From Bombella dulcis (GTDB lineage: Bacteria; Pseudomonadota; Alphaproteobacteria; Acetobacterales; Acetobacteraceae): a stretch of DNA of 64,000 nt. Positions 1 to 64,000 of the stretch are shown here, in pieces (the first letter of the stretch is position 1; every line of letters starts with the position of its first letter). Where the stretch lies: positions 1 to 64,000 of the forward strand of contig NZ_JANIDV010000003.1 in the NCBI RefSeq assembly GCF_026385505.1, given 5' to 3'. Made by a program: the position numbers and the translations under genes. The notes beneath the pieces were generated by a model. That model was not told where the DNA came from and made no database searches. It worked only from the letters and a program-made list of their open reading frames with translations.

Positions 1-804
1 TCCCAGTGAGCCTTCTAGGCACCGAACAAGATCACCAACCGAACGGGGTTGACCATACCCTATGTTGAAAAGACGACTGTCTCCCGCCCCGGCTGGTGCG
101 TCCATCAGCTGAAGAATCGCCTCGGTCACGTCATCAATATAGGTGAAATCCCGTGCCAGACCGTCCGCATCCCAGAGCGTAAGAGGCCGCCCGTCCCGGA
201 TGGCTCTGGCAAAGCCATAACAGGCCATGTCAGGACGACCCAACGGACCATAGACCGTAAAGAACCGCATCCCCGTCTGCGCGAAACCATAAAGATGACT
301 GTAGGTCTGCGCAGTCAGCTCATTCATGCGTTTGGTCGTGGCATAGAAAGACGCCTGCTCTCCCACCGGCACGGCCTCAGAAAAAGGGAGCGGTGCCGAA
401 GGGCCATATACGGCAGAAGACGACGCATAAAGAATATGCCGCAGCTGCGACAGGGACCGGCAGGCCTCCAGCAGGCTGACCTGCCCCTCTATGTTGTCCT
501 CTATATAGGCATGAGGATTCAGGCGGGACTGCCGCACCCCGGCCCGCGCCGCAAGATGCAGCACCGTATCAATATCCGGATGTTCTGCAAACAGGGCTGT
601 CAGCAGAGCCTGATCACGGACATTCCCCCTGACGTAATGAAACTGCGGCTGTCCCTGCAATGAGGCAAGGCGCAGGGACACCATCTCCGGGGCGGACTGC
701 TCACTGTCGAGTCCCACGACAGTCCAGCCACGGGCCAGCAGGGCACGGGCCATATGAAACCCGATGAACCCCGCTACCCCCGTCACAAAAACAGTACGGG
801 GCAC
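1..804 (-). CDS. NAD-dependent epimerase/dehydratase (UDP-glucuronate 4-epimerase-like), 3' end cut off
   Basis: Extended-SDR nucleotide-sugar epimerase. Read from a GTG at 802-804, the first 268 residues are present and the C-terminus runs off the left edge. The Rossmann glycine motif TGVAGFIG is close to the N-terminus, and the catalytic Ser and the YxxxK motif (YATTK) follow at roughly residues 120-150. The segment after YxxxK (TVYGPLGRPDMA) resembles the UDP-glucuronate epimerase (WbnF/CapI) branch. That branch supplies UDP-galacturonate for surface polysaccharide; the exact substrate is inferred. The GTG follows the DUF192 stop codon by one base, so the two genes are probably co-transcribed. 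Confidence 0.8.
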   Translation of the reverse strand, partial: MPRTVFVTGVAGFIGFHMARALLARGWTVVGLDSEQSAPEMVSLRLASLQGQPQFHYVRGNVRDQALLTALFAEHPDIDTVLHLAARAGVRQSRLNPHAYIEDNIEGQVSLLEACRSLSQLRHILYASSSAVYGPSAPLPFSEAVPVGEQASFYATTKRMNELTAQTYSHLYGFAQTGMRFFTVYGPLGRPDMACYGFARAIRDGRPLTLWDADGLARDFTYIDDVTEAILQLMDAPAGAGDSRLFNIGYGQPRSVGDLVRCLEGSLG

Positions 805-805
805 C

Positions 806-1318
806 TCAATGCACTTCACCAGGCAGGGCACTGGATGTGATCCGGTCTCCCACGACCAGTCCCAGCCTTTCCGTGGTTCCCGCCGGCAGCTCCAGCACGG
901 CACGCACCGGCCCATGACTGCTGATGATGCCTTCACTCAGGGGCGTAGTGTGTTCCTCGATGGCATGAATGCGATTCTGTTCATCTATGAAGACCATGTC
1001 CAGTGAAACAAAGGTGTTCCGCATCCACATGGCGGACTCCTGCGGTGCAGGCCAGACAAACAGCATACCGTGATCCGGTGCGATCTGCTTCCGGAACATC
1101 TCGCCCACTTCCTGCTGATGCGGTGTCCTCGCCAGTTCGACCGTAAATACATGCCCGTGCCCTGCCTGATCGGTAATGGTCAGGGACGCCTCCGGCAGAG
1201 GGGGCTGGGCCTCCGCAATCGTCTCTTCAGCGTGAGCTGACACAACCCCGGAAACGGCACTGACCAGAGCAAGACTCCCCAACAACAGACCCCACTGACA
1301 CCATCTTTTCATGTTCAT
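806..1318 (-). CDS. DUF192 family protein with signal peptide
   Basis: 170 residues with a clear N-terminal signal peptide (KRW followed by a hydrophobic stretch, cleavage probably near SAHAEE), so exported to the periplasm. The rest matches the small beta-barrel DUF192 family: an ELARTPHQQEVGEMFR segment, then GMLFVWP, MWMRNTFVSLDMVFID and a C-terminal VLELPAG. The family has no established biochemical role. It is the first gene of a pair with the downstream epimerase, which starts one base after its stop. Confidence 0.85.
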   Translation of the reverse strand: MNMKRWCQWGLLLGSLALVSAVSGVVSAHAEETIAEAQPPLPEASLTITDQAGHGHVFTVELARTPHQQEVGEMFRKQIAPDHGMLFVWPAPQESAMWMRNTFVSLDMVFIDEQNRIHAIEEHTTPLSEGIISSHGPVRAVLELPAGTTERLGLVVGDRITSSALPGEVH

Positions 1319-1341
1319 CTCCTTCCCGGATCAGCCGTATT

Positions 1342-1989
1342 TCAACGCTGAAAGGCCGGATTGCACCGGCGTTCTTCCCCTATGGTGGTGGGAAGGCCAT
1401 GCCCTGGCAACACCACAGTGTCATCCGGCAGAATGAAAAGTCTATTCCGGATGCCATCCAGAAGCTGCTGTTCATTCCCATAAGGGAAGTCAGTCCGCCC
1501 CACCGTGCCCCGGAACAGCGTGTCCCCGGCAATGACAAGCCCCGCCTGCCGCAGGATGAACACCACATGACCGGGCGTATGACCGGGAACATGTGCCACT
1601 TCAATCTCATGCCCCAGCAGGGGCAGGATATCACCATCCTCAAGGAACCGATCCGGAATGACACTCTTCATGCCGTTCAGCCCAAGTGAGGCTGCCTGCT
1701 CCTCAATCCGTTCCAGCAGAAACAGGTCATCCCTGAGTGGACCGATGACAGGAACCTCGCCTTCCTGCCGAGCCGTCAATAATACCTTGAGATCAACAGC
1801 TCCGCCTGCATGATCCAGATGCCCATGTGTCAACAGGATGGCCTCAATATGCAGTCCTCCCGTTTCATGTGCAATGCGTAGACTTTCCCCACCAGGATCA
1901 ACAACTATCGCCCTTCCGGACGGATCGGACAGAATCGTGCAATTCTGCCGAATCGGCGTGACAGTTACTTTGCGGAGGATCAATTTCAT
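1342..1989 (-). CDS. MBL-fold metallo-hydrolase, glyoxalase II-like (YcbL type)
   Basis: Metallo-beta-lactamase fold hydrolase of about 215 residues. The metal-binding motif THGHLDH is present, followed by a later His in VPGHTPGHV, an Asp in IAGDTLF and a C-terminal LPGHG His, giving a full two-metal site. The length and the N-terminal pattern (VTPIRQNC) fit the YcbL/GloB-like group, which acts on thioesters such as S-lactoylglutathione; the real substrate is unknown. I prefer the ATG at 1987-1989 because the protein then begins like other family members. An in-frame ATG at 2044-2046 would add 19 residues; neither has a strong ribosome site. Confidence 0.8.
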   Translation of the reverse strand: MKLILRKVTVTPIRQNCTILSDPSGRAIVVDPGGESLRIAHETGGLHIEAILLTHGHLDHAGGAVDLKVLLTARQEGEVPVIGPLRDDLFLLERIEEQAASLGLNGMKSVIPDRFLEDGDILPLLGHEIEVAHVPGHTPGHVVFILRQAGLVIAGDTLFRGTVGRTDFPYGNEQQLLDGIRNRLFILPDDTVVLPGHGLPTTIGEERRCNPAFQR

Positions 1990-2046
1990 GGCAGCGTCCA
2001 CATTCAGAGTGATAATAAATAATTGATTTACAATTCCATCTTCCAT

Positions 2047-2386
2047 CCGGCAAGAAATCGGAAAGATGGGACATTTTCTACAATAGTCCTAAAAATATCA
2101 GATACAAAACAGCAAAATAAACAGATATCTTTTTCATGCTCATACAATTTCACATCCCCATTATCCCTTACCTAAACACTCAGCTATTGTTTTTATACGT
2201 TAACAGTTTTCTCAAAGAGAAAGCATTCGAAAAACCATATTGCAGAATGATGTATATTTCCTGATATTAAATCTTGTTCAGGTGTCATCCTTCCTGAAAG
2301 GCCAATATTTGTCTTGTCAGTCCCCTCTGCCTTCTGATAGTTTCCGGCGACTACTGAAAGAGTAAGATCCATTTCGGTCAATTAGG
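2047..2386. other. Intergenic region, A/T-rich, no gene seen
   Basis: About 340 bases between the divergent metallo-hydrolase and the CHAP-domain gene. It is clearly more A/T-rich than its neighbours and holds no frame with convincing protein composition. It presumably carries the promoters of both genes, but I cannot point to a reliable -35/-10 pair. Confidence 0.6.
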
Positions 2387-2401
2387 ATGGGAAGATGTAT
2401 C

Positions 2402-3064
2402 ATGCGCCGTAACGGGAAACGGTTATTTCTATCGTGTCTGATGTTTTCTGCGGCGGCATTGTGCGCTCCCAAGGCTGAGGCACGGCATCCCGTGCGGCAC
2501 TCCAGCCGTCTGGTCAAAGGTGCCCACTCCCTGCACAGGCATTCCCGCCACGGCCATGCCCATGTCATCCAGTGCGTGGCCTACGTTCATCAGAACACGG
2601 ATTTCCAGATCCGTGGCAATGCCCGTGACTGGTGGCGCAATGCCGAGGGCACCTATGCCCGTGGCCAGCAGCCGGAAGTCGGGGCTGTACTGAGCTTCCG
2701 TGCAACACGGCGTATGCCGCTGGGGCATGTCGCCGTTGTCAGCCAGAAAATTGACAGCCGCACCATCATGATCAACCAGTCCCATTGGATTTCCAACGGG
2801 ATCACCCACAACACCCGTGTCGTGGACGTCTCTCCTGAGAATGACTGGACTGCCGTACGTGTCGCCCTTCCGCATGATGGCCGTCTGGGCAGCATCTACC
2901 CGACATACGGCTTCATCTACAACCGCCAGGAAGGCGTCACGCCGGTTCCCAGAAGCGTCCATAACGTGGTAGCTCGTGGGAAAGCCAGTGACATGGAAAC
3001 AGCCACCATCCCGGCTGATTCCAACTTTTTCGGAGATGAGGCTCCCAGCCGTTCCCTCCAGTAA
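2402..3064 (+). CDS. Secreted CHAP-domain protein (putative peptidoglycan amidase)
   Basis: About 220 residues with a signal peptide (residues 1 to about 27, ending near PKAEA), then a His/Arg/Ser-rich linker and a CHAP domain. The predicted nucleophile is Cys58 in the VIQCVAYV motif. The catalytic His is about residue 109 in PLGHVAVV, and an Asn in MINQSHW follows. CHAP enzymes cut peptidoglycan stem peptides or the sugar-peptide amide. The start at 2402 is preceded by GGGAAG at a good distance; an in-frame ATG at 2387 is the alternative. It stands alone and ends just before a hairpin shared with rlmH. Confidence 0.8.
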   Translation: MRRNGKRLFLSCLMFSAAALCAPKAEARHPVRHSSRLVKGAHSLHRHSRHGHAHVIQCVAYVHQNTDFQIRGNARDWWRNAEGTYARGQQPEVGAVLSFRATRRMPLGHVAVVSQKIDSRTIMINQSHWISNGITHNTRVVDVSPENDWTAVRVALPHDGRLGSIYPTYGFIYNRQEGVTPVPRSVHNVVARGKASDMETATIPADSNFFGDEAPSRSLQ

Positions 3065-3096
3065 TTTTCAGGCTGGAGTAAACGCCTGCCTGCCGT

Positions 3097-3133
3097 AAAG
3101 CCGGACTGTTCCGTTTCAGGGGCGTCCGGCTTT
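3097..3133. terminator. Hairpin between convergent CHAP gene and rlmH
   Basis: A 10-bp stem (AAAGCCGGAC at 3097-3106 with GTCCGGCTTT at 3124-3133). The plus-strand right arm ends in T bases, as expected for a terminator of the CHAP gene. The right arm overlaps the last codons of rlmH on the other strand. Confidence 0.6.
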
Positions 3134-3571
3134 ATGGTATGGATGACCTGTCTGGATGGCCTGCGCCCGGAAAAGCTGTTCTGCCAGCATGACCCGGACG
3201 AGCATGTGCGGCCATGTCAGTTTCCCCAGTGAAAAGACAGCATCAGCCCGCTGGATGACAGCGGCATCAAAACCTTCTGCACCACCAATCATGAAACAGA
3301 CGGGGCGGCCACTTTCCTGCCATCCCTGCAACCGGGATGAAAAAGTCAGACTGTCCACCAGCCTACCACCTTCATCCAGTGCCACAAGAAACGTATTCTC
3401 CGGACAAGCAGCCAGAAGAGCTTCAGCCTCCCGCCGTTTCAGCTCGGCCGGGGCACCCCGGCCCTGAGGCACTTCCACAATCTCAAGTTTCGGACGCAAC
3501 CGGGAACAGTAACGGTCCAGCAGGTCCCGTTCCGGCCCCGCTTTCAGTTTCCCTACGGCGATCAGCTTCAT
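3116..3571 (-). CDS. rlmH: 23S rRNA (pseudouridine1915-N3)-methyltransferase
   Basis: 151 residues, the usual RlmH length. It begins [10 protein letters not shown] and contains the SPOUT-fold signature: FMIGGAEGF forms the knotted S-adenosylmethionine site, and the C-terminal [15 protein letters not shown] is the dimer and substrate helix. The enzyme methylates pseudouridine 1915 in helix 69 of 23S rRNA on the assembled 70S ribosome. The C-terminal GHPYHK is the conserved RlmH tail. It sits 27 bases downstream of rsfS, the common rsfS-rlmH pairing. Confidence 0.95.
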
Positions 3572-3598
3572 CAGGAAGCCCGCGCGCCCTTCACCATC

Positions 3599-4009
3599 TT
3601 ACTCAACGGTGATTTCTTCCGCAGCACCCTCAAAATCACCGCCCCACATGCGCTCAAGCGCATAAAGCTCCCGGCTCTCGGGCATGAACAGATGAACCAC
3701 CACGTCGCCGGCATCCATCAGGACCCAGTCACTCCCCTGATCCCCTTCAATCTGCGGGCGGGCAAGATTCTCTTCTTTCAGGCGGCGTTCAAGATGCTGG
3801 GCCATGGCGGAAATCTGACGTTCAGAAAGACCGGACGCAATGACCATACGTTCGGCAAACCCGGCACGGCCTGTCAGGTCCAGCACGACAATGTTCTCGG
3901 CCTTGTCCTCATCCAGACTTTCCGTGATGACGGACAGAAGACGGGCCAGCTCTTCCTCACTACGAGGGGCGGAAGCGGGGATTTCAGTCGCGTTGATGAT
4001 GGCTTTCAC
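3599..4009 (-). CDS. rsfS: Ribosome silencing factor
   Basis: 136 residues of the RsfS/Iojap family. It binds ribosomal protein L14 on free 50S subunits and blocks joining with the 30S during starvation. Family signatures are LDEDKAENIVVLDLTGRA near the N-terminus, GLSERQISAMAQHL in the middle, and DWVLMDAGDVVVHLF. Its start overlaps the end of nadD by 4 bases, so the two are translationally coupled. Confidence 0.95.
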   Translation of the reverse strand: MKAIINATEIPASAPRSEEELARLLSVITESLDEDKAENIVVLDLTGRAGFAERMVIASGLSERQISAMAQHLERRLKEENLARPQIEGDQGSDWVLMDAGDVVVHLFMPESRELYALERMWGGDFEGAAEEITVE

Positions 4010-4677
4010 TCCTGATCGACAGACGGGCGGAACAGCCCTTTTTGACGCAAAGCAGTCGACGATATGTCATTCTGAGGCGCAGACAGGAATGCCCATCCCG
4101 GCCCATTCTTGTTCTCTAGCAGAAGAGAGGCCGCCCTTCCATCATGACGATACCGGCGCAGGACGGAACTGGCCCGCCCCCGGAGGGCCGGTATGATGCT
4201 CCCCGGCCGGGGCAGGACAGCTATCGGCACGAGCCGTGCCAGCCGCTGCCATGCCCGCCAGCGGGAAAACTGGGCCAGCCCATCCGACCCCATCAGCCAG
4301 ATGAAACGACAGTGAGGGAAACGCTGCTGGAGCATGGCCACGGTCCTGACCGTGTAACGCTGCCCCAGCTTCTGCTCTATGTCCGTGGCAATAATGCGCC
4401 GCCCGTCCGCCAGAGCCTGTGCCGTTTCCAATCGTCGGGAGAAAGGGGCCATGCCTTTGCGAGGTTTGAGCGGATTCCCCGGTGACACCATCAGCCAGAC
4501 CTGATCCAGCTTCAGGCTCGACAGTGCCTTGCGGGCAAGCTGGATATGCCCCTCATGCGCCGGATTGAATGAACCACCCAGCAGACCAATGCGCATCCGG
4601 CGTCCATCCCCGAACCGGGACGCCGCAGCCCCCAGCGGAGTCGCCGGGGGCTTACGAAGGGAAGACTGTCCCTTCAT
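4006..4677 (-). CDS. nadD: Nicotinate-nucleotide adenylyltransferase
   Basis: Converts nicotinate mononucleotide plus ATP to deamido-NAD. The nucleotidyltransferase motif GGSFNPAHEGH (the HxGH box) is near the N-terminus and the C-terminal ISSTALR is the second signature. The start is uncertain: an ATG at 4675-4677 gives 223 residues with a basic extension, a TTG at 4683 would add two more, and an ATG at 4596 (MRIGLLGG) gives a core protein of normal length. The gene follows ychF almost directly and overlaps rsfS. nadE, for the next step in the pathway, is at 13.2 kb. Confidence 0.9.
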   Translation of the reverse strand: MKGQSSLRKPPATPLGAAASRFGDGRRMRIGLLGGSFNPAHEGHIQLARKALSSLKLDQVWLMVSPGNPLKPRKGMAPFSRRLETAQALADGRRIIATDIEQKLGQRYTVRTVAMLQQRFPHCRFIWLMGSDGLAQFSRWRAWQRLARLVPIAVLPRPGSIIPALRGRASSVLRRYRHDGRAASLLLENKNGPGWAFLSAPQNDISSTALRQKGLFRPSVDQE

Positions 4678-4685
4678 GGGCAAAG

Positions 4686-5780
4686 TCAGACGTTGAAGCG
4701 GAACAGCAGGACATCACCATCCTGCACGACGTAATTCTTGCCCTCGACACGCAGCTTACCTGCTTCACGGGCACCCGCCTCACCCCTGTACGTCACATAG
4801 TCATCATAAGCGATGGTCTCACAGGCGATGAAGCCCCGTTCAAAGTCATTATGAATGACGGCAGCGGCCTGCGGGGCTTTCGTCCCCGCCGTGATCGTCC
4901 AGGCACGGGTCTCCTTCGGACCAACCGTGAAATAGGTCTGAAGCCCCAGCAGGCGATACCCGGCGGCAATCACACGATCCAGACCGCTATCCTTCAGACC
5001 AAGGCCATCCAGAAACTCCGTCCGTTCTTCCGCATCAAGCTGACTGACTTCAGCCTCAATGGCCGCAGATACGATGACGGCACCGGCACCTTCCGCCTCG
5101 GCCCGCTTGCGGACCTGCTCGGAATAATCATTGCCCGTGGATGCGGCAGCTTCTTCAACATTGCAGACATACAGGACAGGCTTGGTCGTCATCAGCTGGA
5201 GACGGGCGGCCTCGGCCTCCCTGCCCTCCGGAACAGCCGTACGGGCCGGTTTGCCCTCACGCAGAGCAGCCAGCAGCGGCTCCATGAGTTCCAGCTGTTC
5301 CTTGGCCTCACGGTCATTGCCACGGGCACGCTTCTCCAGCCCGACCTTGCGGCGTTCCAGACTGTCTAGATCAGCCAGCATCAGCTCCGTCTCGATGATG
5401 TCCGCATCACGCACGGGGTCCACACCACCTTCAACATGGGTGATGTCATCATCCTCGAAGCACCGCAGAACGTGAATGATGGCATCCACCTCACGGATAT
5501 TGGCAAGGAACTGGTTACCCAGACCTTCCCCCTTGGAAGCCCCACGCACCAGCCCGGCAATATCCACGAACTCAAGGCTGGTCGGCACGATGCGCTGGGA
5601 GTTGCCAGCCTTTGCCAGAACCTCCAGCCGCTCATCCGGCACGGCCACCCGCCCGGTATTCGGCTCGATGGTGCAGAACGGATAATTGGCGGACTGGGCC
5701 GAGGCCGTCTGCGTCAGTGCATTGAAGAGGGTGGACTTGCCGACATTGGGGAGGCCGACGATCCCGCAATTGAACCCCAT
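4686..5780 (-). CDS. ychF: Redox-regulated ATPase YchF (Obg-family)
   Basis: 364 residues, full length. G-domain motifs are G1 GLPNVGKST near residue 10, G3 VDIAGLV, and the altered G4 (VCNVEE in place of NKxD) that lets YchF prefer ATP over GTP. The C-terminal TGS-type domain ends KNYVVQDGDVLLFRFNV as in the family. YchF associates with ribosomes and links to oxidative stress responses. It is adjacent to pth, a frequent pairing in bacteria. Confidence 0.95.
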   Translation of the reverse strand: MGFNCGIVGLPNVGKSTLFNALTQTASAQSANYPFCTIEPNTGRVAVPDERLEVLAKAGNSQRIVPTSLEFVDIAGLVRGASKGEGLGNQFLANIREVDAIIHVLRCFEDDDITHVEGGVDPVRDADIIETELMLADLDSLERRKVGLEKRARGNDREAKEQLELMEPLLAALREGKPARTAVPEGREAEAARLQLMTTKPVLYVCNVEEAAASTGNDYSEQVRKRAEAEGAGAVIVSAAIEAEVSQLDAEERTEFLDGLGLKDSGLDRVIAAGYRLLGLQTYFTVGPKETRAWTITAGTKAPQAAAVIHNDFERGFIACETIAYDDYVTYRGEAGAREAGKLRVEGKNYVVQDGDVLLFRFNV

Positions 5781-5854
5781 TCGCTCTCTCCCCTTTCTGT
5801 GTCCTGCCGGTCTGTCTCATCTCTCGCAGCCGCAGGCCTGTTGGTTCTCTATGT

Positions 5855-6424
5855 TCAGTTCCGCCGCAGGGCCGTCTTCGTCATGAAGGCTTCATGCTCA
5901 CCCTGCGCCAGAAGCGGCGTGGCATCCGCCATGTCATCCAGCCACAGCTCCAGCTCCGGCCGTTCCGTGCTGGAAAAATCCCCCAGCACATGGCCATGCA
6001 CCTTCTCACGACTGCCCGGATGGCCAATGCCCAGGCGGACACGCCAGTAATCAGGGCCGGGAAGGGCTTTGTCCATGGAGCGCAGACCGTTATGTCCGGC
6101 AGCCCCACCGCCCCGCTTGACCCTCATCTTCCCGAAAGCCAGATCAAGCTCATCATGAAAGACGGTGATCTCATCCTGTGGAATCTTATAGAAACGTGCT
6201 GCCTGCTGCACACTGTCACCAGACAGGTTCATGTAGGTCAGTGGCTTGAGCAGAAGAATTTTCTGCCGCCCGACCATACCTTCCGCCGTTTCCCCACGAA
6301 AACGCTTGCGCCACGGGCCGAACCCGTGGCGCGCAGCAATCGCATCGACTGCCATGAAGCCGATATTATGCCGGTTGCGGCTCATTGATGTGCCCGGATT
6401 ACCGAGTCCGACCCAGAGCTTCAC
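5855..6424 (-). CDS. pth: Peptidyl-tRNA hydrolase
   Basis: 189 residues. The enzyme releases peptides from drop-off peptidyl-tRNA. It opens with GLGNPG, and the catalytic His follows in RHNIGFMAVD. Other signatures are PLTYMNLSG, HDELDLAFG and GGGAAGHNGLRSM. It lies 14 bases downstream of the L25 gene and upstream of ychF, so rplY-pth-ychF is probably one transcription unit. Confidence 0.97.
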   Translation of the reverse strand: MKLWVGLGNPGTSMSRNRHNIGFMAVDAIAARHGFGPWRKRFRGETAEGMVGRQKILLLKPLTYMNLSGDSVQQAARFYKIPQDEITVFHDELDLAFGKMRVKRGGGAAGHNGLRSMDKALPGPDYWRVRLGIGHPGSREKVHGHVLGDFSSTERPELELWLDDMADATPLLAQGEHEAFMTKTALRRN

Positions 6425-6438
6425 AACCGTAATATCCC

Positions 6439-7053
6439 TTACTTGGCCTCAGCAGCTTCCTCGGAAGCATCCTCGGATTCTTCATCCACCGTCGGCGGTG
6501 CGATGGAAGCAATCACGAAGTTGGGGATATGCAGGGTCGGTGTGGAATGTTCCGTACCCTGAAGGTCATCCCAGCGCACGTTGTCGTTGATGTCCAGCTT
6601 GCTGAGGTCAACCGTGAAATGCTCCGGAATGTTCTCGACCGGCACTTCGACGTCAACGGAGTGACGGGCGATGTTCAGCACGCCGCCACGCTTGATGCCA
6701 GGGGCCTCGTCTTCACCCGTGAAGGTGATGCCAACCTGGACATGCACGCTCTGGCCAGGCACCAGACGCAGGAAATCAATGTGGATCGGGGCATCGGACA
6801 CCGGATGGAACTGGATGTCACGAATCAGGGCATGGACCTGCTCACCACCAATGCTGAACTGGTACAGGCGGGAGTGCCACGCACCACGGTGCAGCTCCTT
6901 CATGATGATGCGGGGGTCGATGGAGACCAGAGCCGGCTCCTTCTTGCCACCATAAACCACGCCCGGGACCATGCCCTCACGACGTGTTGCGCGCGCTGCC
7001 CCCTTACCTGCTTTGGCGCGCTGGGAGATCTCCAGTGTCGTTACTTTCGCCAC
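6439..7053 (-). CDS. rplY: 50S ribosomal protein L25/general stress protein Ctc
   Basis: 204 residues, the long CTC form with an N-terminal 5S rRNA-binding L25 domain ([17 protein letters not shown]) and a C-terminal beta domain. It ends in an acidic, Ala/Glu-rich tail, common in alphaproteobacterial L25. It binds 5S rRNA in the central protuberance of the large subunit. It is first in the rplY-pth-ychF group. Confidence 0.95.
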
Positions 7054-7162
7054 GTTATACGCTCCTGCGTTCTGAAATTGTCATGCCCAACCGGCCTCCA
7101 GGGGTGCCGGATGGTTGCCCCGCCCTAGCGGAAAAAAGCGGAAAAGACAATTTTTTTATCCG

Positions 7163-7948
7163 TCAGCCCGTCCGCCCCGCACGGATGACGGAGACCTGAC
7201 GGCCCGTCCGTGCATCCCCCTTCAGCGTCGCCCGGCGATGACTGAAGAACTGCTCATCCGCCAGCGTATCATGGCCTGTCCATTCCGCCTTCACGCCCAG
7301 CCTTTCCAGACGGGACAGGCAGAAAGCGGGCAGATCGAACTGACAGTGGCCATCCCGTGCCGCAGGCACGAAGAAGCGGTCCCCCTCCGGGTGCCGCTCC
7401 AGCACGGCCCGGCGCATGTCCCCGCCCACCTCGTACGAGGCCGGACCAATGCAGGGACCAACCACAGCACGGAGTCCCTCAGCCCCCAGCAGGCGCATCT
7501 GCTCCACGGTCTGCTCCAGCACACCTCCCACGGCTCCACGCCAGCCCGCATGGGCAGCCCCGACAATCCGGCCATCATCAGAAGACAGCAGCACAGGGGC
7601 ACAGTCCGCCGTGGCCACACCCAGAGCCACCTCCGGACAGTCCGTCACCAGCGCATCCCCTGCCGGGAGGACCTCATGACCATCCGTATGGGACCAGACC
7701 TCCTGCCCGTGCCGCAGCACATGCACATCCGCTCCATGAACCTGCCGGAGAGCAACAAAATGTTCCGGCTCCACCCCCACGGCAGCCGCCATCCGACACC
7801 TGTTCTCCTGCACGTCTTCGGGCTGGTCCTGCGTCCCCAGCCCGCCATTGAGCGTCTCATAGGGAGCGGCAGACACCCCGCCATGCCGGGTGAAGAAGCC
7901 ATGCCGGACGGGCAGCAGCGACGACAGAAAGAACGGAGGCTGTATCAT
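7163..7948 (-). CDS. pgeF: Laccase-domain purine nucleoside phosphorylase/peptidoglycan editing factor
   Basis: 261 residues of the YfiH/LACC1 family (older name: polyphenol oxidase). The metal-site signatures are present: RQVHGADV, VATADCAPVLL with the conserved Cys, AHAGWRG, and VGPCIGPASYEVG. Family members phosphorolyse or deaminate purine nucleosides, and in E. coli YfiH prevents misincorporation into peptidoglycan. Its start overlaps the end of lgt by 4 bases. Confidence 0.92.
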   Translation of the reverse strand: MIQPPFFLSSLLPVRHGFFTRHGGVSAAPYETLNGGLGTQDQPEDVQENRCRMAAAVGVEPEHFVALRQVHGADVHVLRHGQEVWSHTDGHEVLPAGDALVTDCPEVALGVATADCAPVLLSSDDGRIVGAAHAGWRGAVGGVLEQTVEQMRLLGAEGLRAVVGPCIGPASYEVGGDMRRAVLERHPEGDRFFVPAARDGHCQFDLPAFCLSRLERLGVKAEWTGHDTLADEQFFSHRRATLKGDARTGRQVSVIRAGRTG

Positions 7949-8772
7949 TCTGTAATCCAGTCTGTAGCCCGGGCGGGGCGACGGAATGCGTAGATCATGA
8001 GGCCAATCCCGGCCAGGGCCATCGGCAGGCAGAGAAGCTGCCCCATCGTGACCCCTCCTGCCAGGAAGCCGATATTGTCATCCGGCTGGCGGAACAGTTC
8101 ACAAAAAGCCCGGGCACAGGCATAGCCGAACAGGAACAGCCCGGAGAGGAACCCGGCCCGTGACCGGAGGGCAGGACGGCTCACGGCCAGAAGCAGCACG
8201 ATCAGGAGCAGCACACCTTCCGTCAGGGCTTCATAAAGTTCGGAAGGGTGTCGGGGTTCCGGTCCGACAGCCGGGAAGATCATGGCCCACGGCACGGCAC
8301 TGGCTACCGGCCGCCCCCAGAGTTCCCCATTGATGAAATTGGCACACCGCCCCAGAGCCAGCCCGATCGGCACCACCACCACGATCCGGTCCGAGAAGGC
8401 CAGAAAGTTCAGTTTCCGCCGCCATGTGAACAGGGCAAGCGCAATGATGACACCTGCCGCTCCCCCATGAAAGGACATGCCGCCCTTCCATGTGGCAATG
8501 ATTTCCAGAGGATGGGACAAGAAAAAAAGAGGCCGATAGAACAGGACATAGCCCAGCCGTCCCCCCAGCAGCACACCCAGCACCGCATAAACGAGGAAAT
8601 CATCCACTGCCAGTCTTGAAGCCACTTTCGGGCCAAGCTGAACCAGTCTGCGGGCCAACGGCAGGGCAATAACGAAAGCCGTGATGTAGGCCAGGGCATA
8701 CCAGCGCACCACCAGAGGCCCAATCTGGAAAGCGACCGGGTCCAGCCCCGGAAAAACGAGCGGATGTGTCAC
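7945..8772 (-). CDS. lgt: Prolipoprotein diacylglyceryl transferase
   Basis: 275-residue polytopic inner-membrane enzyme that moves diacylglycerol from phosphatidylglycerol to the lipobox Cys of prolipoproteins. The Lgt signature LGRCANFINGELWGRP is in the middle, the conserved GGMSFHGG with its essential His lies before it, and about seven hydrophobic segments are visible. Gene overlaps of 4 bases on both sides (with the heptose epimerase and pgeF) mark a tight operon. Confidence 0.96.
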   Translation of the reverse strand: MTHPLVFPGLDPVAFQIGPLVVRWYALAYITAFVIALPLARRLVQLGPKVASRLAVDDFLVYAVLGVLLGGRLGYVLFYRPLFFLSHPLEIIATWKGGMSFHGGAAGVIIALALFTWRRKLNFLAFSDRIVVVVPIGLALGRCANFINGELWGRPVASAVPWAMIFPAVGPEPRHPSELYEALTEGVLLLIVLLLAVSRPALRSRAGFLSGLFLFGYACARAFCELFRQPDDNIGFLAGGVTMGQLLCLPMALAGIGLMIYAFRRPARATDWITE

Positions 8773-9749
8773 AGATACGGCCTTCCTGACGCCAGATACT
8801 CCTGAATGTAACGGCTGATCCCTTCCTCCAGCGGCGTGAAAGGTGCCGTATAGCCTGCTTCGTGCAGGGCACTCATGTCAGCCTGTGTAAAAGACTGATA
8901 CTGTCCCTTCAGGCTCTCCGGCATCGGCACATACTCGATCTCTGCCGGACAGCTCGCTGCGGCGCAGACAGCCCGTGCCAGAGATTCATAAGTCCGGGCC
9001 TGCCCCGTCCCACAGTTGAACAGGCCACTGACAGAGGGATGATCCAGCAGCCAGAGCAGGACATTCACAACATCCCCCACCCAGATGAAATCACGCTTCT
9101 GCTGGCCATCAGCAACGTCAGGCCGGTCCGACTGGAACAGACGCACGGGGCTGCCCGTCATCAGCTCATCATATTTCACCTTGATGACCGAGATCATCCG
9201 GCCCTTGTGATATTCATTGGGGCCATAGACATTGAAGAATTTCAGGCCTGCCCACTGGGGCGGGGCCGGTTCTCCCGCCTCCACCGTCCGTTTCACCCAG
9301 AGATCAAAAGCCTGCTTGGACCAGCCGTAGAGATTGAGCGGCTGGAGATCATCAATGCTGCCCAGCCCGTCCACGAACAGCTCCGGCCTGTCCGCTGCCC
9401 CATAGGTGGCGGCGGACGACGCATAGAGGAACGGCACTTCATGTTCCGCACACCACCGCCAGAGCTGCTGGGACAGAGTGACATTGCTCTGCCAGACCAG
9501 ATCACCGTCCCGGGCCGTCGTCTCACTGATGGCCCCCATATGGATGACGGCGTCCACCCCCCTGGCCGTCTCCAGAAACGCTGAAAGCTCATCGGGCGGC
9601 ACGATGAGATGGGACGGATGGGTGGCAAGATTGCGCCACTTCCCCTGATCGTGAAGATAATCCACAATGACTGTCCGCCGCCCCTGCCGGAACAGGGCCT
9701 GCTGTACACATGAACCAATAAATCCGGCTCCGCCGGTGACGATAATCAT
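8769..9749 (-). CDS. rfaD: ADP-L-glycero-D-manno-heptose 6-epimerase
   Basis: About 326 residues. SDR epimerase that makes the heptose precursor of the lipopolysaccharide inner core. The N-terminal motif is TGGAGFIGS, the YxxxK motif is in LYGWSKQAFD, and NVYGPNEYHKGRM is a characteristic heptose epimerase segment. I start at the ATG at 9747-9749 (MIIVTGG), which gives the normal family N-terminus; the longer frame back to 9875 would add an unlikely Cys-rich leader. First gene of the rfaD-lgt-pgeF operon. Confidence 0.92.
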   Translation of the reverse strand: MIIVTGGAGFIGSCVQQALFRQGRRTVIVDYLHDQGKWRNLATHPSHLIVPPDELSAFLETARGVDAVIHMGAISETTARDGDLVWQSNVTLSQQLWRWCAEHEVPFLYASSAATYGAADRPELFVDGLGSIDDLQPLNLYGWSKQAFDLWVKRTVEAGEPAPPQWAGLKFFNVYGPNEYHKGRMISVIKVKYDELMTGSPVRLFQSDRPDVADGQQKRDFIWVGDVVNVLLWLLDHPSVSGLFNCGTGQARTYESLARAVCAAASCPAEIEYVPMPESLKGQYQSFTQADMSALHEAGYTAPFTPLEEGISRYIQEYLASGRPYL

Positions 9750-9901
9750 TCTTCCTGTATAGTCTGGCAGAAAGCAGCTTCCAACAGGAAGAACGCAGGA
9801 ACGGGGGACAACTGGTTGACAGACCCGCTCCCCGTTCTGAAAGAGTCGGAACGGAAAAAACATGTCCGTTCTCAATGCCGAATGTTCAGGAGTGTGTAAT
9901 C

Positions 9902-10189
9902 ATGGCCTTTCGCCCCCGTTTCCTTGATGATCTGACCGGCCTTGCCGGGACGGCCTTCTCTGCCGCATCCGGCCTGCGAGAGGAGGTCCATACACTCATC
10001 CGCAGCCAGATCAGTGAAGTTCTCTTCTCCCTCAATCTCGTCCGCCGGGATGAGTTCGATGCCGTGCAGGAGATGGCCAGCCGTGCCCGGCAGGAACAGG
10101 AACAGACCGAACAGCGCATCAAGGCCCTGGAAGCCCGGGTAGATGAACTGGAACAGACACTGACCGCCCCAACACCCTCACAGCACTGA
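9902..10189 (+). CDS. UbiK-family accessory factor (BMFP domain)
   Basis: 95 residues. An amphipathic N-terminal part (FLDDLTGLAGTAFSAASGLREEV) is followed by a coiled-coil tail rich in Glu/Arg/Gln, the BMFP/UbiK pattern. UbiK helps the ubiquinone biosynthesis complex, and related proteins have membrane-fusogenic activity. The start is set by AGGAG upstream of the ATG at 9902. A COQ9-family gene lies two genes downstream, which fits a quinone connection. Confidence 0.8.
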   Translation: MAFRPRFLDDLTGLAGTAFSAASGLREEVHTLIRSQISEVLFSLNLVRRDEFDAVQEMASRARQEQEQTEQRIKALEARVDELEQTLTAPTPSQH

Positions 10190-10219
10190 CCTTCCCCAGA
10201 AACACGGAGACCCTGAATC

Positions 10220-11032
10220 ATGACAGCTCCCACTCTTCTTCTTGTTGGCTGCGGCAAAATGGGCGGTGCCCTCATGCGGGGCTGGGTCAGCAGCCCGAAC
10301 CCGCCACGCATCTTCATTCTGGACCGGAAACTCCAGGACGCCCCGGCTGGCAGCACCATCTTCCGCACGCCTGAAGAAATTACCGATGACGTCACACCGG
10401 ACATCATCATTCTGGCCGTCAAACCGGCTGGTGCCGAAGCCATGCTGAAAGCCCTGAGACAGGTTCTGGGCGCACGGATGGACAAGGCCGCCCTGCTTTC
10501 TGTCATGGCGGGCAAGAGCTGCGAAAAACTGGCCGAATGGTGTGGCCGGGCCGACATGCCCATCATCCGCACCATGCCCAACACGCCCTCCAGCGTGGGC
10601 GCAGGCAGCACGGGGCTTTATGCCTCCCCGCATGTCAGCCGGAAACAGAAGGAACTGGCCATCCGCCTGATGGAACAGGTCGGTGCCGTTGTCCCTGTCC
10701 CGCATGAGGAAGACCTGCGGTCCGTCATTGCCATTGCCGGTTCTGCTCCAGCCTATGTTTTCCTTCTCGCCGAGCTTCTGGAGAAAACGGGACAGGAGCT
10801 GGGACTTGAAAAACAGGCTGCCCGCACGCTGGTCCGCAGCATGATCTACGGCGTTGGCAAGATGCTGCATGAACTGCCGGACGAAGCCGAAACCCTGCGG
10901 AAGAACGTCACCAGCCCCAATGGCACGACTGCCGCTGCCCTGAATGTCTTCATGGCAGAAGAAAACTGGCCCCGTCTGGTCCCGCTGGCCGCTGAAGCCG
11001 CCATCAGGCGTTCCCGTGAGCTTGATGACTGA
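10220..11032 (+). CDS. proC: Pyrroline-5-carboxylate reductase
   Basis: 270 residues. NAD(P)H-dependent last step of proline synthesis. The N-terminal nucleotide site is VGCGKMGGAL; AVKPAG, MPNTPSSVGAGSTGL and the C-terminal signature with TSPNGTTAAAL are typical of ProC. It lies 30 bases after the UbiK-like gene on the same strand. Confidence 0.96.
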   Translation: MTAPTLLLVGCGKMGGALMRGWVSSPNPPRIFILDRKLQDAPAGSTIFRTPEEITDDVTPDIIILAVKPAGAEAMLKALRQVLGARMDKAALLSVMAGKSCEKLAEWCGRADMPIIRTMPNTPSSVGAGSTGLYASPHVSRKQKELAIRLMEQVGAVVPVPHEEDLRSVIAIAGSAPAYVFLLAELLEKTGQELGLEKQAARTLVRSMIYGVGKMLHELPDEAETLRKNVTSPNGTTAAALNVFMAEENWPRLVPLAAEAAIRRSRELDD

Positions 11033-11119
11033 GAACTGATGCAGGCAGCTGCACTGGAAACAGGCACCTGCCTGCACCATCTCAGCGGTACCGCACGGAC
11101 AGGGACGGAAACAACCATC

Positions 11120-11785
11120 ATGAACGCTGACCATCACGACCCGTTTTTCGACAGAACCATGATCGAGGCCACCCTCCAGCTCGCCCGGGACCAGGGCTGG
11201 CACAGGGTATCCCTCGTTGATGCTTCACGTGAAGCAGGGCTGCCGCTCCAGCAGGTCCGACAGCGTTTCCCGTTCAAGTCCATGATCCTGCTGCGGCTGA
11301 GCCGCCAGATTGATGATGCCACCCTCTGTAGCGCAAGCTATGGCACGACCGTCCGTGAACGGCTGTTCGACCTGCTCATGCGGCGTTTTGATGCCATGCA
11401 GGATTACCGCCCCGGTATCTGCGCCATGATGCAGGCTCTCCCCCGTGACCCGGCACTGGCCGCTTTCCTCGCCGGAACGACCATGGAAAGCCTGCGCTGG
11501 ATCGCTGATTCAGCAGCACTGGACCGTCACGGTCTTGGTGGCATGGTACGGCTCAACGCCCTTCTGGCCGTCTGGTCCAGAACACTCGTCAGCTGGGAAA
11601 AGGACATTACGCCCGATCTGGCAGACACCATGCAGACACTGGACAAGGCCCTGGCCCGTGCCGAACGGATGGGACTGCTGAAAGAATCCACCCTTCCCGA
11701 ACCGTCCGAACCTACCCCGGATGAAGGGGGACTGCCCGACCATGTTGTTCCCGAAGACAGCGAAAATGAAAACAGGCTGTCCTGA
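11120..11785 (+). CDS. COQ9 family protein
   Basis: About 221 residues. The N-terminal third looks like a TetR-type helical domain (LQLARDQGWHRVSLVDASREAGL, then QVRQRFPFKSMILLRLS). The rest matches bacterial COQ9: RRFDAMQDYRPGICAMMQALPRDP and a C-terminal Trp-rich helix with WSRTLVSWEKDITPDLADTM. COQ9 binds lipid and supports the ubiquinone hydroxylation step. The start at 11120 is chosen over an in-frame ATG at 11039 that would add an unconserved leader. It ends in an acidic Glu/Pro-rich tail. Confidence 0.85.
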   Translation: MNADHHDPFFDRTMIEATLQLARDQGWHRVSLVDASREAGLPLQQVRQRFPFKSMILLRLSRQIDDATLCSASYGTTVRERLFDLLMRRFDAMQDYRPGICAMMQALPRDPALAAFLAGTTMESLRWIADSAALDRHGLGGMVRLNALLAVWSRTLVSWEKDITPDLADTMQTLDKALARAERMGLLKESTLPEPSEPTPDEGGLPDHVVPEDSENENRLS

Positions 11786-11856
11786 AGTCCCCGTATAAAA
11801 AATACTGGCCCTCTCTTTACCCTTTTCATAGTTCGGGATAAGAAGAGGGCCTGTGT

Positions 11857-11931
11857 TGGGGCGTAGCCAAGCGGTAAGGCAGCGGATTTTGATTCCGCCA
11901 TGCGGAGGTTCGAATCCTCCCGCCCCAGCCA
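11857..11931 (+). tRNA. tRNA-Gln (anticodon TTG)
   Basis: Full cloverleaf. The acceptor TGGGGCG (11857-11863) pairs with CGCCCCA (11921-11927), G is the discriminator and CCA is encoded. The anticodon stem GCGGA/TCCGC encloses TTTTGAT, giving anticodon TTG. The T arm is GGAGG-TTCGAAT-CCTCC. The weak first pair T1-A72 and discriminator G73 are glutamine tRNA features. Confidence 0.97.
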
Positions 11932-11958
11932 GAAAAATTCCCTAGAAAATTGCCGTAA

Positions 11959-11991
11959 TAAAAAACGCCGCCCCGACTAGGAAACGGCGTT
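11959..11991 (-). terminator. Rho-independent terminator of the 12047-12901 gene
   Basis: A 7-bp stem (AACGCCG at 11964-11970 with CGGCGTT at 11985-11991). Read on the minus strand it is followed directly by a run of T. It lies about 55 bases past the stop of the minus-strand gene. Confidence 0.75.
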
Positions 11992-12046
11992 CTATCCACA
12001 CTGTAGTATTAAGGTGTTTCCCGCCCCATGAAGGAGCGGGTGACCA

Positions 12047-12901
12047 TCAGAACTTCTGGAAGTCCTTGGGCTGGAGGTGCTCCTGGTTAAGGAAGGTGAT
12101 CTGGCCCTGATTGTTCGGCAGGTCGATCGTGGTGTTCCCACCCTTGACGGTCTGATGCTCGAGCATCTGACCGATCTGCTCGTCAGTTGCCTTGAGGCCA
12201 ACCTTGTTGCCCGCAGCCTTGCCGAAGTCAGTGATCGTGTAATGACCACCCTGGTTGTTGAGGAACTGGAACAGGTTGGGTGCACCACTACCACCACTCA
12301 AGGTTGCACCAGCGTCACCACCACCATTGATCGTGTTATGTACGGTAATCGTGTCAGAGGCCGTACCACCCTTGATGGTGTCCCCAACCCCGGCAAATGC
12401 CTGAAGGGACTGATGGGACTTGGAGGCATCAAACAGGATATGATCCGGATTCTGCGCCGTGCTCTGGTGGTCCGTCGTGAACACGCTCTTCCCGCCCACA
12501 CCCGGACGAGTATAGTGGTAGACACTGTTCGGCGTACCGTAGATGGTCGCATTGTTCCCGACAGAGCGGGTGTTGGACCCCACGCCACCGAGGAAGCTCA
12601 GCGTCCCGCCGAGGGAAAGCTGGTTCGTGTTGTTGCCGGCGGCAGAAATGGTGTCCTGCCCCCCCAGAACCGTCGCCTGCGAACCAGTAATCGGTGTCTC
12701 ATCTGCCATACGAACTTGGATTGATCCGTTACTCGAATCAGATGGAGAGCTAACCCGCCCCCCTGCCACTCCAGAGCCTGAAGCAGCCACCATAGATGCA
12801 AAAGACGTCGAAAACAGCGAATTCAGATCCTCGGCTCCCTGAGTGGGGACGCTGACGGGATACTGATGCTGCTGCCCTCCAGAAACAGTTACGATAGCCA
12901 A
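12047..12901 (-). CDS. Unknown Gly/Asn/Thr/Ser-rich beta-repeat-like protein
   Basis: 284 residues that I cannot assign to a family. It has no signal peptide or membrane segment. Composition is dominated by Gly, Asn, Thr and Ser, with irregular beta-rich units such as LGGQDTISAAGN, GNNATIYGTPN and GDTIKGGTASDTITV. These resemble the beta-roll or beta-helix of type I-secreted proteins and adhesins, but true GGxGxD calcium motifs are not seen. The C-terminal part (HYTITDFGKAAGNKVGL, then ITFLNQEHLQPKDFQKF) looks like the end region of such proteins. It stands alone with its own terminator. Secretion is an inference. Confidence 0.6.
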   Translation of the reverse strand: MAIVTVSGGQQHQYPVSVPTQGAEDLNSLFSTSFASMVAASGSGVAGGRVSSPSDSSNGSIQVRMADETPITGSQATVLGGQDTISAAGNNTNQLSLGGTLSFLGGVGSNTRSVGNNATIYGTPNSVYHYTRPGVGGKSVFTTDHQSTAQNPDHILFDASKSHQSLQAFAGVGDTIKGGTASDTITVHNTINGGGDAGATLSGGSGAPNLFQFLNNQGGHYTITDFGKAAGNKVGLKATDEQIGQMLEHQTVKGGNTTIDLPNNQGQITFLNQEHLQPKDFQKF

Positions 12902-13222
12902 GAGACTTCACCTTAAAATACAGCGTTAATCACACTCGACCAAACAGGCAAAACAGTCACCCTCCTCTACAGAAGGGCTTCCATCTCCTTTAATTTCTAT
13001 TCAAAAGCACGAAAGCCATCAGCTTCCCCACTCCTTTAGGTCGAAACCGGCACACATCCACGATAACCTCGAAAGCCGTCGCAGACAAAACCCAACAAGA
13101 GTCAGCAGAACCTACATAACTCTCGTCATAGATGTAACTAATAGTTTTCAGAATCACAACAAATTTATAATTTTTCTTCTAAATGCAGAAACTTAGGCAA
13201 CGCACCCCTCCGAAAAATTTTT
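12902..13222. other. Intergenic region with no gene seen
   Basis: About 320 A/T-rich bases between nadE (its 3' end) and the start of the repeat-like protein gene, both on the minus strand. It must contain the promoter of the latter. No RNA gene, clean terminator hairpin or convincing frame was found. Confidence 0.6.
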
Positions 13223-15274
13223 CTAAAGCTGGTAAGAGTTGATAAATAAGGACCCCAGCCTGTCCAGTGCGGCAAGCCAGAGCGTGGCCGTCCCGTCAGA
13301 CGGTGCCCGCCAGTCTCCACGAGGAGACAGACTTCCGCCCGCCACCACTTTCGGTCCGTTGGGCATGGCCGAACGCTTGAACTGACTGGTAGCAAAGAAA
13401 CGCCTCATGAACAGGCGCATCCAGTGAATGATGGCAGGCAGATCATAGGCAACCCTGTCCTGCTCCGGGTAATTCAGGGGCCAACTCCCAGTCCCAGCAT
13501 CCCGCCATGCATGAAACTGAAGAAAAGCTATCTTTTCAGGGGCGAATCCATGACGCAGGACATAATAGAGCGTGAAATCCTGCAAGGAATAAGGACCGAT
13601 CACCTGCTGGGTACTCTGTACCCCCTGCCCCTGATCAGGCACCAGCTCCGGTGAAATCTCCGCTGCAACGATCTTCTCAAGAACAAGGCGGACACTGGCC
13701 GAGAAACTGTCATCATGTCCCGCGGCCCAGCGGATGACATGCTGGATCAATGTCTTGGGCAGACCGGCATTCACATTATAATGGGCCATCTGGTCCCCGA
13801 CACCATAGGTACACCAGCCCAGGGCCAGCTCGGACATGTCCCCCGTGCCGATCACCAGCCCCTGATGATGGTTGGCCAGACGGAACAGAAAGTCCGTCCG
13901 CAGACCTGCCTGCACATTCTCGAATGTCACGTCATAGACCGGTTCGCCACGCCCGTAAGGATGGTCGATGGCTGCCAGCATGGCCTGTGCCGTGGGCCGG
14001 ATGTCCAGCTCCCCGGCACTGACGCCCAGACTTTCCATCAGGCCATGCGCCATGCCAAGGGACTCGCCTCCTGTCGCAAAGCCCGGCATCGCCCTGGCCA
14101 GAACACGGCTCCGCTCCCACCCCAGACAGTCTGCCGCCTTGACGGCCACCAGAAGAGCCAGCGCACTGTCCAGGCCGCCCGACACGCCAATGATCATGGT
14201 TCTGGCATGAGCGGCCCTCAGCCTCTGGCACAGGGCCTGAACCTGAATGTTCCAGGCTTCCCGGCAGTCCTGCTCACAGAGTTCAGGGCGGGCCGGAACG
14301 AAGGGGAAGCGGGGCACATCCCGCATCAGCCCCCAGTCTTTCATCTCCGGCTCCAGCGCAAGGCGGATCCGCCGGAACCGGTCTCCACCGGATGGCGTGA
14401 AATAACCGCTCTGGAGTCGCTCCTGCCGCAGACGGTCAAGGTCGACATCCGCCATGATCATGGCTCCCTGTCGAGCAAAACGGTCTGAACTGGCCAGACA
14501 GTCTCCGGCTTCATACAGCAGAAGCTGTCCATCCCAGGACAGGTCCGTCGTGGATTCCCCTTCACTGGCCGCCGCATAGAGATAGGCACTGACAGTCCGC
14601 ATGGACTGCGCCCTGCAGAGCAGGGCACGATGCTCTGCCCGCCCGACCGTCACGGGCGACGCCGAAAGGTTGGCCAGCACGGTGGCCCCAGCCAGGGCCA
14701 GCGCACCGCTCGGCGGCTGCGGCACCCAGAGGTCTTCACAGATTTCCACACCCAGCGTCAGGCCGGGAACGTCCTCCACTTCAAACAGCAGGTCCGTACC
14801 GAAGGGCACCGCCTGCCCACCCAACATGATGGTCCCTGAACAGCCCTGACCACTGGTGAAATGCCGGGGTTCGTAGAACTCCCGATAACGGGGCAGCATC
14901 GTCTTGGGCACGATGCCCAGAACCCGGCCCCGATGAAAAACCGCCGCACAATTATAGAGGCTGTCCCCCCAGCGCACCGGCAGCCCGACAATGCCGACCG
15001 TCATCAGATCAGCCGTCTGCGCCACCAGGGCCAGCAGGGCCTCCTGCGCCCCCTCCAGCACCACCTGCTGGAAAAACAGGTCCTCCAGCGTATAGCCTGT
15101 CAGACCGAGTTCCGGAAACACGGCAACTGCAACACCCTGCGCATGACACTGCTCCAGCCACTCCCGCACGATTGCCGCATTTTCATGCGGTTCAGCCAGT
15201 GTGATGGGTGTCGTGCAGGCCGCAACACGGGCAAAACCCTGCCGATACAGACACAGGAACTCAGACAGGGACAC
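13223..15274 (-). CDS. nadE: Glutamine-dependent NAD+ synthase
   Basis: 683 residues, two domains. The N-terminal nitrilase-type glutaminase has the Glu (FPELGLTGYTLEDLF), Lys (VPKTMLPRYREFYEPR) and Cys (VEICEDLWVPQPPSG) triad. The C-terminal synthetase has the ATP loop GVSGGLDSALAL and the TGDMSELALGWCTYGVGD segment. It amidates deamido-NAD using ammonia channelled from glutamine, completing the pathway served by nadD at 4.0 kb. Confidence 0.97.
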   Translation of the reverse strand: MSLSEFLCLYRQGFARVAACTTPITLAEPHENAAIVREWLEQCHAQGVAVAVFPELGLTGYTLEDLFFQQVVLEGAQEALLALVAQTADLMTVGIVGLPVRWGDSLYNCAAVFHRGRVLGIVPKTMLPRYREFYEPRHFTSGQGCSGTIMLGGQAVPFGTDLLFEVEDVPGLTLGVEICEDLWVPQPPSGALALAGATVLANLSASPVTVGRAEHRALLCRAQSMRTVSAYLYAAASEGESTTDLSWDGQLLLYEAGDCLASSDRFARQGAMIMADVDLDRLRQERLQSGYFTPSGGDRFRRIRLALEPEMKDWGLMRDVPRFPFVPARPELCEQDCREAWNIQVQALCQRLRAAHARTMIIGVSGGLDSALALLVAVKAADCLGWERSRVLARAMPGFATGGESLGMAHGLMESLGVSAGELDIRPTAQAMLAAIDHPYGRGEPVYDVTFENVQAGLRTDFLFRLANHHQGLVIGTGDMSELALGWCTYGVGDQMAHYNVNAGLPKTLIQHVIRWAAGHDDSFSASVRLVLEKIVAAEISPELVPDQGQGVQSTQQVIGPYSLQDFTLYYVLRHGFAPEKIAFLQFHAWRDAGTGSWPLNYPEQDRVAYDLPAIIHWMRLFMRRFFATSQFKRSAMPNGPKVVAGGSLSPRGDWRAPSDGTATLWLAALDRLGSLFINSYQL

Positions 15275-15326
15275 GACGGCCTCCTTTTCCTCGAATCATC
15301 GTCACACCCACCAGCATGGAAACGGC

Positions 15327-15860
15327 CTAGGCCTTCACCCCGTTCCTGCGCACGAAGCGGAACAGCCTGCGTGTCTCCATGACTGCCAGACAGAAAATCA
15401 GGACGGCATAGAGCGCAGACAGGCTCGTCATCGAAAGGGGCAGGCCAAAAGGATAATCCGGCAGGTCACAGGGTTTTGCCGGACGGGACGGCAGATGGGC
15501 CATCCAGTCCGTAAAGCCATGCCCTTCCACAAGAGCGGCATGACACTCAGCGGCAGGGCTGGGCCACAGGCCCTGCTCCACACCCACATGCATGACCCCC
15601 AGACCAATGCTGACCAACAGGCAGGCCAGACCGGCCACGGCTGCCCAGCGGGCATAGCGGGGCGACAGGACCAGAGCCAGGACACCAATCCCCAGCAGAA
15701 CCCGCCACGGCCCCCGCTCCCACAGGCACAGTTCACACGGAACCATATGAAGAAGCGTCTCCGCTCCAAATACGACCAGGAACACCAGCAGGGCAGACAG
15801 GATGAACAGCCCGCCAATCCGCCAGACAGCCCGGATCTGCCGCTTGTCGGTAAACAGCAT
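15327..15860 (-). CDS. dsbB: Disulfide bond formation protein B
   Basis: 177 residues with four or five hydrophobic segments. The redox pair Cys42-x-x-Cys45 (PCELC) lies after the first membrane segment, and a second periplasmic pair is Cys106 and Cys131. This is the DsbB layout for passing electrons from DsbA to quinone. No dsbA is beside it. It lies about 50 bases from the 3' side of the nadE start. Confidence 0.85.
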   Translation of the reverse strand: MLFTDKRQIRAVWRIGGLFILSALLVFLVVFGAETLLHMVPCELCLWERGPWRVLLGIGVLALVLSPRYARWAAVAGLACLLVSIGLGVMHVGVEQGLWPSPAAECHAALVEGHGFTDWMAHLPSRPAKPCDLPDYPFGLPLSMTSLSALYAVLIFCLAVMETRRLFRFVRRNGVKA

Positions 15861-15895
15861 TCACCTTCTCCTCTTCAATCCTCATCCACCCTGTT

Positions 15896-16549
15896 TCAGT
15901 GCAGGACGGTTGCCCCCTGCTGTGGCTGCGGTGCAGGCAATGGTGATGCCGGAGGCAGCAGGGACGTCGGTCCGGATGAACCGGCTCCCTGTCCTGCATT
16001 GCCCGATGCCCCGGGTGCCAGCATCACCGGCCCATGCTCTTCATCCGCCTCAACATGCGGTGCCATGATGGCGGGCAGTTTGGGCGGCACCGGAGCGGGC
16101 AGCGGACCGGCCATCGGCTCGACCTTATCCCCATCACAGGAAACAGGCTGCACATCATGCAGGGCACCTGCATAGGCTCCCAGAGCCGGATCATCCGTGA
16201 ACATCCAGCCTTCAAACGGCGGGCTGCCGGAATCCTGATTTTCTTCAATCTTCAGCAAAACCGCCGTCTGGGCGGGGAGGCCATCAGGCCTCTGAAGGCA
16301 CCGCTCCAGCTGGAGGGACAGGGGGCCATAAGTCACAGCCTCCCCGACATGCAGCGGCACAAGCTCCACATGAGAATCCAGCCGCCGCATGATCCGCAGC
16401 ACGGCACCATTCCGCCCCTGCCATGTATTGGCCGGATAGGTCGCCGGAGGGGCCACCCCCCTGACACCCTCAGCATGGAGGGAAGCCGTCATGCCCCCCA
16501 CAAGCCCCGCCAGACAGGGCAGGGCCAGAAAGACCTTCCTGATCCTCAT
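15896..16549 (-). CDS. DUF2155 domain-containing exported protein
   Basis: About 217 residues. A signal peptide (MRIRKVFLALPC to about SLHAEG) is followed by the DUF2155 domain: RIMRRLDSHVELVPLHVGEAVTYGPL, a Cys-containing LERCLQRPDG and FEGWMFTDDPALGA with a late VQPVSC. A Pro-rich tail follows. The start ATG overlaps the stop of the upstream gene as ATGA, which decides it. Role unknown; in alphaproteobacteria the family often sits beside an mlaD gene, as here. Confidence 0.85.
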   Translation of the reverse strand: MRIRKVFLALPCLAGLVGGMTASLHAEGVRGVAPPATYPANTWQGRNGAVLRIMRRLDSHVELVPLHVGEAVTYGPLSLQLERCLQRPDGLPAQTAVLLKIEENQDSGSPPFEGWMFTDDPALGAYAGALHDVQPVSCDGDKVEPMAGPLPAPVPPKLPAIMAPHVEADEEHGPVMLAPGASGNAGQGAGSSGPTSLLPPASPLPAPQPQQGATVLH

Positions 16550-16794
16550 TCCGCATCTCCCTTTTCGGCTGGCCCTCTGCCTCCGGCATCTGCCAGTACG
16601 TCCCCCAGAAGCCACTCCATGCGCTGACGGAGACAGTCCGGCCCCACATCCATGAGCAGGGCATCAGCACAGGCCTCCTGCATCACCTGCCGCAGCTCCG
16701 CTTCATTGTCCCGCAGAACCCGCAGCTTGCCCGTGCAGCTTATCGGCTGACCGTCCCGGTCCAGCCAGTCCTGCGCCTCAGGAGGCCGGGTCAC
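16546..16794 (-). CDS. Small conserved-looking protein of unknown function
   Basis: 82 residues, acidic and probably helical (LRDNEAELRQVMQEACADALLM, then CLRQRMEWLLGDVLADA), with two Cys. No signal peptide or membrane segment. It overlaps both the mlaD-like gene and the DUF2155 gene by 4 bases, so translation of the three is coupled and it is likely real. I do not recognise the family. Confidence 0.65.
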   Translation of the reverse strand: MTRPPEAQDWLDRDGQPISCTGKLRVLRDNEAELRQVMQEACADALLMDVGPDCLRQRMEWLLGDVLADAGGRGPAEKGDAE

Positions 16795-17366
16795 TGTCCT
16801 GCCGGCCCCCCGCCCGGTGGCGGTTCTGCCACGGAAGAGGGCGGAGCAGACGCATCAGCCTGCGGAGCCGCCTTTTTCTGAAGCGTGTCCGTGACGGAAA
16901 AAATGAATTTGCTCAGCAGCTGCTCAAGGCTGATGGCCCCCTGCGTCTCGCTGATGGTTCCGCCGGATTTAAGCAGGGCCGTATCCCCCCCTGGTGTCAG
17001 GGCCACATATTTGCCCCCCAGCAGGGAATCCGACGTGATGACCGCTCCACTGTCCACAGGCAGCTGAATGTCCGGAGAAACGGAAAAAACGATATTGGCC
17101 TGAAAGTTATGCGGGTCCACCTGCATGCTCTGCACATGCCCGACCGTCACGCCCGCCAGACGGACATCAGACCCCACGCTCAGCCCGTCAATATGCCCGA
17201 AAGATGCATGAAGCGGGTACCCCTGATCCTGCGGATGCTGCCGCCCGACAAGAGCCAGCACGATCAGTACGGCCAGCACGGCCGCCGTCACCAGCCCGAC
17301 CAGCAGTTCCATCCGGTCCCGTCCGGCCCGTCCTGCTGCGATATTCCCGGCATTGTCCGAAGCCAT
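16791..17366 (-). CDS. mlaD: MlaD-like outer-membrane lipid asymmetry protein (MCE domain)
   Basis: About 191 residues: one N-terminal membrane anchor (LLVGLVTAAVLAVLIVLALVG) and one MCE domain (GHIDGLSVGSDVRLAGVTVGHVQSM, LPVDSGAVITSDSLLGGKYVALTPGGD). A Pro/Ala-rich tail follows. MlaD forms a periplasmic hexamer on the MlaFEDB complex that moves phospholipid. The start at 17366 has AAGGA well placed; an in-frame ATG at 17399 is possible. The matching mlaE/mlaF genes are not adjacent here; a separate MCE operon is at 24.4 kb. Confidence 0.88.
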   Translation of the reverse strand: MASDNAGNIAAGRAGRDRMELLVGLVTAAVLAVLIVLALVGRQHPQDQGYPLHASFGHIDGLSVGSDVRLAGVTVGHVQSMQVDPHNFQANIVFSVSPDIQLPVDSGAVITSDSLLGGKYVALTPGGDTALLKSGGTISETQGAISLEQLLSKFIFSVTDTLQKKAAPQADASAPPSSVAEPPPGGGPAGQ

Positions 17367-17592
17367 GAACGCATCCTTCTCACGCTGTTGACCCACCATG
17401 CAGTCACGTCCCTAACGCTCTAGCGGACTCCGCCCTTCACGTCCAACCTCCTGCACGACAACCGCCACTTTTTCTTCTGTCCTGTCAGCAGGGCAGTTAT
17501 CCCCCATATCCCCATTCTTTCGCCTGTTTATGCCCGTTATCCCCCCCTGATGACGGTTCCATAGCCTTCCCTTCAGTACTAGACTCGACATC

Positions 17593-19125
17593 ATGAAAGC
17601 GCATCTTCACTGGAATGGCGTTCATATGAGAACGCTTCAGACGAGCACAGACCCCGACAGCACAGCCCTGCGTGCGGTCACCCTTCCTTCTGTCTGGAGT
17701 GATGATGCCGCCCAGGCCCTCACCCAGCTCTCTCCGGCAGAAGGCGGGCCTGTCCGTCTTGCCAGCGAGGCCGCACGCTGGGTGGAGCTGATTGATTCCA
17801 CACCCCGGCTGCCCCATGACACACAGGATACCCCATCAGTCGGGCGCAGCCTGTCCTGCCTGCTGCTCATGCAGCAGATGGCCCCCAATACAGCCCTCTG
17901 GCGCAATGAGCCGGACGGGCAGCCGGGTTTCATCATCCGTCTCTCCGGTTTCGTTCAGGATGGCCTGTTCGCCACGGAACATTTCGCCGCCTGCCTGAAA
18001 CTGGCCTGCGACAGCCTGCGCCGGCTGGAAGCTGCACGCCGTCCCTATCGCAGCGGTGACCTGCCCCTCTTTGATGAACCCGCCCCCTTCAGCAACAGTG
18101 ACGGCCCCGCCGGCCTCATCCTGCTGACGGACCTTGATGCCTGCCTTGCCGCTCTGGGGCTGGATTATGACAGCGATAACGGCCGCCATGTCGCCACTGC
18201 CATCAGCCGGTTCACCCGGCTGGTTGCCCGTGCTGGCACGGCCCTCCCGGAAGCGGCCTTCAGCTGCCCGCAGGCTCCGAACATCGAGCAGGCGGCCATT
18301 GCCATCAGTGCCGCCACCCAGTCCCTGACAGGCCTGGCCATGATTGAAACGGGTTTCTCATCTCCGGGAACAGTCGATGCGCTGCTGGATGTGGAAGCCT
18401 GCGGGCTGGGGCCAATCTTCTCTCTGGTCAATGGCCGTGGAGGGCTTCGCACCTCCACGCTGAACCGTCTGGCTCACAAAGGCCTCTCCCCGGAAGCCGC
18501 CCTTGCACTGGCCCTGGAGGGCCAGCCCCCGCTTCAGCCCGCCGGAGCCGAAGCCCATGCCCGGATGCATGAAGCTGTCCTCCCCTTCTGCGATCACCTT
18601 CCGGCCCTCCCGGAGCCGGAAACGGATGACCTGAAGGAAAGGCTGGGCCGTGGGGTCCGCCGCCCTCTGCCCATGCGGCAGGGAGGCTTCAGCCAGCGCA
18701 CGTCCATTGGCGGGCATCGCCTTTTCATGCGGACAGGTGAATATGAGGATGGCACCCTTGCTTCCCTCTCTCTCGCTCCTCCCCGTGAAAGCCCAATGGC
18801 CCGTGGCCTGATGGACTGCTTCAGCCAGGCCGTCAGCATCGGCCTCCAGTTTGGCGTCCCTCTGGACGTGTTTGTCGAACAGTTTGCCTATTCCCGTTTC
18901 GGAGCCTGCGGCACCGTGGAAGGCGACGATGTCGCCAGCTATGCAACCTCCATGCTGGACTACGCCTTCCGTGCCCTGTCAGACGCCTATCTGGGTCAGA
19001 GACTGCCCGATGCCCCTGCGGACTCTAGCGAGAAACAGCTCGAAGCTCCCATGCTGCCCTTCGACCCGGAACAGGACGGCCCTTCTTCCCGCCCCAGGAA
19101 CCGCAGGCTGCGCCTTGTGGGCTGA
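17593..19125 (+). CDS. Class II ribonucleotide reductase (NrdJ)-derived protein lacking the N-terminal half
   Basis: 510 residues. From memory of the family, several segments line up with the second half of B12-dependent NrdJ. LTDLDACLAALGLDYDSDNGR resembles the NLGALLMALGLPYDSD region. VDALLDVEACGLGPIFSLV resembles the DCDTTGIEPDFALV region. The last part (SQRTSIGGHRLFMRTGEYEDGT, then VSIGLQFGVPLDVFVEQFAYSRF and ATSMLDYAFR) matches the C-terminal segment that precedes the Cys-rich tail. The substrate-binding N-terminal part, the catalytic cysteines and the C-terminal Cys pair are not seen, so reductase activity is unlikely. Its function is unknown; a regulatory or scaffold role is only a guess. 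Confidence 0.7.
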   Translation: MKAHLHWNGVHMRTLQTSTDPDSTALRAVTLPSVWSDDAAQALTQLSPAEGGPVRLASEAARWVELIDSTPRLPHDTQDTPSVGRSLSCLLLMQQMAPNTALWRNEPDGQPGFIIRLSGFVQDGLFATEHFAACLKLACDSLRRLEAARRPYRSGDLPLFDEPAPFSNSDGPAGLILLTDLDACLAALGLDYDSDNGRHVATAISRFTRLVARAGTALPEAAFSCPQAPNIEQAAIAISAATQSLTGLAMIETGFSSPGTVDALLDVEACGLGPIFSLVNGRGGLRTSTLNRLAHKGLSPEAALALALEGQPPLQPAGAEAHARMHEAVLPFCDHLPALPEPETDDLKERLGRGVRRPLPMRQGGFSQRTSIGGHRLFMRTGEYEDGTLASLSLAPPRESPMARGLMDCFSQAVSIGLQFGVPLDVFVEQFAYSRFGACGTVEGDDVASYATSMLDYAFRALSDAYLGQRLPDAPADSSEKQLEAPMLPFDPEQDGPSSRPRNRRLRLVG

Positions 19126-19249
19126 AACGGGCCTGCCCCGGATACGTCAGGGAAAGCGTTGACAGGGCTGGAACACCCTGTCTAGCTAGGGCTGTCCGGT
19201 AGGGACGTTGCCCCGTAACCTGAAAACGGGGCCGGTGGGGTATTGCAGC

Positions 19250-19609
19250 GTGACTGATGACGACACGACCAGACGTAGCCAGTTTGACCAGCGTCTTGCC
19301 CGGCTGGAGCAGAAAGTGGCCCCACGGAAAGCCTCTGCCGGAAAGACGGGCCTGTCTGACCAGTCCTCCCTCGGTGTGGCCTTCCGCATTGCCAGTGACA
19401 TGATTGCCGGTATTGCCGTCGGCCTGGGCATTGGCTATGAGCTTGACCGATGGACAGGATACAGGCCTGCGTTTATAATTACGTTCGCCATGCTTGGAAT
19501 GGCGGCCGGCCTGCGGAATGTCTGGCGTGTTGTGAATGTGATGGATGCCCCTGAAGACGGGGCACAGAAAAACGGGAGAAGCCAGCGTGGCCAGCGGATC
19601 GACGATTGA
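19250..19609 (+). CDS. atpI: AtpI/AtpZ-like F0 assembly protein
   Basis: About 119 residues. An N-terminal charged part (FDQRLARLEQKV) is followed by two membrane segments (VAFRIASDMIAGIAVGLGIGYELDRWTG and FIITFAMLGMAAGLRNVWRVV), the AtpI pattern. It helps assemble the c-ring or carries Mg2+. I favour the GTG at 19250 with GGTGGGG upstream over the ATG at 19208. Its 3' end overlaps atpB by 23 bases. Confidence 0.82.
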   Translation: MTDDDTTRRSQFDQRLARLEQKVAPRKASAGKTGLSDQSSLGVAFRIASDMIAGIAVGLGIGYELDRWTGYRPAFIITFAMLGMAAGLRNVWRVVNVMDAPEDGAQKNGRSQRGQRIDD

Positions 19610-20336
19610 CGCGCTCGGACAGTTTGAGCTGCATCCGATTTTTGGTTCCTTTGGTGAGGCCCTGAGATTTTCCCAGGCCCCGCTGTACATGGTGATCAGC
19701 TCAGCCGTCGTGCTGGCGTTCCTCTATGTCGGCATGAAACCGAAAGCCGTCGTCCCCGGTCGCCTGCAGGCTGCGGCAGAAGTCAGTTACGACTTTGTTC
19801 ATGGTCTTGCCGTTGACACGATCGGCGAAAAAGGAACTTCCTTCTTCCCGTTCATCTTCGCTCTCTTCTTCTTCATTCTGGCGGGCAACTATATCGGTCT
19901 CCTGCCTTTCTCCTATACATTCACCAGCCACATCGCCGTGACCTTTGCGCTGGCAATCACGGTGTTCATCATCTGCATCCTGACCTCCCTGCGTTTCCAG
20001 GGCATGAGCTTCTTCAAGCATTTCATGCCGGAAGGTGCCCCGGTGGCACTGTCTCCCATTCTGGTTCCCATCGAGATTCTGTCCTACATTTCCCGTCCCA
20101 TCAGCCTCTCCATCCGTCTCTTTGCCAACATGGTGGCCGGACATGTGCTGCTGGAAGTTTTCGCAAGTTTCACGATCATGCTTGCCGGTCTTGGAGTTGT
20201 CGGCGATGCGCTGGCTGTTGCTCCGCTTGTGCTCAACATCGCACTGACGGCACTTGAGCTGCTGGTAGGGCTGCTACAGGCTTATGTCTTTGCCATCCTT
20301 ACCTGCATTTACCTGCGTGAGGCTGTTGATCACTGA
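19587..20336 (+). CDS. atpB: F0F1 ATP synthase subunit a
   Basis: 249 residues, five to six membrane segments. The proton-channel helix has the essential Arg in ISLSIRLFANMVAGHVLLEV, and the last helix contains LNIALTALELLVGLLQAYVFAILTCIYL. I start at the GTG at 19587, preceded by GGGAGAA at a good distance; the protein then begins with ASGSTIDALGQFELHPIF as expected. The upstream in-frame ATG at 19545 would overlap atpI by 65 bases. Second gene of the F0 operon. Confidence 0.95.
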   Translation: MASGSTIDALGQFELHPIFGSFGEALRFSQAPLYMVISSAVVLAFLYVGMKPKAVVPGRLQAAAEVSYDFVHGLAVDTIGEKGTSFFPFIFALFFFILAGNYIGLLPFSYTFTSHIAVTFALAITVFIICILTSLRFQGMSFFKHFMPEGAPVALSPILVPIEILSYISRPISLSIRLFANMVAGHVLLEVFASFTIMLAGLGVVGDALAVAPLVLNIALTALELLVGLLQAYVFAILTCIYLREAVDH

Positions 20337-20391
20337 GTGATCCCCGCCTCCACGTTTCTCTCTCTGCCCTGTTCTTAAAGGAACCTGAACC

Positions 20392-20619
20392 ATGGATCTT
20401 CTTCATCCCGCTCGTGAGATTGGTGCCGGTCTTGCCGTGATTGCTCTCGCCGGTGTCGGTGCTGGTATCGGCAACATCTTTGCCGCCCTGGTGAACTCCA
20501 TCGCCCGCAACCCGGCTTCCCGCCCGCACGTGTTCGGTCTGGGCATGCTCGGCTTCGCCCTGACAGAGGCCATTGCCCTTTTCGCCCTGCTGATCGCCTT
20601 CCTTATTCTCTTCGTCTGA
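20392..20619 (+). CDS. atpE: F0F1 ATP synthase subunit c
   Basis: 75-residue hairpin of two membrane helices. The first has the Gly-rich packing motif [10 protein letters not shown]. The polar loop ARNPASRP follows, and the proton-carrying Glu lies in [14 protein letters not shown] of the second helix. Subunits form the rotating c-ring. Confidence 0.98.
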
Positions 20620-20630
20620 GGGCAGGAGCA

Positions 20631-21215
20631 ATGCGCCTTACGCCCCGTTTCCTCCTGTCTGCCGCCGCCCCTCTTGCGGCCTTGCCGGGCCGGGCCGTGG
20701 CGGAAGGCATGCCCCAGCTCCACTTCAAGGACCCTCTGCTGCAGGGGCAGGTGGTCTGGGGTGCCATCATTTTCATCATCTTCTACCTGCTGCTGAGCCG
20801 CTCCGCCCTCCCTCGGGTGGCGGATGTCATCAAGGCACGTGAGACACGCATCCAGAGCGATCTGGACCTTGCCCGCCGTGCCCGCAAGGACGCTGATCAG
20901 GCACAGAAGGAACTCTGCGAAGCACGGGAAAAAGCTTCCGAGGATGCAAACGCAACCATCCAGAGCATCCGTGAAACGACCAGAGACGCCATCCGGGTTC
21001 AGGCAGAAGAGACGGCCGCCCGTCTGGAAGCCGAAATCAAGAATGCCGAGGCTCAGATCATTCTCTCCCGCAACAATGCGCTGAACAGCATCAATGAGGT
21101 TGCCTCCAGCACCGCCGTGACTCTGGCAGAACGCCTCATCGGCACTGCTGACCAGAAGGCCATTGCCGCCGCTGTTGAACGCGCCCATGCCGCAGGAGCC
21201 GAGCATGTTTCATGA
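20631..21215 (+). CDS. atpF': F0F1 ATP synthase subunit b'
   Basis: 194 residues: a leader-like N-terminus (FLLSAAAPLAALPGRAVAEG), one membrane segment (VWGAIIFIIFYLLLSRSALPRV) and a long charged coiled coil. The longer N-terminus distinguishes b' from b. The 3' end overlaps the b gene by 11 bases. The b/b' pair forms the peripheral stalk in alphaproteobacteria; the F1 genes are elsewhere, as usual in this class. Confidence 0.93.
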   Translation: MRLTPRFLLSAAAPLAALPGRAVAEGMPQLHFKDPLLQGQVVWGAIIFIIFYLLLSRSALPRVADVIKARETRIQSDLDLARRARKDADQAQKELCEAREKASEDANATIQSIRETTRDAIRVQAEETAARLEAEIKNAEAQIILSRNNALNSINEVASSTAVTLAERLIGTADQKAIAAAVERAHAAGAEHVS

Positions 21216-21705
21216 ACCCCGTGTCTGGACAGCCATTGCCTTCGTCCTGTTTTTTGTCATCTTCGGCCGCAAGATATGGGGGGTAATTGCCTCCAAGCTT
21301 GACGAGCGTGCCAATGAGGTCCGCAAGAATCTGGATGAAGCCACACGTCTGCGTCGTGAAGCTGAACAGATGCTTGAAGATTCCAAACGTGACCACAAGC
21401 GGGCACAGGAAGAGGCTCAGCAGCTCATTGCCAAATCCAACGAAGCTGCTGAACAGATGCGGGCCCAGGCTGAGCGTGATGCGGCTGACATTGTCGCCCG
21501 CCACGAGAAGATGGCCCGTGAGCGCATTGAAGCTGCCGAGAAAATCGCCCTGCGTGACATCCGCCGTCAGGCTGCCGCTCTGGCCCTGACAGCCACGAAA
21601 GAGGTTCTCAGCAAAAAGCTGGAAGAGGATCAGGACCTCGCCAGCAGGCTCATCAATGAAGGGCTGAAAAATCTCCCGCAGGCTTTTGGTGACAGAGCTG
21701 CGTAA
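21205..21705 (+). CDS. atpF: F0F1 ATP synthase subunit b
   Basis: 166 residues: an N-terminal membrane helix (FHEPRVWTAIAFVLFFVIFGRKIWGVI) and a long Ala/Glu/Arg coiled coil. CAGGAG at 21193-21198 precedes the ATG at 21205 and decides the start against in-frame ATGs at 21163 and 21187. Last gene of atpI-B-E-F'-F. Confidence 0.94.
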   Translation: MFHEPRVWTAIAFVLFFVIFGRKIWGVIASKLDERANEVRKNLDEATRLRREAEQMLEDSKRDHKRAQEEAQQLIAKSNEAAEQMRAQAERDAADIVARHEKMARERIEAAEKIALRDIRRQAAALALTATKEVLSKKLEEDQDLASRLINEGLKNLPQAFGDRAA

Positions 21706-21714
21706 TACGGCGCC

Positions 21715-22464
21715 ATGACAGCCAGTAAGATGCACAGTCCCTTACTGGCTATTGTCGTTTCCGTCCTCAATGAGGGCGAGAACATCCTGCCCGTCTGTAC
21801 GGAAATCCGCACGGCCCTGGCCGCCCTTCCTCCAGCGGAAGTCATCTTCGTGGATGATGGCAGTACGGATGATACCCTCCAGAAATTGCAGGAAGCCCGC
21901 CGCACCATTCTCCCGGAGCTGCGCATCCTTGTCCATCCGGACTGTCTGGGCAAATCCACGGCTCTGCGCACGGCCATCCGTGCTGCCCGTGCCCCGTGGA
22001 TTGCAACAATGGATGGTGATGGACAGGATGATCCAGCCTTCATCAGCACCATGTTTGATGCTGTCCAGACGTACGGGAATGCTCCCGTCCAGCCGCTGGT
22101 TGTCGGCATCCGTCGCAAACGCAGGGACCGGCTCTCCCGCAGGCTGGCCACACGGTTTGCCAACGGGCTGCGCCAGCGTCTTCTGAAAGATAACTGCCCC
22201 GATACAGGAGGACCTCTCAAACTGTTCCAGCGGGACCTGTTTCTGGCCCTGCCCCAGTTTGAAGGCCTGCATCGCTTCATTCCCGCTCTGATGAAAAGCT
22301 ATGGTGCCCCGCTGATCTGCCTTGAAACGCGGCACCGTGCCCGTCTTCATGGTCAGTCCAAATACACCAACCTTCACCGTGCCCTTGTGGGCATCCGGGA
22401 CATGCTGGGCGTTCTCTGGCTACAGAAGCGGACCCGTCGGCCACCATCCCTGACCGAACTCTGA
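21715..22464 (+). CDS. Glycosyltransferase family 2 (polyprenyl-phosphate sugar transferase-like)
   Basis: 249 residues. The GT-A nucleotide-sugar site is VSVLNEGENILPV, then VDDGSTDDT and the metal site MDGDGQDDP. HGQSKYTN and the lack of C-terminal membrane helices resemble dolichol/undecaprenyl-phosphate mannosyltransferases. It probably charges a lipid carrier with a sugar. The GT39-type gene 90 bases downstream uses such carriers, so the two may work together. Starts 10 bases after atpF. Confidence 0.85.
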   Translation: MTASKMHSPLLAIVVSVLNEGENILPVCTEIRTALAALPPAEVIFVDDGSTDDTLQKLQEARRTILPELRILVHPDCLGKSTALRTAIRAARAPWIATMDGDGQDDPAFISTMFDAVQTYGNAPVQPLVVGIRRKRRDRLSRRLATRFANGLRQRLLKDNCPDTGGPLKLFQRDLFLALPQFEGLHRFIPALMKSYGAPLICLETRHRARLHGQSKYTNLHRALVGIRDMLGVLWLQKRTRRPPSLTEL

Positions 22465-22554
22465 AGAGTCCCGGCCGGTCCGGCCTGCTGACTTCCTGCA
22501 TAGGACCTGGCATTACATCCGCATCTGTCCCCTCCAGTCTGAAGCGGGGTATCC

Positions 22555-24228
22555 GTGATTCTTTCCTTCCGTCATTATGCCCTGCTGGCCGTTCTGGCGT
22601 TCCTGCTTGTCCTGCCGGGACGCATCAGCCTCCCACCGCTCGACCGGGACGAACCTCGCTACATGCAGGCCACGGCCCAGATGCTTTCGTCAGGCAATTT
22701 CCTCGACATCCGCTTTCAGGATCAGCCCCGCTATCTCCAGCCTGCGGGCATTTACTGGCTGGAGGCCGGAGCCGTAAAAGCCGCAGAGATCGTCACGCAG
22801 GATTCCAGCCTCCTGCATAAAAGCTGGCCCTATCGTATTCCGAGCCTGCTCGCCTCCACGCTCAGCATCATCCTGACAGCATGGATTGGTGCCCGCCTCT
22901 TTGGCGGAGCAGCTGGCCTGCTTGCGGCTGGCCTTCTGCTGGTCGCCCCCCTCTTTGCCGCAGAAAGCCGGATGGCGACCATTGATAGCGTCCTGCTTCT
23001 GGACATTCTCTGTCTTCAGGCCCTGCTGCTCCGGCATTTTGACGACATGAGAAAAGGACGGGCCACACCATGCCGCTACAGCATCCTTTACTGGTGTGCC
23101 CTTGGCGGTGGGCTGATGCTCAAAGGTCCCGTCGTGCTCATTCCGGCACTGGGAACCCTTGCCACTCTCTGTATCTGTCTGCGCAGCATTTCCCTCCTGC
23201 GGCAGTTACGGAGCAGCGGGGGCTGGCTGCTCAGCCTGCTCATTGTCCTGCCATGGTGCCTGGGGATCACGCTTATCAGTCATGGTGAATTCTTCCGTCG
23301 GGCCGTAGGACACAACCTGCTGGGCAAAATCACTCATGCCCAGGAAACACACGGCTTCCCTCCCGGCTATTACCTGCTCCTGTTCCTGCCCGCTTTCTGG
23401 CCGGGTGCCTTCTCGGCAGTACGGTCTCTCCCGCTGCTCTGGCAGCGGCGCATGACGCCTGAAGTCCTCTTCCTCCTCTGCTGGATCATCCCTCACTGGA
23501 TCATCTTTGAGTGCCTCGCCACCAAGCTCCCCCATTACGTGCTGCCCACTTACCCGGCCATCGCCATCCTGACTGCTGCCAGCCTGTCCCGCTGGTCCAT
23601 CACCCCCTTGCGGTCCCTCTGGGCCAGACTGGGCATCGGACTTTATGCCGTACTCTGGATCATGGCCGGGCTGGCCTTCTGTACTGCCGGCCCCATCCTT
23701 CTTTACAGGATGGAAGGTCATTTCTTCGCAAATGCTCTTCTGCCCGTAGGCGGCAGCCTGCCCCTGCTCCTGCTGGCAGGCTGGCTCTTCTGGAAACGGA
23801 AAGGACGGGATGGCGTTTTCTGTGCCATAGGCGCAGCCCTGCTGACCGAAATGGGCATTTTCCTCTGCGTCATCCCCCATCTGGCAAGCATCCAGCTTTC
23901 ACCCCGCATTGCCACCAGCTTTGAACAGATGCGCCCCTGCCATGACAGCGTACTGATCTCCCCCTCCTACAGGGAGCCAAGCCTCATCTTCCTTACGGGG
24001 GGCACGACCCGTCTGCTCTCCCACATACAAGCCGCCCGGAGCCTGCATGACCATGCACGCTGTGACCTCGCCCTCGTGGACCAGAAAGATGACGCCACAT
24101 TCAGAAAAGAACTGACACGCCTTGGAACAGAAAGCATTCTCTATGACCAGTTCGAAGGCCTGAATTACTCAAATGGCCATCACCTGCACCTCAGACTCTA
24201 CGCCAGCAGTACGGCCCCTGCACCGTGA
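22555..24228 (+). CDS. ArnT-like integral-membrane glycosyltransferase (GT39/GT83)
   Basis: 557 residues, GTG start. The first periplasmic loop carries the conserved acidic pair in PLDRDEPRYMQATAQML. About ten or more hydrophobic segments follow, then a soluble C-terminal part. The PMT/ArnT superfamily transfers a sugar from a polyprenyl-phosphate donor to lipid A or protein on the outer face of the inner membrane. The acceptor here is unknown. Pairing with the preceding GT2 is typical. Confidence 0.85.
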   Translation: MILSFRHYALLAVLAFLLVLPGRISLPPLDRDEPRYMQATAQMLSSGNFLDIRFQDQPRYLQPAGIYWLEAGAVKAAEIVTQDSSLLHKSWPYRIPSLLASTLSIILTAWIGARLFGGAAGLLAAGLLLVAPLFAAESRMATIDSVLLLDILCLQALLLRHFDDMRKGRATPCRYSILYWCALGGGLMLKGPVVLIPALGTLATLCICLRSISLLRQLRSSGGWLLSLLIVLPWCLGITLISHGEFFRRAVGHNLLGKITHAQETHGFPPGYYLLLFLPAFWPGAFSAVRSLPLLWQRRMTPEVLFLLCWIIPHWIIFECLATKLPHYVLPTYPAIAILTAASLSRWSITPLRSLWARLGIGLYAVLWIMAGLAFCTAGPILLYRMEGHFFANALLPVGGSLPLLLLAGWLFWKRKGRDGVFCAIGAALLTEMGIFLCVIPHLASIQLSPRIATSFEQMRPCHDSVLISPSYREPSLIFLTGGTTRLLSHIQAARSLHDHARCDLALVDQKDDATFRKELTRLGTESILYDQFEGLNYSNGHHLHLRLYASSTAPAP

Positions 24229-24387
24229 CCTGATTTTCATGCTTCAATGTTATGGCTGCCCTGAAGAGAAGCGACTCGCTTTCATAAAAAATTTAATTTA
24301 AGGTGCCACATTAGTCTGTTCTGTAGGCGTGATGATGTTACGTATTTCCATTCGGCCCATGACAAGGGCATGCCATAGTCTGTTCTT

Positions 24388-25551
24388 ATGCCCATGATCC
24401 AGGGACACGCCGCCCCTTCATCAGCCTCTTCGCCTTCATGGTCCATCACGGATATGCCTGAAGGAGTCTGCCTGACTCTCAAAGGGGAATGGAAATCACT
24501 TTCCAGCGATGAAATGCAGTTTCAGGACAATGCACTCTCATCAGTCCGGGCTGGCTCAGGGCGAAAACTCTTCATCAGGAGCGATGCGCTTGGGGACTGG
24601 GACTCCAGCTTCATCTCTTTCATCTGGAGCGTCAAACAGGCTGCGGGCAGGGCATCGCTTTCTTTCGACTGTCAGGCCCTGCCCCCCTCGGCACAGCGTC
24701 TTCTGGCCCTGCTGCCTGACCGGGCAAGCCCGCCAGCCCCCCATCAGCAGAACCGGGAAGGCATTCTGGCCCGCATAGGGGGTGCCACCACCAGTGCCAT
24801 CTGCGAAGCAGGCACCTGTGCCGCCTTGATTGCAGAAGTGGGACGGGGAGCTGTCCAGTGCCTCCGAGGCAGAAGCTCCATGCGCCTCAAGGACCTGCTG
24901 GTCGATATCTGGAACGCTGGTCCATCCGCCCTGCTCATCGTCAGCATCGTCAATTTTCTGGTCGGGGCCATTCTTGCCTTCGTCGGCCTGCTGGAACTGC
25001 GAAAATTTGCTGCCGAAATCTATGTGACCAATCTGGTTGGCATTGCCTCGGCCCGTGAAATCTCCGCCATCATGACCGCCATCATAATGGCAGGCCGGAC
25101 AGGCGGGGCCTATGCCGCCCGCATCTCCACCATGCAGGGCAATGAAGAAATTGACGCCCTTCAGGTTACCGGAATCCCCATAGCCGGGTACATCCTGCTG
25201 CCATCCATCCTGTCGCTGGTCATCATGATGCCGCTGCTCTATCTGTACGGCACCATGGTGTCCATATTCGGCGGCTTTGTCGTTTCCATGACCATGATGA
25301 ACCTATCTCCCATCGGCTACTGGCTGACCACCTTTGATGGTGTCGAGCTGAGCCAGTTCATTTTCGGTTTCGTCAAGGCCCTGTTCTTTGCCGGATTCAT
25401 CGCTCTGGCAGCCTGCCGGGTCGGACTGAAAGCGGGGCGGAGTGCCGCTGATGTCGGCATTGCCGCCACACGGGCCGTCGTGATTGGCATTGTCGGGGTC
25501 ATCGCTCTGGATGCCGTTTTTGCCGTACTCGCCAATGCCGTTGGAATCTGA
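24388..25551 (+). CDS. mlaE: MlaE-family ABC permease with N-terminal STAS-like extension
   Basis: 387 residues. The first about 130 residues look like a STAS-type soluble domain (VCLTLKGEWKSLS, FIRSDALGDWDSSFISFIW). The rest is a MlaE permease with five or six helices and the family's EISAIMTAIIMAGRTGGAYAAR and EEIDALQVTGI segments. Its stop overlaps the start of the ATPase gene by one base. First gene of a four-gene lipid transport operon. Confidence 0.9.
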   Translation: MPMIQGHAAPSSASSPSWSITDMPEGVCLTLKGEWKSLSSDEMQFQDNALSSVRAGSGRKLFIRSDALGDWDSSFISFIWSVKQAAGRASLSFDCQALPPSAQRLLALLPDRASPPAPHQQNREGILARIGGATTSAICEAGTCAALIAEVGRGAVQCLRGRSSMRLKDLLVDIWNAGPSALLIVSIVNFLVGAILAFVGLLELRKFAAEIYVTNLVGIASAREISAIMTAIIMAGRTGGAYAARISTMQGNEEIDALQVTGIPIAGYILLPSILSLVIMMPLLYLYGTMVSIFGGFVVSMTMMNLSPIGYWLTTFDGVELSQFIFGFVKALFFAGFIALAACRVGLKAGRSAADVGIAATRAVVIGIVGVIALDAVFAVLANAVGI

Positions 25552-26348
25552 TGATGCCTGACAGAGACACCCTCATCGCCGTCCGTGATCTGCAGCTGTC
25601 CTTCGGCCCCAAGATCATCCAGAAAAACGTGTCATTCGACCTGAAACGTGGCTCCATCTTTGCTGTCATGGGCGGGTCGGGCTGTGGCAAAAGCACCCTG
25701 CTGAGAAGCATGATCGGCCTTCTCCGCCCCACGGCTGGCCGCATCATGGTTGGCGGCGATGATTACTGGGCGCAGGATGATGTCCGCCGGACAGCCATCA
25801 ACCGCCGCTATGGCGTTCTCTTCCAGAGTGGTGCCCTGTGGAGTTCCATGACCGTAGGCGAGAATGTCGCCCTGCCGCTCGAGATGTTCACGGACCTCAA
25901 GCCTGATGCCATCGAACAGCTGGTCCGCCTGAAACTTGGCCTTGTGGGCATGGAACATGCCATTGATCTCTTTCCCTTCGAGATTTCAGGCGGCATGCGC
26001 AAGCGTGCGGGCCTTGCCCGTGCGATCGCACTTGAACCTGACATCCTCTTCTTTGATGAGCCGTCCGCCGGTCTGGACCCGATCACCTCCGCCCGACTGG
26101 ATGACCTGATCCTCACCCTCCGGGACGGGCTGGGGGCGACCATCATCATCGTCAGCCATGAACTGCCCAGCCTGTTCACCATTGCTGATGACGGCATTTT
26201 TCTGGATGCCATCACGCACCAGCCCATCGCCCACGGGTCCCCCCGTGACCTACATGACAGCTGTACCCTGCCAGAGGTGACAGCCTTCATGCACCGCTCT
26301 GCCTCTATCCCTTCCCAGACAGAACAGAAGGCCGAACAGCATGTCTGA
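25551..26348 (+). CDS. mlaF: ABC transporter ATP-binding protein (MlaF type)
   Basis: 265 residues. Walker A GGSGCGKST, Q-loop (LFQSGALWSSMTV), ABC signature EISGGMRKRAGLARAIA, Walker B PDILFFDEPSAGLDP and a switch His in IIVSHEL. The signature with GGMRKR is the MlaF form. It powers transfer of phospholipid through the MlaE/MCE complex. Overlaps the MCE gene by 8 bases. Confidence 0.94.
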   Translation: MMPDRDTLIAVRDLQLSFGPKIIQKNVSFDLKRGSIFAVMGGSGCGKSTLLRSMIGLLRPTAGRIMVGGDDYWAQDDVRRTAINRRYGVLFQSGALWSSMTVGENVALPLEMFTDLKPDAIEQLVRLKLGLVGMEHAIDLFPFEISGGMRKRAGLARAIALEPDILFFDEPSAGLDPITSARLDDLILTLRDGLGATIIIVSHELPSLFTIADDGIFLDAITHQPIAHGSPRDLHDSCTLPEVTAFMHRSASIPSQTEQKAEQHV

Positions 26349-27297
26349 AAACACCAGCAAAAAAACACAGATAGGTGCCTTCGTCGTCATTGGAGGCGTA
26401 CTCCTCCTGTTTGTCGTCATGGCTTTTGGCCATCTCCGTTTCTTCTCCAAGACACGGGATGTCGCCGTCGTGTTCCAGAACTCGATTTCCGGCCTGTCCA
26501 TCGGTGCGCCTGTCAATTTCCGCGGGGTAAAGGTTGGTTCTGTCAAGAGCATCACGCTACATTTCGACCCGCAAGACAGACGAGCCTATATCCCCGTCAT
26601 CATTTCCCTGCAAACGGGGCAGATTCATGTCGTCCCTGATGCGTCTGGCGAGAGGGAGGTCAGCCTCCAGCAGATGATCAATAATGGTCTCCGTGCCGGA
26701 CTGAACCTGCAGAGCCTCGTAACGGGCCAGTCTGACATCGAGCTGGATTTCGACAGGTCCGTTCCGGCCAGCTTGCACCCCCGCATCACCAGCCTGCCGG
26801 AAATCCCCGTCCGGCTCTCCACCATGGAGAAGCTGAAAAACACGCTGGAGCATATTCCCCTCAAGGACATCAGCCAGCATGCTGACGAGGCCCTGCTTTC
26901 CATCACTTCCCTGAGCGACAACCTCCATCAGGAACTGCCCAGCCTGATCGAAAGCATGAAGAAAACCTCCGATCAGTCCCAGGAAACGATACAGGCCGCC
27001 ACAACGGCCATCCGGGACCTTCAGGTGCGGCTGGACCAGACACTGGGGAAAATGAACAGGCTTCTCGACACGGGGACCAGCCAGCTCGACATGCGTGGCA
27101 AGGACCTGCATGTAACGCTTGCCTCTGCATCACAGACACTGGAAGCCCTCCAGGACATTCTCTCCGCCCGTTCTGTTGATCGTGCCAATCTTGATGCCGC
27201 GCTGCGCGACATTGCCGCCACAGCATCATCTCTCCGTGGTTTCGCCAGCGACGTGGAACGCAATCCGCAACTTCTCCTTATGGGACGCCGTCCATGA
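26341..27297 (+). CDS. MCE-domain lipid transport protein (MlaD family)
   Basis: 318 residues. An N-terminal anchor (AFVVIGGVLLLFVVMAF) is followed by an MCE domain (FQNSISGLSIGAPVNFRGVKVGSVKSI). A long helical region with Gln/Ser/Leu-rich stretches (LHQELPSLIESMKKTSDQSQ) probably extends through the periplasm like PqiB or LetB tails. It is larger than the MlaD at 16.8 kb and belongs to this operon. Overlaps the lipoprotein gene by 4 bases. Confidence 0.9.
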   Translation: MSENTSKKTQIGAFVVIGGVLLLFVVMAFGHLRFFSKTRDVAVVFQNSISGLSIGAPVNFRGVKVGSVKSITLHFDPQDRRAYIPVIISLQTGQIHVVPDASGEREVSLQQMINNGLRAGLNLQSLVTGQSDIELDFDRSVPASLHPRITSLPEIPVRLSTMEKLKNTLEHIPLKDISQHADEALLSITSLSDNLHQELPSLIESMKKTSDQSQETIQAATTAIRDLQVRLDQTLGKMNRLLDTGTSQLDMRGKDLHVTLASASQTLEALQDILSARSVDRANLDAALRDIAATASSLRGFASDVERNPQLLLMGRRP

Positions 27298-27884
27298 TAT
27301 TTCTTTTCCGACGCACTGCTCTGGCCCTTCTGGGAGGCTGCGGCCTGCTAGCAGGCTGTGCTTCACCCCAGCTGTACATCTATACACTCGGCATTCCGCT
27401 CCATACCGATACAAAATCGTTACAGGTGTCCCCGCAGACCACTGTCGTGCAGGTCAACAGGGTTGTCATGCCAGACTATCTGGACTGTCAGGACATCATC
27501 ACCCGTCAGGGTGAAGAAATCCGCCGCAGCCCCAACTCTCGCTGGGCCTCCCGCCTCTCTCTCGGTGTCACCGACCTCATCACCAACGAAGTTGCAGCAA
27601 CCCAGCGTAATGCCCTTTTCACAGACCAGCCTCTGGCACAATCGGCTGACATGCAGGTCATGATTGCCATTTCCGAGTTTGACGTAGACATCAGCGGCCA
27701 CGCCATCCTCAATGCACACTGGGCCATCGTTCCCCGGGACAGGCATAAACCGCTTCTCCGCAACATCGTCCATCTGGTAGCCAAAGGCCCTGTCAAAACA
27801 GATGCCGATACGGCAGCCCTGATGCGTAACCTTGTGATGCAGCTGGCGACACAGATTTCCAAATCCATCCCGGTAACACCGTAA
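27294..27884 (+). CDS. PqiC/ABC-type transport auxiliary lipoprotein
   Basis: 196 residues with a lipoprotein signal (LALLGGCGLLAGCAS; lipobox LAGC). The mature part begins with the PqiC-like PQLYIYTLG and carries VVQVNRVVMPDYLD and a central SRWASRLSLGVTDLI. Members sit in the outer membrane and accept or dock the MCE tunnel. Last gene of the mlaE-mlaF-MCE-pqiC-like operon. Confidence 0.85.
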   Translation: MIFLFRRTALALLGGCGLLAGCASPQLYIYTLGIPLHTDTKSLQVSPQTTVVQVNRVVMPDYLDCQDIITRQGEEIRRSPNSRWASRLSLGVTDLITNEVAATQRNALFTDQPLAQSADMQVMIAISEFDVDISGHAILNAHWAIVPRDRHKPLLRNIVHLVAKGPVKTDADTAALMRNLVMQLATQISKSIPVTP

Positions 27885-28057
27885 ACTCTGCCAGCATGAC
27901 CGTCTGTGCTTCCATGTCCCAGAACAGAAGCACAGGCTAATACGGCGTTAATACTTTATTAAACACTTGGCTGATTGTGTTAATTTAAAATTTGTTATCT
28001 GGTAATATCTGCCTTATCCTTGAAAGATACTGATTTCGCGTCTTTCCGGGCCTGTCC

Positions 28058-29422
28058 ATGCACATTCTTGACGTCCGTTCAAAGGTTATCCATTGAAATG
28101 CGGAGCGGGGTTTTTACGGCAGGTCCCTGTTCTGGATCAACAGGGCAGACGTTGTCAGTGTCTATGGCATATAGGACCATCTGACGAATGAAGAGGACAT
28201 CTATTTCTTTCCGGAAACCCGCATAAAAAGCTTTCAGCAGACCATCAGAAACCTTGGTCCTGTCACCATCACGTATGAAAAAGACCGTTCCGACTATTCC
28301 ATAAAGAATGAAGCTGGCTAGCATCTGTGCAGTGAATCCAATACTTTCAGATTTTCCAGAGACACCGTGTCACCCTGGGAGGCATCCATCTTCATTGATG
28401 ATGAATTCATCAAACGTCTGACATACCTCACGGACAATCAGTGGATATCCAAGCGGACAGGTGAGACGCTGGATGTTGAGCATATCCAGTATCTTGATGA
28501 TTTCCTGATAAGAATTGGCGGCTTCCTGATCGACATTCGTTCCCAGCAGGTGAATGACTTTGGGAAATACAGGACAATCCTTTTTCACGACAACTGGAAG
28601 CCCGAGATATTCCTCCTATATTCTCCCGTCATCTATATCACGGCCTTTTCCAGTGAAGCGGTCCTGAAGCAGCTGAAACTCTGCATCACATCCATCCGCC
28701 GGTTTGGCAACTATACCGGCAAGATCGTTGTCATGACTGACAAAAGCCTGACATACATTCAGGAGCTTTGCGGCGACCATGACACCAGCCGTCTCGACAT
28801 AGACACGCTGCATCCATCCGATTTTGTCGGGTATGTCTGCTCAAAATACTATGTTCTGGACAAAGCCATTTACAAAGGCCATCAGCCGCTTCTCTATCTC
28901 GATCCCGACATCATCTTTGACAACGACCTGAACGTGATGCTGAAGGATGCCCTGCTCTCTGAAGAAATCTGCGCTCCTTTTGAGAGGCAGTCCCCTCTCA
29001 GGACGCAGCCTTCTGTCGGGTCCAGCCTGATCCAGCTGGATGGCCTGTCTGTCGGCACCTATGCCGTGGGCCTGAATGGCGGCACCATCATCTTCCCCAA
29101 TACCGAAGCCCCGGAAACATACAATTTCATCAGGCTGGTCCGTAGAACCATACGCAATGTCGGGACAAAATACGGACGGAACTTCTGCCACTGGGCCGAT
29201 CAGGAAGTTTTCAACTACATGGCCGTCAAGCTTGGTCTAGTCAATTATACCATCCTGACCAAATATGCGAACTTCATCTCCAATGACCCCTTTGACCCTT
29301 ATTCAAAGAAAGGCTTCGTCCATTTCTGGGGAAATCATGATAAGGCATCCGTCATGAAACACTACATGAACCAGCTTGAAGAAATAGAGAGAAGCAGAAC
29401 CCTCCATAAAGTGGTCGGATAA
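28058..29422 (+). pseudogene. Glycosyltransferase (GT8-like) with three in-frame nonsense codons
   Basis: The open part from a GTG at 28367 (351 codons) contains a nucleotide-sugar fold: VIYITAFSSEAVLKQLKLCITSIRRFG, the DxD metal site in LYLDPDIIFDND, and a late FVHFWGNHDK. In the same frame, protein-like sequence continues upstream to an ATG at 28058 (MHILDVRSK), broken only by TGA at 28094-28096, TAG at 28172-28174 and TAG at 28319-28321, with no frameshift. Readable pieces include GFYGRSLFWINRADVVSVYG and EEDIYFFPETRIKSFQQTIR. The original gene therefore coded for about 454 residues. A shortened product from the GTG cannot be excluded. Confidence 0.75.
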
Positions 29423-29449
29423 TGCCCTCAGGCCATGTTCAGGGAATAT

Positions 29450-29491
29450 CATGATGGAGCTAGGGCGGGTCACTTCCCTGACCTCATCATC
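29450..29491 (-). repeat. Decayed copy of the tRNA-Ala 3' end
   Basis: Aligned without gaps to 31651-31692, which holds the 3' end and T arm of the intact tRNA-Ala, 33 of 42 bases are identical. Runs TGGAGCTA and CCCTGACCTC are shared. The T stem is no longer complementary, so this is not a working tRNA. Same orientation as the intact gene. It may be an attachment-site copy left by an integrated element, or a remnant of a duplicated tRNA. Confidence 0.6.
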
Positions 29492-29669
29492 TTCGGCATA
29501 AAATCGCCACATATCCTGGCACATTCAACCATCTGTGAAGAACAGCCGAACTGTCAGGGCATCAGAATCCTTTACAGTCCCAGTACCCATTTAATCGTCA
29601 TTTCCCCGGTGACGCCACACGCCACGTCTCCGCACCCTCGGCTGTCTGGAAACCAGCAGCCTCATCAAA

Positions 29670-30638
29670 TCAACTCCAGTAGTGAAAAGATGACCGATAC
29701 TGTACAGGACTGACACCAAGCTTCTTCCGGAAAACAGCCCTCATCTGCGCCGGACTGGTAAAGCCACAATCAAAAGCGACAGCCTTGATGGCATCGTCTG
29801 TTGCTTCCAGCAGATTGCGGGCGTGATCAATGCGGACAGCCTCCACATAATCATGAGGCGTACACCCCAACTCCTTCACAAACAGGCGGGCCAGACTACG
29901 CACACTAAGGCCCGCAATGGCAGCAAGACGCTGCACAGGGAAGGCTTCTGTCAGATGGGCTGTAACATAGGCCTGCACACTGCCAAGAGGCGAATCATGA
30001 GCTGTTCCTGACATAAGCAGCGGACTGAACTGTGACTGTCCCCCCTGTCGCTGCGCCACAACGACCAGCCGCTTCGCACAGGCCAGAGCCACGGCTGAAC
30101 CATGATCCTCCCTTACCAGAGCAAGAGCCAGATCAATCCCTGCCGTCACACCTGCGGATGTCACCAGCCGTCCATCCCTGACATGAATCCTGTCCGGCTG
30201 AACATCAGCCCTGGGAAAAAGTCGAGCCAGCTGCTCAGCATGCTGCCAATGTGTTGTGACAGTCCGCCCATCAAGCAGACCGGCCCATCCCAGCGTGAAA
30301 GCCCCCGTACAGATGGAACCATACCGTGCGGCCCCGCCACATGCTTCCCGCAACCAAGCTGATACCTTTCTGTCCCCGGAAGATTCAAACAGACTAGGGC
30401 CACCAGGAACAAGAACCGTATGTGCTGCGTCCGAGGCCTGCTCAAATGTCATGTGTGCTGAAAACAGCAGGCCGTTTGATGCCTGCATGGGCGCAGTGTG
30501 ATGACCCGTCAGGCAACAGTCATAATGCTCACATGCGGGTAGACGGGCATTGGCTTCAGCAAACACATCCAGCGGACCTGCAACATCCAACGCCTGTATG
30601 CCTTCCTGAAGAACCAGCACCACTTTTCTGCGGGTCAT
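29670..30638 (-). CDS. GlxA-type transcriptional regulator (DJ-1/PfpI domain plus AraC HTH)
   Basis: About 322 residues. The N-terminal DJ-1/PfpI-like domain has VLVLQEGIQALDVAGPLDVFAEAN, VLVPGG and the nucleophile-elbow-like SICTGAFTLGWAGLLDGR. The C-terminal AraC pair of helix-turn-helices includes LSVRSLARLFVKELGCTPHDYVEAVRIDHARNLL and VAFDCGFTSPAQMRAVFRKKLGVSPVQYR. The start at 30638 is set by GGAGGGG just upstream. It is divergent from the HD-domain gene, which is its likeliest target. Confidence 0.92.
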   Translation of the reverse strand: MTRRKVVLVLQEGIQALDVAGPLDVFAEANARLPACEHYDCCLTGHHTAPMQASNGLLFSAHMTFEQASDAAHTVLVPGGPSLFESSGDRKVSAWLREACGGAARYGSICTGAFTLGWAGLLDGRTVTTHWQHAEQLARLFPRADVQPDRIHVRDGRLVTSAGVTAGIDLALALVREDHGSAVALACAKRLVVVAQRQGGQSQFSPLLMSGTAHDSPLGSVQAYVTAHLTEAFPVQRLAAIAGLSVRSLARLFVKELGCTPHDYVEAVRIDHARNLLEATDDAIKAVAFDCGFTSPAQMRAVFRKKLGVSPVQYRSSFHYWS

Positions 30639-30846
30639 AAATGCCCCTCCTTCCATCAGGTACCAGACCTAACTCCTTACGGCAGAATATCGTGCCTGTC
30701 TGGCCGTTTTCCTGCGCCATTCATGATTGCCGCTCTACCCGGTTTACGCCGATAAATTGAACATGCTCACAGCCAGAGATGATCACAACCAACCATCCGA
30801 CTGTCAGCAGCATCATTCATCACAGACAGGTAAAAAGGCCATCATC

Positions 30847-31500
30847 ATGACAGCCACCTTGCCCTCCCCCATTTCAGGCGTCAGCATTCCTGATTCCGCC
30901 CTGGCACGCGCCATTACGGAATTCATCCGTGATACGGAAACAGAACTTCTCTTCAACCATTCAAGCCGCGTTTATTTCTTTGCCGCCCTAGCCGGACAAA
31001 ACCGTGGCCTGACCTTCAATGCCGAACTGCTTTATGCCGCCACCATGTTTCATGATATCGGCCTCATGCACTCACACAGCAGCCCGGACCTCCGCTTTGA
31101 AATAGATGGGGCCAATGCCGCCAAGGCGTTTCTGCAAAGCCACCACATCGACCCCTCGGACATAGAAAAAGTCTGGACCGGCATCGCCCTGCACACCACA
31201 CCGGGCATTCCCCAGTTCATGCACCCCATCATCGCCCTGACTACAGCAGGTGTTGAAATGGATGTATTGGGTCTGGCCTATCAGGACTATCCGGATGACA
31301 TCCGGGAAGCCGTCATTTCCGCCTTCCCACGGACTCCAGCCTTCAAGGAAGACATCATCCAGAGCTTCTATAATGGTATCAAACACAAGCCCGAGACGAC
31401 CTTCGGCAATGTCAAAGCCGATGTCCTCGCTGACAAGGACCCTCATTTCCACAGGGGCAATTTCTGCTCCATCATCCGCTGCTCCCACTGGGCTGGATAA
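30847..31500 (+). CDS. HD-domain hydrolase (cyanamide hydratase-like)
   Basis: About 217 residues. The metal motif is split as in HD proteins: FNHSSRVYFFAAL supplies the first His, FHDIGL the HD pair, and IALHTTPGI a later His. The N-terminal AITEFIRDTETELLFNHSSRVY resembles the fungal cyanamide hydratase/DDI2 branch; substrate unknown. I start at the ATG at 30847 because the upstream leader to 30727 has no family likeness. It is divergent from the GlxA-type regulator. Confidence 0.8.
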   Translation: MTATLPSPISGVSIPDSALARAITEFIRDTETELLFNHSSRVYFFAALAGQNRGLTFNAELLYAATMFHDIGLMHSHSSPDLRFEIDGANAAKAFLQSHHIDPSDIEKVWTGIALHTTPGIPQFMHPIIALTTAGVEMDVLGLAYQDYPDDIREAVISAFPRTPAFKEDIIQSFYNGIKHKPETTFGNVKADVLADKDPHFHRGNFCSIIRCSHWAG

Positions 31501-31543
31501 ATATAGAAACCATCATGATTCCCATTAAGGTCATGAGAAACAC

Positions 31544-31573
31544 CCACAGGATCACCCCGGGATGATCCTGTGG
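31544..31573. repeat. Perfect 11-bp inverted repeat (hairpin)
   Basis: CCACAGGATCA (31544-31554) and TGATCCTGTGG (31563-31573) with an 8-base loop. It lies between the HD gene and tRNA-Ala, which converge. Only a short T run follows on the minus strand, so it may be a weak terminator. Confidence 0.55.
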
Positions 31574-31653
31574 CACCCTCATGTCCACAAAAACATACCC
31601 GCCGCCCCATAGGGAAGAACAGCCCGGACGACCGGTATTTTCTAGAGAAATCA

Positions 31654-31729
31654 TGGTGGAGCTAAGGGGAGTCGAACCCCTGACCTCCTCATTGCGAACG
31701 AGGCGCTCTCCCAACTGAGCTATAGCCCC
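31654..31729 (-). tRNA. tRNA-Ala (anticodon CGC)
   Basis: Read on the minus strand: acceptor GGGGCTA with TAGCTCC includes the G3:U70 alanine identity pair. The D arm is GCTC/GAGC, the anticodon loop TTCGCAA gives CGC, and the T arm is AGGGG-TTCGACT-CCCCT. The discriminator is A and CCA is encoded. It reads GCG codons. Confidence 0.97.
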
Positions 31730-31864
31730 ACAATCTTCGGCCGCCAGAACATCACGAGCGGCAGGGCCTGTCAAGCGGGCTGCAATTAAACTCGCCAGCT
31801 GCGTGGAAGATTGTTACATGTGTCGGACTGCGTTGTCTCACGCCATCAGGAAGGATACCTGCCT

Positions 31865-32194
31865 GTGCATGCCGCTCTCATCTATCTCCAGATCACGAAC
31901 CTGCTCATGGTGCTTCTGGATATCTATACATGGATCATCCTCGCCTACTGTCTGACGACCATGGCCATCAGTTTTGGCGTCGTAAACCCGAACTCCAACC
32001 GTTTCATCCAGAGCCTTGTCGAAATTCTGGCCAGACTGGTGGAGCCTGTGCTTCAGCCCATCCGCAATATTCTGCCGCCAACAGGAATGATGGACTTTTC
32101 TCCTCTCATCCTGCTGCTGGCCATCCAGTATGGTGCTCCTTTCATCCTGAAAACCATTTTCAGAACGGTCTTCCTGTCCCAGGTCCAGGGCTGA
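31865..32194 (+). CDS. YggT family membrane protein
   Basis: About 109 residues with two hydrophobic segments (VLLDIYTWIILAYCLTTMAIS and SPLILLLAIQYGAPFIL). The conserved YggT core NPNSNRFIQSLVEILARLVEPVLQPIRNILPP lies between them. The GTG at 31865 has AGGAAGGA upstream at a good distance, which decides the start; an ATG at 31907 is the alternative. The family has been linked to osmotic tolerance and cell division but has no firm biochemical role. Confidence 0.85.
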   Translation: MHAALIYLQITNLLMVLLDIYTWIILAYCLTTMAISFGVVNPNSNRFIQSLVEILARLVEPVLQPIRNILPPTGMMDFSPLILLLAIQYGAPFILKTIFRTVFLSQVQG

Positions 32195-32198
32195 CACG

Positions 32199-32234
32199 AA
32201 AAAACCCCCGCCTCTTCAGGACGAGGGTTTTCTT
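32199..32234. terminator. Terminator-like hairpin between yggT and the barrel gene
   Basis: AAAACCC (201-207 of the 32-kb block) pairs with GGGTTTT (32225-32231), with T runs on both strands. It can serve both convergent genes. Confidence 0.6.
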
Positions 32235-32255
32235 CTGCGCCACAAGGCAGACCGG

Positions 32256-33392
32256 TCAGAACACGGCAAACACGGCGGCCTGCGGGGAAATCGAACGGGA
32301 CGTGTTATGCCCGGCTACCGGCAGGATCACACCGACAATCCCGCCGACACTTGATGTCCAGTTATATTCGATCCCAGGACCGACATTGAAAGCACCGGAC
32401 CAGCCCGTACGGGAATGGATATACTGTTTCGAATACCGGTTATACCCATTGACCGAATTGGATGAAGACCAGGTGTGGTACAGGTCCAGCGCAAAAACCC
32501 ATTTCTTGGTGATGCCCAGCTCCACGGAGCCACCATCATTCCCGTAAGGACCAGCATGGCCCCGCCCGACAAAGCCTTTCTCCGTTCCATAGCTGGTGAT
32601 GTTCCGCAACTTCGTGCTGGCAACAGGGTGACGGACCTGCGCCCAGAGGCGGATACGCATGGCATGTTTGAAGAACGGCAGTGCAAACTGGCTATGCACA
32701 CCATAACGGAGTGCCCAGACGCCCTGACCAACGCCTTCCGAAGCATTGGAGAGGTTCTTATAGTCACCCGTTGGCGTATTCACACCAAAATAGAGCGTGA
32801 TGGATGGCGTATAATGAGGCGTCAGCCGGTACTGGAACTCCACCGGAAGGTCATTGAACTTCAGACCGGAATGTTTGGTGTGGTTTCCCCAGCTATAGCT
32901 GTATGTCGGCAGCAGATAGATGGAGAGATGGTTCGTGATCCCATATTTCGCCAGTGAGAACTGGGAAATGGAATGCTGCCCACCCGCACCCTTCATCGTG
33001 TTGAGATGCCCGTTGGAATCAAACGCTCCTGCGGGCAGGCCAGCAGCAACGTAAGGTTCCACCGCAATCATGCCCGGTGTCGGCAGTGCTGGTGAAGGCG
33101 AATAGAGAGACCCCGTGTACCACTGTTCCGGCAAGGGTTTCGGGCCTGGTTTTTCCGCAATGGAGACGACCGGCTGCTGCGCTGCCGCCTCATGAGAGGC
33201 CGTACCGCTCATTGCAGTGGCCTTGGCAGGCTGTGCGGCCTTGCCCGTTTTTTTGACAGATTTGTCATCTGTCTGGGAACCGGCGTTGGCAGCAATGGCG
33301 GCATCCGCGGCGTATAGCTTTGCAGAGACACCATAAGTACCTGCAAAAAGGCTGGACAGAAGGGCTGCATAACGCACGGACTTCTTCATCAC
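32256..33392 (-). CDS. Putative outer-membrane beta-barrel protein
   Basis: 378 residues. A signal peptide (MMKKSVRYAALLSSLFAGTY to about LYAADA) is followed by a low-complexity Ala/Lys/Thr linker. Alternating aromatic/polar strands then run from about residue 105 (MIAVEPYVAAG) to a C-terminal Phe (AAVFAVF), the outer-membrane barrel ending. Segments such as LPVEFQYRLTPHYTPSITLYFGVNTPTGDYKN resemble the transporter-like phenol-degradation (MetA-pathway) barrel family. Substrate unknown. It stands alone. Confidence 0.75.
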   Translation of the reverse strand: MMKKSVRYAALLSSLFAGTYGVSAKLYAADAAIAANAGSQTDDKSVKKTGKAAQPAKATAMSGTASHEAAAQQPVVSIAEKPGPKPLPEQWYTGSLYSPSPALPTPGMIAVEPYVAAGLPAGAFDSNGHLNTMKGAGGQHSISQFSLAKYGITNHLSIYLLPTYSYSWGNHTKHSGLKFNDLPVEFQYRLTPHYTPSITLYFGVNTPTGDYKNLSNASEGVGQGVWALRYGVHSQFALPFFKHAMRIRLWAQVRHPVASTKLRNITSYGTEKGFVGRGHAGPYGNDGGSVELGITKKWVFALDLYHTWSSSNSVNGYNRYSKQYIHSRTGWSGAFNVGPGIEYNWTSSVGGIVGVILPVAGHNTSRSISPQAAVFAVF

Positions 33393-33558
33393 GGTGAACC
33401 ATCTTTCATTGCTGCGATAAAAAAATATTACGACAGCAAAAAGATATTTTGCAATAGCGAAGTGAAAAATTATTTATATCTGAAACATATTCCATTTGTT
33501 TTATCTATCCGAAACGCTCCCGGAAACGATGAAACAACTAGCTGTTTTTACATGATTT

Positions 33559-35031
33559 TCATGAAGCCGTACCGCCGACCGTCAATCCGCTGACTTTCAG
33601 CATCGGCTGCCCTACACCCACGGGAACACCCTGCCCGGCCTTGCCGCATGTCCCTATGCCGGGGTCCAGTTCCATGGTGGGACCGATCATGCTGATCTGC
33701 TCCATCACGTCAGACCCGCTACCGATCAGGGTGGCTCCACGGACGGGAGCCGTGACCCGCCCATCCTCGATCAGATAGGCCTCCGAGGCTGCGAAGACGA
33801 ACTTGCCGGACGTGATGTCGACCTGCCCGCCACCGAAATTACGGGCATAAAGGCCTTTCTTTATGGAGCGGACCATCTCTTCTTCCGATGCGTTCCCACC
33901 AGCCATGACGGTATTGGTCATGCGAGGCATCGGCGCATGAGCGTAAGACTGCCGCCGCCCATTCCCCGTCGGGGCCACCCCTGTCAGGCGGGCATTCAGA
34001 CGGTCCTGCATGTAGCCCTGCAGAATGCCGTCCTCAATCAGCACGGTCCGGCTGGTGGGCGTTCCCTCATCATCCATGTTCAGGGAGCCACGACGTTCCG
34101 GCAATGTGCCATCATCCAGCACCGTCACGCCCGGTGCAGCAATGCGCCTGCCGACACAGCCGGAGAAAACGGACGTCCCCTTCCGGTTGAAATCCCCTTC
34201 CAGCCCGTGACCGACGGCCTCATGCAGCAGAATGCCCGGCCAGCCGGCCCCCAGCACGACCGGCATCTCTCCAGCCGGGGCCGCCACGGCGTCCAGATTG
34301 ACCAGAGCCTGCCGCAGGGCCTCCTGCGTCATGGCCTGCCAGCATGAAGCTTCCATCAGACGGGACAGGACATACCGTCCCCCCTGTCCGGCACGGCCAC
34401 TTTCCCGTCGCCCGTCCTGCTCGACCACGACTGAAACATCGAGCCGCACCAGAGGGCGGACATCCACCAGAGGGCCAGCCTGTTCGCCCTGGAAACAGAA
34501 AGGCCGCAGAATACGCACAACCTGCCACTGCGTATTGAGCGTGGCATTGACCTGCACGACACGGCGATCCAGCCCCCGGCCATAGGCATCAATTTCACCC
34601 AGCAGGGCAACACGTCGGGAAAAGTCACTGCCCTCCACAGGATGCCCGGCACCATAGAGGGCGGAACGTCCTTCCACCGAGTGAGACTGAGGCTTCTGGT
34701 CAGGCTTCAAACCCGTGCGTTCCGCACTGTCCAGCCCTTCGCCCGCCCGCAGGAGTGCCTCCATGCCCAGAAGGTCAGAATGAGCAAAGATGGTCTGGCT
34801 GCCCAGCACGCCCCGCAGGCCAAAACCCGAGGACCGGTTGAAACCGGCATTCCGCAGAAGGCCATTCTCCAGCCCCAGCGTCTCTTCTTCCCGATATTCC
34901 AGAAACAGTTCGCCATCATCCATGCCGGACAGGCTCCGGGCAAGCTGACGCTCCACATCATCATGAGTCCACGGCAGAGCGTCGTGGAAAAACAGGGAAT
35001 CAGAAATTTTCGTCAGGGAAGACTCAGACAT
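33559..35031 (-). CDS. tldD: Metalloprotease TldD
   Basis: About 490 residues. The zinc motif HEAVGHGLEGDF (HExxxH type) is in the middle; DDGTLPERRGSLNMDDEGTPTSRTVLIEDG and the C-terminal GKFVFAASEAYLIEDG are TldD signatures. With TldE (PmbA) it degrades unfolded peptides and matures modified peptides. The partner tldE/pmbA is not in this window. I start at the ATG at 35031 (MSESSLTK); the frame runs open to 35127, where it would overlap glnA's leader. Confidence 0.93.
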   Translation of the reverse strand: MSESSLTKISDSLFFHDALPWTHDDVERQLARSLSGMDDGELFLEYREEETLGLENGLLRNAGFNRSSGFGLRGVLGSQTIFAHSDLLGMEALLRAGEGLDSAERTGLKPDQKPQSHSVEGRSALYGAGHPVEGSDFSRRVALLGEIDAYGRGLDRRVVQVNATLNTQWQVVRILRPFCFQGEQAGPLVDVRPLVRLDVSVVVEQDGRRESGRAGQGGRYVLSRLMEASCWQAMTQEALRQALVNLDAVAAPAGEMPVVLGAGWPGILLHEAVGHGLEGDFNRKGTSVFSGCVGRRIAAPGVTVLDDGTLPERRGSLNMDDEGTPTSRTVLIEDGILQGYMQDRLNARLTGVAPTGNGRRQSYAHAPMPRMTNTVMAGGNASEEEMVRSIKKGLYARNFGGGQVDITSGKFVFAASEAYLIEDGRVTAPVRGATLIGSGSDVMEQISMIGPTMELDPGIGTCGKAGQGVPVGVGQPMLKVSGLTVGGTAS

Positions 35032-35193
35032 GACCACCAGATGGATTTTTCCAATCGGCTCAGGAGCCGAGAAGTATAAGGAACTGAAACGGCACTGTCT
35101 CATAAAATGAAGTTTATGAGCAAGCACTCGACAGAAGACCGATTGTCCCCTAATCGTTTTGCTATCAGTTCAAAAAATGCGAGGCATGCAGCC

Positions 35194-36654
35194 ATGGCAA
35201 AAAAAGCAGTTTCCTCTCCTTCCGCACAACGCCCTTCCCCTCAGAAAGCCGCCGTCCAGCGCGTGTTTGAGCTGATCGAAGAGCATGGCATCGAATTTGT
35301 TGACCTCCGCTTCACCGACACGAAGGGCAAATGGCAGCACACCACCCAGACCGTCCGTACCATCGAAGATGACACCTTCACGGAAGGCTTCATGTTCGAC
35401 GGGTCTTCCATCCAAGGCTGGAAAGCCATCAACGAGTCCGACATGGTCCTCCTGCCGGACCCGGAAACAGCCGTGGTTGACCCTTTCTCCGCCCGCCCGC
35501 AGCTCATCCTCATCTGTGACATCATCGACCCCAGAACGGGCGGCTATTACAACCGTGACCCCCGTGCGACTGCCAAGCAGGCTGAAGCCTACTTGAAGAA
35601 GAGCGGCCTAGGTGACACGGCCTTCTTCGGCCCGGAAGCTGAATTCTTCATCTTCGACAGTGTCCGCTTTGGCACGGGCGAGAATTACGGCACCTACCAT
35701 CTCGACAGCATCGAGGGGCCGGAAGCCTCCATGAAGGAATATCCGGAAGGCAACATGGGCCACCGCCCGGCCCGCAAGGGTGGTTACTTCCCCGTCCCCC
35801 CGGTGGACAGCGAACATGACCTGCGTGCCGAAATGCTTGCCACCATGGGCGAGATGGGCCTGCCGATCGAGAAACACCACCATGAAGTGGCCCGCAGCCA
35901 GCACGAGCTGGGCACGGCATTTGCCACACTGGTGAAATCTGCCGACTTCATGCAGATTTACAAATACTGCGTGCATAACGTTGCCCATTCCTACGGCAAG
36001 ACGGCAACCTTCATGCCAAAGCCGATCTATGGCGATAACGGCACAGGCATGCATGTGCATCAGTCCGTCTGGAAGGACGGCAAGCCGCTCTTCGCGGGCA
36101 AACGCTATGCTGACCTCTCTGATGAAGCCCTGTACTATATCGGTGGCATCATCAAGCACGCCAAAGCACTGAACGCCTTCACCAACCCGTCCACCAACTC
36201 CTACAAGCGTCTGATCCCGGGTTTTGAAGCCCCCGTGCTGCTGGCCTACTCATCCGCCAACCGCTCTGCCTCCTGTCGTATCCCGCACGCCACCAGCCCG
36301 AAGGCAAAACGTGTCGAGGTCCGCTTCCCCGACCCGACAGCCAACCCTTACCTTGCTTTCAGTGCCATGCTGATGGCTGGTCTGGACGGCATCCGCAACA
36401 AGATCCACCCGGGTGAAGCCATGGACAAGGACCTGTACGAGCTGCCGCCGGAAGAGCTGAACATGATCCCGACCGTCTGCGGCTCCCTGCGTGAAGCTCT
36501 GGAAGCCCTGAAGACGGATCATGCCTTCCTGCTGGAAGGGGATGTCTTCACCAAAGATCAGATCGAGAGCTACATCACGCTCAAGATGCAGGAAGTGTAC
36601 CGCTTCGAGCATACACCGCACCCGGTCGAGTTCGAGATGTACTATTCCGTCTGA
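35194..36654 (+). CDS. glnA: Glutamine synthetase type I
   Basis: 486 residues. Makes glutamine from glutamate, ammonia and ATP as a dodecamer. Signatures: FDGSSIQGW near the N-terminus, the metal-binding [10 protein letters not shown], the ATP-site segment [16 protein letters not shown], and the adenylylation tyrosine in [11 protein letters not shown]. It has a Lys/Ser/Pro-rich N-terminal extension before [15 protein letters not shown]. The ATG at 35194 is preferred; the frame is open to 35107. The usual alphaproteobacterial partner glnB (PII) is not adjacent. Confidence 0.96.
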
Positions 36655-36721
36655 TCCTGTCCGGACTGTTTCCGGCTTCCCTATTCCGCAGGGAAGCCGG
36701 AAAACGGGAAAGAGACCATAC

Positions 36722-36763
36722 AAAAAAACCGCCTGCCCTTCCTGGAAGAGCAGGCGGTTTTTT
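36722..36763. terminator. Strong bidirectional terminator after glnA
   Basis: An 8-bp stem CCGCCTGC/GCAGGCGG (36729-36736 with 36750-36757) flanked by A7 on the left and T6 on the right. It works for glnA and for the convergent ROK gene. Confidence 0.9.
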
Positions 36764-36808
36764 CATAAGGATCAGCTCCCTCCCCATGAGGAGAGGGAGC
36801 CTGTCCCA

Positions 36809-37768
36809 TCAGCCATGCTGTTTGGGTACACCACTTTCTGCCACATCCCACAGCCAGGCAGCACCACGCACGCCGGAGCTGTCACCATGACGGTTCTGCA
36901 CGATGGGCGTCGTGCAGGGAGAGGTAATCACATAGCGGGGCAGAATCTTGGGCACACGCTCATAAATGCTGGGCAGATTGGACACGCCACCACCAAGCAC
37001 GATCACGTCCGGATCAAGGAAGTTGACAGCCAGAGCGCAGGCACGGGCAAAACGGTCCATGTACAGGTCAAGCGCACGGATGGCCGCTTCATCTCCATTA
37101 CGGGCCGCATCCTCAATCCCGTTCGGGGAGCGGTTGCCTTCACCCTTCCACTCAGCAGCCAGAGCCGGACCACAGAGATAACGCTCCTGACAGCCCTCAT
37201 TGCCACAAAAACATTTCCGCATGGGCATGTCTTCCGGCTTGGCCCATGGCAGCGGAATATGCCCCCACTCACCTGCAATGTGATGATGGCCGGACAGGAC
37301 ACGGGCATTCGCCACGATGCCACCGCCCATGCCTGTCCCGATGATCACACCCAGAACGGTTGAATATCCCGCACCGGCACCATCAGCCGCTTCGGAAAGG
37401 GCAAAACAGTTGGCATCATTCTCAACCCGGACAGGACGGCCAAGGCTCTCTTCCACATCACGCTTGAAGGGATTGTTATTCAGCCATGTTGCGTTGGAAT
37501 TGCGGACAAGCCCTGTTTCCGGGGACAGGGAACCGGGAATGCCGATGCCCAGCGTGGAAGTCAGCTGCGTGCCAGTAATGCGATGAGCCGGAACACAGCC
37601 GATCTGATCTTCGGCCTTCAGCACGAGGTCCCGGATGGCCTCAATGGCCTTGTCATAGACACCGGGGTTCGGGATGCGCTCACGCAGCACTTCCTTGCCG
37701 CCACGGTCCAGCGCAAGAATCTCGATTTTCGTGCCGCCAAAATCAATTCCCAGACGATAATCAGCCAT
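36809..37768 (-). CDS. ROK family sugar kinase (fructokinase-like)
   Basis: 319 residues. The N-terminal ATP motif is GIDFGGTKIEI, the sugar site NDANCFALSEA and GTGMGGGI follow, then the ROK zinc motif in CFCGNEGCQE and a phosphate loop VLGGGVSN. Closest in pattern to Mak-type fructokinase or glucokinase; substrate not settled by sequence. The start is the MADYRLG ATG. It is followed downstream by the shared terminator with glnA. Confidence 0.88.
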   Translation of the reverse strand: MADYRLGIDFGGTKIEILALDRGGKEVLRERIPNPGVYDKAIEAIRDLVLKAEDQIGCVPAHRITGTQLTSTLGIGIPGSLSPETGLVRNSNATWLNNNPFKRDVEESLGRPVRVENDANCFALSEAADGAGAGYSTVLGVIIGTGMGGGIVANARVLSGHHHIAGEWGHIPLPWAKPEDMPMRKCFCGNEGCQERYLCGPALAAEWKGEGNRSPNGIEDAARNGDEAAIRALDLYMDRFARACALAVNFLDPDVIVLGGGVSNLPSIYERVPKILPRYVITSPCTTPIVQNRHGDSSGVRGAAWLWDVAESGVPKQHG

Positions 37769-37791
37769 TGGTGATTCTCCCTAATTTCAGC

Positions 37792-38094
37792 TTACGAGGT
37801 AGGCTGTAACGGCTGCTGACGGATGACTTCCAGCACGGCCCCATGTTCCCTGGCAAAGCTGGCCAGCTCTCCAAAATGCTCACTGGCGAGATGCTCTTCA
37901 AATCCAGCCTGACTGGCCCAGATTTCGCTGACCGTGAAGCGGCCTTTTTTCTCAGCATCACGGGAAATCTCGTAACGCTTGCAGGCTTTTTCCTTCAGGG
38001 AATGACCGGCACAGACCTGCACCACCTTCTCCAGCTGATCAGCCTTATTTTCTGAAATGGTCGCAATTGCCAGAATATGGATGGCTTCACTCAT
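37792..38094 (-). CDS. Antibiotic biosynthesis monooxygenase-like (ABM) protein
   Basis: About 100 residues of the ABM ferredoxin-like fold: HILAIATISENKADQLEKVV, then CKRYEISRDAEKKGRFTVSEIWASQAGFEEHLASEHF. Similar proteins (YgiN type) oxidise quinols; function here is unproven. GGAGAG six bases before the ATG at 38094 decides the start over an in-frame ATG at 38163. It lies 23 bases upstream of the ROK kinase on the same strand. Confidence 0.8.
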   Translation of the reverse strand: MSEAIHILAIATISENKADQLEKVVQVCAGHSLKEKACKRYEISRDAEKKGRFTVSEIWASQAGFEEHLASEHFGELASFAREHGAVLEVIRQQPLQPTS

Positions 38095-38340
38095 CTCGAC
38101 TCTCCTCGAGCTCCCACGCTCAGCAGCACGGATCACGCTGAGCAAAAAACCGGCCTTTGACAAGACACGTTCCCGTCACGTCCCTTCCCTGCCGGAAAGG
38201 CACCAGGCATGCCGTGTCTCAGCCCAAGTATGAGAGCGAGCCTCAACAAAAAACAGGGCCATGTAAAGCCCTGTCCTGAAAACTTCCCCATGATCTGTCC
38301 CCCATACGGACAGATCATGAAATCACCTCAGGCCTGCCAG

Positions 38341-39483
38341 TCAGTGCCCCGTTTTGGGAACGAATGGCAGGGCCGTGACGGTGACCGTATGCGGCTGGCC
38401 ATCCGCATCCACAGCGAACAATGTTGTCCCTTCTGCCGCATGGGAGGGCGTGACATAGCCCATTGCGATCATGGCCCGCAGCGTCGGACTGAAACAGCCG
38501 GAGGTGATACGCCCCACCTGCTCGGTTCTGGCCTCATCCGAGAACAGTTCCACACCACCGGCCAGCAGAACATCCGCCTCAGGGCGCAGGCCAACCCGCT
38601 GGCGATAGACACCATGCTCCATCTGCCCTTCAATCGTCTCGGCACCGGGGTACCCCCCCGCACGCTCCCCACCGGCACGGCGGCAGGTGGCGATGCTCCC
38701 CACCAGAGCCGCCTCCACGGGCGATGTTGCCCGGTCGATATCCACCCCGTACAGGCACAGCCCGGCTTCCATCCTCAGGCTGTTGCGGGTTTCCAGACCG
38801 GCAGGTTCAACCTCAGCTTCACTCAGGAGACGGCGGGCAAAGGCTTCTGCCTGTTCAGCCGCTATGGAGATGTCAAACCCTTCCATCCCCGTATATCCGA
38901 AACGGGACACGATGAGGACGCCACCTTCCCACGGCATCTCGAGACTGTCCCGATAGTGCATGTTCGTGATGGTCGCATGATCCAGAATGCGGGACAGAAC
39001 CTCTGCCGAAGATGGCCCCTGAAGGGACAGCATGGCCCTGTCAAATTCCCGGACCAGCTTGCAGTCACCACTGAGGGCATTCTCAAGATAATCTGCGTTG
39101 TCCTCCCTGTTCTCACCGTTCAGCACCAAAAGGAAATCATCCCCCTGGCGGGAAATGGCGAGGTCATCACGGATGCCACCATGATCGGTCGTCAGCAGGC
39201 CATACAGCACCCGGTTCGGGCCAAGCCCCTTGATATCCAGAGGCATGAGGGCTTCGAGGGCCTCTGCCGCAACGGCGGGATCATCCTCTTTCGCACGAAT
39301 GCGAATCTGCCCCAGAAAGGAAATGTCGAACAGTCCGGCCTGCTTGCGGGTATGGAGATGCTCCACTTCCATGCCGGAAGGGTAATGCTCGGGCAGTGCA
39401 TAACCCGCATAGCCCCCCATCTGGGCATTCAGCTCTTCATGAAGAGCCTGAAGGGGGCTGGGCTTCAATGTCTCATCCGTCAT
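38341..39483 (-). CDS. gcvT: Glycine cleavage system aminomethyltransferase (T protein)
   Basis: 380 residues. N-terminal LHTRKQAGLFDISFLGQI, then LLTTDHGGIRDDLAI and SLQGPSSAEVL. The folate-binding core continues with SRFGYTGMEGFDI, and the C-terminal GRITSGCFSPTLRAMIAMGYV is the family ending. It transfers the methylene group from H protein to tetrahydrofolate. No gcvH or gcvP is next to it or elsewhere in the window. Confidence 0.9.
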   Translation of the reverse strand: MTDETLKPSPLQALHEELNAQMGGYAGYALPEHYPSGMEVEHLHTRKQAGLFDISFLGQIRIRAKEDDPAVAAEALEALMPLDIKGLGPNRVLYGLLTTDHGGIRDDLAISRQGDDFLLVLNGENREDNADYLENALSGDCKLVREFDRAMLSLQGPSSAEVLSRILDHATITNMHYRDSLEMPWEGGVLIVSRFGYTGMEGFDISIAAEQAEAFARRLLSEAEVEPAGLETRNSLRMEAGLCLYGVDIDRATSPVEAALVGSIATCRRAGGERAGGYPGAETIEGQMEHGVYRQRVGLRPEADVLLAGGVELFSDEARTEQVGRITSGCFSPTLRAMIAMGYVTPSHAAEGTTLFAVDADGQPHTVTVTALPFVPKTGH

Positions 39484-39503
39484 TCTGTTTTCATCCTGCT
39501 AGA

Positions 39504-39542
39504 CAGGGGGAACCGCCAATCTGCCAGCTTCATTCCCCCCTG
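39504..39542. repeat. Hairpin in the panB-gcvT gap
   Basis: CAGGGGGAA (39504-39512) can pair with TTCCCCCCTG (533-542 of the 39-kb block) around a 20-base loop. There is no T run after it on the minus strand, and it does not match the glycine riboswitch core. It may be a 5' leader hairpin or a processing site. Confidence 0.4.
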
Positions 39543-39601
39543 ACAATCCGGGCTGCGGCAGTGTCACTGTCGGTCTACGTCACCGATAAGGCAGAAACAG
39601 G

Positions 39602-40435
39602 TCAGCTCTCTGCTTCCAGAGCGGCCAGAACATCAGGCTTCATGCTCACGCTCTGTGCCTGGGTCGGGAAGGAACCTTCCTCAACCTGCCGGACATAGTG
39701 GGAGAGTGCCCCCACCATCTGTTCCCCAATTTCAGCAAAACGATGGGCATGACGGGGTGATTTCCCCTCGAAGAGACCCAGAACGTCGTGCCAGACCTGA
39801 ACCTGCCCGTCACAGCCCGGACCCGCCCCGATCCCGATGGTCGGAATGCTCACTGTTCCGGAAACCAGAGCCGCCAGCTCGGCAGGGATGACCTCCAGCA
39901 CGATGCCGAAGGCCCCGGCCTCTTCCAGCGCACGGGCATCATCCAGCAGCTTCCGGGCGGCTGCCACCTGCTTGGCCTGCGCCCGCAAGCCGATCTGATG
40001 CTGGGACTGTGGCGTCAGCCCCAGATGCCCCATGACAGGCACACCCATTTCCGTCAGGCGACGGACGATCGGAGCAATCTCCCGCCCACCTTCCAGCTTC
40101 AGGGCCTGCCCGCCACCTTCCTGCATCACACGCCGGGCAGCATCCACCGCATCCTGTTCCGTTGCGTAGGAGAGGAACGGCAGGTCCACCACCACGAGAG
40201 CCTTGTGGCTGCCCCGCATGACCATCCGGGCATGGTAGATCATGTCCTCCACACGCACGGGCAGGGTCGTGTCCCGCCCCTGCATGACCATGCCCAGAGA
40301 ATCCCCCACCAGAATGACCGGCACGCCCGCCTGCTCGGCAATCAGGGCCGAGGCATAATCATAGACCGTGAGCATGGCGATCCGCCGGCCCTCGTCCTTC
40401 ATTTTCTGAAAGTCTGCGACTGTTGTCCGGCGCAT
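39602..40435 (-). CDS. panB: 3-methyl-2-oxobutanoate hydroxymethyltransferase
   Basis: 277 residues. First committed step to pantothenate. N-terminal RRTTVADFQKMKDEGRRIAML, the metal-site segment VGDSLGMVMQGRDTTLPV, then GGGQALKLEGG and MGHLGLTPQS, and GIGAGPGCDGQVQVWHD near the end. The ketoacid substrate comes from the branched-chain pathway, whose genes ilvB and ilvC lie 2-5 kb to the right. It starts 23 bases after speE stops. Confidence 0.96.
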   Translation of the reverse strand: MRRTTVADFQKMKDEGRRIAMLTVYDYASALIAEQAGVPVILVGDSLGMVMQGRDTTLPVRVEDMIYHARMVMRGSHKALVVVDLPFLSYATEQDAVDAARRVMQEGGGQALKLEGGREIAPIVRRLTEMGVPVMGHLGLTPQSQHQIGLRAQAKQVAAARKLLDDARALEEAGAFGIVLEVIPAELAALVSGTVSIPTIGIGAGPGCDGQVQVWHDVLGLFEGKSPRHAHRFAEIGEQMVGALSHYVRQVEEGSFPTQAQSVSMKPDVLAALEAES

Positions 40436-40458
40436 GGTGGGGTTCCTTCTCTATGGTC

Positions 40459-41334
40459 TCACGAATGGGGGAGGTTCTGGGCGATATAAGGAGGCAGGCT
40501 GAAAGAGGCAACATGCACCTCCGGCGTCCAGTACTGGCAGCCTGCCTCAATACCCTTCGCACGGCGGGCCAGTTCGGCCACGTCCGGCTTGTGGGGCGGC
40601 GTGCCCTTCTTGGCCATGCCCAGTGTCATGAACCCACCGACATAGGTCGGCACGGCAGCCAGATAGGCCGTGACATGAGGGAAGAACTTTGCACGACGGG
40701 CCGTTGTTTCCCGCAGCTCATCGGCCTGCTGGAAGGGGACACCACACTGGTTGACGATGATCCCCTCATCCGAAAGGATGCGGGCACAGTTCTCGTAAAA
40801 ATCATCCGTAAAGAGGACATCGCCCACACCGATCGGGTCCGTGCTGTCCACGATGATGACATCAAAAGCCGCATCATCGGATTTCTTGACGTAATCAATC
40901 CCGTCCCCGACGATGACCTCAGCCCGTGGGTCATTCCACGCATCCTTGCCGAACATGGGCAGATGCTGCTTGGAAAGTTCGATCACATCACCATCAATCT
41001 CCACCATGACGGCCTTCTCGACCGTTTCATGCTGGAGAACACGGCGCAGCACGCCGCCATCACCGGCCCCGATGATGAGAACACGTTTCGGGTTCGGGTG
41101 CATGAAGAGTGGCACATGGGCCAGCATCTCCTGATAGATGAACTCATCCCGTTCCGTGATCTGCACGATGCCATCCAGCACCAGCACACGGCCGTGGCTG
41201 CTGCTCTCGAAAATGCGGATGTCCTGAAACGGTGATTTCTTGTGGACCAGCTCTTTCACCACTCTGAAACGCTGGCCCCAGTCGGGGTAAAGGGCCTCGT
41301 TGAACCAGGTCCCGGAAGACGTGCCAGATGTCAT
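40459..41334 (-). CDS. speE: Spermidine synthase
   Basis: 291 residues. Aminopropyltransferase. The decarboxylated-AdoMet site is IIGAGDGGVLRRVLQHETVEKAVMVEID, followed by the catalytic IIVDSTDPIGVGDVLFTDDFYENCARIL (the Asp in VDSTDP). The N-terminal SPFQDIRIFES is typical. It follows speD, which supplies the co-substrate, with a 175-base gap on the same strand. No ornithine or arginine decarboxylase is in the window. Confidence 0.96.
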   Translation of the reverse strand: MTSGTSSGTWFNEALYPDWGQRFRVVKELVHKKSPFQDIRIFESSSHGRVLVLDGIVQITERDEFIYQEMLAHVPLFMHPNPKRVLIIGAGDGGVLRRVLQHETVEKAVMVEIDGDVIELSKQHLPMFGKDAWNDPRAEVIVGDGIDYVKKSDDAAFDVIIVDSTDPIGVGDVLFTDDFYENCARILSDEGIIVNQCGVPFQQADELRETTARRAKFFPHVTAYLAAVPTYVGGFMTLGMAKKGTPPHKPDVAELARRAKGIEAGCQYWTPEVHVASFSLPPYIAQNLPHS

Positions 41335-41509
41335 GGCGGCATCCTTTCTTCATCACGGAACTGCGTCAGCCATACCCCCGATGGAGGGAATGGCATGATG
41401 CGCAGCCCCTTGCCCCCGCTCCCTCACCCAGCATGAACGCTGGCCAGCGAACAGGACAATAACAGCTTCTATCAAAAATCAGGGAGAAAACCGGTCTTCC
41501 TGATCCAGC

Positions 41510-41992
41510 TTACCGGCCCGTATGCCGTGTCTCGCTGACACGTCCACGTCTGAAAGCATCAATCTCCACACGTCCCGCCTGAAACAGCTCCTGCATGACA
41601 GGGACGGACATGTTGGGATCGCACACACCGCACATAAAGATGTCAACGGCGGCGAAATGACGCTCAGGCCATGTATGGATGGAAATATGGCTCTCAGCCA
41701 GAACCAGCACACCAGACACACCACCGTTAGGTGTGAAATGGTGGAAATGACCGTGGAGAATGGTCGCCCCGGCTGCCTCGGCAGCACGCCTCAGAGTGGC
41801 GTCGATCTGATCGGGGTCATCCAGATTTCTGGCATTCCAGAAATCAATGAGAAGATGGTTCCCTGCGTAGGTGATACCATCACGCTTGATGAAAAAGTCC
41901 TTACAGTCCTCAAAGACCGTATCGATTGCTTCAGTGTTCTGGATATCTCTCGGAAGGTCCGATTCCATCCCCAGTCGAGCAAGTGCGTCCAT
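41510..41992 (-). CDS. speD: S-adenosylmethionine decarboxylase proenzyme
   Basis: 160 residues, class 1B. The self-cleavage site is the Glu-Ser bond in LAESHISIHTWPE, producing a pyruvoyl group from the Ser. HGHFHHFTPNGGVSG and VDIFMCG precede and follow it as expected. It makes decarboxylated AdoMet for SpeE. Slightly longer than the usual about 120-140 residues because of N- and C-terminal extensions. Confidence 0.95.
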   Translation of the reverse strand: MDALARLGMESDLPRDIQNTEAIDTVFEDCKDFFIKRDGITYAGNHLLIDFWNARNLDDPDQIDATLRRAAEAAGATILHGHFHHFTPNGGVSGVLVLAESHISIHTWPERHFAAVDIFMCGVCDPNMSVPVMQELFQAGRVEIDAFRRGRVSETRHTGR

Positions 41993-42126
41993 AACGTACC
42001 CCTGAACCAGCAGATTGCCGCATCCTCACCCAATGAAGGAGCGGAAGGCTTGACCTCTAGGGGAATATAACGTTCAGCGCAACTCTATTCTGCCCCTTCA
42101 GGGGGAAATTGCCCAAATGAAGCCAT

Positions 42127-42157
42127 AATAAAAATGGGGAGGAAAGCCCTCCCCATT
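42127..42157 (-). terminator. Rho-independent terminator of ilvC
   Basis: A 10-bp stem (AATGGGGAGG at 42133-42142 with CCTCCCCATT at 42148-42157) and a 5-base loop. T bases follow on the minus strand, about 20 bases past the ilvC stop. Confidence 0.85.
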
Positions 42158-42179
42158 CGTAAAAACCAGCTATTGGCTC

Positions 42180-43214
<1,035 letters not shown>

Positions 43215-43224
43215 TCACTCAACA

Positions 43225-43247
43225 GGTACGGATTCCTGCCCCGTACC
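43225..43247. repeat. Hairpin in the ilvB-ilvC gap
   Basis: GGTACGG (43225-43231) pairs with CCGTACC (43241-43247) with a 9-base loop, 25 bases upstream of ilvC. No T run follows. It could affect ilvC translation or message stability; nothing more can be said. Confidence 0.4.
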
Positions 43248-43331
43248 GACGGGAGATCACTCCCCAACATGAAACTCTCAATCCCGCCATCCGTGCCCGA
43301 CAGGGCATCAGACAGCCGGTAAAACTCCTGA

Positions 43332-45110
43332 TCAGACGAGATGCCTGCCCTCTTCCGTCAGCCGGGCACCGCCAAAGACACGCCCCGGCCCGAGAAGCAT
43401 CTGGTCATGTGCGGAACCGGACGGAATCATCGGGAAGCAGCCTTCCTCCTGTTCCACCTGAACATCCAGCAGGACCGGCCCCTCATGGTTCAGCATGGTC
43501 TCGATGGCCTCATCCAGCCCGCCCTTCGTCCCGACCCGCAGCCCACGGATGCCGAACGATTCCGCCAGTTTCACGAAGTCCGGCAAGGCCGCACTGTAGG
43601 AATGGGAATAGCGGGATTCATAAACCAGCTCCTGCCACTGCCGCACCATGCCCATATACTGGTTGTTCACAATGAAAATCTTCACCGGCAGACGGTACTG
43701 GGCAATGGTCCCCAGCTCCTGAATGTTCATCAGGGTGGAAGCCTCACCGGCAATGTCGATCACCAGGGCATCCGGATGGGCGATCTGTGCCCCCACAGCA
43801 GCAGGCAGACCATACCCCATGGTTCCCAGCCCGCCTGACGTCAGCCAGTGGTTGGGTTCATCAAACCCGAAATGCTGGGCCGCCCACATCTGATGCTGGC
43901 CGACCTCGGTGGAAACGAAGCACTCTTTCCCACCGGCCCTGACTTTCTCATAAAGGCGGTGGATGGCGTATTGTGGCTTGATGCTGGCCGTATCGGCTTC
44001 GTCCTGCCGGAACCCGAAACCATCAACGGCCCGCCACTGGCCAATCTCCTGCCACCAGCCGGACAGGTCTGGAGCTTTCGTAGCACCCCAGCCTTCCAGC
44101 AGGGCCTTCAGCGTATCCTTCAGGTCTCCCTGCAAGGTCACGTCGACCTTCACGATCTTGCCGAACTCACGCGGGTCAATGTCCGCCTGAATCTTGAAGG
44201 AATGCGGTGAAAAACCGTCAATACGGCCCGTCACCCGGTCATCAAACCGGGCACCCAGAGCAATCAGCACATCACAGTCATGAGCGGCCATGTTGGCTTC
44301 CACGGCACCGTGCATCCCCAGCATTCCCAGAAAATGGTCACTGGAAGACGGATAGGCTCCCAGCCCCATCAGGGTGGATGTCACGGGAAAGCCCGTCTTC
44401 TCCGCCAGCTGCCGCAGCAGCTTTGCCGCTTCCGGCCCTGCATTGACGACACCACCACCGACATAGAGCAGCGGCTTGCGGGCCTTCTTCATGGCCTCGA
44501 TGGCATGACTAACGGACTGTGCCTCCAGAGACACAGCAGGCTTCTCCTGCTTCACCTCTGCAGGACGGGAAGACAGGGGAGCCTCAGATGCCGTGATGTT
44601 CTTGGGAATATCGACGAAAACAGGGCCGGGCCGTCCGGACCGAGCCAGGGCGAAGGCTTCCCGCAGGGTCGGGGCCAGAGCCGCCGCCTCACGCACCTGA
44701 ACACTGGCCTTGGTCGCCGGCCTGGTGATGTTCACCATGTCCGCTTCCTGGAAAGCATCCGTACCGATCACCGACACGGGCACCTGCCCTGCCAGACAGA
44801 CCAGCGGGACGGAATCCATCTTTGCATCCATCAGGCCCGTTACGGTATTCGTCGCACCGGGGCCGGATGTCACCAGCACCACGCCAACCCTGCCGGTGGA
44901 ACGGGCATAGGCCTCGGCCGCATGGGTTGCCGCCTGCTCATGCCGCACCAGAATATGACGGATCTTCTTCTGCTTGAAGAGTTCATCATAAATGGGAATG
45001 ACAGCCCCACCCGGATAGCCGAAAATAACATCCACGCCTTCTTCTTCAAGAACACGCAGAATGACCTCGGCCCCTGTTGCCATCATGGGAGCAGTCTCGC
45101 TGGCAGGCAT
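43332..45110 (-). CDS. ilvB: Acetolactate synthase, large (catalytic) subunit
   Basis: 592 residues. Thiamine-diphosphate enzyme with the catalytic Glu in VRHEQAATHAAEAYARSTGR, FAD/beta domain in the middle (IALGARFDDRVTGR), and the ThDP-Mg motif from GEASTLMNIQELGT to IVNNQYMGMVRQWQ. First common step of branched-chain amino acid synthesis. The regulatory small subunit gene ilvH, normally next, is missing here. It lies 38 bases after the miaA stop. Confidence 0.96.
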   Translation of the reverse strand: MPASETAPMMATGAEVILRVLEEEGVDVIFGYPGGAVIPIYDELFKQKKIRHILVRHEQAATHAAEAYARSTGRVGVVLVTSGPGATNTVTGLMDAKMDSVPLVCLAGQVPVSVIGTDAFQEADMVNITRPATKASVQVREAAALAPTLREAFALARSGRPGPVFVDIPKNITASEAPLSSRPAEVKQEKPAVSLEAQSVSHAIEAMKKARKPLLYVGGGVVNAGPEAAKLLRQLAEKTGFPVTSTLMGLGAYPSSSDHFLGMLGMHGAVEANMAAHDCDVLIALGARFDDRVTGRIDGFSPHSFKIQADIDPREFGKIVKVDVTLQGDLKDTLKALLEGWGATKAPDLSGWWQEIGQWRAVDGFGFRQDEADTASIKPQYAIHRLYEKVRAGGKECFVSTEVGQHQMWAAQHFGFDEPNHWLTSGGLGTMGYGLPAAVGAQIAHPDALVIDIAGEASTLMNIQELGTIAQYRLPVKIFIVNNQYMGMVRQWQELVYESRYSHSYSAALPDFVKLAESFGIRGLRVGTKGGLDEAIETMLNHEGPVLLDVQVEQEEGCFPMIPSGSAHDQMLLGPGRVFGGARLTEEGRHLV

Positions 45111-45148
45111 GGCGATGTCCTCTTGCCGGTTAACGCAACGCTTCTGCT

Positions 45149-46132
45149 CTATCGCCCCTGAACAGGCCCGTCAATTCTGGATGATATAAAATATTCAATT
45201 TCACGCATTTTTTTACTCAAAAAGAACTCTTTTGAGCTGGTTCTTTGAAATATTATTTCGCCATCTCCATCCCGGCCCAGCTCATGATGGCGGAACCATG
45301 TGGCCTGACGGCGAGTATAGCGGCCAATGGCCCGGGTGGCGTTCAGCCGGGCCTCCTCCAGGCTGCACTGGCCTTCCAGCACCTGCCCCAGCTCCGGCAC
45401 GCCGTGGGCACGCATGGCAGGAAGACTGGGAGACAGCTTCTGCTCACGCAGGGCCGCCACCTCATCCATGGCTCCGGCAGCCACCATAGCGTCAAAACGC
45501 TGGACAATGGCAGCCCGCAATTCATCACGGGGAGGATCAAGCTGGAACGAAATGAAACGGTAAGGTGCCGCTGGCAGTGCCCTGTCCTCCCGCCATGAGG
45601 CCAGTCCCCGGCCTGTGCCCACGAAAACCTCCCACGCGCGGCTTATCCTCTGGGAATCCTGCCCGTGAAGCCGGGAGGCTGTCTGCGGGTCCACCTTCAT
45701 CAATTTTTCGTGCAGGGCTTCCGGGCCGATCTCGGCCAGCAGGGTACGGGCTTCCTGCCGGGCCTCTTCTCCGGAGTCGGGCACTTCCACAAGGCCATCC
45801 GTCAGGGCACGGAGATACATGCCTGTCCCGCCACAGAGGATCGGCAGACGCCCGGCCCGGCGGCAGGCCGCCATTTCTGCCAGAACCTGCTCCCGCCACC
45901 ATGCCACGCTGCCGGGTGTGGCCGCTGGCAGAACCCCATAAAGACGGTGAGGAAGGGCCGCTTCCTCTTCCTCGCTGGGGCGGGCCGTCAGGATGCGCAG
46001 TTCCTCATAAACCTGCATGGAATCCGCATTGATGACCGTACCACAATACAGGTCTGCCAAATGAAAGGCCAAAGCCGACTTGCCCGAACAGGTCGGCCCC
46101 GCCACAATGAGGGCGTTTTCAGAAGAGTTCAT
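45149..46132 (-). CDS. miaA: tRNA dimethylallyltransferase
   Basis: 327 residues. Adds a dimethylallyl group to A37 of tRNAs reading UNN codons. P-loop GPTCSGKSALA, then NADSMQVYEELRILTARPS, GGTGMYLRAL and the RRQATWFRHH motif near the C-terminus. The C-terminal 30 residues are less conserved. Divergent from serB with a 44-base gap, a common alphaproteobacterial arrangement. Confidence 0.96.
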   Translation of the reverse strand: MNSSENALIVAGPTCSGKSALAFHLADLYCGTVINADSMQVYEELRILTARPSEEEEAALPHRLYGVLPAATPGSVAWWREQVLAEMAACRRAGRLPILCGGTGMYLRALTDGLVEVPDSGEEARQEARTLLAEIGPEALHEKLMKVDPQTASRLHGQDSQRISRAWEVFVGTGRGLASWREDRALPAAPYRFISFQLDPPRDELRAAIVQRFDAMVAAGAMDEVAALREQKLSPSLPAMRAHGVPELGQVLEGQCSLEEARLNATRAIGRYTRRQATWFRHHELGRDGDGEIIFQRTSSKEFFLSKKMREIEYFISSRIDGPVQGR

Positions 46133-46176
46133 ACACTTATTCTGCCATATCTTCTGATCTTTTAGCGAGAGATGTC

Positions 46177-47070
46177 ATGTCCCTTCCCTGTGTTCTGACT
46201 CTTGTTGCCAATCGCCGCCACGGGACCCTTCCCAAAGAGGCGATCGACATTGCCCGCACTCTTGTCAAAGGTGAATCACCGGTCGTCCTGTCCGAAGGTG
46301 AAGCCGTCGACATTTTCTGCCCGCCACCCGGCCCCGGTGATGCCACGCCTGCAACAATCCGTGCCGCCCTTGCTCCCTACAAGGTCGACGCCATTCTTAC
46401 GAAGACCCGTGGCCGCCGCAAAGCCGTGCTTGTCTCCGACATGGACAGCACCATCTTTGATGGCGAGACATTGGACGATCTGGCCAAGGCAACCGGCACA
46501 GGCGACTATGTGGCCGAGATCACCAAACGTGCCATGAATGGCGAGATGGAGTTCGATGAATCCCTCCGCAAGCGGACCATCGGGCTGAAAGGACATCCTG
46601 AATCCCTGCTGAAAGACGTTCTGGAGCATCTGCCCTTCACGGACGGCATTAAGGAGCTGGTGCAGACCATGAAAGCCAACGGCGCACGCACGGCTCTCAT
46701 CTCTGGCGGGTTCGACTGGTTCACCGAACGGGCTGCAAAAAAACTCGGTTTTGATGAACATTACGGCAACCAGCTTGAAATCAAGGATGGCATCATCACC
46801 GGTCAGCTGATCGGTGACATTCTCGGCCCTGATGCCAAGAAAGAACATCTGGAAACCATCTGTGCCGAGCGGGGCGTCAAGCTCTCTGCCAGCCTGACAA
46901 CGGGTGATGGTGCCAATGACATCCCGATGCTCAAGGCGGCCGGTCTCGGCATTGCCTATCATGCCAAGCCGAATGTCCGTCAGGTGATCGAACAGCAGGT
47001 CAACTTTGCCGGGATGCGCGTGCATCTCTTTGCACAGGGCTACAAGGCCTCTGACATCGTGAGCGACTGA
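46177..47070 (+). CDS. serB: Phosphoserine phosphatase
   Basis: 297 residues. HAD-family enzyme for the last step of serine synthesis. Catalytic motif I is VSDMDSTIF; motif II is ALISGGFDWFT; the later TTGDGANDIPMLKAAGLGIAYHAKP holds motif IV. An N-terminal about 85-residue ACT-like domain precedes it. A terminator hairpin follows. Confidence 0.96.
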   Translation: MSLPCVLTLVANRRHGTLPKEAIDIARTLVKGESPVVLSEGEAVDIFCPPPGPGDATPATIRAALAPYKVDAILTKTRGRRKAVLVSDMDSTIFDGETLDDLAKATGTGDYVAEITKRAMNGEMEFDESLRKRTIGLKGHPESLLKDVLEHLPFTDGIKELVQTMKANGARTALISGGFDWFTERAAKKLGFDEHYGNQLEIKDGIITGQLIGDILGPDAKKEHLETICAERGVKLSASLTTGDGANDIPMLKAAGLGIAYHAKPNVRQVIEQQVNFAGMRVHLFAQGYKASDIVSD

Positions 47071-47122
47071 CAGGTCATCCCGCTTTTCCGTGTCAGTCGG
47101 CCCTACCGACGGACACGGCTCC

Positions 47123-47155
47123 GGCCCGTGCGTTTAAAAACGGCGGGCCTTTTTT
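47123..47155 (+). terminator. Terminator of serB overlapping the dciA-like 3' end
   Basis: GGCCCG (47123-47128) and CGGGCC (47144-47149) followed by six T bases. The right arm and T run lie inside the last codons of the convergent dciA-like gene (stop at 47134-47136). Confidence 0.7.
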
Positions 47156-47688
47156 GTACCCTGCCTTTTGGCACGGATATGCCCACCCAGACGCTCCAGC
47201 GTTTCTTTCAGCCCGTCATCCTCGATGCCGCTCACGGGAACAGGGGCGGCGTCCTTCCATGGTCTTTTCGACGGGGCCGACCGCCTGCGCTGGACGGGGC
47301 GGTCCTGCACCAGCTTTATGTAATGCAGGGCTTCCTCTCCATGCAGACCGCAGGCCGTATTGATGTTGGCCAGAATACGGGGGGCCGCATACTGCATCTC
47401 CACGGCTGCCGGACCACAGCAGCGGATGGTCAGCACACCAGGCCGCAGACGGCATGGTTCGCTCACCTCCGCCAGGGCAGAACCAACCAGCATGTCCCAT
47501 TCCATGAGCAGACGCACATAGAGCGGTGATTTCTTGCGAAAGATGGGCTTTGTCAGCACGGGCAGAAAAGCACCAATCATGCGTGCCCTGCCCCGGCGGC
47601 GTTCAGTCCAGCCCCTGCCGTCCGTCTTCCGTTCCTGCCCTGAGACTGATGAACGGGCAGGTTTCTTCATGCCGGTGCTGTCTGCCAT
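47134..47688 (-). CDS. DUF721/DciA-like protein
   Basis: 184 residues. Basic N-terminus, then the DUF721 core: IGAFLPVLTKPIFRKKSPLYVRLLMEWDMLVG, LRPGVLTIRCCGPAAVEMQYAAPRILANIN. A basic tail with DDGLKETLERLGGHIRAK follows. DciA proteins load the replicative helicase DnaB in bacteria lacking DnaC. It is divergent from mutY with only 14 bases between start codons, a pairing seen in many alphaproteobacteria. Confidence 0.82.
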   Translation of the reverse strand: MADSTGMKKPARSSVSGQERKTDGRGWTERRRGRARMIGAFLPVLTKPIFRKKSPLYVRLLMEWDMLVGSALAEVSEPCRLRPGVLTIRCCGPAAVEMQYAAPRILANINTACGLHGEEALHYIKLVQDRPVQRRRSAPSKRPWKDAAPVPVSGIEDDGLKETLERLGGHIRAKRQGTKKARRF

Positions 47689-47702
47689 AAGTCCATTCCA
47701 TC

Positions 47703-48890
47703 ATGATGCGTATGGAGCCTTCATACCATCATCACGGGGAGAGACGGAAACAGTTCAGCATCGCCCCCTTGCCCCGGCATCCTTTCTTCGTCATAGACAC
47801 CGGCGTGACACCTGATGCTTCCCTTCTCCTTCACTGGTATGACCGCCATCGCCGTACCCTGCCCTGGCGTGCGGCCCCTGGCCAGCAGGCAGACCCGTAT
47901 CATGTCTGGCTGAGCGAAATCATGCTTCAGCAGACCGTCGTGCAGACGGTCATTCCCTATTATGAGCGTTTTCTGGAACGTTTCCCGACTGTCGATGCTC
48001 TGGCAGAAGCCCCACAGGAAGACGTTCTTCAGCTCTGGGCCGGACTGGGCTATTACGCACGAGCACGCAATCTTCATGCCTGCGCCCGGGCCATTCACAG
48101 GCTGGGAGGCTTCCCCCGCACGATTGAAGGCTTGCAGGCACTTCCCGGCATCGGGACCTATACCTCCCGTGCCATTGCAGCCATTGCCTTCAACATTCCG
48201 GCTGTCCCGGTTGATGGCAATGTGGAGCGCATCACGGCACGGCTCAATGCCGTGGAAGATCCTCTGCCTGCATCCCGGCCCCTGCTGGCCCGGCTTGCCA
48301 GCCATCTGAATGATGACCCGGCAGCACAGGCCCGTCCCTCCGATTTTGCACAGGCCCTGTTCGATCTCGGGGCCAGTCTCTGCTCGCCCCGCTCTCCCTC
48401 CTGCCTGACATGCCCGTGGCGGGACTGCTGCCTGGCCAAGGCCCGCAACATGGCCGAAACGCTACCGGCCCGGCAGAAGAAAAAGACCCGCCCCACACGT
48501 CATGCCATTCTCTTCCGTGTCCTTGATCCAGAAGGACATGTCCTGCTCCGTTCCCGCCCGTCAGAAGGGCTATTGGGCGGAACCGATGAACTCCCCGGCA
48601 CACCGTGGTCCGAAGGCAGAAGCACACCCTCTCCAGCCCGGCTGGCTGAAACGGCTTTCACCCGTCATGCTCCCGTGCAGGCACAATGGGAGGAATGTGG
48701 AGAGGTCAAACACATTTTCAGTCATTTCACACTGCTGGTCCGGGTCTATGGCTGCACGCTCCCCGAAAAAAGCAACTACCCGATCGACCCGGCACATGGG
48801 CGGTTTCTCCCTCCCGGGGACGCCATTCTTTCCAGCGTGATGAAGAAATGCCTGCTTGTCGGGACCCGTCACCGGCCCCGCATGACGTGA
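47703..48890 (+). CDS. mutY: A/G-specific adenine glycosylase
   Basis: 395 residues from the first ATG. Removes adenine opposite 8-oxoguanine. Core WYDRHRRTLPWR, helix-hairpin-helix LQALPGIGTYTSRAIAAIAFNIPAVPVDGNVER with the catalytic Asp/Lys region, and the 4Fe-4S motif C-x6-C-x2-C-x5-C (CSPRSPSCLTCPWRDCC). The C-terminal MutT-like domain is present. About 35 residues precede the conserved start; a GTG at residue 35 would give a more typical N-terminus, so the start is uncertain. Confidence 0.93.
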   Translation: MMRMEPSYHHHGERRKQFSIAPLPRHPFFVIDTGVTPDASLLLHWYDRHRRTLPWRAAPGQQADPYHVWLSEIMLQQTVVQTVIPYYERFLERFPTVDALAEAPQEDVLQLWAGLGYYARARNLHACARAIHRLGGFPRTIEGLQALPGIGTYTSRAIAAIAFNIPAVPVDGNVERITARLNAVEDPLPASRPLLARLASHLNDDPAAQARPSDFAQALFDLGASLCSPRSPSCLTCPWRDCCLAKARNMAETLPARQKKKTRPTRHAILFRVLDPEGHVLLRSRPSEGLLGGTDELPGTPWSEGRSTPSPARLAETAFTRHAPVQAQWEECGEVKHIFSHFTLLVRVYGCTLPEKSNYPIDPAHGRFLPPGDAILSSVMKKCLLVGTRHRPRMT

Positions 48891-48892
48891 CA

Positions 48893-48908
48893 TGTTTCAC
48901 ATGAAACA
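48893..48908. promoter_or_regulatory. parS-like centromere site 1
   Basis: TGTTTCACATGAAACA differs from the bacterial parS consensus TGTTTCACGTGAAACA at one of 16 positions. It lies in the gap between convergent mutY and wrbA, outside coding sequence. ParB binds such sites near the origin. Confidence 0.75.
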
Positions 48909-48940
48909 CAAAAAAATGGAGGCCGGAAACCGGCCCCCAT
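48908..48940 (-). terminator. Terminator of wrbA
   Basis: GGCCGG (48921-48926) pairs with CCGGCC (48930-48935) over AAA, and a long T run follows on the minus strand. It abuts the parS-like site. Confidence 0.85.
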
Positions 48941-48978
48941 CAAGTTCTTGTGCGTGAACGGGGATAACTGGAAAGAAC

Positions 48979-49575
48979 TCAGGCCAGCTTCTTGACCAGA
49001 CCGGCCACATGCCCACCGAGGAAACGGGCACCTTCCAGCTCGGTCTCGCTTGGCTGACGGGAACCATCGCCATTGGCAACGGTCGTGGCACCGTAAGGCG
49101 ACCCACCAACGACCTCATCATTCCGCATCTGGCCCTGGAAGCTGTAAGGCAGACCGCTAATGACCATGCCATGATGCAGCAGGTTGGACATCAGGGAATA
49201 GAGTGTCGTTTCCTGACCGCCATGCTGTGTGGCCGTGGAGGTGAACACGGCACCAACCTTGCCGATCAGCTGGCCATTGGCCCAGAGACCGCCGGTCTGA
49301 TCCCAGAAATTGGCCATCTGTGCCGGCAGACGCCCGAAACGGGTCGGTGCCCCGACGATGATGCCATCATACTCAACCAGTTCATCCGGGGATGCGACCG
49401 GAGCTTCCTGCTCCAGCTTGAAATGATTGGCTCTGGCAGCGTCTTCCGGCACCAGTTCCGGCACACGCTTCACGACGACATCGACACCTGCTGCCCGCAC
49501 GCCTTCAGCAATATTGTGGGCCATGGTCTCAACATGACCATAGGAGGAATAATACAGTACGAGAATCTTGGACAT
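48979..49575 (-). CDS. wrbA: NAD(P)H:quinone oxidoreductase WrbA
   Basis: 198 residues. Flavodoxin-like FMN protein. The phosphate loop is [13 protein letters not shown], then [24 protein letters not shown] and [19 protein letters not shown], which are specific to WrbA. It reduces quinones with two electrons and so limits radical formation. The C-terminal [17 protein letters not shown] is typical. Confidence 0.96.
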
Positions 49576-49734
49576 TTCAGGTCACCCTTCCTGCTGGCTC
49601 CTTCCACATGTCAGAAGCTCCAACTGTCTTCAGGGGTACCGTGTCCACCGTCTGGTGAACAGACCAAAATCAGAAAGGAAACCTTTCAGCTTTTGAAACC
49701 ATTCCCTGATCCTACCCAGTTCCCCCAGAAACAC

Positions 49735-50655
49735 TCAGAGAGGCGGACACCATGAAGGTGTCTCGAACTGCCTGACGAGATGCTCCATGAGCAGGCTGAC
49801 CCTCTGGGGGCGCAGCTTCGTGGCTGTCGTCACAAGATAGAGGGCAACATCTTCCATCACCTGCCATTCCGGCATCATCTCTTCCAGCCGTCCATCCCTG
49901 ATGGCCTCATTCACCATGAAATCGGGCAGCAGCCCGAAGCCGAGACCAGCCTCCAGGGCAGGAATGAACCCCTCCGCATTATCCGAGCGTATCCGTGCCT
50001 GCTGGGACAGCATATGGCTCTCCCCCGTGCGGGAGTCCGTGAGCCTGATGGTCCCGCAGGACGGGCTGTTGACGTAAACGAAACTCTTCCCGCCTTCCAG
50101 TTCCCGTGGGTGCGTGGGACGCCCCAGCTGGTCCAGATACGCTGGCGACGCCACAAGCAGACGCCGCACCGTGCATATCCTGCGGGCCTTGAGAGCCGAA
50201 TCCGCCAGGGTGGCGATGCGGATTGCCAGATCATACCCCTCCGAAACCAGATCAACGAAGGTATCGGTAAAGCTGATGGACACATCAATATCGGGATAGG
50301 TTTCAAGAAACGCAGGCAGAACAGGGGCAACATACCGGAGACCGAAGGTGGTTGGTGCCGTCATGCGGATAAGCCCGGAAGGCTGGACACGCCCGCCCCT
50401 TGCTTCATTTTCCGCAAGTTCCGCTTCCAGAAACATGCGGTTGGCCCGCTCCAGCACAAGCTGACCTGTCTGCGTAATGGACATGTGCCGGGAATTGCGG
50501 CTGAACAACGCCACACCAAGGGTCTCTTCCAGCCGGCTTACCGCTTTTGAGACCGTCGGGGCCGATAGCTGAAGCTCCCTGGCTGCCTGAGAGAACGACC
50601 CATGTTCGGCAACCTTGGCAAAAATCCCCCACGCCTCAAAATCCGGCAGTTTCAT
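49735..50655 (-). CDS. LysR family transcriptional regulator
   Basis: 306 residues. N-terminal winged helix (FAKVAEHGSFSQAARELQLSAPTVSKAVSRLEETLGVALFSR) and C-terminal effector domain (RMTAPTTFGLRYVAPVLPAFLETYPDIDV). It is the CrgA/LrhA-like type common next to oxidative or quinone-reductase genes. It is divergent from the pirin gene (191-base gap), its likely target; wrbA lies on its other side. Confidence 0.92.
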   Translation of the reverse strand: MKLPDFEAWGIFAKVAEHGSFSQAARELQLSAPTVSKAVSRLEETLGVALFSRNSRHMSITQTGQLVLERANRMFLEAELAENEARGGRVQPSGLIRMTAPTTFGLRYVAPVLPAFLETYPDIDVSISFTDTFVDLVSEGYDLAIRIATLADSALKARRICTVRRLLVASPAYLDQLGRPTHPRELEGGKSFVYVNSPSCGTIRLTDSRTGESHMLSQQARIRSDNAEGFIPALEAGLGFGLLPDFMVNEAIRDGRLEEMMPEWQVMEDVALYLVTTATKLRPQRVSLLMEHLVRQFETPSWCPPL

Positions 50656-50846
50656 GCACTGTTCCTTTCCATTTCTTACCCGGCCTCACACAACACGCCT
50701 CACCCTGCGCTCACATCTGCTCAGGAAATGTGAAGGAAAACGATGTCATAAATTATGGCACTGCTGTCTTTCTTTCATGTCTATATAAAATGTCTCCCAT
50801 AGTCCCCAGCTATTTACCTGTCTCCAACAGGTAAAACTGCGACACC

Positions 50847-51551
50847 ATGATTGATATTCGCCCTTTTGAACATCTCGGCCATGCCGAACACGGCTGGCTG
50901 GATGCCCGTCATCATTTCTCTTTCGCCCATTATCTGGACCACGAACGGATGGGCTGGGGGCCGCTGCGTGTCTGGAATGACGATACCATCGCCCCCGGTA
51001 CCGGGTTCGACACACATCCCCACAGGGATATGGAAATCATCACCTATGTCCGTCAGGGGGTCATCACCCACAGAGACAGCCTTGGCAATACGGGCCGGAC
51101 CGGAGCAGGCGACGTACAGGTCATGTCAGCAGGAACGGGAATATTCCATAGCGAACATAACCTTGAATCCATTCCGACACAGATATTCCAGATATGGATC
51201 ATCCCGACCGAAACCGGGCACAGCCCCTCATGGGCCACACGACGTTTCCCCGGAAAGGACCAGACAGGCCAGTTCACCATTCTGGCTTCCGGTCATCCGG
51301 AGGATGAAGGTGCCCTTCCCCTCCACACCAAAGCCCGTGTGCTGGGACTGACCATGCGGAAAGGCCAGAAAACCGAATACAGGCCTGGAAAAGAGCGGAT
51401 GGGCTATCTTGTCCCCGCAGCGGGCACCCTGCTGCTGAACGGACAGACCATCACGGCACGGAGCGGCGCAGCCATTGCCCGGGAAGACATCCTCTTTCTG
51501 GAAGCTCTGGACGACAATACCGAGATCGTGCTGGTCGATATGGTTCCATGA
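50847..51551 (+). CDS. Pirin family protein
   Basis: 234 residues, bicupin. The N-terminal metal site is in GFDTHPHRDMEIITYVRQGVITHRDSLGN with the two His and Glu, and the family segment VQVMSAGTGIFHSEHN follows. The C-terminal cupin lacks clear metal ligands, as in YhaK/pirin proteins. Some pirins are quercetinases. Divergent from the LysR regulator. Confidence 0.92.
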   Translation: MIDIRPFEHLGHAEHGWLDARHHFSFAHYLDHERMGWGPLRVWNDDTIAPGTGFDTHPHRDMEIITYVRQGVITHRDSLGNTGRTGAGDVQVMSAGTGIFHSEHNLESIPTQIFQIWIIPTETGHSPSWATRRFPGKDQTGQFTILASGHPEDEGALPLHTKARVLGLTMRKGQKTEYRPGKERMGYLVPAAGTLLLNGQTITARSGAAIAREDILFLEALDDNTEIVLVDMVP

Positions 51552-51607
51552 AAGGGCAATGCCCCTGACAGGCGTCCCACCCGAAAAGATCACGGCTTCA
51601 TCTGGCA

Positions 51608-51623
51608 TGTTTCCCGTGAAACA
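51608..51623. promoter_or_regulatory. parS-like centromere site 2
   Basis: TGTTTCCCGTGAAACA differs from the parS consensus at one of 16 positions (position 7). It lies in the gap between pirin and the unknown gene, 2.7 kb from the first site. Both are intergenic. Confidence 0.75.
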
Positions 51624-51662
51624 TGTAAGCCTGTAAACGATCTTGGCAGGGAGCATCATACC

Positions 51663-52304
51663 ATGAACACCCATCAGACGACCCCCGAAGCATCCACCAT
51701 GCAGACCGTATGGCTGCTGGATGCCACGGGGCAGATGCTGGGCCATGACACCTTGCAGGACAGGATCATCCGCCAGCCATTCAGCCCCCGCACTCTGCCG
51801 GGGTTGAGTCTTCAGCTGGAAACGCCCCTGCCGGAAAAGCACAGTGCCTCCCCCATCAGGGCACATTTCCAGAAACAGGTCTCCCTGCCCTTCCCCCTGC
51901 CCGACGTTGATGTCCTCCCCACCATGCAGGACCTTGTGGCCCTGCGGGCTACGGGAGACGAACCGAACTGGGTCGGCCTTGCGGAAGACAGGCGGAACAT
52001 CATTTTCAACGCTCCGAAAATGACAGCCACGGACTATTTCCTTCCCCTGACGAAGGAAACCTTCCTTGGCCTTGCCATGCTTTTCAACCGCAGCCAGATT
52101 TACGTGCAGACTGAAAATGGTGCCCCTGTCGGTCCGGCCGCTTTCCTGCCCGACATGTCCTTCGGGCTGGGTCTGGGCAACATGGCCGTTCCCCTTGCAG
52201 GCAACATGAGCATCATCCGGCAGCTGACCCGCCTTGCCCCCAGGGAAAGCATAACCTGGCTGTTCCAGGAAGACCGTTCCCTCACGATACGGCGTGCAGA
52301 CTAA
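51663..52304 (+). CDS. Protein of unknown function
   Basis: 213 residues; I do not recognise the family. No signal peptide or membrane segment. Features seen: VWLLDATGQMLGHDTLQD near the N-terminus, a Pro/Leu-rich stretch (VSLPFPLPDVDVLPTMQDLV), FLPLTKETFLGLAMLFNRSQ and a Gly/Met-rich DMSFGLGLGNMAVPLAGNMS. Codon and base use look like its neighbours. It follows the pirin gene with 111 bases between, including the parS-like site, and ends before a strong terminator. Confidence 0.6.
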   Translation: MNTHQTTPEASTMQTVWLLDATGQMLGHDTLQDRIIRQPFSPRTLPGLSLQLETPLPEKHSASPIRAHFQKQVSLPFPLPDVDVLPTMQDLVALRATGDEPNWVGLAEDRRNIIFNAPKMTATDYFLPLTKETFLGLAMLFNRSQIYVQTENGAPVGPAAFLPDMSFGLGLGNMAVPLAGNMSIIRQLTRLAPRESITWLFQEDRSLTIRRAD

Positions 52305-52338
52305 CACGACCTGACAGCATCCATCCAGCCGAAGCATG

Positions 52339-52380
52339 AAAAAAGGCCCTCCGGGAGATGAGTCCCGGAGGGCCTTTTCC
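52339..52380. terminator. Strong bidirectional terminator
   Basis: A 16-bp perfect stem (52341-52356 with 52363-52378) including GGCCCTCCGGGA, flanked by A and T runs. Serves the unknown gene on the plus strand and katA on the minus strand. Confidence 0.92.
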
Positions 52381-52421
52381 AGTGCCCCCTTCCGGTTTCC
52401 CGGAAAGGGGATGAAAGAGTC

Positions 52422-53861
52422 TCAGCCCTTCAGTGCCTTGCGGACACCCTCGGCATAGGCCGGATCAATCTTCTCGAAGAGACCCAGCTGACGCTCGATG
52501 ATGTTCTGCGGCACGCTAGCCATGGCACCGGCAATGTTGTTGTACAGACGCTGCTTCTGGGCATCATCGAACAGATGATACAGGGCACGCGGCTGTGCGA
52601 AGTCGTCACCATCCGTACGATGCTCGTAGTAGGTGGCATCCCCGCTCACACGCAGCGGCGGTTCCATCGCAGCCAGGTCTTCCACCGGACCACCGAAGGA
52701 ATTCGGCTCGTAGAAGTCACCATCACCACGCTTCGGCTCATCAAAGCGCATGGCGCCATCGAGGTGATAGTTCTTCACCTTGATCTTCGGACGGTTGATC
52801 GGCAGGGACTCATAGTGCGTACCAACACGGTAGCGGTGAGCATCCGCATAGGCGAAGATACGGCCCTGAAGCATCCTGTCCGGGGAGAACCCGATGCCCG
52901 GCACAATGTTGGACGGAGAGAAGGAAGCCTGTTCAACCTCGGAGAAATAGTCATCCGGGTTGCGGTTCAGTTCCAGCTCACCAACCTCGATCAGCGGATA
53001 GTCCTTGTGGGACCAGACCTTGGTCACGTCGAACGGGTTGAAGTTGACGCGCTCGGCCTCTTCTTCCCCCATCACCTGAATGTAGAACGTCCATTTGGGG
53101 AAATTCCCCTTCTCGATGTTCTCATATAGGTCTTCCTGGGTGGACTCGCGGGTCTTGGCCACGACCTCGGCAGCTTCCTCGGTCGTATAGAACTCATGGC
53201 CCTGCTGGGTTTTGAAGTGGAACTTCACCCAGAAGCGTTCACCCTTGGCGTTCCACAGGGAATAGGTATGACTGCCATACCCGTTCATGTTGCGGATGCC
53301 CTTGGGGATACCACGGTCAGACATCAGGATGGTGACCTGATGCAGGCTCTCCGGGCTGAGGGACCAGAAATCCCACATGGCCGTTGCAGAGCGCAGGTTG
53401 GTACGGGGATGACGCTTCTGCGTGTGGATAAAGTCCGGGAACTTGATGGGATCACGGATGAAGAAGACCGGGGTGTTGTTACCCACCAGGTCCCAGTTGC
53501 CGTCATCGGTATAGAACTTCAGTGCCCAGCCACGCACGTCACGCTCGGCATCAGCAGCACCACGCTCACCAGCGACGGTGGAAGCACGCAGGAACATGTC
53601 CGTCTTCTTGCCAACCTTGGAGAAGATGGACGCACAGCTGTACTTCGTGATGTCCTTGGTGATGGTCAGTGTCCCGTGAGCACCAACGCCCTTGGCATGA
53701 ACGGTACGTTCCGGAATACGCTCACGGTTCTGATGGGCGAGCTTCTCGATCAGCTGGTAGTTTTCCAGCAGCAGCGGGCCACGGGGACCAGCGGACTTGC
53801 TGTCCTGGTTGCTCACCCACGGGGCACCGGCGGTCGTGCGAATGATATTCTTATCAGACAT
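52422..53861 (-). CDS. katA: Catalase (monofunctional, haem)
   Basis: 479 residues, small-subunit clade. Catalytic His lies in [13 protein letters not shown], the Asn in [22 protein letters not shown], and the haem-ligand Tyr in the [18 protein letters not shown] segment. Breaks down hydrogen peroxide. It stands alone with a 318-base upstream region. Confidence 0.97.
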
Positions 53862-54179
53862 CTAAAGGACTCCTTCCTTCTATCTGATTTCGGAAAATAG
53901 GTATCACCAACGGAAAAAGGAAGATGATTGATCCTGTTTCTCTAATAAACAGTCCTGATCCAGTCCGGTATCAACCTTTAGTTAGGGAGGGTAAGCATGT
54001 TTTCAGACACTGTCCATCCCTCTCTGCTTGAATGCTGTCCTCCATTAAAAGCTTTTAATAGAGATATAACTTCAGTTTATGAGAATGATACGCAATAACT
54101 TCTTTCTGGTTATTTCAGTTATTAACAGGACCGTTCAAATCTCATTCCCAGGACGGGCTGTTTTACTGTCTCTTTTCTT
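53862..54179. promoter_or_regulatory. katA upstream region with a 16-bp perfect palindrome
   Basis: Non-coding, A/T-rich gap between katA and zntB (both minus strand). It holds ATTAAAAGCTTTTAAT at 54044-54059, a perfect palindrome, and a GAGAATGATACGCAATAA stretch downstream that only loosely resembles a Fur box. A regulator site for katA is possible, but no OxyR site was identified with confidence. Confidence 0.5.
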
Positions 54180-55274
54180 TCAGAACAGACGTGCCATCTT
54201 CATGAAAATGAACGTCACGGCCATGGCAGCGATGCACAGCCCGCCCGCAAAGATGGTCCCCAGCCCGCCAGACGCCAGAAACATGCCGCCCGTGTTCATG
54301 CCGAAAAACCCCGTGACCAGAGTGGCCGGCAGCATGAGAGTCGTCACGATGGACACGATGCACAGCCGACGGTTGGTTTCCTCGGCCTGACTGGAGGCCA
54401 GTTCATCCTGAAGGGAACGGGCACGATCGTGCAAAGCGATAAGATCATCCAGTGCCGCATGAATCTGCCGTTCGGCCCGGTCTCGCAGGTCATCCTCGGC
54501 CCATTCCGGCAGCTCAAGGTCTTCATCACGCAGAACACGGTCAATCGGCATGACCACACGCCGCAGCTCGGTCGAGCGACGGCGGACCTTGCCGACAATA
54601 CCACCCAGATGACCAAGGTCAGACCCATGCACGATGGCCAGGAGAACATCCTCGGCCCGGTCCAGTTCATCATCAAGCTGTGCCAGCTGACGCCGCACCG
54701 TTCCGGTAAAATCCCGCAGGACACGGTCAATCACCCCTGCCGGATTCCGGGGAACCCCCTGTGTCTGGAGTGAACGATAAGCAGCCCCCAGAATGGGGAT
54801 GGGCGTACGCCGTGTCGTGATCAGGACATTCTGCCGCATGGCAAACCGCCAGACACAGATCTCCCGATCCTCTTCCGCCAGCGCATCATCAAAAGCCGGC
54901 AGGGCACCCCAGACCGTGTCATCAGCCGCCTCAAGAGCGATGCCATAATCCGTCTCGGCCAGCATGGTCCCGACATCTTCCGGCATTCCCGACAGACGCC
55001 CCACGGAGCTGCGGGCGGAACTGTGGACCGTATCGAAATGCAGCCAGCACCAGCCATCTTTCACGGATACGGCCTCATACCCCTCCTCCCCGGGGGACTG
55101 GAGGATGCGCTGCACATCTTCAGCACCCAGCTGCCTGATTCCCTGCCCCGGCATGGCCTCGATCGCCCAGACAAGCCCCTTGATCCGGGGGGTCATGGGA
55201 TGGCTGTTTACCTTCAGGGAAGGATCAAGCACTGTGAAGGTAAAGTTCGGAACAGTATTGTCGGGCACAGCCAC
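54180..55274 (-). CDS. zntB: ZntB/CorA family divalent cation transporter
   Basis: 364 residues. A large cytoplasmic N-terminal domain and long helix are followed by two C-terminal membrane segments. The GMN pore motif is in TGFFGMNTGG. This is the 2-TM-GxN family; zinc versus magnesium cannot be told from sequence, but the N-terminal domain fits ZntB better than CorA. An internal ATG at residue 27 is an alternative start. Confidence 0.85.
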   Translation of the reverse strand: MAVPDNTVPNFTFTVLDPSLKVNSHPMTPRIKGLVWAIEAMPGQGIRQLGAEDVQRILQSPGEEGYEAVSVKDGWCWLHFDTVHSSARSSVGRLSGMPEDVGTMLAETDYGIALEAADDTVWGALPAFDDALAEEDREICVWRFAMRQNVLITTRRTPIPILGAAYRSLQTQGVPRNPAGVIDRVLRDFTGTVRRQLAQLDDELDRAEDVLLAIVHGSDLGHLGGIVGKVRRRSTELRRVVMPIDRVLRDEDLELPEWAEDDLRDRAERQIHAALDDLIALHDRARSLQDELASSQAEETNRRLCIVSIVTTLMLPATLVTGFFGMNTGGMFLASGGLGTIFAGGLCIAAMAVTFIFMKMARLF

Positions 55275-55559
55275 CCCCCATTACAGCTTGTCCTGCCCAG
55301 AACGAAGGCAACAGGCCATACCTCCCGCCGGGAGCAGCCGATGGTCCAGACATGTGGATATCGCCCGTTCTCTGGCACGTTGCCCGGAGGGACGCAATAT
55401 GGGCACCGCCATTTTCTGGTGGGAAACTATTGATCCGCTCTTCTTTCCACCCTTCCGGCAAGGCTCTATAGTTTTCCCGATGCCTGAACCGTGAACAGGC
55501 CTCGCCTTCCCCGCGGTTCCATCCATAATCATCAACTGCTGAAAGCTGAGGAAGCATAT

Positions 55560-56858
55560 ATGGCTACGCAGGATTACAAGGTTCGTGACATGTCCCTGGC
55601 CGACTGGGGCCGCAAGGAAATCTCCATTGCCGAGGGTGAAATGCCGGGCCTGATGGCCCTCCGTGAGGAATATGGCAAAAGCCAGCCCCTGAAAGGTGCC
55701 CGGATCGCCGGCTGCCTGCACATGACCATTCAGACTGCCGTGCTGATCGAAACGCTGATCGCCCTGGGTGCCACGGTCCGCTGGTCCTCCTGCAACGTGT
55801 TTTCCACGCAGGATCAGGCTGCCGCTGCCATTGCTGCTGCCAACATTCCCGTTTTCGCCTGGAAGGGCATGAACGAGGAAGAGTTCATCTGGTGCATCGA
55901 GCAGACCATCACAGGCCCGGATGGCTGGACACCCAACATGATCCTCGATGATGGCGGTGACCTGACCACCCTCATGCATGAGAAATATCCTGAGCTTCTC
56001 AAGGACGTCCGTGGCATTTCCGAAGAAACGACCACGGGCGTGCACCGTCTCTGGGACATGGAGCGCAAGGGCACGCTCAAGGTTCCGGCCATCAATGTCA
56101 ATGACAGCGTGACCAAGTCCAAGTTCGACAACCTCTATGGCTGCCGTGAAAGCCTCGTGGATGCCATCCGCCGTGGCACCGATGTCATGATGGCTGGCAA
56201 GGTTGCCGTCGTGGCCGGTTATGGTGATGTCGGTAAAGGCTCTGCTGCCTCCCTCCGCAGCGCAGGCTGCCGTGTGCTGGTGACGGAAGTTGACCCGATC
56301 TGCGCCCTTCAGGCCGCCATGGAAGGCTATGAGGTCGTCACGATGGAGAATGCCGCTCCCCGTGGTGACATTTTCGTGACCTGCACCGGCAACGAAGACA
56401 TCATCACCATCGAGCACATGCGTGAGATGAAGGACCGGGCCATCGTCTGCAATATCGGGCATTTCGACAGTGAAATTCAGGTCTCTGCCCTGCGCAACCA
56501 CAAATGGACCAACATCAAGCCACAGGTTGATGAGATCGAGCTGGCTCCGAACCGCCGTCTCATTCTTCTGTCCGAAGGCCGTCTGGTCAATCTGGGTAAC
56601 GCCACCGGCCACCCGTCCTTCGTGATGTCCGCCTCCTTCACCAACCAGACACTGGCCCAGATCGAACTCTGGAACGCAAAGACTGGCCAGTATGAGGCAG
56701 GAAAAGTTTATACTCTGCCAAAAATCCTTGATGAAAAGGTTGCGGCTCTCCATCTTGCCAAAGTGGGAGCCACGCTCTCCAAAATGACACAGGCCCAGGC
56801 TGATTATATCGGGGTTTCCCCGACCGGGCCGTTCAAGCACGATCTGTACCGTTACTGA
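55560..56858 (+). CDS. ahcY: Adenosylhomocysteinase
   Basis: 432 residues. NAD-dependent hydrolysis of S-adenosylhomocysteine to adenosine and homocysteine. Signatures: [16 protein letters not shown], the NAD site [29 protein letters not shown] and the C-terminal HDLYRY. GAGGAAG just before the ATG at 55560 decides the start. The 5' region does not match a SAH riboswitch that I can recognise. Confidence 0.97.
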
Positions 56859-56942
56859 TCACTTTGCCGTCCGTTCCCTGCCATCACTCCGGTGGCAGGG
56901 AACCGCTGACCACTTACTCCTGTTTCAGGGAAGGAACATATC

Positions 56943-57341
56943 ATGGGTCTTTTCAACGACATCGTTTCCAAGGTCTCCGGCTTCGCCAAGAGCCTGTTCG
57001 GCTCCTCCACGGCAGACGCTGCCGAAACTCCGCAGCCCGATGCTGCTCCGGCCGCCGCTGATGCAGCAGCCCCCTCCATTGCTCAGGTGGATGTGGATGC
57101 CGTCCTGAAGGAACTGGCTGCCAAGGCAGGCCAACCCCTGAACTACAAGGAGTCCATTGTCGACCTGCTCAAGCTCCTCGGCCTCGACAGCTCCCTGAAA
57201 GCCCGCCAGTCTCTGGCTGACGAGCTGCACTATACCGGGGACAAGAACGACACGGCCACAATGAATGTCTGGCTCATCAAGCAGGTCTACACCGAGCTTG
57301 CCAACAATGGCGGCAAGATCCCGGCTGGCTGGGGTCACTGA
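56943..57341 (+). CDS. DUF3597 domain-containing protein
   Basis: 132 residues. N-terminal MGLFNDIVSKVSGFAKSLFG, an Ala/Pro-rich linker, and the DUF3597 core: VDAVLKELAAKAGQPLNYKESIVDLLKLLGLDSSLKARQSLADELHY. Ends NGGKIPAGWGH. No function is known; the domain somewhat resembles LysM-linked peptides. It lies 84 bases after ahcY and ends in its own terminator. Confidence 0.88.
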   Translation: MGLFNDIVSKVSGFAKSLFGSSTADAAETPQPDAAPAAADAAAPSIAQVDVDAVLKELAAKAGQPLNYKESIVDLLKLLGLDSSLKARQSLADELHYTGDKNDTATMNVWLIKQVYTELANNGGKIPAGWGH

Positions 57342-57374
57342 TCCCCATTCCTGGCAGGAAACTTCCTGACCAGA

Positions 57375-57420
57375 CAAAGAAAACCCCTCCGCCCATTCAT
57401 GAGCGGAGGGGTTTTCTTTG
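57375..57420. terminator. Strong bidirectional terminator between DUF3597 gene and odhB
   Basis: An 18-bp perfect stem (57375-57392 with 57403-57420), including AACCCCTCCGC, with a 10-base loop. The odhB stop is at 57424. Confidence 0.92.
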
Positions 57421-57423
57421 TCC

Positions 57424-58554
57424 TCAGATATCCAGCAGCAGACGGCGCGGGTCTTCAATCAGCTCTTTCAGCCTCACAAGGAAACTGACAGCCTCCCGCC
57501 CATCCACCAGACGATGATCGTAGGAAAGAGCCACATACATCATCGGACGGATGACCACCTGCCCATCCACCGCCACGGGACGGTCCTGGATGGCATGCAT
57601 CCCCAGAACACCAGACTGCGGCGCATTGAGAATGGGGGTGGAGAGCAGCGACCCGAAAATACCGCCATTCGTGATGGTGAAGCTGCCGCCTTCAAGCTCC
57701 TTCAGGGCAAGGCCGCCCTTGCGGGCACGTCTACCATAATCGGCGATCTGCCGCTCCAGTTTGGCAAAACCCAGCGTCTCAGCTTCCCGCAGGACAGGGA
57801 CAACCAGCCCCCGTTCCGTTCCCACGGCAATGCCCAGATTGACGTGATCCTGATAGACAATTTCATTGCCTTCAATCCGGGCATTCAGCACCGGAAAATC
57901 CTTCAGTGCCCCCACGATGGCCCGTGCAAAGAAAGACATGAACCCCAGACGGGCACCGTCATGCTTCTTCTCAAACAGGTCCCGATACTGGCTGCGCAGA
58001 GCCTTGACGGCACTCATGTCGACTTCATTGAATGTCGTCAGGATGGCCGCATTGTTCTGGGCCGCCTTGAGATTACGGGCAATGGTCTGACGCAGACGAC
58101 TCATGGGCACACGCCGCTCCCCTGTCACCTTCCCGGCAGAAGCCTTTCCAGACCCGACAGAGGGCGGTACGGGAGCTGTCTGGATGACCGTCCCTCCAGA
58201 CACTGTGTCAGACACATCACTGCCCGACACGGCCGGACCATGATCCGTCACATTCTGTTCAGCCGTCGTCTGGAGTGACACGTCCCGTTCCTTTAAGGCC
58301 TGCGGTTCAGGAGCCGTAGCCTGATCATCCACATGGGCAATCACCTGCCCGACCTCGACATCGGTCCCTTCCGCCAGGTCATGTTTCAGTTTTCCGGCAA
58401 CCGGTGCGGGTACATCCAGTGTGACCTTGTCCGTTTCCAGCTCCAGAACAGCCTCCCCGGCCTGCACGTAGTCGCCGGACTGTTTCAGCCAACGCATCAC
58501 GGTTGCCTGTTTCAGGCTTTCACCAAGCACAGGGACCTTAATTTCAACCGTCAT
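57424..58554 (-). CDS. odhB: Dihydrolipoyllysine-residue succinyltransferase (E2 of 2-oxoglutarate dehydrogenase)
   Basis: 376 residues. The N-terminal lipoyl domain has the lysine in [16 protein letters not shown] Pro/Ala/Gln-rich linker follows, then a region around [22 protein letters not shown], and the catalytic domain with [18 protein letters not shown] (His/Asp of the acyltransferase). GGAG six bases before the ATG at 58554 decides the start. sucA and lpd, its usual neighbours, are absent from the window. No peripheral-subunit binding domain is clearly seen in the short linker. Confidence 0.92.
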
Positions 58555-58703
58555 CGTGACTCCTGCCATTCCAGAACTTGAAAAACAGGCCTGCCCCCCT
58601 ACATGCCGGGGGAGGTCCAGCCTCCATGCTTTATTATATCCCCTGATGCGGGGATAGGGTAAAGCCTTCTCTCTGTCTTTTCACTTTTCTTGAGGGACAT
58701 GTC

Positions 58704-59330
58704 ATGTCTTACTCTCCCCCTCCCTTTCTCCAGTCTGATCATGTTTCATCCCGTACACGCTCCATCCTGCTCAGAAGAATGGAGCAGGAACAGGGCAGAC
58801 GAGAAAATCTGTCCCCGGAAGCTTTCCAGCTTCTCGAGACCGTCTGTGATGACATCCTGCCCCAGCAGTTTCTTCTGGGTGATCTACGTCTCAATCTGGC
58901 TGTCATGATTGATCAGTCCCTTGCAGGATCGGGTGATGGTTGGCGTTTTGCTGAACTGCCTGCCGACCTTCAGGCATGGGAAGATGGCCTGACGTCACTG
59001 AATCAGTATGCCCAGGCTCTTTTTTCGCAGAATTATACCGCCCTTCATGCTGACCAGAGAGGCGTGGTTCTGGACCAGGCTTTTGACGGAACATTGCCAG
59101 AGCATGATCAGGCTGTTTTTTCACCTGAACAGATGGCATTATGGAGCGGTGACTTACGCCATAACATCGTATCCTTTTTTCTGGCGCATCCTGTCGTGCA
59201 GGACAGGCTGGGAATTTCAGCCAACATGACAGGAGGAGATCATATAATTCAGGGATTTAAGGCTGATTCCCTGACAGACAAGGAAGGCTTTGAGCCAGAT
59301 CATAAACGCCATTTCATGGCTCAGTCATAG
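58704..59330 (+). CDS. Gluconate 2-dehydrogenase subunit 3-like protein
   Basis: 208 residues. Its core fits the gluconate 2-dehydrogenase subunit 3 family: FQLLETVCDDILPQ matches the usual LxALxDxLIP start, then LNLAVMIDQSLAG, YAQALFSQNYTALHADQRGVVLDQAFDGTL and NIVSFFLAHPVVQDRLG. Such subunits stabilise the flavoprotein. Unlike most of them, no Tat signal (twin Arg plus hydrophobic stretch) is visible at the N-terminus. The GMC flavoprotein follows in the same direction, but 449 bases away, across the origin-like region. Confidence 0.7.
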   Translation: MSYSPPPFLQSDHVSSRTRSILLRRMEQEQGRRENLSPEAFQLLETVCDDILPQQFLLGDLRLNLAVMIDQSLAGSGDGWRFAELPADLQAWEDGLTSLNQYAQALFSQNYTALHADQRGVVLDQAFDGTLPEHDQAVFSPEQMALWSGDLRHNIVSFFLAHPVVQDRLGISANMTGGDHIIQGFKADSLTDKEGFEPDHKRHFMAQS

Positions 59331-59779
59331 ATCAGAAATATGGGGTCTGACTGCTTGTTTATAGGATCAGAAGAACCGGTTCGTAGAGCTGGATCACGGT
59401 GTTCCTTGGAAGACATGTTTCAGTGCTTCGTTCTGGTGTGATGCAGTTTTTTTCGTCTGACTGTCGAATATCACAACAGTTAAATTATAAATTTATAATT
59501 TAGATGATGTAGAAAAACCTTGTGGAAACTGGGGTACCCGGTTTTCTGAAAATGTACCCCAGCTTGCTCACAGTGTGTACAACTCCACAAAACAAGGAAG
59601 ATCAAGGGATGCAGAATGTTATCCCTCCTTTTCCACAGAACCCCTGTGTACAATCCCCTTTTTATAAGGGGGTACAGTACCGTCCCCGGTACTCGGTACC
59701 TCATCTCCTGTCAGGCAGTAATGTCCCCATGTACCCCAGTACGAACGTCTTTCATTCATGAACGGATAAGAAGAGTCTC
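59331..59779. other. oriC: Candidate chromosomal replication origin (non-coding)
   Basis: 449 bases with no gene. Inside are a perfect 22-bp palindrome made only of A and T at 59481-59502; a consensus DnaA box TTTTCCACA at 59629-59637; near boxes TGTGGAAAC at 59521-59529 and TGTGTACAA at 59574-59582 and 59645-59653; and the 11-mer ATGTACCCCAG at 59552-59562 and 59729-59739, whose core also occurs inverted (CTGGGGTAC, 59529-59537). These features, with nearby parS-like sites and rho, suggest oriC, but no experiment or skew plot supports it here. Confidence 0.55.
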
Positions 59780-61324
59780 ATGAGCCAACAGAATTCTCCC
59801 AATTTTTCTCAGGATACTGTCGATGTTGTCGTTATTGGAACGGGAGCAGGTGGTGCCCCCCTGACGGCCCGGCTTGCCATGGCTGGGCGTCGGGTTGTGG
59901 CACTGGAGGCGGGACCGGCTTTCAGTGCCCGGTCCCATACGCCGGATGAACCGGCGGCCCAGGAACTGTACTGGCTGCATGAACGTCTGTCAGGTGGCGG
60001 GACGCCTCAGGCCTTTGGTGGTAATAACAGTGGAACGGGCATAGGGGGGTCCCTTCTTCATTACGGAGCCTTTCTGCCCCGCATGGATGCCCGGGATTAT
60101 CGGCTGTTCAGCGAGAGTGGCAAAGGTGTCGACTGGCCCTTCGGTGCGGAAGAGCTTCAGCCTTATGTGGAAGAGGTGGAACGTTTCATCGGCGTGAGTG
60201 GTCCAGCGCATTATCCGTGGGACGCCGACCGTCATTATGCCTATCCGCCGCTGGCACCCAACATGGCGGCTCTGAAAATGCGTCAGGCCTGTGACAATGT
60301 CGGGCTGCGTCATGCTGATGGTCCCGTGGCCGTGATTACGAAAGATCATGACCAGCCGCATTTTGGACGGCGGGAACAGTGCGTGAACTGTGGAGCCTGT
60401 CATCAGGGCTGCCGGAACGGGGCGAAATCAGGTGTGGACAACACATATCTGCCTCTGGCCTGTGCTCATGGGGCAGAGCTGCGTCCTGGCTGCATGGCGA
60501 CGGGGTTTGAGCGGGATAGCCAGGGACGCATTACGGCAGTCATCTATGTGCGGAATGGTCGGGAAGAGCGGCAGAAATGCAGGGCTGTGGTGCTGTCCGC
60601 CGGGGCCGTGGAAACGGCCCGTCTGCTGCTGAATAATGGTCTGGCGAACAGTTCCGGGCAGGTGGGCCGTAATTACATGACGCATGTTTCCACGCAGGTA
60701 TGGGGCATCTTTGATGAGGAAACCCAACCGAACAAGGGTTATCCGTCCCTGACCATCTCTGAAGACATGATGCGGCCGAAGGATGCCGATTTTGCAGGGG
60801 GATATCTGCTCCAGTCTCTGGGCATGATGCCGCTGACATGGGCTGCCAATCTTGTCCGGGCCGATGGACGGCGTGGTGAGGCACTCAGCCGTACACTGGC
60901 TGCCTATAATTACAGTGCCGGGATTGGCATGCATGGTGAGAGTCTGCCAAGCGAGAAGAACCGTGTGACGCTTTCTGACGAGAAGGATGCTTTCGGTCTG
61001 CCCAAGCCACGGATTGACCATACATATGGGCCGAATGAGGAAGCCATGCACCATCATGCGTCCCGTCTGATGGTGAAGATGTGGGAGTCCATCGGTGCGA
61101 AGGACATCCGTATCATCAGCCGTGCGGCCCACATGATCGGGACCTGCCGGATGGGGATGGATGCGGGGGCGGCCGTGGTCAATCCATATGGGCGCAGCTT
61201 TGACATCGACAATCTGTGGATCAGCGATCACTCTACCTTCCCGAGTTCTGGAGCGGCCAATCCGGCCCTGACCATCATGGCCCTGTCCCTGCGGACGGCA
61301 GATGCCATGCTGAAACAGGTTTGA
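59780..61324 (+). CDS. GMC-family membrane-type dehydrogenase flavoprotein (gluconate 2-dehydrogenase large-subunit type)
   Basis: 514 residues. The N-terminal FAD-binding motif is VVVIGTGAGGAPLTARLA, and LEAGPAFS follows. The four-cysteine motif CVNCGACHQGC is that proposed to bind an Fe-S cluster in gluconate and fructose dehydrogenase large subunits. The catalytic region has NYMTHVS, HMIGTCRMG and NLWISDHSTFPSSGAANPALTIMALSLR. Oxidises an alcohol or sugar acid and passes electrons on. No cytochrome c subunit gene is adjacent, and no signal peptide is seen. Confidence 0.88.
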   Translation: MSQQNSPNFSQDTVDVVVIGTGAGGAPLTARLAMAGRRVVALEAGPAFSARSHTPDEPAAQELYWLHERLSGGGTPQAFGGNNSGTGIGGSLLHYGAFLPRMDARDYRLFSESGKGVDWPFGAEELQPYVEEVERFIGVSGPAHYPWDADRHYAYPPLAPNMAALKMRQACDNVGLRHADGPVAVITKDHDQPHFGRREQCVNCGACHQGCRNGAKSGVDNTYLPLACAHGAELRPGCMATGFERDSQGRITAVIYVRNGREERQKCRAVVLSAGAVETARLLLNNGLANSSGQVGRNYMTHVSTQVWGIFDEETQPNKGYPSLTISEDMMRPKDADFAGGYLLQSLGMMPLTWAANLVRADGRRGEALSRTLAAYNYSAGIGMHGESLPSEKNRVTLSDEKDAFGLPKPRIDHTYGPNEEAMHHHASRLMVKMWESIGAKDIRIISRAAHMIGTCRMGMDAGAAVVNPYGRSFDIDNLWISDHSTFPSSGAANPALTIMALSLRTADAMLKQV

Positions 61325-61610
61325 AGGGCCTTTAAGGCCATGTGAGGGCTGCTTGACAGTGCAGCCCTCTTTCACCTAGGAAGAAAGCCGACCTGACGGT
61401 GGCGGCGTCCTGCCTTGCCTGCCGGGTCATCTCCTTCTTACCGGAAGGCAGTTTTGCCGGTTTTCGTGGGATGGTTTCTCGGACCGTCCAGGCTGGCTGG
61501 TCTGCCTGTGGCGTGGCCCCTGCATGGCTGTGCAGGTATCCGGCCTGTATTCTGGTTCTACGTCCATCCCGCTTTTCTCCCCACCGGGGCACATCAAGGC
61601 GCATCATTTC
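61325..61610. other. rho upstream region, no separate gene
   Basis: 286 bases between the GMC gene and rho. It is T- and G-rich on the plus strand. Frames that extend rho upstream to 61524 are not family-like. No clear attenuator hairpin was recognised, although rho genes are often preceded by a regulated leader. Confidence 0.5.
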
Positions 61611-62921
61611 ATGCATCTCGCCGAACTGAAGAAGAAATCTCCTGCTGATCTGCTGGCTTTTGCTGAGGAACTGGAGGTTGAAAACGCATCGTCCCTGCGC
61701 AAGCAGGACATGATGTTTGCCATCCTCAAGAGCCTCGCCGAGCGTGACCAGGCAATTTATGGTGAAGGCACACTTGAGATCCTGCCGGATGGCTTCGGCT
61801 TCCTGCGCAGCCCGGAAGCCAACTATCTGCCCGGTCCGGATGACATCTATGTGTCTCCTGCACAGGTGCGACGTTTTGCGCTGCGGCCCGGTGATACGGT
61901 GGAAGGCGAGATCCGTGCCCCGCGGGATGGTGAACGGTACTTTGCGCTTCAGAAGGTCAACACCATCAATTTCGAGGCTCCGGAGCAGGTCCGGACCCGG
62001 ATCAATTTTGACAACCTGACACCTCTCTTCCCTGAACGCCGTCTCCGCATGGAGACTGAGCCGAAGGGTGAGGTCAGTGCTGCCCCGGCTCCGGCCAAGG
62101 GCAAGGGACGTGACCGCAAGGACCAGAAGGATTACACCTCCCGTGTGATCGATCTGGTCTCTCCCATCGGCATGGGCCAGCGTGCCCTGATCGTTGCCCC
62201 GCCAAGAACGGGCAAGACGGTGATGCTCCAGAGCATTGCGGCCTCCATTTCCGCCAATCATCCGGATGTGTTCCTCATCGTCCTTCTGATTGACGAGCGG
62301 CCGGAGGAAGTGACGGACATGGCCCGTTCTGTCCGTGGTGAGGTTGTGTCCTCCACCTTCGATGAGCCGGCGCACCGTCATGTGCAGGTGACGGAAATGG
62401 TACTGGAAAAGGCCAAGCGTCTTGTTGAGCACAAGCGTGACGTGGTCATCCTGCTGGATTCCATCACTCGTCTGGCCCGTGCCTATAACACCGTCGTGCC
62501 GTCATCCGGCAAGGTGCTGACTGGTGGTGTGGATGCCAACGCACTCCAGCGGCCGAAGCGTTTCTTCGGTGCGGCCCGTAACATCGAGGAAGGTGGCTCC
62601 CTGACGATCATTGCCACGGCCCTGATTGATACGGGGTCCCGCATGGATGAAGTCATCTTTGAAGAATTTAAGGGAACGGGTAACTCCGAGCTGATGTTGG
62701 ATCGCAAGCTGGCAGACAAGCGGACCTTCCCGGCTATCGACATCACCAAGTCCGGTACCCGCAAGGAAGAGCTGCTGGTGGATCGGGCCTCCCTCTCCAA
62801 GATGTGGGTCCTGCGCCGTATCCTTGCCCCGATGGGCACGATGGATGCCATGGACTTCCTGCTGGACAAGCTGCGCTACAGCAAGACCAATCAGGACTTC
62901 TTTGATGCGATGAACAACTGA
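61611..62921 (+). CDS. rho: Transcription termination factor Rho
   Basis: 436 residues, close to the usual 420. N-terminal [24 protein letters not shown]-binding cold-shock-like domain ([28 protein letters not shown]), Walker [12 protein letters not shown], Walker [17 protein letters not shown], and the Q/R loops ([37 protein letters not shown]). Hexameric RNA helicase. The ATG at 61611 is chosen because the N-terminus then matches Rho proteins. A hairpin terminator follows at 62951. Confidence 0.97.
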
Positions 62922-62950
62922 GCATCAGACTGAACGTATCAGTCTAAAAG

Positions 62951-62983
62951 AAAAGGCAGGCCCCGTATGGGACCTGCCTTTTT
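62951..62983. terminator. Bidirectional terminator between rho and the cytochrome oxidase genes
   Basis: AAAAGGCAGG (62951-62960) pairs with CCTGCCTTTT (62973-62982), extended by CCC/GGG with one bulge. T runs on both sides. The gene on the other strand ends at 63014. Confidence 0.9.
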
Positions 62984-63013
62984 CTGTGACGAGTCTGTTG
63001 GACTGGTTTTCCT

Positions 63014-63163
63014 TTAATGTGGGATCAGCATGTGGAACAGGCTGGCCACCAGAATGATGGTGACCGTGCCCGCTACCCAGAGGCCGAGGAACCAGCCCAG
63101 ACGTTTGCGAAAAGAAGCCGGGACTTTCTTTTCATCGTATGTGGTGAATTTAGTGATATCCAT
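63014..63163 (-). CDS. DUF2474 family small membrane protein
   Basis: 49 residues. A charged N-terminus (MDITKFTTYDEKKVPASFRKR) precedes one membrane segment (WFLGLWVAGTVTIILVASLFHMLI). DUF2474 peptides follow cydB in operons of cyanide-insensitive (CIO) bd oxidases and are probably small accessory subunits like CydX. Its start overlaps the cydB 3' end by 14 bases. Confidence 0.85.
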   Translation of the reverse strand: MDITKFTTYDEKKVPASFRKRLGWFLGLWVAGTVTIILVASLFHMLIPH

Positions 63164-64000
63164 CGGCTTTGGTGACCTTTCCACGGAAGAGATAATAGGA
63201 ATAGATTGAGTAACCCGTGATGATGGGCAGCAGGATGACCGTTCCGGCAAGCTGGAAGAGCTGGCTGGGGACAGGTGAGGCGACATCCCACAATGTCAAG
63301 GTCGGGGGGACGGCATAGGGCCAGATGGTGATGGCCAGTCCAACCAGACTGAGCAGGAACCACCCTATTGTGCAGAGAAATGGCGTGATGGCATGGTCCC
63401 TGTCCAGAGTGCGCCACATCAGGAAACCGGCCAGAGCCACCAGCAGCGGGACAGGCAGGCAGAGCAGGATGTTCGGGAAGGCAATCCAGCGATGCAGATA
63501 GGGGGCATGAAGGAAGGGCGTCCAGCAGCTGACGGCAATGATGCAGAGCAGCATCAGGACGGACAGTGTCTTGGACCAGCGGCGGCACTGCTCTTCCAGC
63601 TCATCTGACGTGCGCCAGACAAGCCATGTCGTGCCCAGCAGGGCATAGCCAATGACAACGGACAGGCCACAGAGGACACTGAAGGGGGACAGCCAGTCCA
63701 TGGGGTTACCAGCAAAAGCTCCATTGCTGGTGTGGATACCCTGAACATACCCGCCAAGAATGCATCCCTGACAGAAGGCGGCAAGGGTAGAGCCTGCCAT
63801 GAAGCTCGTGTTCCAGAAGGTCCGGTGGCTGGGGGAATGCGCCATGATGCGGAACTCGAACGCAACGCCACGGAAGATCAGCGCACCCAGCATGATGATG
63901 ATGGGGATGTAAAAGGCAGGCAGCAGCGTGCTGTAGGCTCCGGGGAAGACCCCGAACAGGGTCGCGCCTCCCAGAACCATCCATGTTTCATTGCCATCCC
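63150..64000 (-). CDS. cydB: Cytochrome d ubiquinol oxidase subunit II (5' end cut off)
   Basis: 283 codons of the C-terminal part; the N-terminus runs past the right edge. The CydB motif GNETWMVLGGATLFGVFPGAYSTLLPAFYIPII is close to the edge, followed by several membrane segments, GCILGGYVQGIHTSNGAFAGNPMDWLSPF and the C-terminal LPIITGYSIYSYYLFRGKV. With CydA it forms a quinol oxidase reducing oxygen to water. Followed by DUF2474, it fits the CIO branch used by acetic acid bacteria. Confidence 0.95.
   Translation of the reverse strand, partial: DGNETWMVLGGATLFGVFPGAYSTLLPAFYIPIIIMLGALIFRGVAFEFRIMAHSPSHRTFWNTSFMAGSTLAAFCQGCILGGYVQGIHTSNGAFAGNPMDWLSPFSVLCGLSVVIGYALLGTTWLVWRTSDELEEQCRRWSKTLSVLMLLCIIAVSCWTPFLHAPYLHRWIAFPNILLCLPVPLLVALAGFLMWRTLDRDHAITPFLCTIGWFLLSLVGLAITIWPYAVPPTLTLWDVASPVPSQLFQLAGTVILLPIITGYSIYSYYLFRGKVTKADGYH

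Follow-up and report, generated by a model that had tools for sequence, protein, structure and literature searches.

Introduction

Where does replication of the chromosome start in the bee-associated acetic acid bacterium Bombella dulcis, and could a gap of 449 bp between two ORFs be the place? The DNA analysed here (the window) consists of the first 64,000 bases of the 275,274-base contig C21, which belongs to a draft genome of 1.87 Mb in 27 contigs. A first-pass annotation, made from the letters alone, had proposed a possible chromosome replication origin in this gap. We followed up the proposal by computational analysis of the window, of its contig and of related genomes.

The gap and its flanking genes

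The gap is non-coding, as annotated, and ORFs of the + strand bound it on both sides (58704-59330 and 59780-61324; Table 1). These ORFs had been read as two dehydrogenase genes. With Gluconate_2-dh3 and GMC domains, the products look rather like the small and the catalytic subunits of one GMC-type dehydrogenase. The rho gene, which had been placed nearby, is confirmed by Pfam.

By the GMC-side gene the nearest relatives are ten loci (87.7-93% protein identity), hereafter Bombella-type, which we take to be acetic acid bacteria: seven named Bombella, Parasaccharibacter apium AS1, an uncultured Acetobacteraceae MAG and strain B3987. The window genome encodes a canonical DnaA (one match to DnaA domain IV, Pfam PF08299), whose ORF contains NRDHTTV, presumably the usual DnaA recognition helix. 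The ORF after dnaA, on a contig other than C21, is one that we take to be dnaN. Proteins of the GcrA family and of the N6/N4 DNA methylase family are also encoded by this genome.

Table 1. Positions of the features discussed, in window coordinates
Feature	Position	Strand	Remarks
parS-like site	11221-11236		two mismatches
parS-like site	48893-48908		one mismatch
parS-like site	51608-51623		one mismatch
Dehydrogenase small subunit (Gluconate_2-dh3)	58704-59330	+	Pfam PF13618
Intergenic region with the putative origin	59331-59779		449 bp, ORFs on either side
A/T-rich stretch, proposed DNA unwinding element	59471-59504		includes the 22-bp palindrome 59481-59502; mean identity to 10 relatives 0.79; A-rich in other genera
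DnaA box 1, GTTTCCACA	59521-59529	-	one mismatch; ATATCCACA-like in several other genera; TGT invariant and next G at least 90% in 31 sequences
GGGGTACCC box	59531-59539		invariant in 31 sequences save one nearly invariant column; mostly retained beside hemE in more distant family members
TGTACCCC box	59553-59560		GTACC invariant in 31 sequences
Weak DnaA-box-like site TTGCTCACA	59564-59572	+	two mismatches; faces the next box; TT and ACA invariant
DnaA-box-like TTGTACACA	59574-59582	-	one mismatch; GTAC invariant
Consensus DnaA box TTTTCCACA	59629-59637	+	in 11/11 aligned sequences
DnaA-box-like TTGTACACA	59645-59653	-	one mismatch; TGTGTACAA invariant in 31 sequences
GGGGTACAGTAC, two GTAC motifs	59669-59680		GTAC at 59672 and 59677; conservation lower outside Bombella
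TCCCCGGTACTCGGTAC block	59683-59699		GTAC motifs; 31-sequence alignment
TCCCCATGTACCCCAGTAC block	59724-59742		most columns at least 90% conserved in 31 sequences
GMC oxidoreductase, catalytic subunit	59780-61324	+	Pfam PF05199/PF00732
rho	61524-62921	+	Pfam

DnaA boxes, A/T-rich stretch and GTAC boxes

DnaA boxes were scored on both strands with the consensus TTWTNCACA. The perfect box that had been annotated in the gap is indeed TTTTCCACA, and the three others (boxes at 59521, 59574 and 59645) each carry, as had been described, a single mismatch to the consensus; they lie on the - strand. The number of exact matches in the window is by itself unremarkable (4 for 2.3 expected). Within the 449-bp gap, sites with at most one mismatch number 5, while 1000 shuffles of the gap gave a mean of 1.07 and reached 5 in 0.5% of cases. 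This is a predicted DnaA-box cluster of the kind that a DnaA-type oriC carries. A perfect DnaA box, TTATCCACA, also lies on the - strand at 53423-53431, 6 kb from the putative origin.

The A/T-rich stretch, with its all-A/T 22-mer, adjoins the DnaA boxes and forms a putative unwinding element. Its 22-bp palindrome is perfect on recheck. As a possible unwinding element it survives in part: the richness in A/T is kept among the relatives, but the palindrome itself in only one of the ten that were aligned (L009), and we do not retain it as a conserved unit. Nor do we claim that the TAGATGATGTAG stretch next to box 1 holds a DnaA-trio: of 53 upstream stretches, 16 contained the motif set (mean 4.35 and maximum 12 in 200 shuffles), but opposite-strand rows were among the 53.

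A second class of motif, absent from the first-pass annotation, is the strongest feature of the gap. The tetramer GTAC occurs 10 times in the 266 bp of the conserved core (59505-59770, see below), where 0.38 would be expected from the rest of the window; the other 266-bp stretches that were scanned hold at most 3. These tetramers fall in the GGGGTACCC, TGTACCCC, TGTGTACAA, TCCCCGGTACTCGGTAC and TCCCCATGTACCCCAGTAC blocks, interleaved with the DnaA boxes. The putative GTACCCC boxes are too conserved and too regularly spaced for accident, and could be either low-affinity DnaA sites or the target of another protein. In all, the element is made up of the A/T stretch, four DnaA boxes plus a weak fifth, and the GTAC boxes.

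The 449-bp gap contains no site with at most one mismatch to the CtrA motif, TTAAN7TTAA. An exact IHF consensus is also lacking, though a weaker IHF site may be present. Despite the GcrA-family and methylase-family proteins of this genome, a Caulobacter-type control by CtrA is therefore not supported at this putative origin.

Conservation and distribution of the element

The conserved unit measures about 285 bp (about 59471-59757). The mean identity of the ten relatives to the window is 79% in 59471-59504, 88% in 59505-59584, 60% in 59585-59614, 83% in 59615-59657, 96% in 59658-59700, 54% in 59701-59725 and 79% in 59726-59760. The outer parts of the gap are poorly conserved, with 40% (0.40) in 59331-59470 and 49% (0.49) in 59761-59779.

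The first-pass annotation had suggested a search for the same region in related genomes. By BLAST the core is found in 66 of the 299 sampled genomes of the family, and in 21 of 102 genera. Each of these 66 genomes has it in one place, save for one 27-base match elsewhere in one genome. All 16 named genomes tested, i.e. 16 of the 36 named loci, possess it (1 Bombella, 8 Gluconobacter, 5 Asaia and 2 Neokomagataea).

We aligned 31 representatives (<93% identity) drawn from 47 distinct sequences. The left block, of 70 bases, aligns with no gap and has 31 invariant columns; in the right block 27 of 119 columns are invariant. The left block is partly an inverted repeat, and its own profile also matches the opposite strand in the window. 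This profile detects 72 of the 299 family genomes at E below 1e-8, a count that includes the genomes used to build it, and a further 45 with weak matches (E up to 0.1). Twenty regions were inspected, comprising 19 of these 45 weak-match genomes, mostly the better-scoring ones, plus one strong match: the match adjoins hemE in 19, and the 20th is cut by a contig end, with maf downstream. The first-pass annotation had pointed out that rho lies close to the origin in many alphaproteobacteria; in these more distant family members rho is within about 6 kb of the hemE-linked match in 8 of the 20 regions.

In an order-level sample 117 of 200 genomes match at E up to 0.01, and the module formed by the DnaA box and GGGGTACCC appears to reach beyond the acetic acid bacteria. 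A class-level sample gave 14 matches in 240 genomes. Three are strong and all belong to the family of the window; the other 11 are partial (E 0.003-0.09), and we take them as chance rather than as the element outside the family. In one record (G577:C1:91-155) only 91 bp precede the element, which looks as though the depositors had chosen this putative origin as the start of their chromosome.

GC skew and parABS around the gap

In bins of 2 kb the GC skew is negative throughout positions 1-58000 (29 of 29 bins); the bin 58001-60000 is still weakly negative, and the two bins that remain are positive. Farther along the contig, from 64 to 144 kb, 16 of 16 bins of 5 kb are positive. For an origin in the gap, the cumulative minimum had been predicted at about 59.4 kb. 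On the data for contig C21 it falls at 58875, 630 bases to the left of the core. The best skew step falls no more than about 1 kb upstream of the GMC gene in 10/10 Bombella-type loci. Give or take about 1 kb, the skew switch thus coincides with the gap both in the window and in all ten of these loci.

The two parS-like sites that had been reported near the gap are present, at 48893 and 51608, each with one mismatch. The window holds 3 parS-like sites where 0.12 would be expected. Over the whole genome, places with at most one mismatch to TGTTNCACGTGNAACA are 48893, 51608, 69520 and 124465, all on contig C21, while a control pattern gave one match on each strand. The parA/parB genes are at 70020-71785 of the contig. 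Predicted parS sites and parAB are therefore within tens of kb of the gap, as for an origin linked to parABS. The site at 11221-11236 and that at 124465 of C21 stretch the possible parS zone to over 110 kb.

Position beside hemE in relatives and probable relocation in the Bombella lineage

We located the element in 54 genome entries, a few genomes being counted twice. It is beside hemE in 42, with maf also in the stretch examined in 35 of these, and between the small-subunit and GMC genes in the other 12. The latter comprise nine Bombella-type genomes, among them that of the window, and three from a further genus (g101). This genus is presumably a close relative of Bombella, given that its element is similar and occupies the same location. 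In two distant family members checked, PF03618 (COG1806/DUF299 family) is found on the other side of the element. This domain, which usually marks the second neighbour of alphaproteobacterial oriC, lies between the putative oriC and maf in regions L242 and L249; it is absent in L108, where maf directly follows the element. Beside hemE, the classical place of oriC in alphaproteobacteria, and paired with COG1806 in these distant members, the element is thus a continuation of that classical oriC.

A distant oriC at dnaA or hemE, named in the first-pass annotation as the finding that would count against its proposal, did not materialise: dnaA is on another contig, and hemE lies 25 kb away without the element. 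On the contig of the window maf (84752-85351, -) and the hemE ORF (85455-86603, +) are adjacent and divergent, and after hemE comes a HAD-gene homologue, as in relatives. In 8/8 Bombella-type or g101 genomes examined, including that of the window, hemE and maf are adjacent and the element is absent from their junction; BLAST with E allowed up to 1 returned no more than two short matches, several kb from the junction. Conversely, the small-subunit and GMC genes abut in 26/26 loci of Gluconobacter, Neokomagataea and Asaia, with 35-83 bp between aligned ends, versus 419-500 bp in the ten Bombella-type loci.

The gene orders odhB/small subunit/GMC/rho and maf/hemE/HAD are each kept in relatives and in Bombella, and only the element differs. 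Since both contexts are otherwise kept, it is the element itself that changed place: the putative origin appears to have moved on its own, over about 25,000 bases, and to have split a two-gene operon. Relative to hemE-maf, the element in Bombella points the opposite way from that in the relatives.

Only relative positions are visible in such a comparison, and an oriC that stayed where it was, while hemE-maf and their neighbours moved away from it, would be another way to arrive at the present arrangement. We consider this unlikely, because each of the two gene contexts has its own order in relatives and Bombella alike and the element alone shifts, and because inversions alone would need to be at least two, the second nearly undoing the first.

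The movement would have taken place in an ancestor of Bombella and g101, the element alone being carried about 25 kb and flipped relative to hemE-maf on its way to the operon junction. Two successive inversions sharing a breakpoint beside hemE could have been the route, or an excision, or a copying with loss of the old copy. Two inversions and a single transfer would both fit the data.

Strand composition of the between-site genes

An origin at the element would mean that the genes lying between its two sites (GMC, rho, mnmE, mnmG and parAB) are replicated one way in Bombella and the other way in Gluconobacter, and odhB the same way in both. We compared the GC3 skew on the + strand of the locus between the 10 Bombella-type loci and those of Gluconobacter/Neokomagataea; the five Asaia loci, whose GMC gene does not have rho, odhB and mnmE as neighbours, were left out.

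The four between-site genes have opposite signs in the two groups: +0.17 (10/10 positive) versus -0.41 (0/21) for GMC, +0.06 (9/10) versus -0.27 (0/21) for rho, +0.30 (10/10) versus -0.21 (0/17) for mnmE and +0.22 (10/10) versus -0.31 (0/17) for mnmG. Pooled, they are positive in 39/40 cases for the Bombella-type and in 0/76 for Gluconobacter/Neokomagataea. The control odhB, which lies beyond both sites, has a negative value in either group (-0.21, 0/10 positive, versus -0.27, 0/20). The parA and parB genes, considered in the Bombella-type only, are each positive in 10/10 loci, and the signs of the single g101 locus are as in Bombella. This change of sign is a natural test of the direction of replication, and it fits an element that sets this direction.

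The small-subunit gene deviates. It is weakly positive in 9/10 Bombella-type loci (mean +0.10), where a negative value was expected, and negative in 19/21 of the other group. Because of this slightly positive value the position of the skew switch carries a margin of about 1 kb.

GC skew in other relatives

Outside Bombella the skew gives a less uniform picture. Among 20 element regions of 20 kb the best step is within 1.2 kb of the element in 9, two of which (G. cadivus and G025) have the same sign on both sides; in the other 11 the step is elsewhere or unclear. On a 1.11-Mb contig of the relative G032 (20 samples) the skew is negative between 540 and 850 kb and has become positive by 900 kb, with the element at 887 kb. 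This contig, the single 3.41-Mb contig of G025 (switch between 1.80 and 1.97 Mb, element at 1.874) and G149 (element 6 kb from the end of the record, switch also near this end) are compatible with a switch at the element. In G136 (switch between 1.80 and 1.87 Mb, element at 1.880) and in G126, whose skew is weak (1.62 to 1.64 Mb, element at 1.650), the two are at least about 10 kb apart, since the sampled region shows the switched skew right from the edge closest to the element.

Five of the seven Gluconobacter sampled (roseus, cadivus, kondonii, cerevisiae and kanchanaburiensis; genomes G305, G302, G304, G303 and G301; stretches L096, L097, L138, L262, L273-L276, L277-L284 and L288-L291) have their change point 13-27 kb from the element, on the side of hemE. 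It maps to one orthologous spot in 4 of the 5, and in roseus the cumulative minimum is 37 kb from the element. Yet roseus is colinear with G. frateurii, in which the switch is at the element, as it is in G. cerinus.

These displacements, together with those of G136 and G126, would favour a reading in which another point of this region is the origin that fires, while the nearby element is a relic or serves to bind or titrate DnaA. But this seems quite unlikely. A second element was not found at the displaced point by profile in two of the five Gluconobacter, each of the five whole genomes gives one BLAST match to the element, and no cluster of at least 3 DnaA boxes lies at the displaced point in any of the five; we thus rejected a second origin at this place. 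Moreover, the skew of Bombella, G. frateurii, G. cerinus and Neokomagataea thailandica does switch at the element, and the strand composition of the between-site genes changed along with the move of the element. The displaced skew of Gluconobacter is possibly a lineage-specific shift or the relic of one.

An operator or promoter of the GMC dehydrogenase with DnaA boxes present by chance, to which the location directly upstream of the GMC gene in Bombella would point, is largely refuted and very improbable, as the element is beside hemE without dehydrogenase genes in 42/54 entries and the operon of the relatives has no room for it in 26/26 loci.

Proposed function of the element

We conclude that the gap is very probably the chromosomal oriC, of the DnaA type, with a GTAC-box architecture particular to the lineage and relocated in the Bombella lineage. 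This reading is preferred because an element found in a single place and rigid in its spacing sits at the GC-skew switch beside parABS, and because it is conserved at the position of hemE elsewhere in the family, while here the hemE-maf junction is empty and the strand composition between the two sites is reversed.

By analogy with known origins, DnaA would bind its boxes, melt the A/T stretch and load two forks. The GTACCCC boxes would be bound by an origin protein of their own, or with low affinity by DnaA, and may set the timing. A more tentative extension, which we regard as possible though somewhat less likely than not, is that a second dedicated origin-binding protein of acetic acid bacteria reads the palindromic GTACCCC/GGGGTAC boxes, interleaved at fixed spacing with the DnaA boxes, and that the whole is a self-contained cassette that moves as a unit and resets the direction of replication.

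The case is of interest since the origin alone seems to have moved, with a closed donor site, a split target operon and a flipped strand composition of the genes in between. It would separate the effects of the origin from those of gene order without engineering. The GTAC-box pattern would provide a sequence handle for oriC in acetic acid bacteria, for which at least one published prediction uses dnaA, and a handle to fish for a new initiation factor.

Comparison with known origins

The matches listed in our literature search, for which most subscription journals are outside coverage, included no study of oriC in Bombella, Gluconobacter or Komagataeibacter, and no experiment on Bombella dulcis was found in the literature searched. 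Among these matches neither the GTAC-box architecture of acetic acid bacteria nor the clean relocation in the Bombella lineage is in print, and we take both as new.

Acetobacter cerevisiae KSO5 is also an acetic acid bacterium. According to the available part of its description, its oriC is predicted at the GC-skew maximum beside dnaA, dnaN, recF and gyrB, 51 kb from its predicted dif site (PMC13209655), whereas in the window genome dnaA and the element are on different contigs. This prediction on the side of dnaA conflicts with the hemE-linked element of the same family.

The hemE/COG1806 pair flanks the origin of Caulobacter and Rickettsia, as given in the accessible portion of PMC1914354. 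Cori of Caulobacter crescentus and the other hemE/COG1806 origins resemble the element of the window by their DnaA boxes, their A/T-rich stretch and their single intergenic place (PMC1914354, same portion). They share the hemE flank with the relatives of the window and, on the other side, COG1806 (PF03618) with the two distant family members. They differ from the window in that hemE is 25 kb away here and that, allowing one mismatch, the gap has no CtrA site; nor does any site in it match the IHF consensus exactly, though a weaker one may be present. The dense GTACCCC motifs are a further difference, the same portion of PMC1914354 making no mention of them for Caulobacter-type origins.

The origins of Wolbachia, Ehrlichia and Anaplasma, as this portion of PMC1914354 describes them, have a rearranged neighbourhood, like that of the window. 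But in these genera hemE stays and one flank changes, while in the window genome the element has new neighbours on either side and hemE and maf have closed up at the old site.
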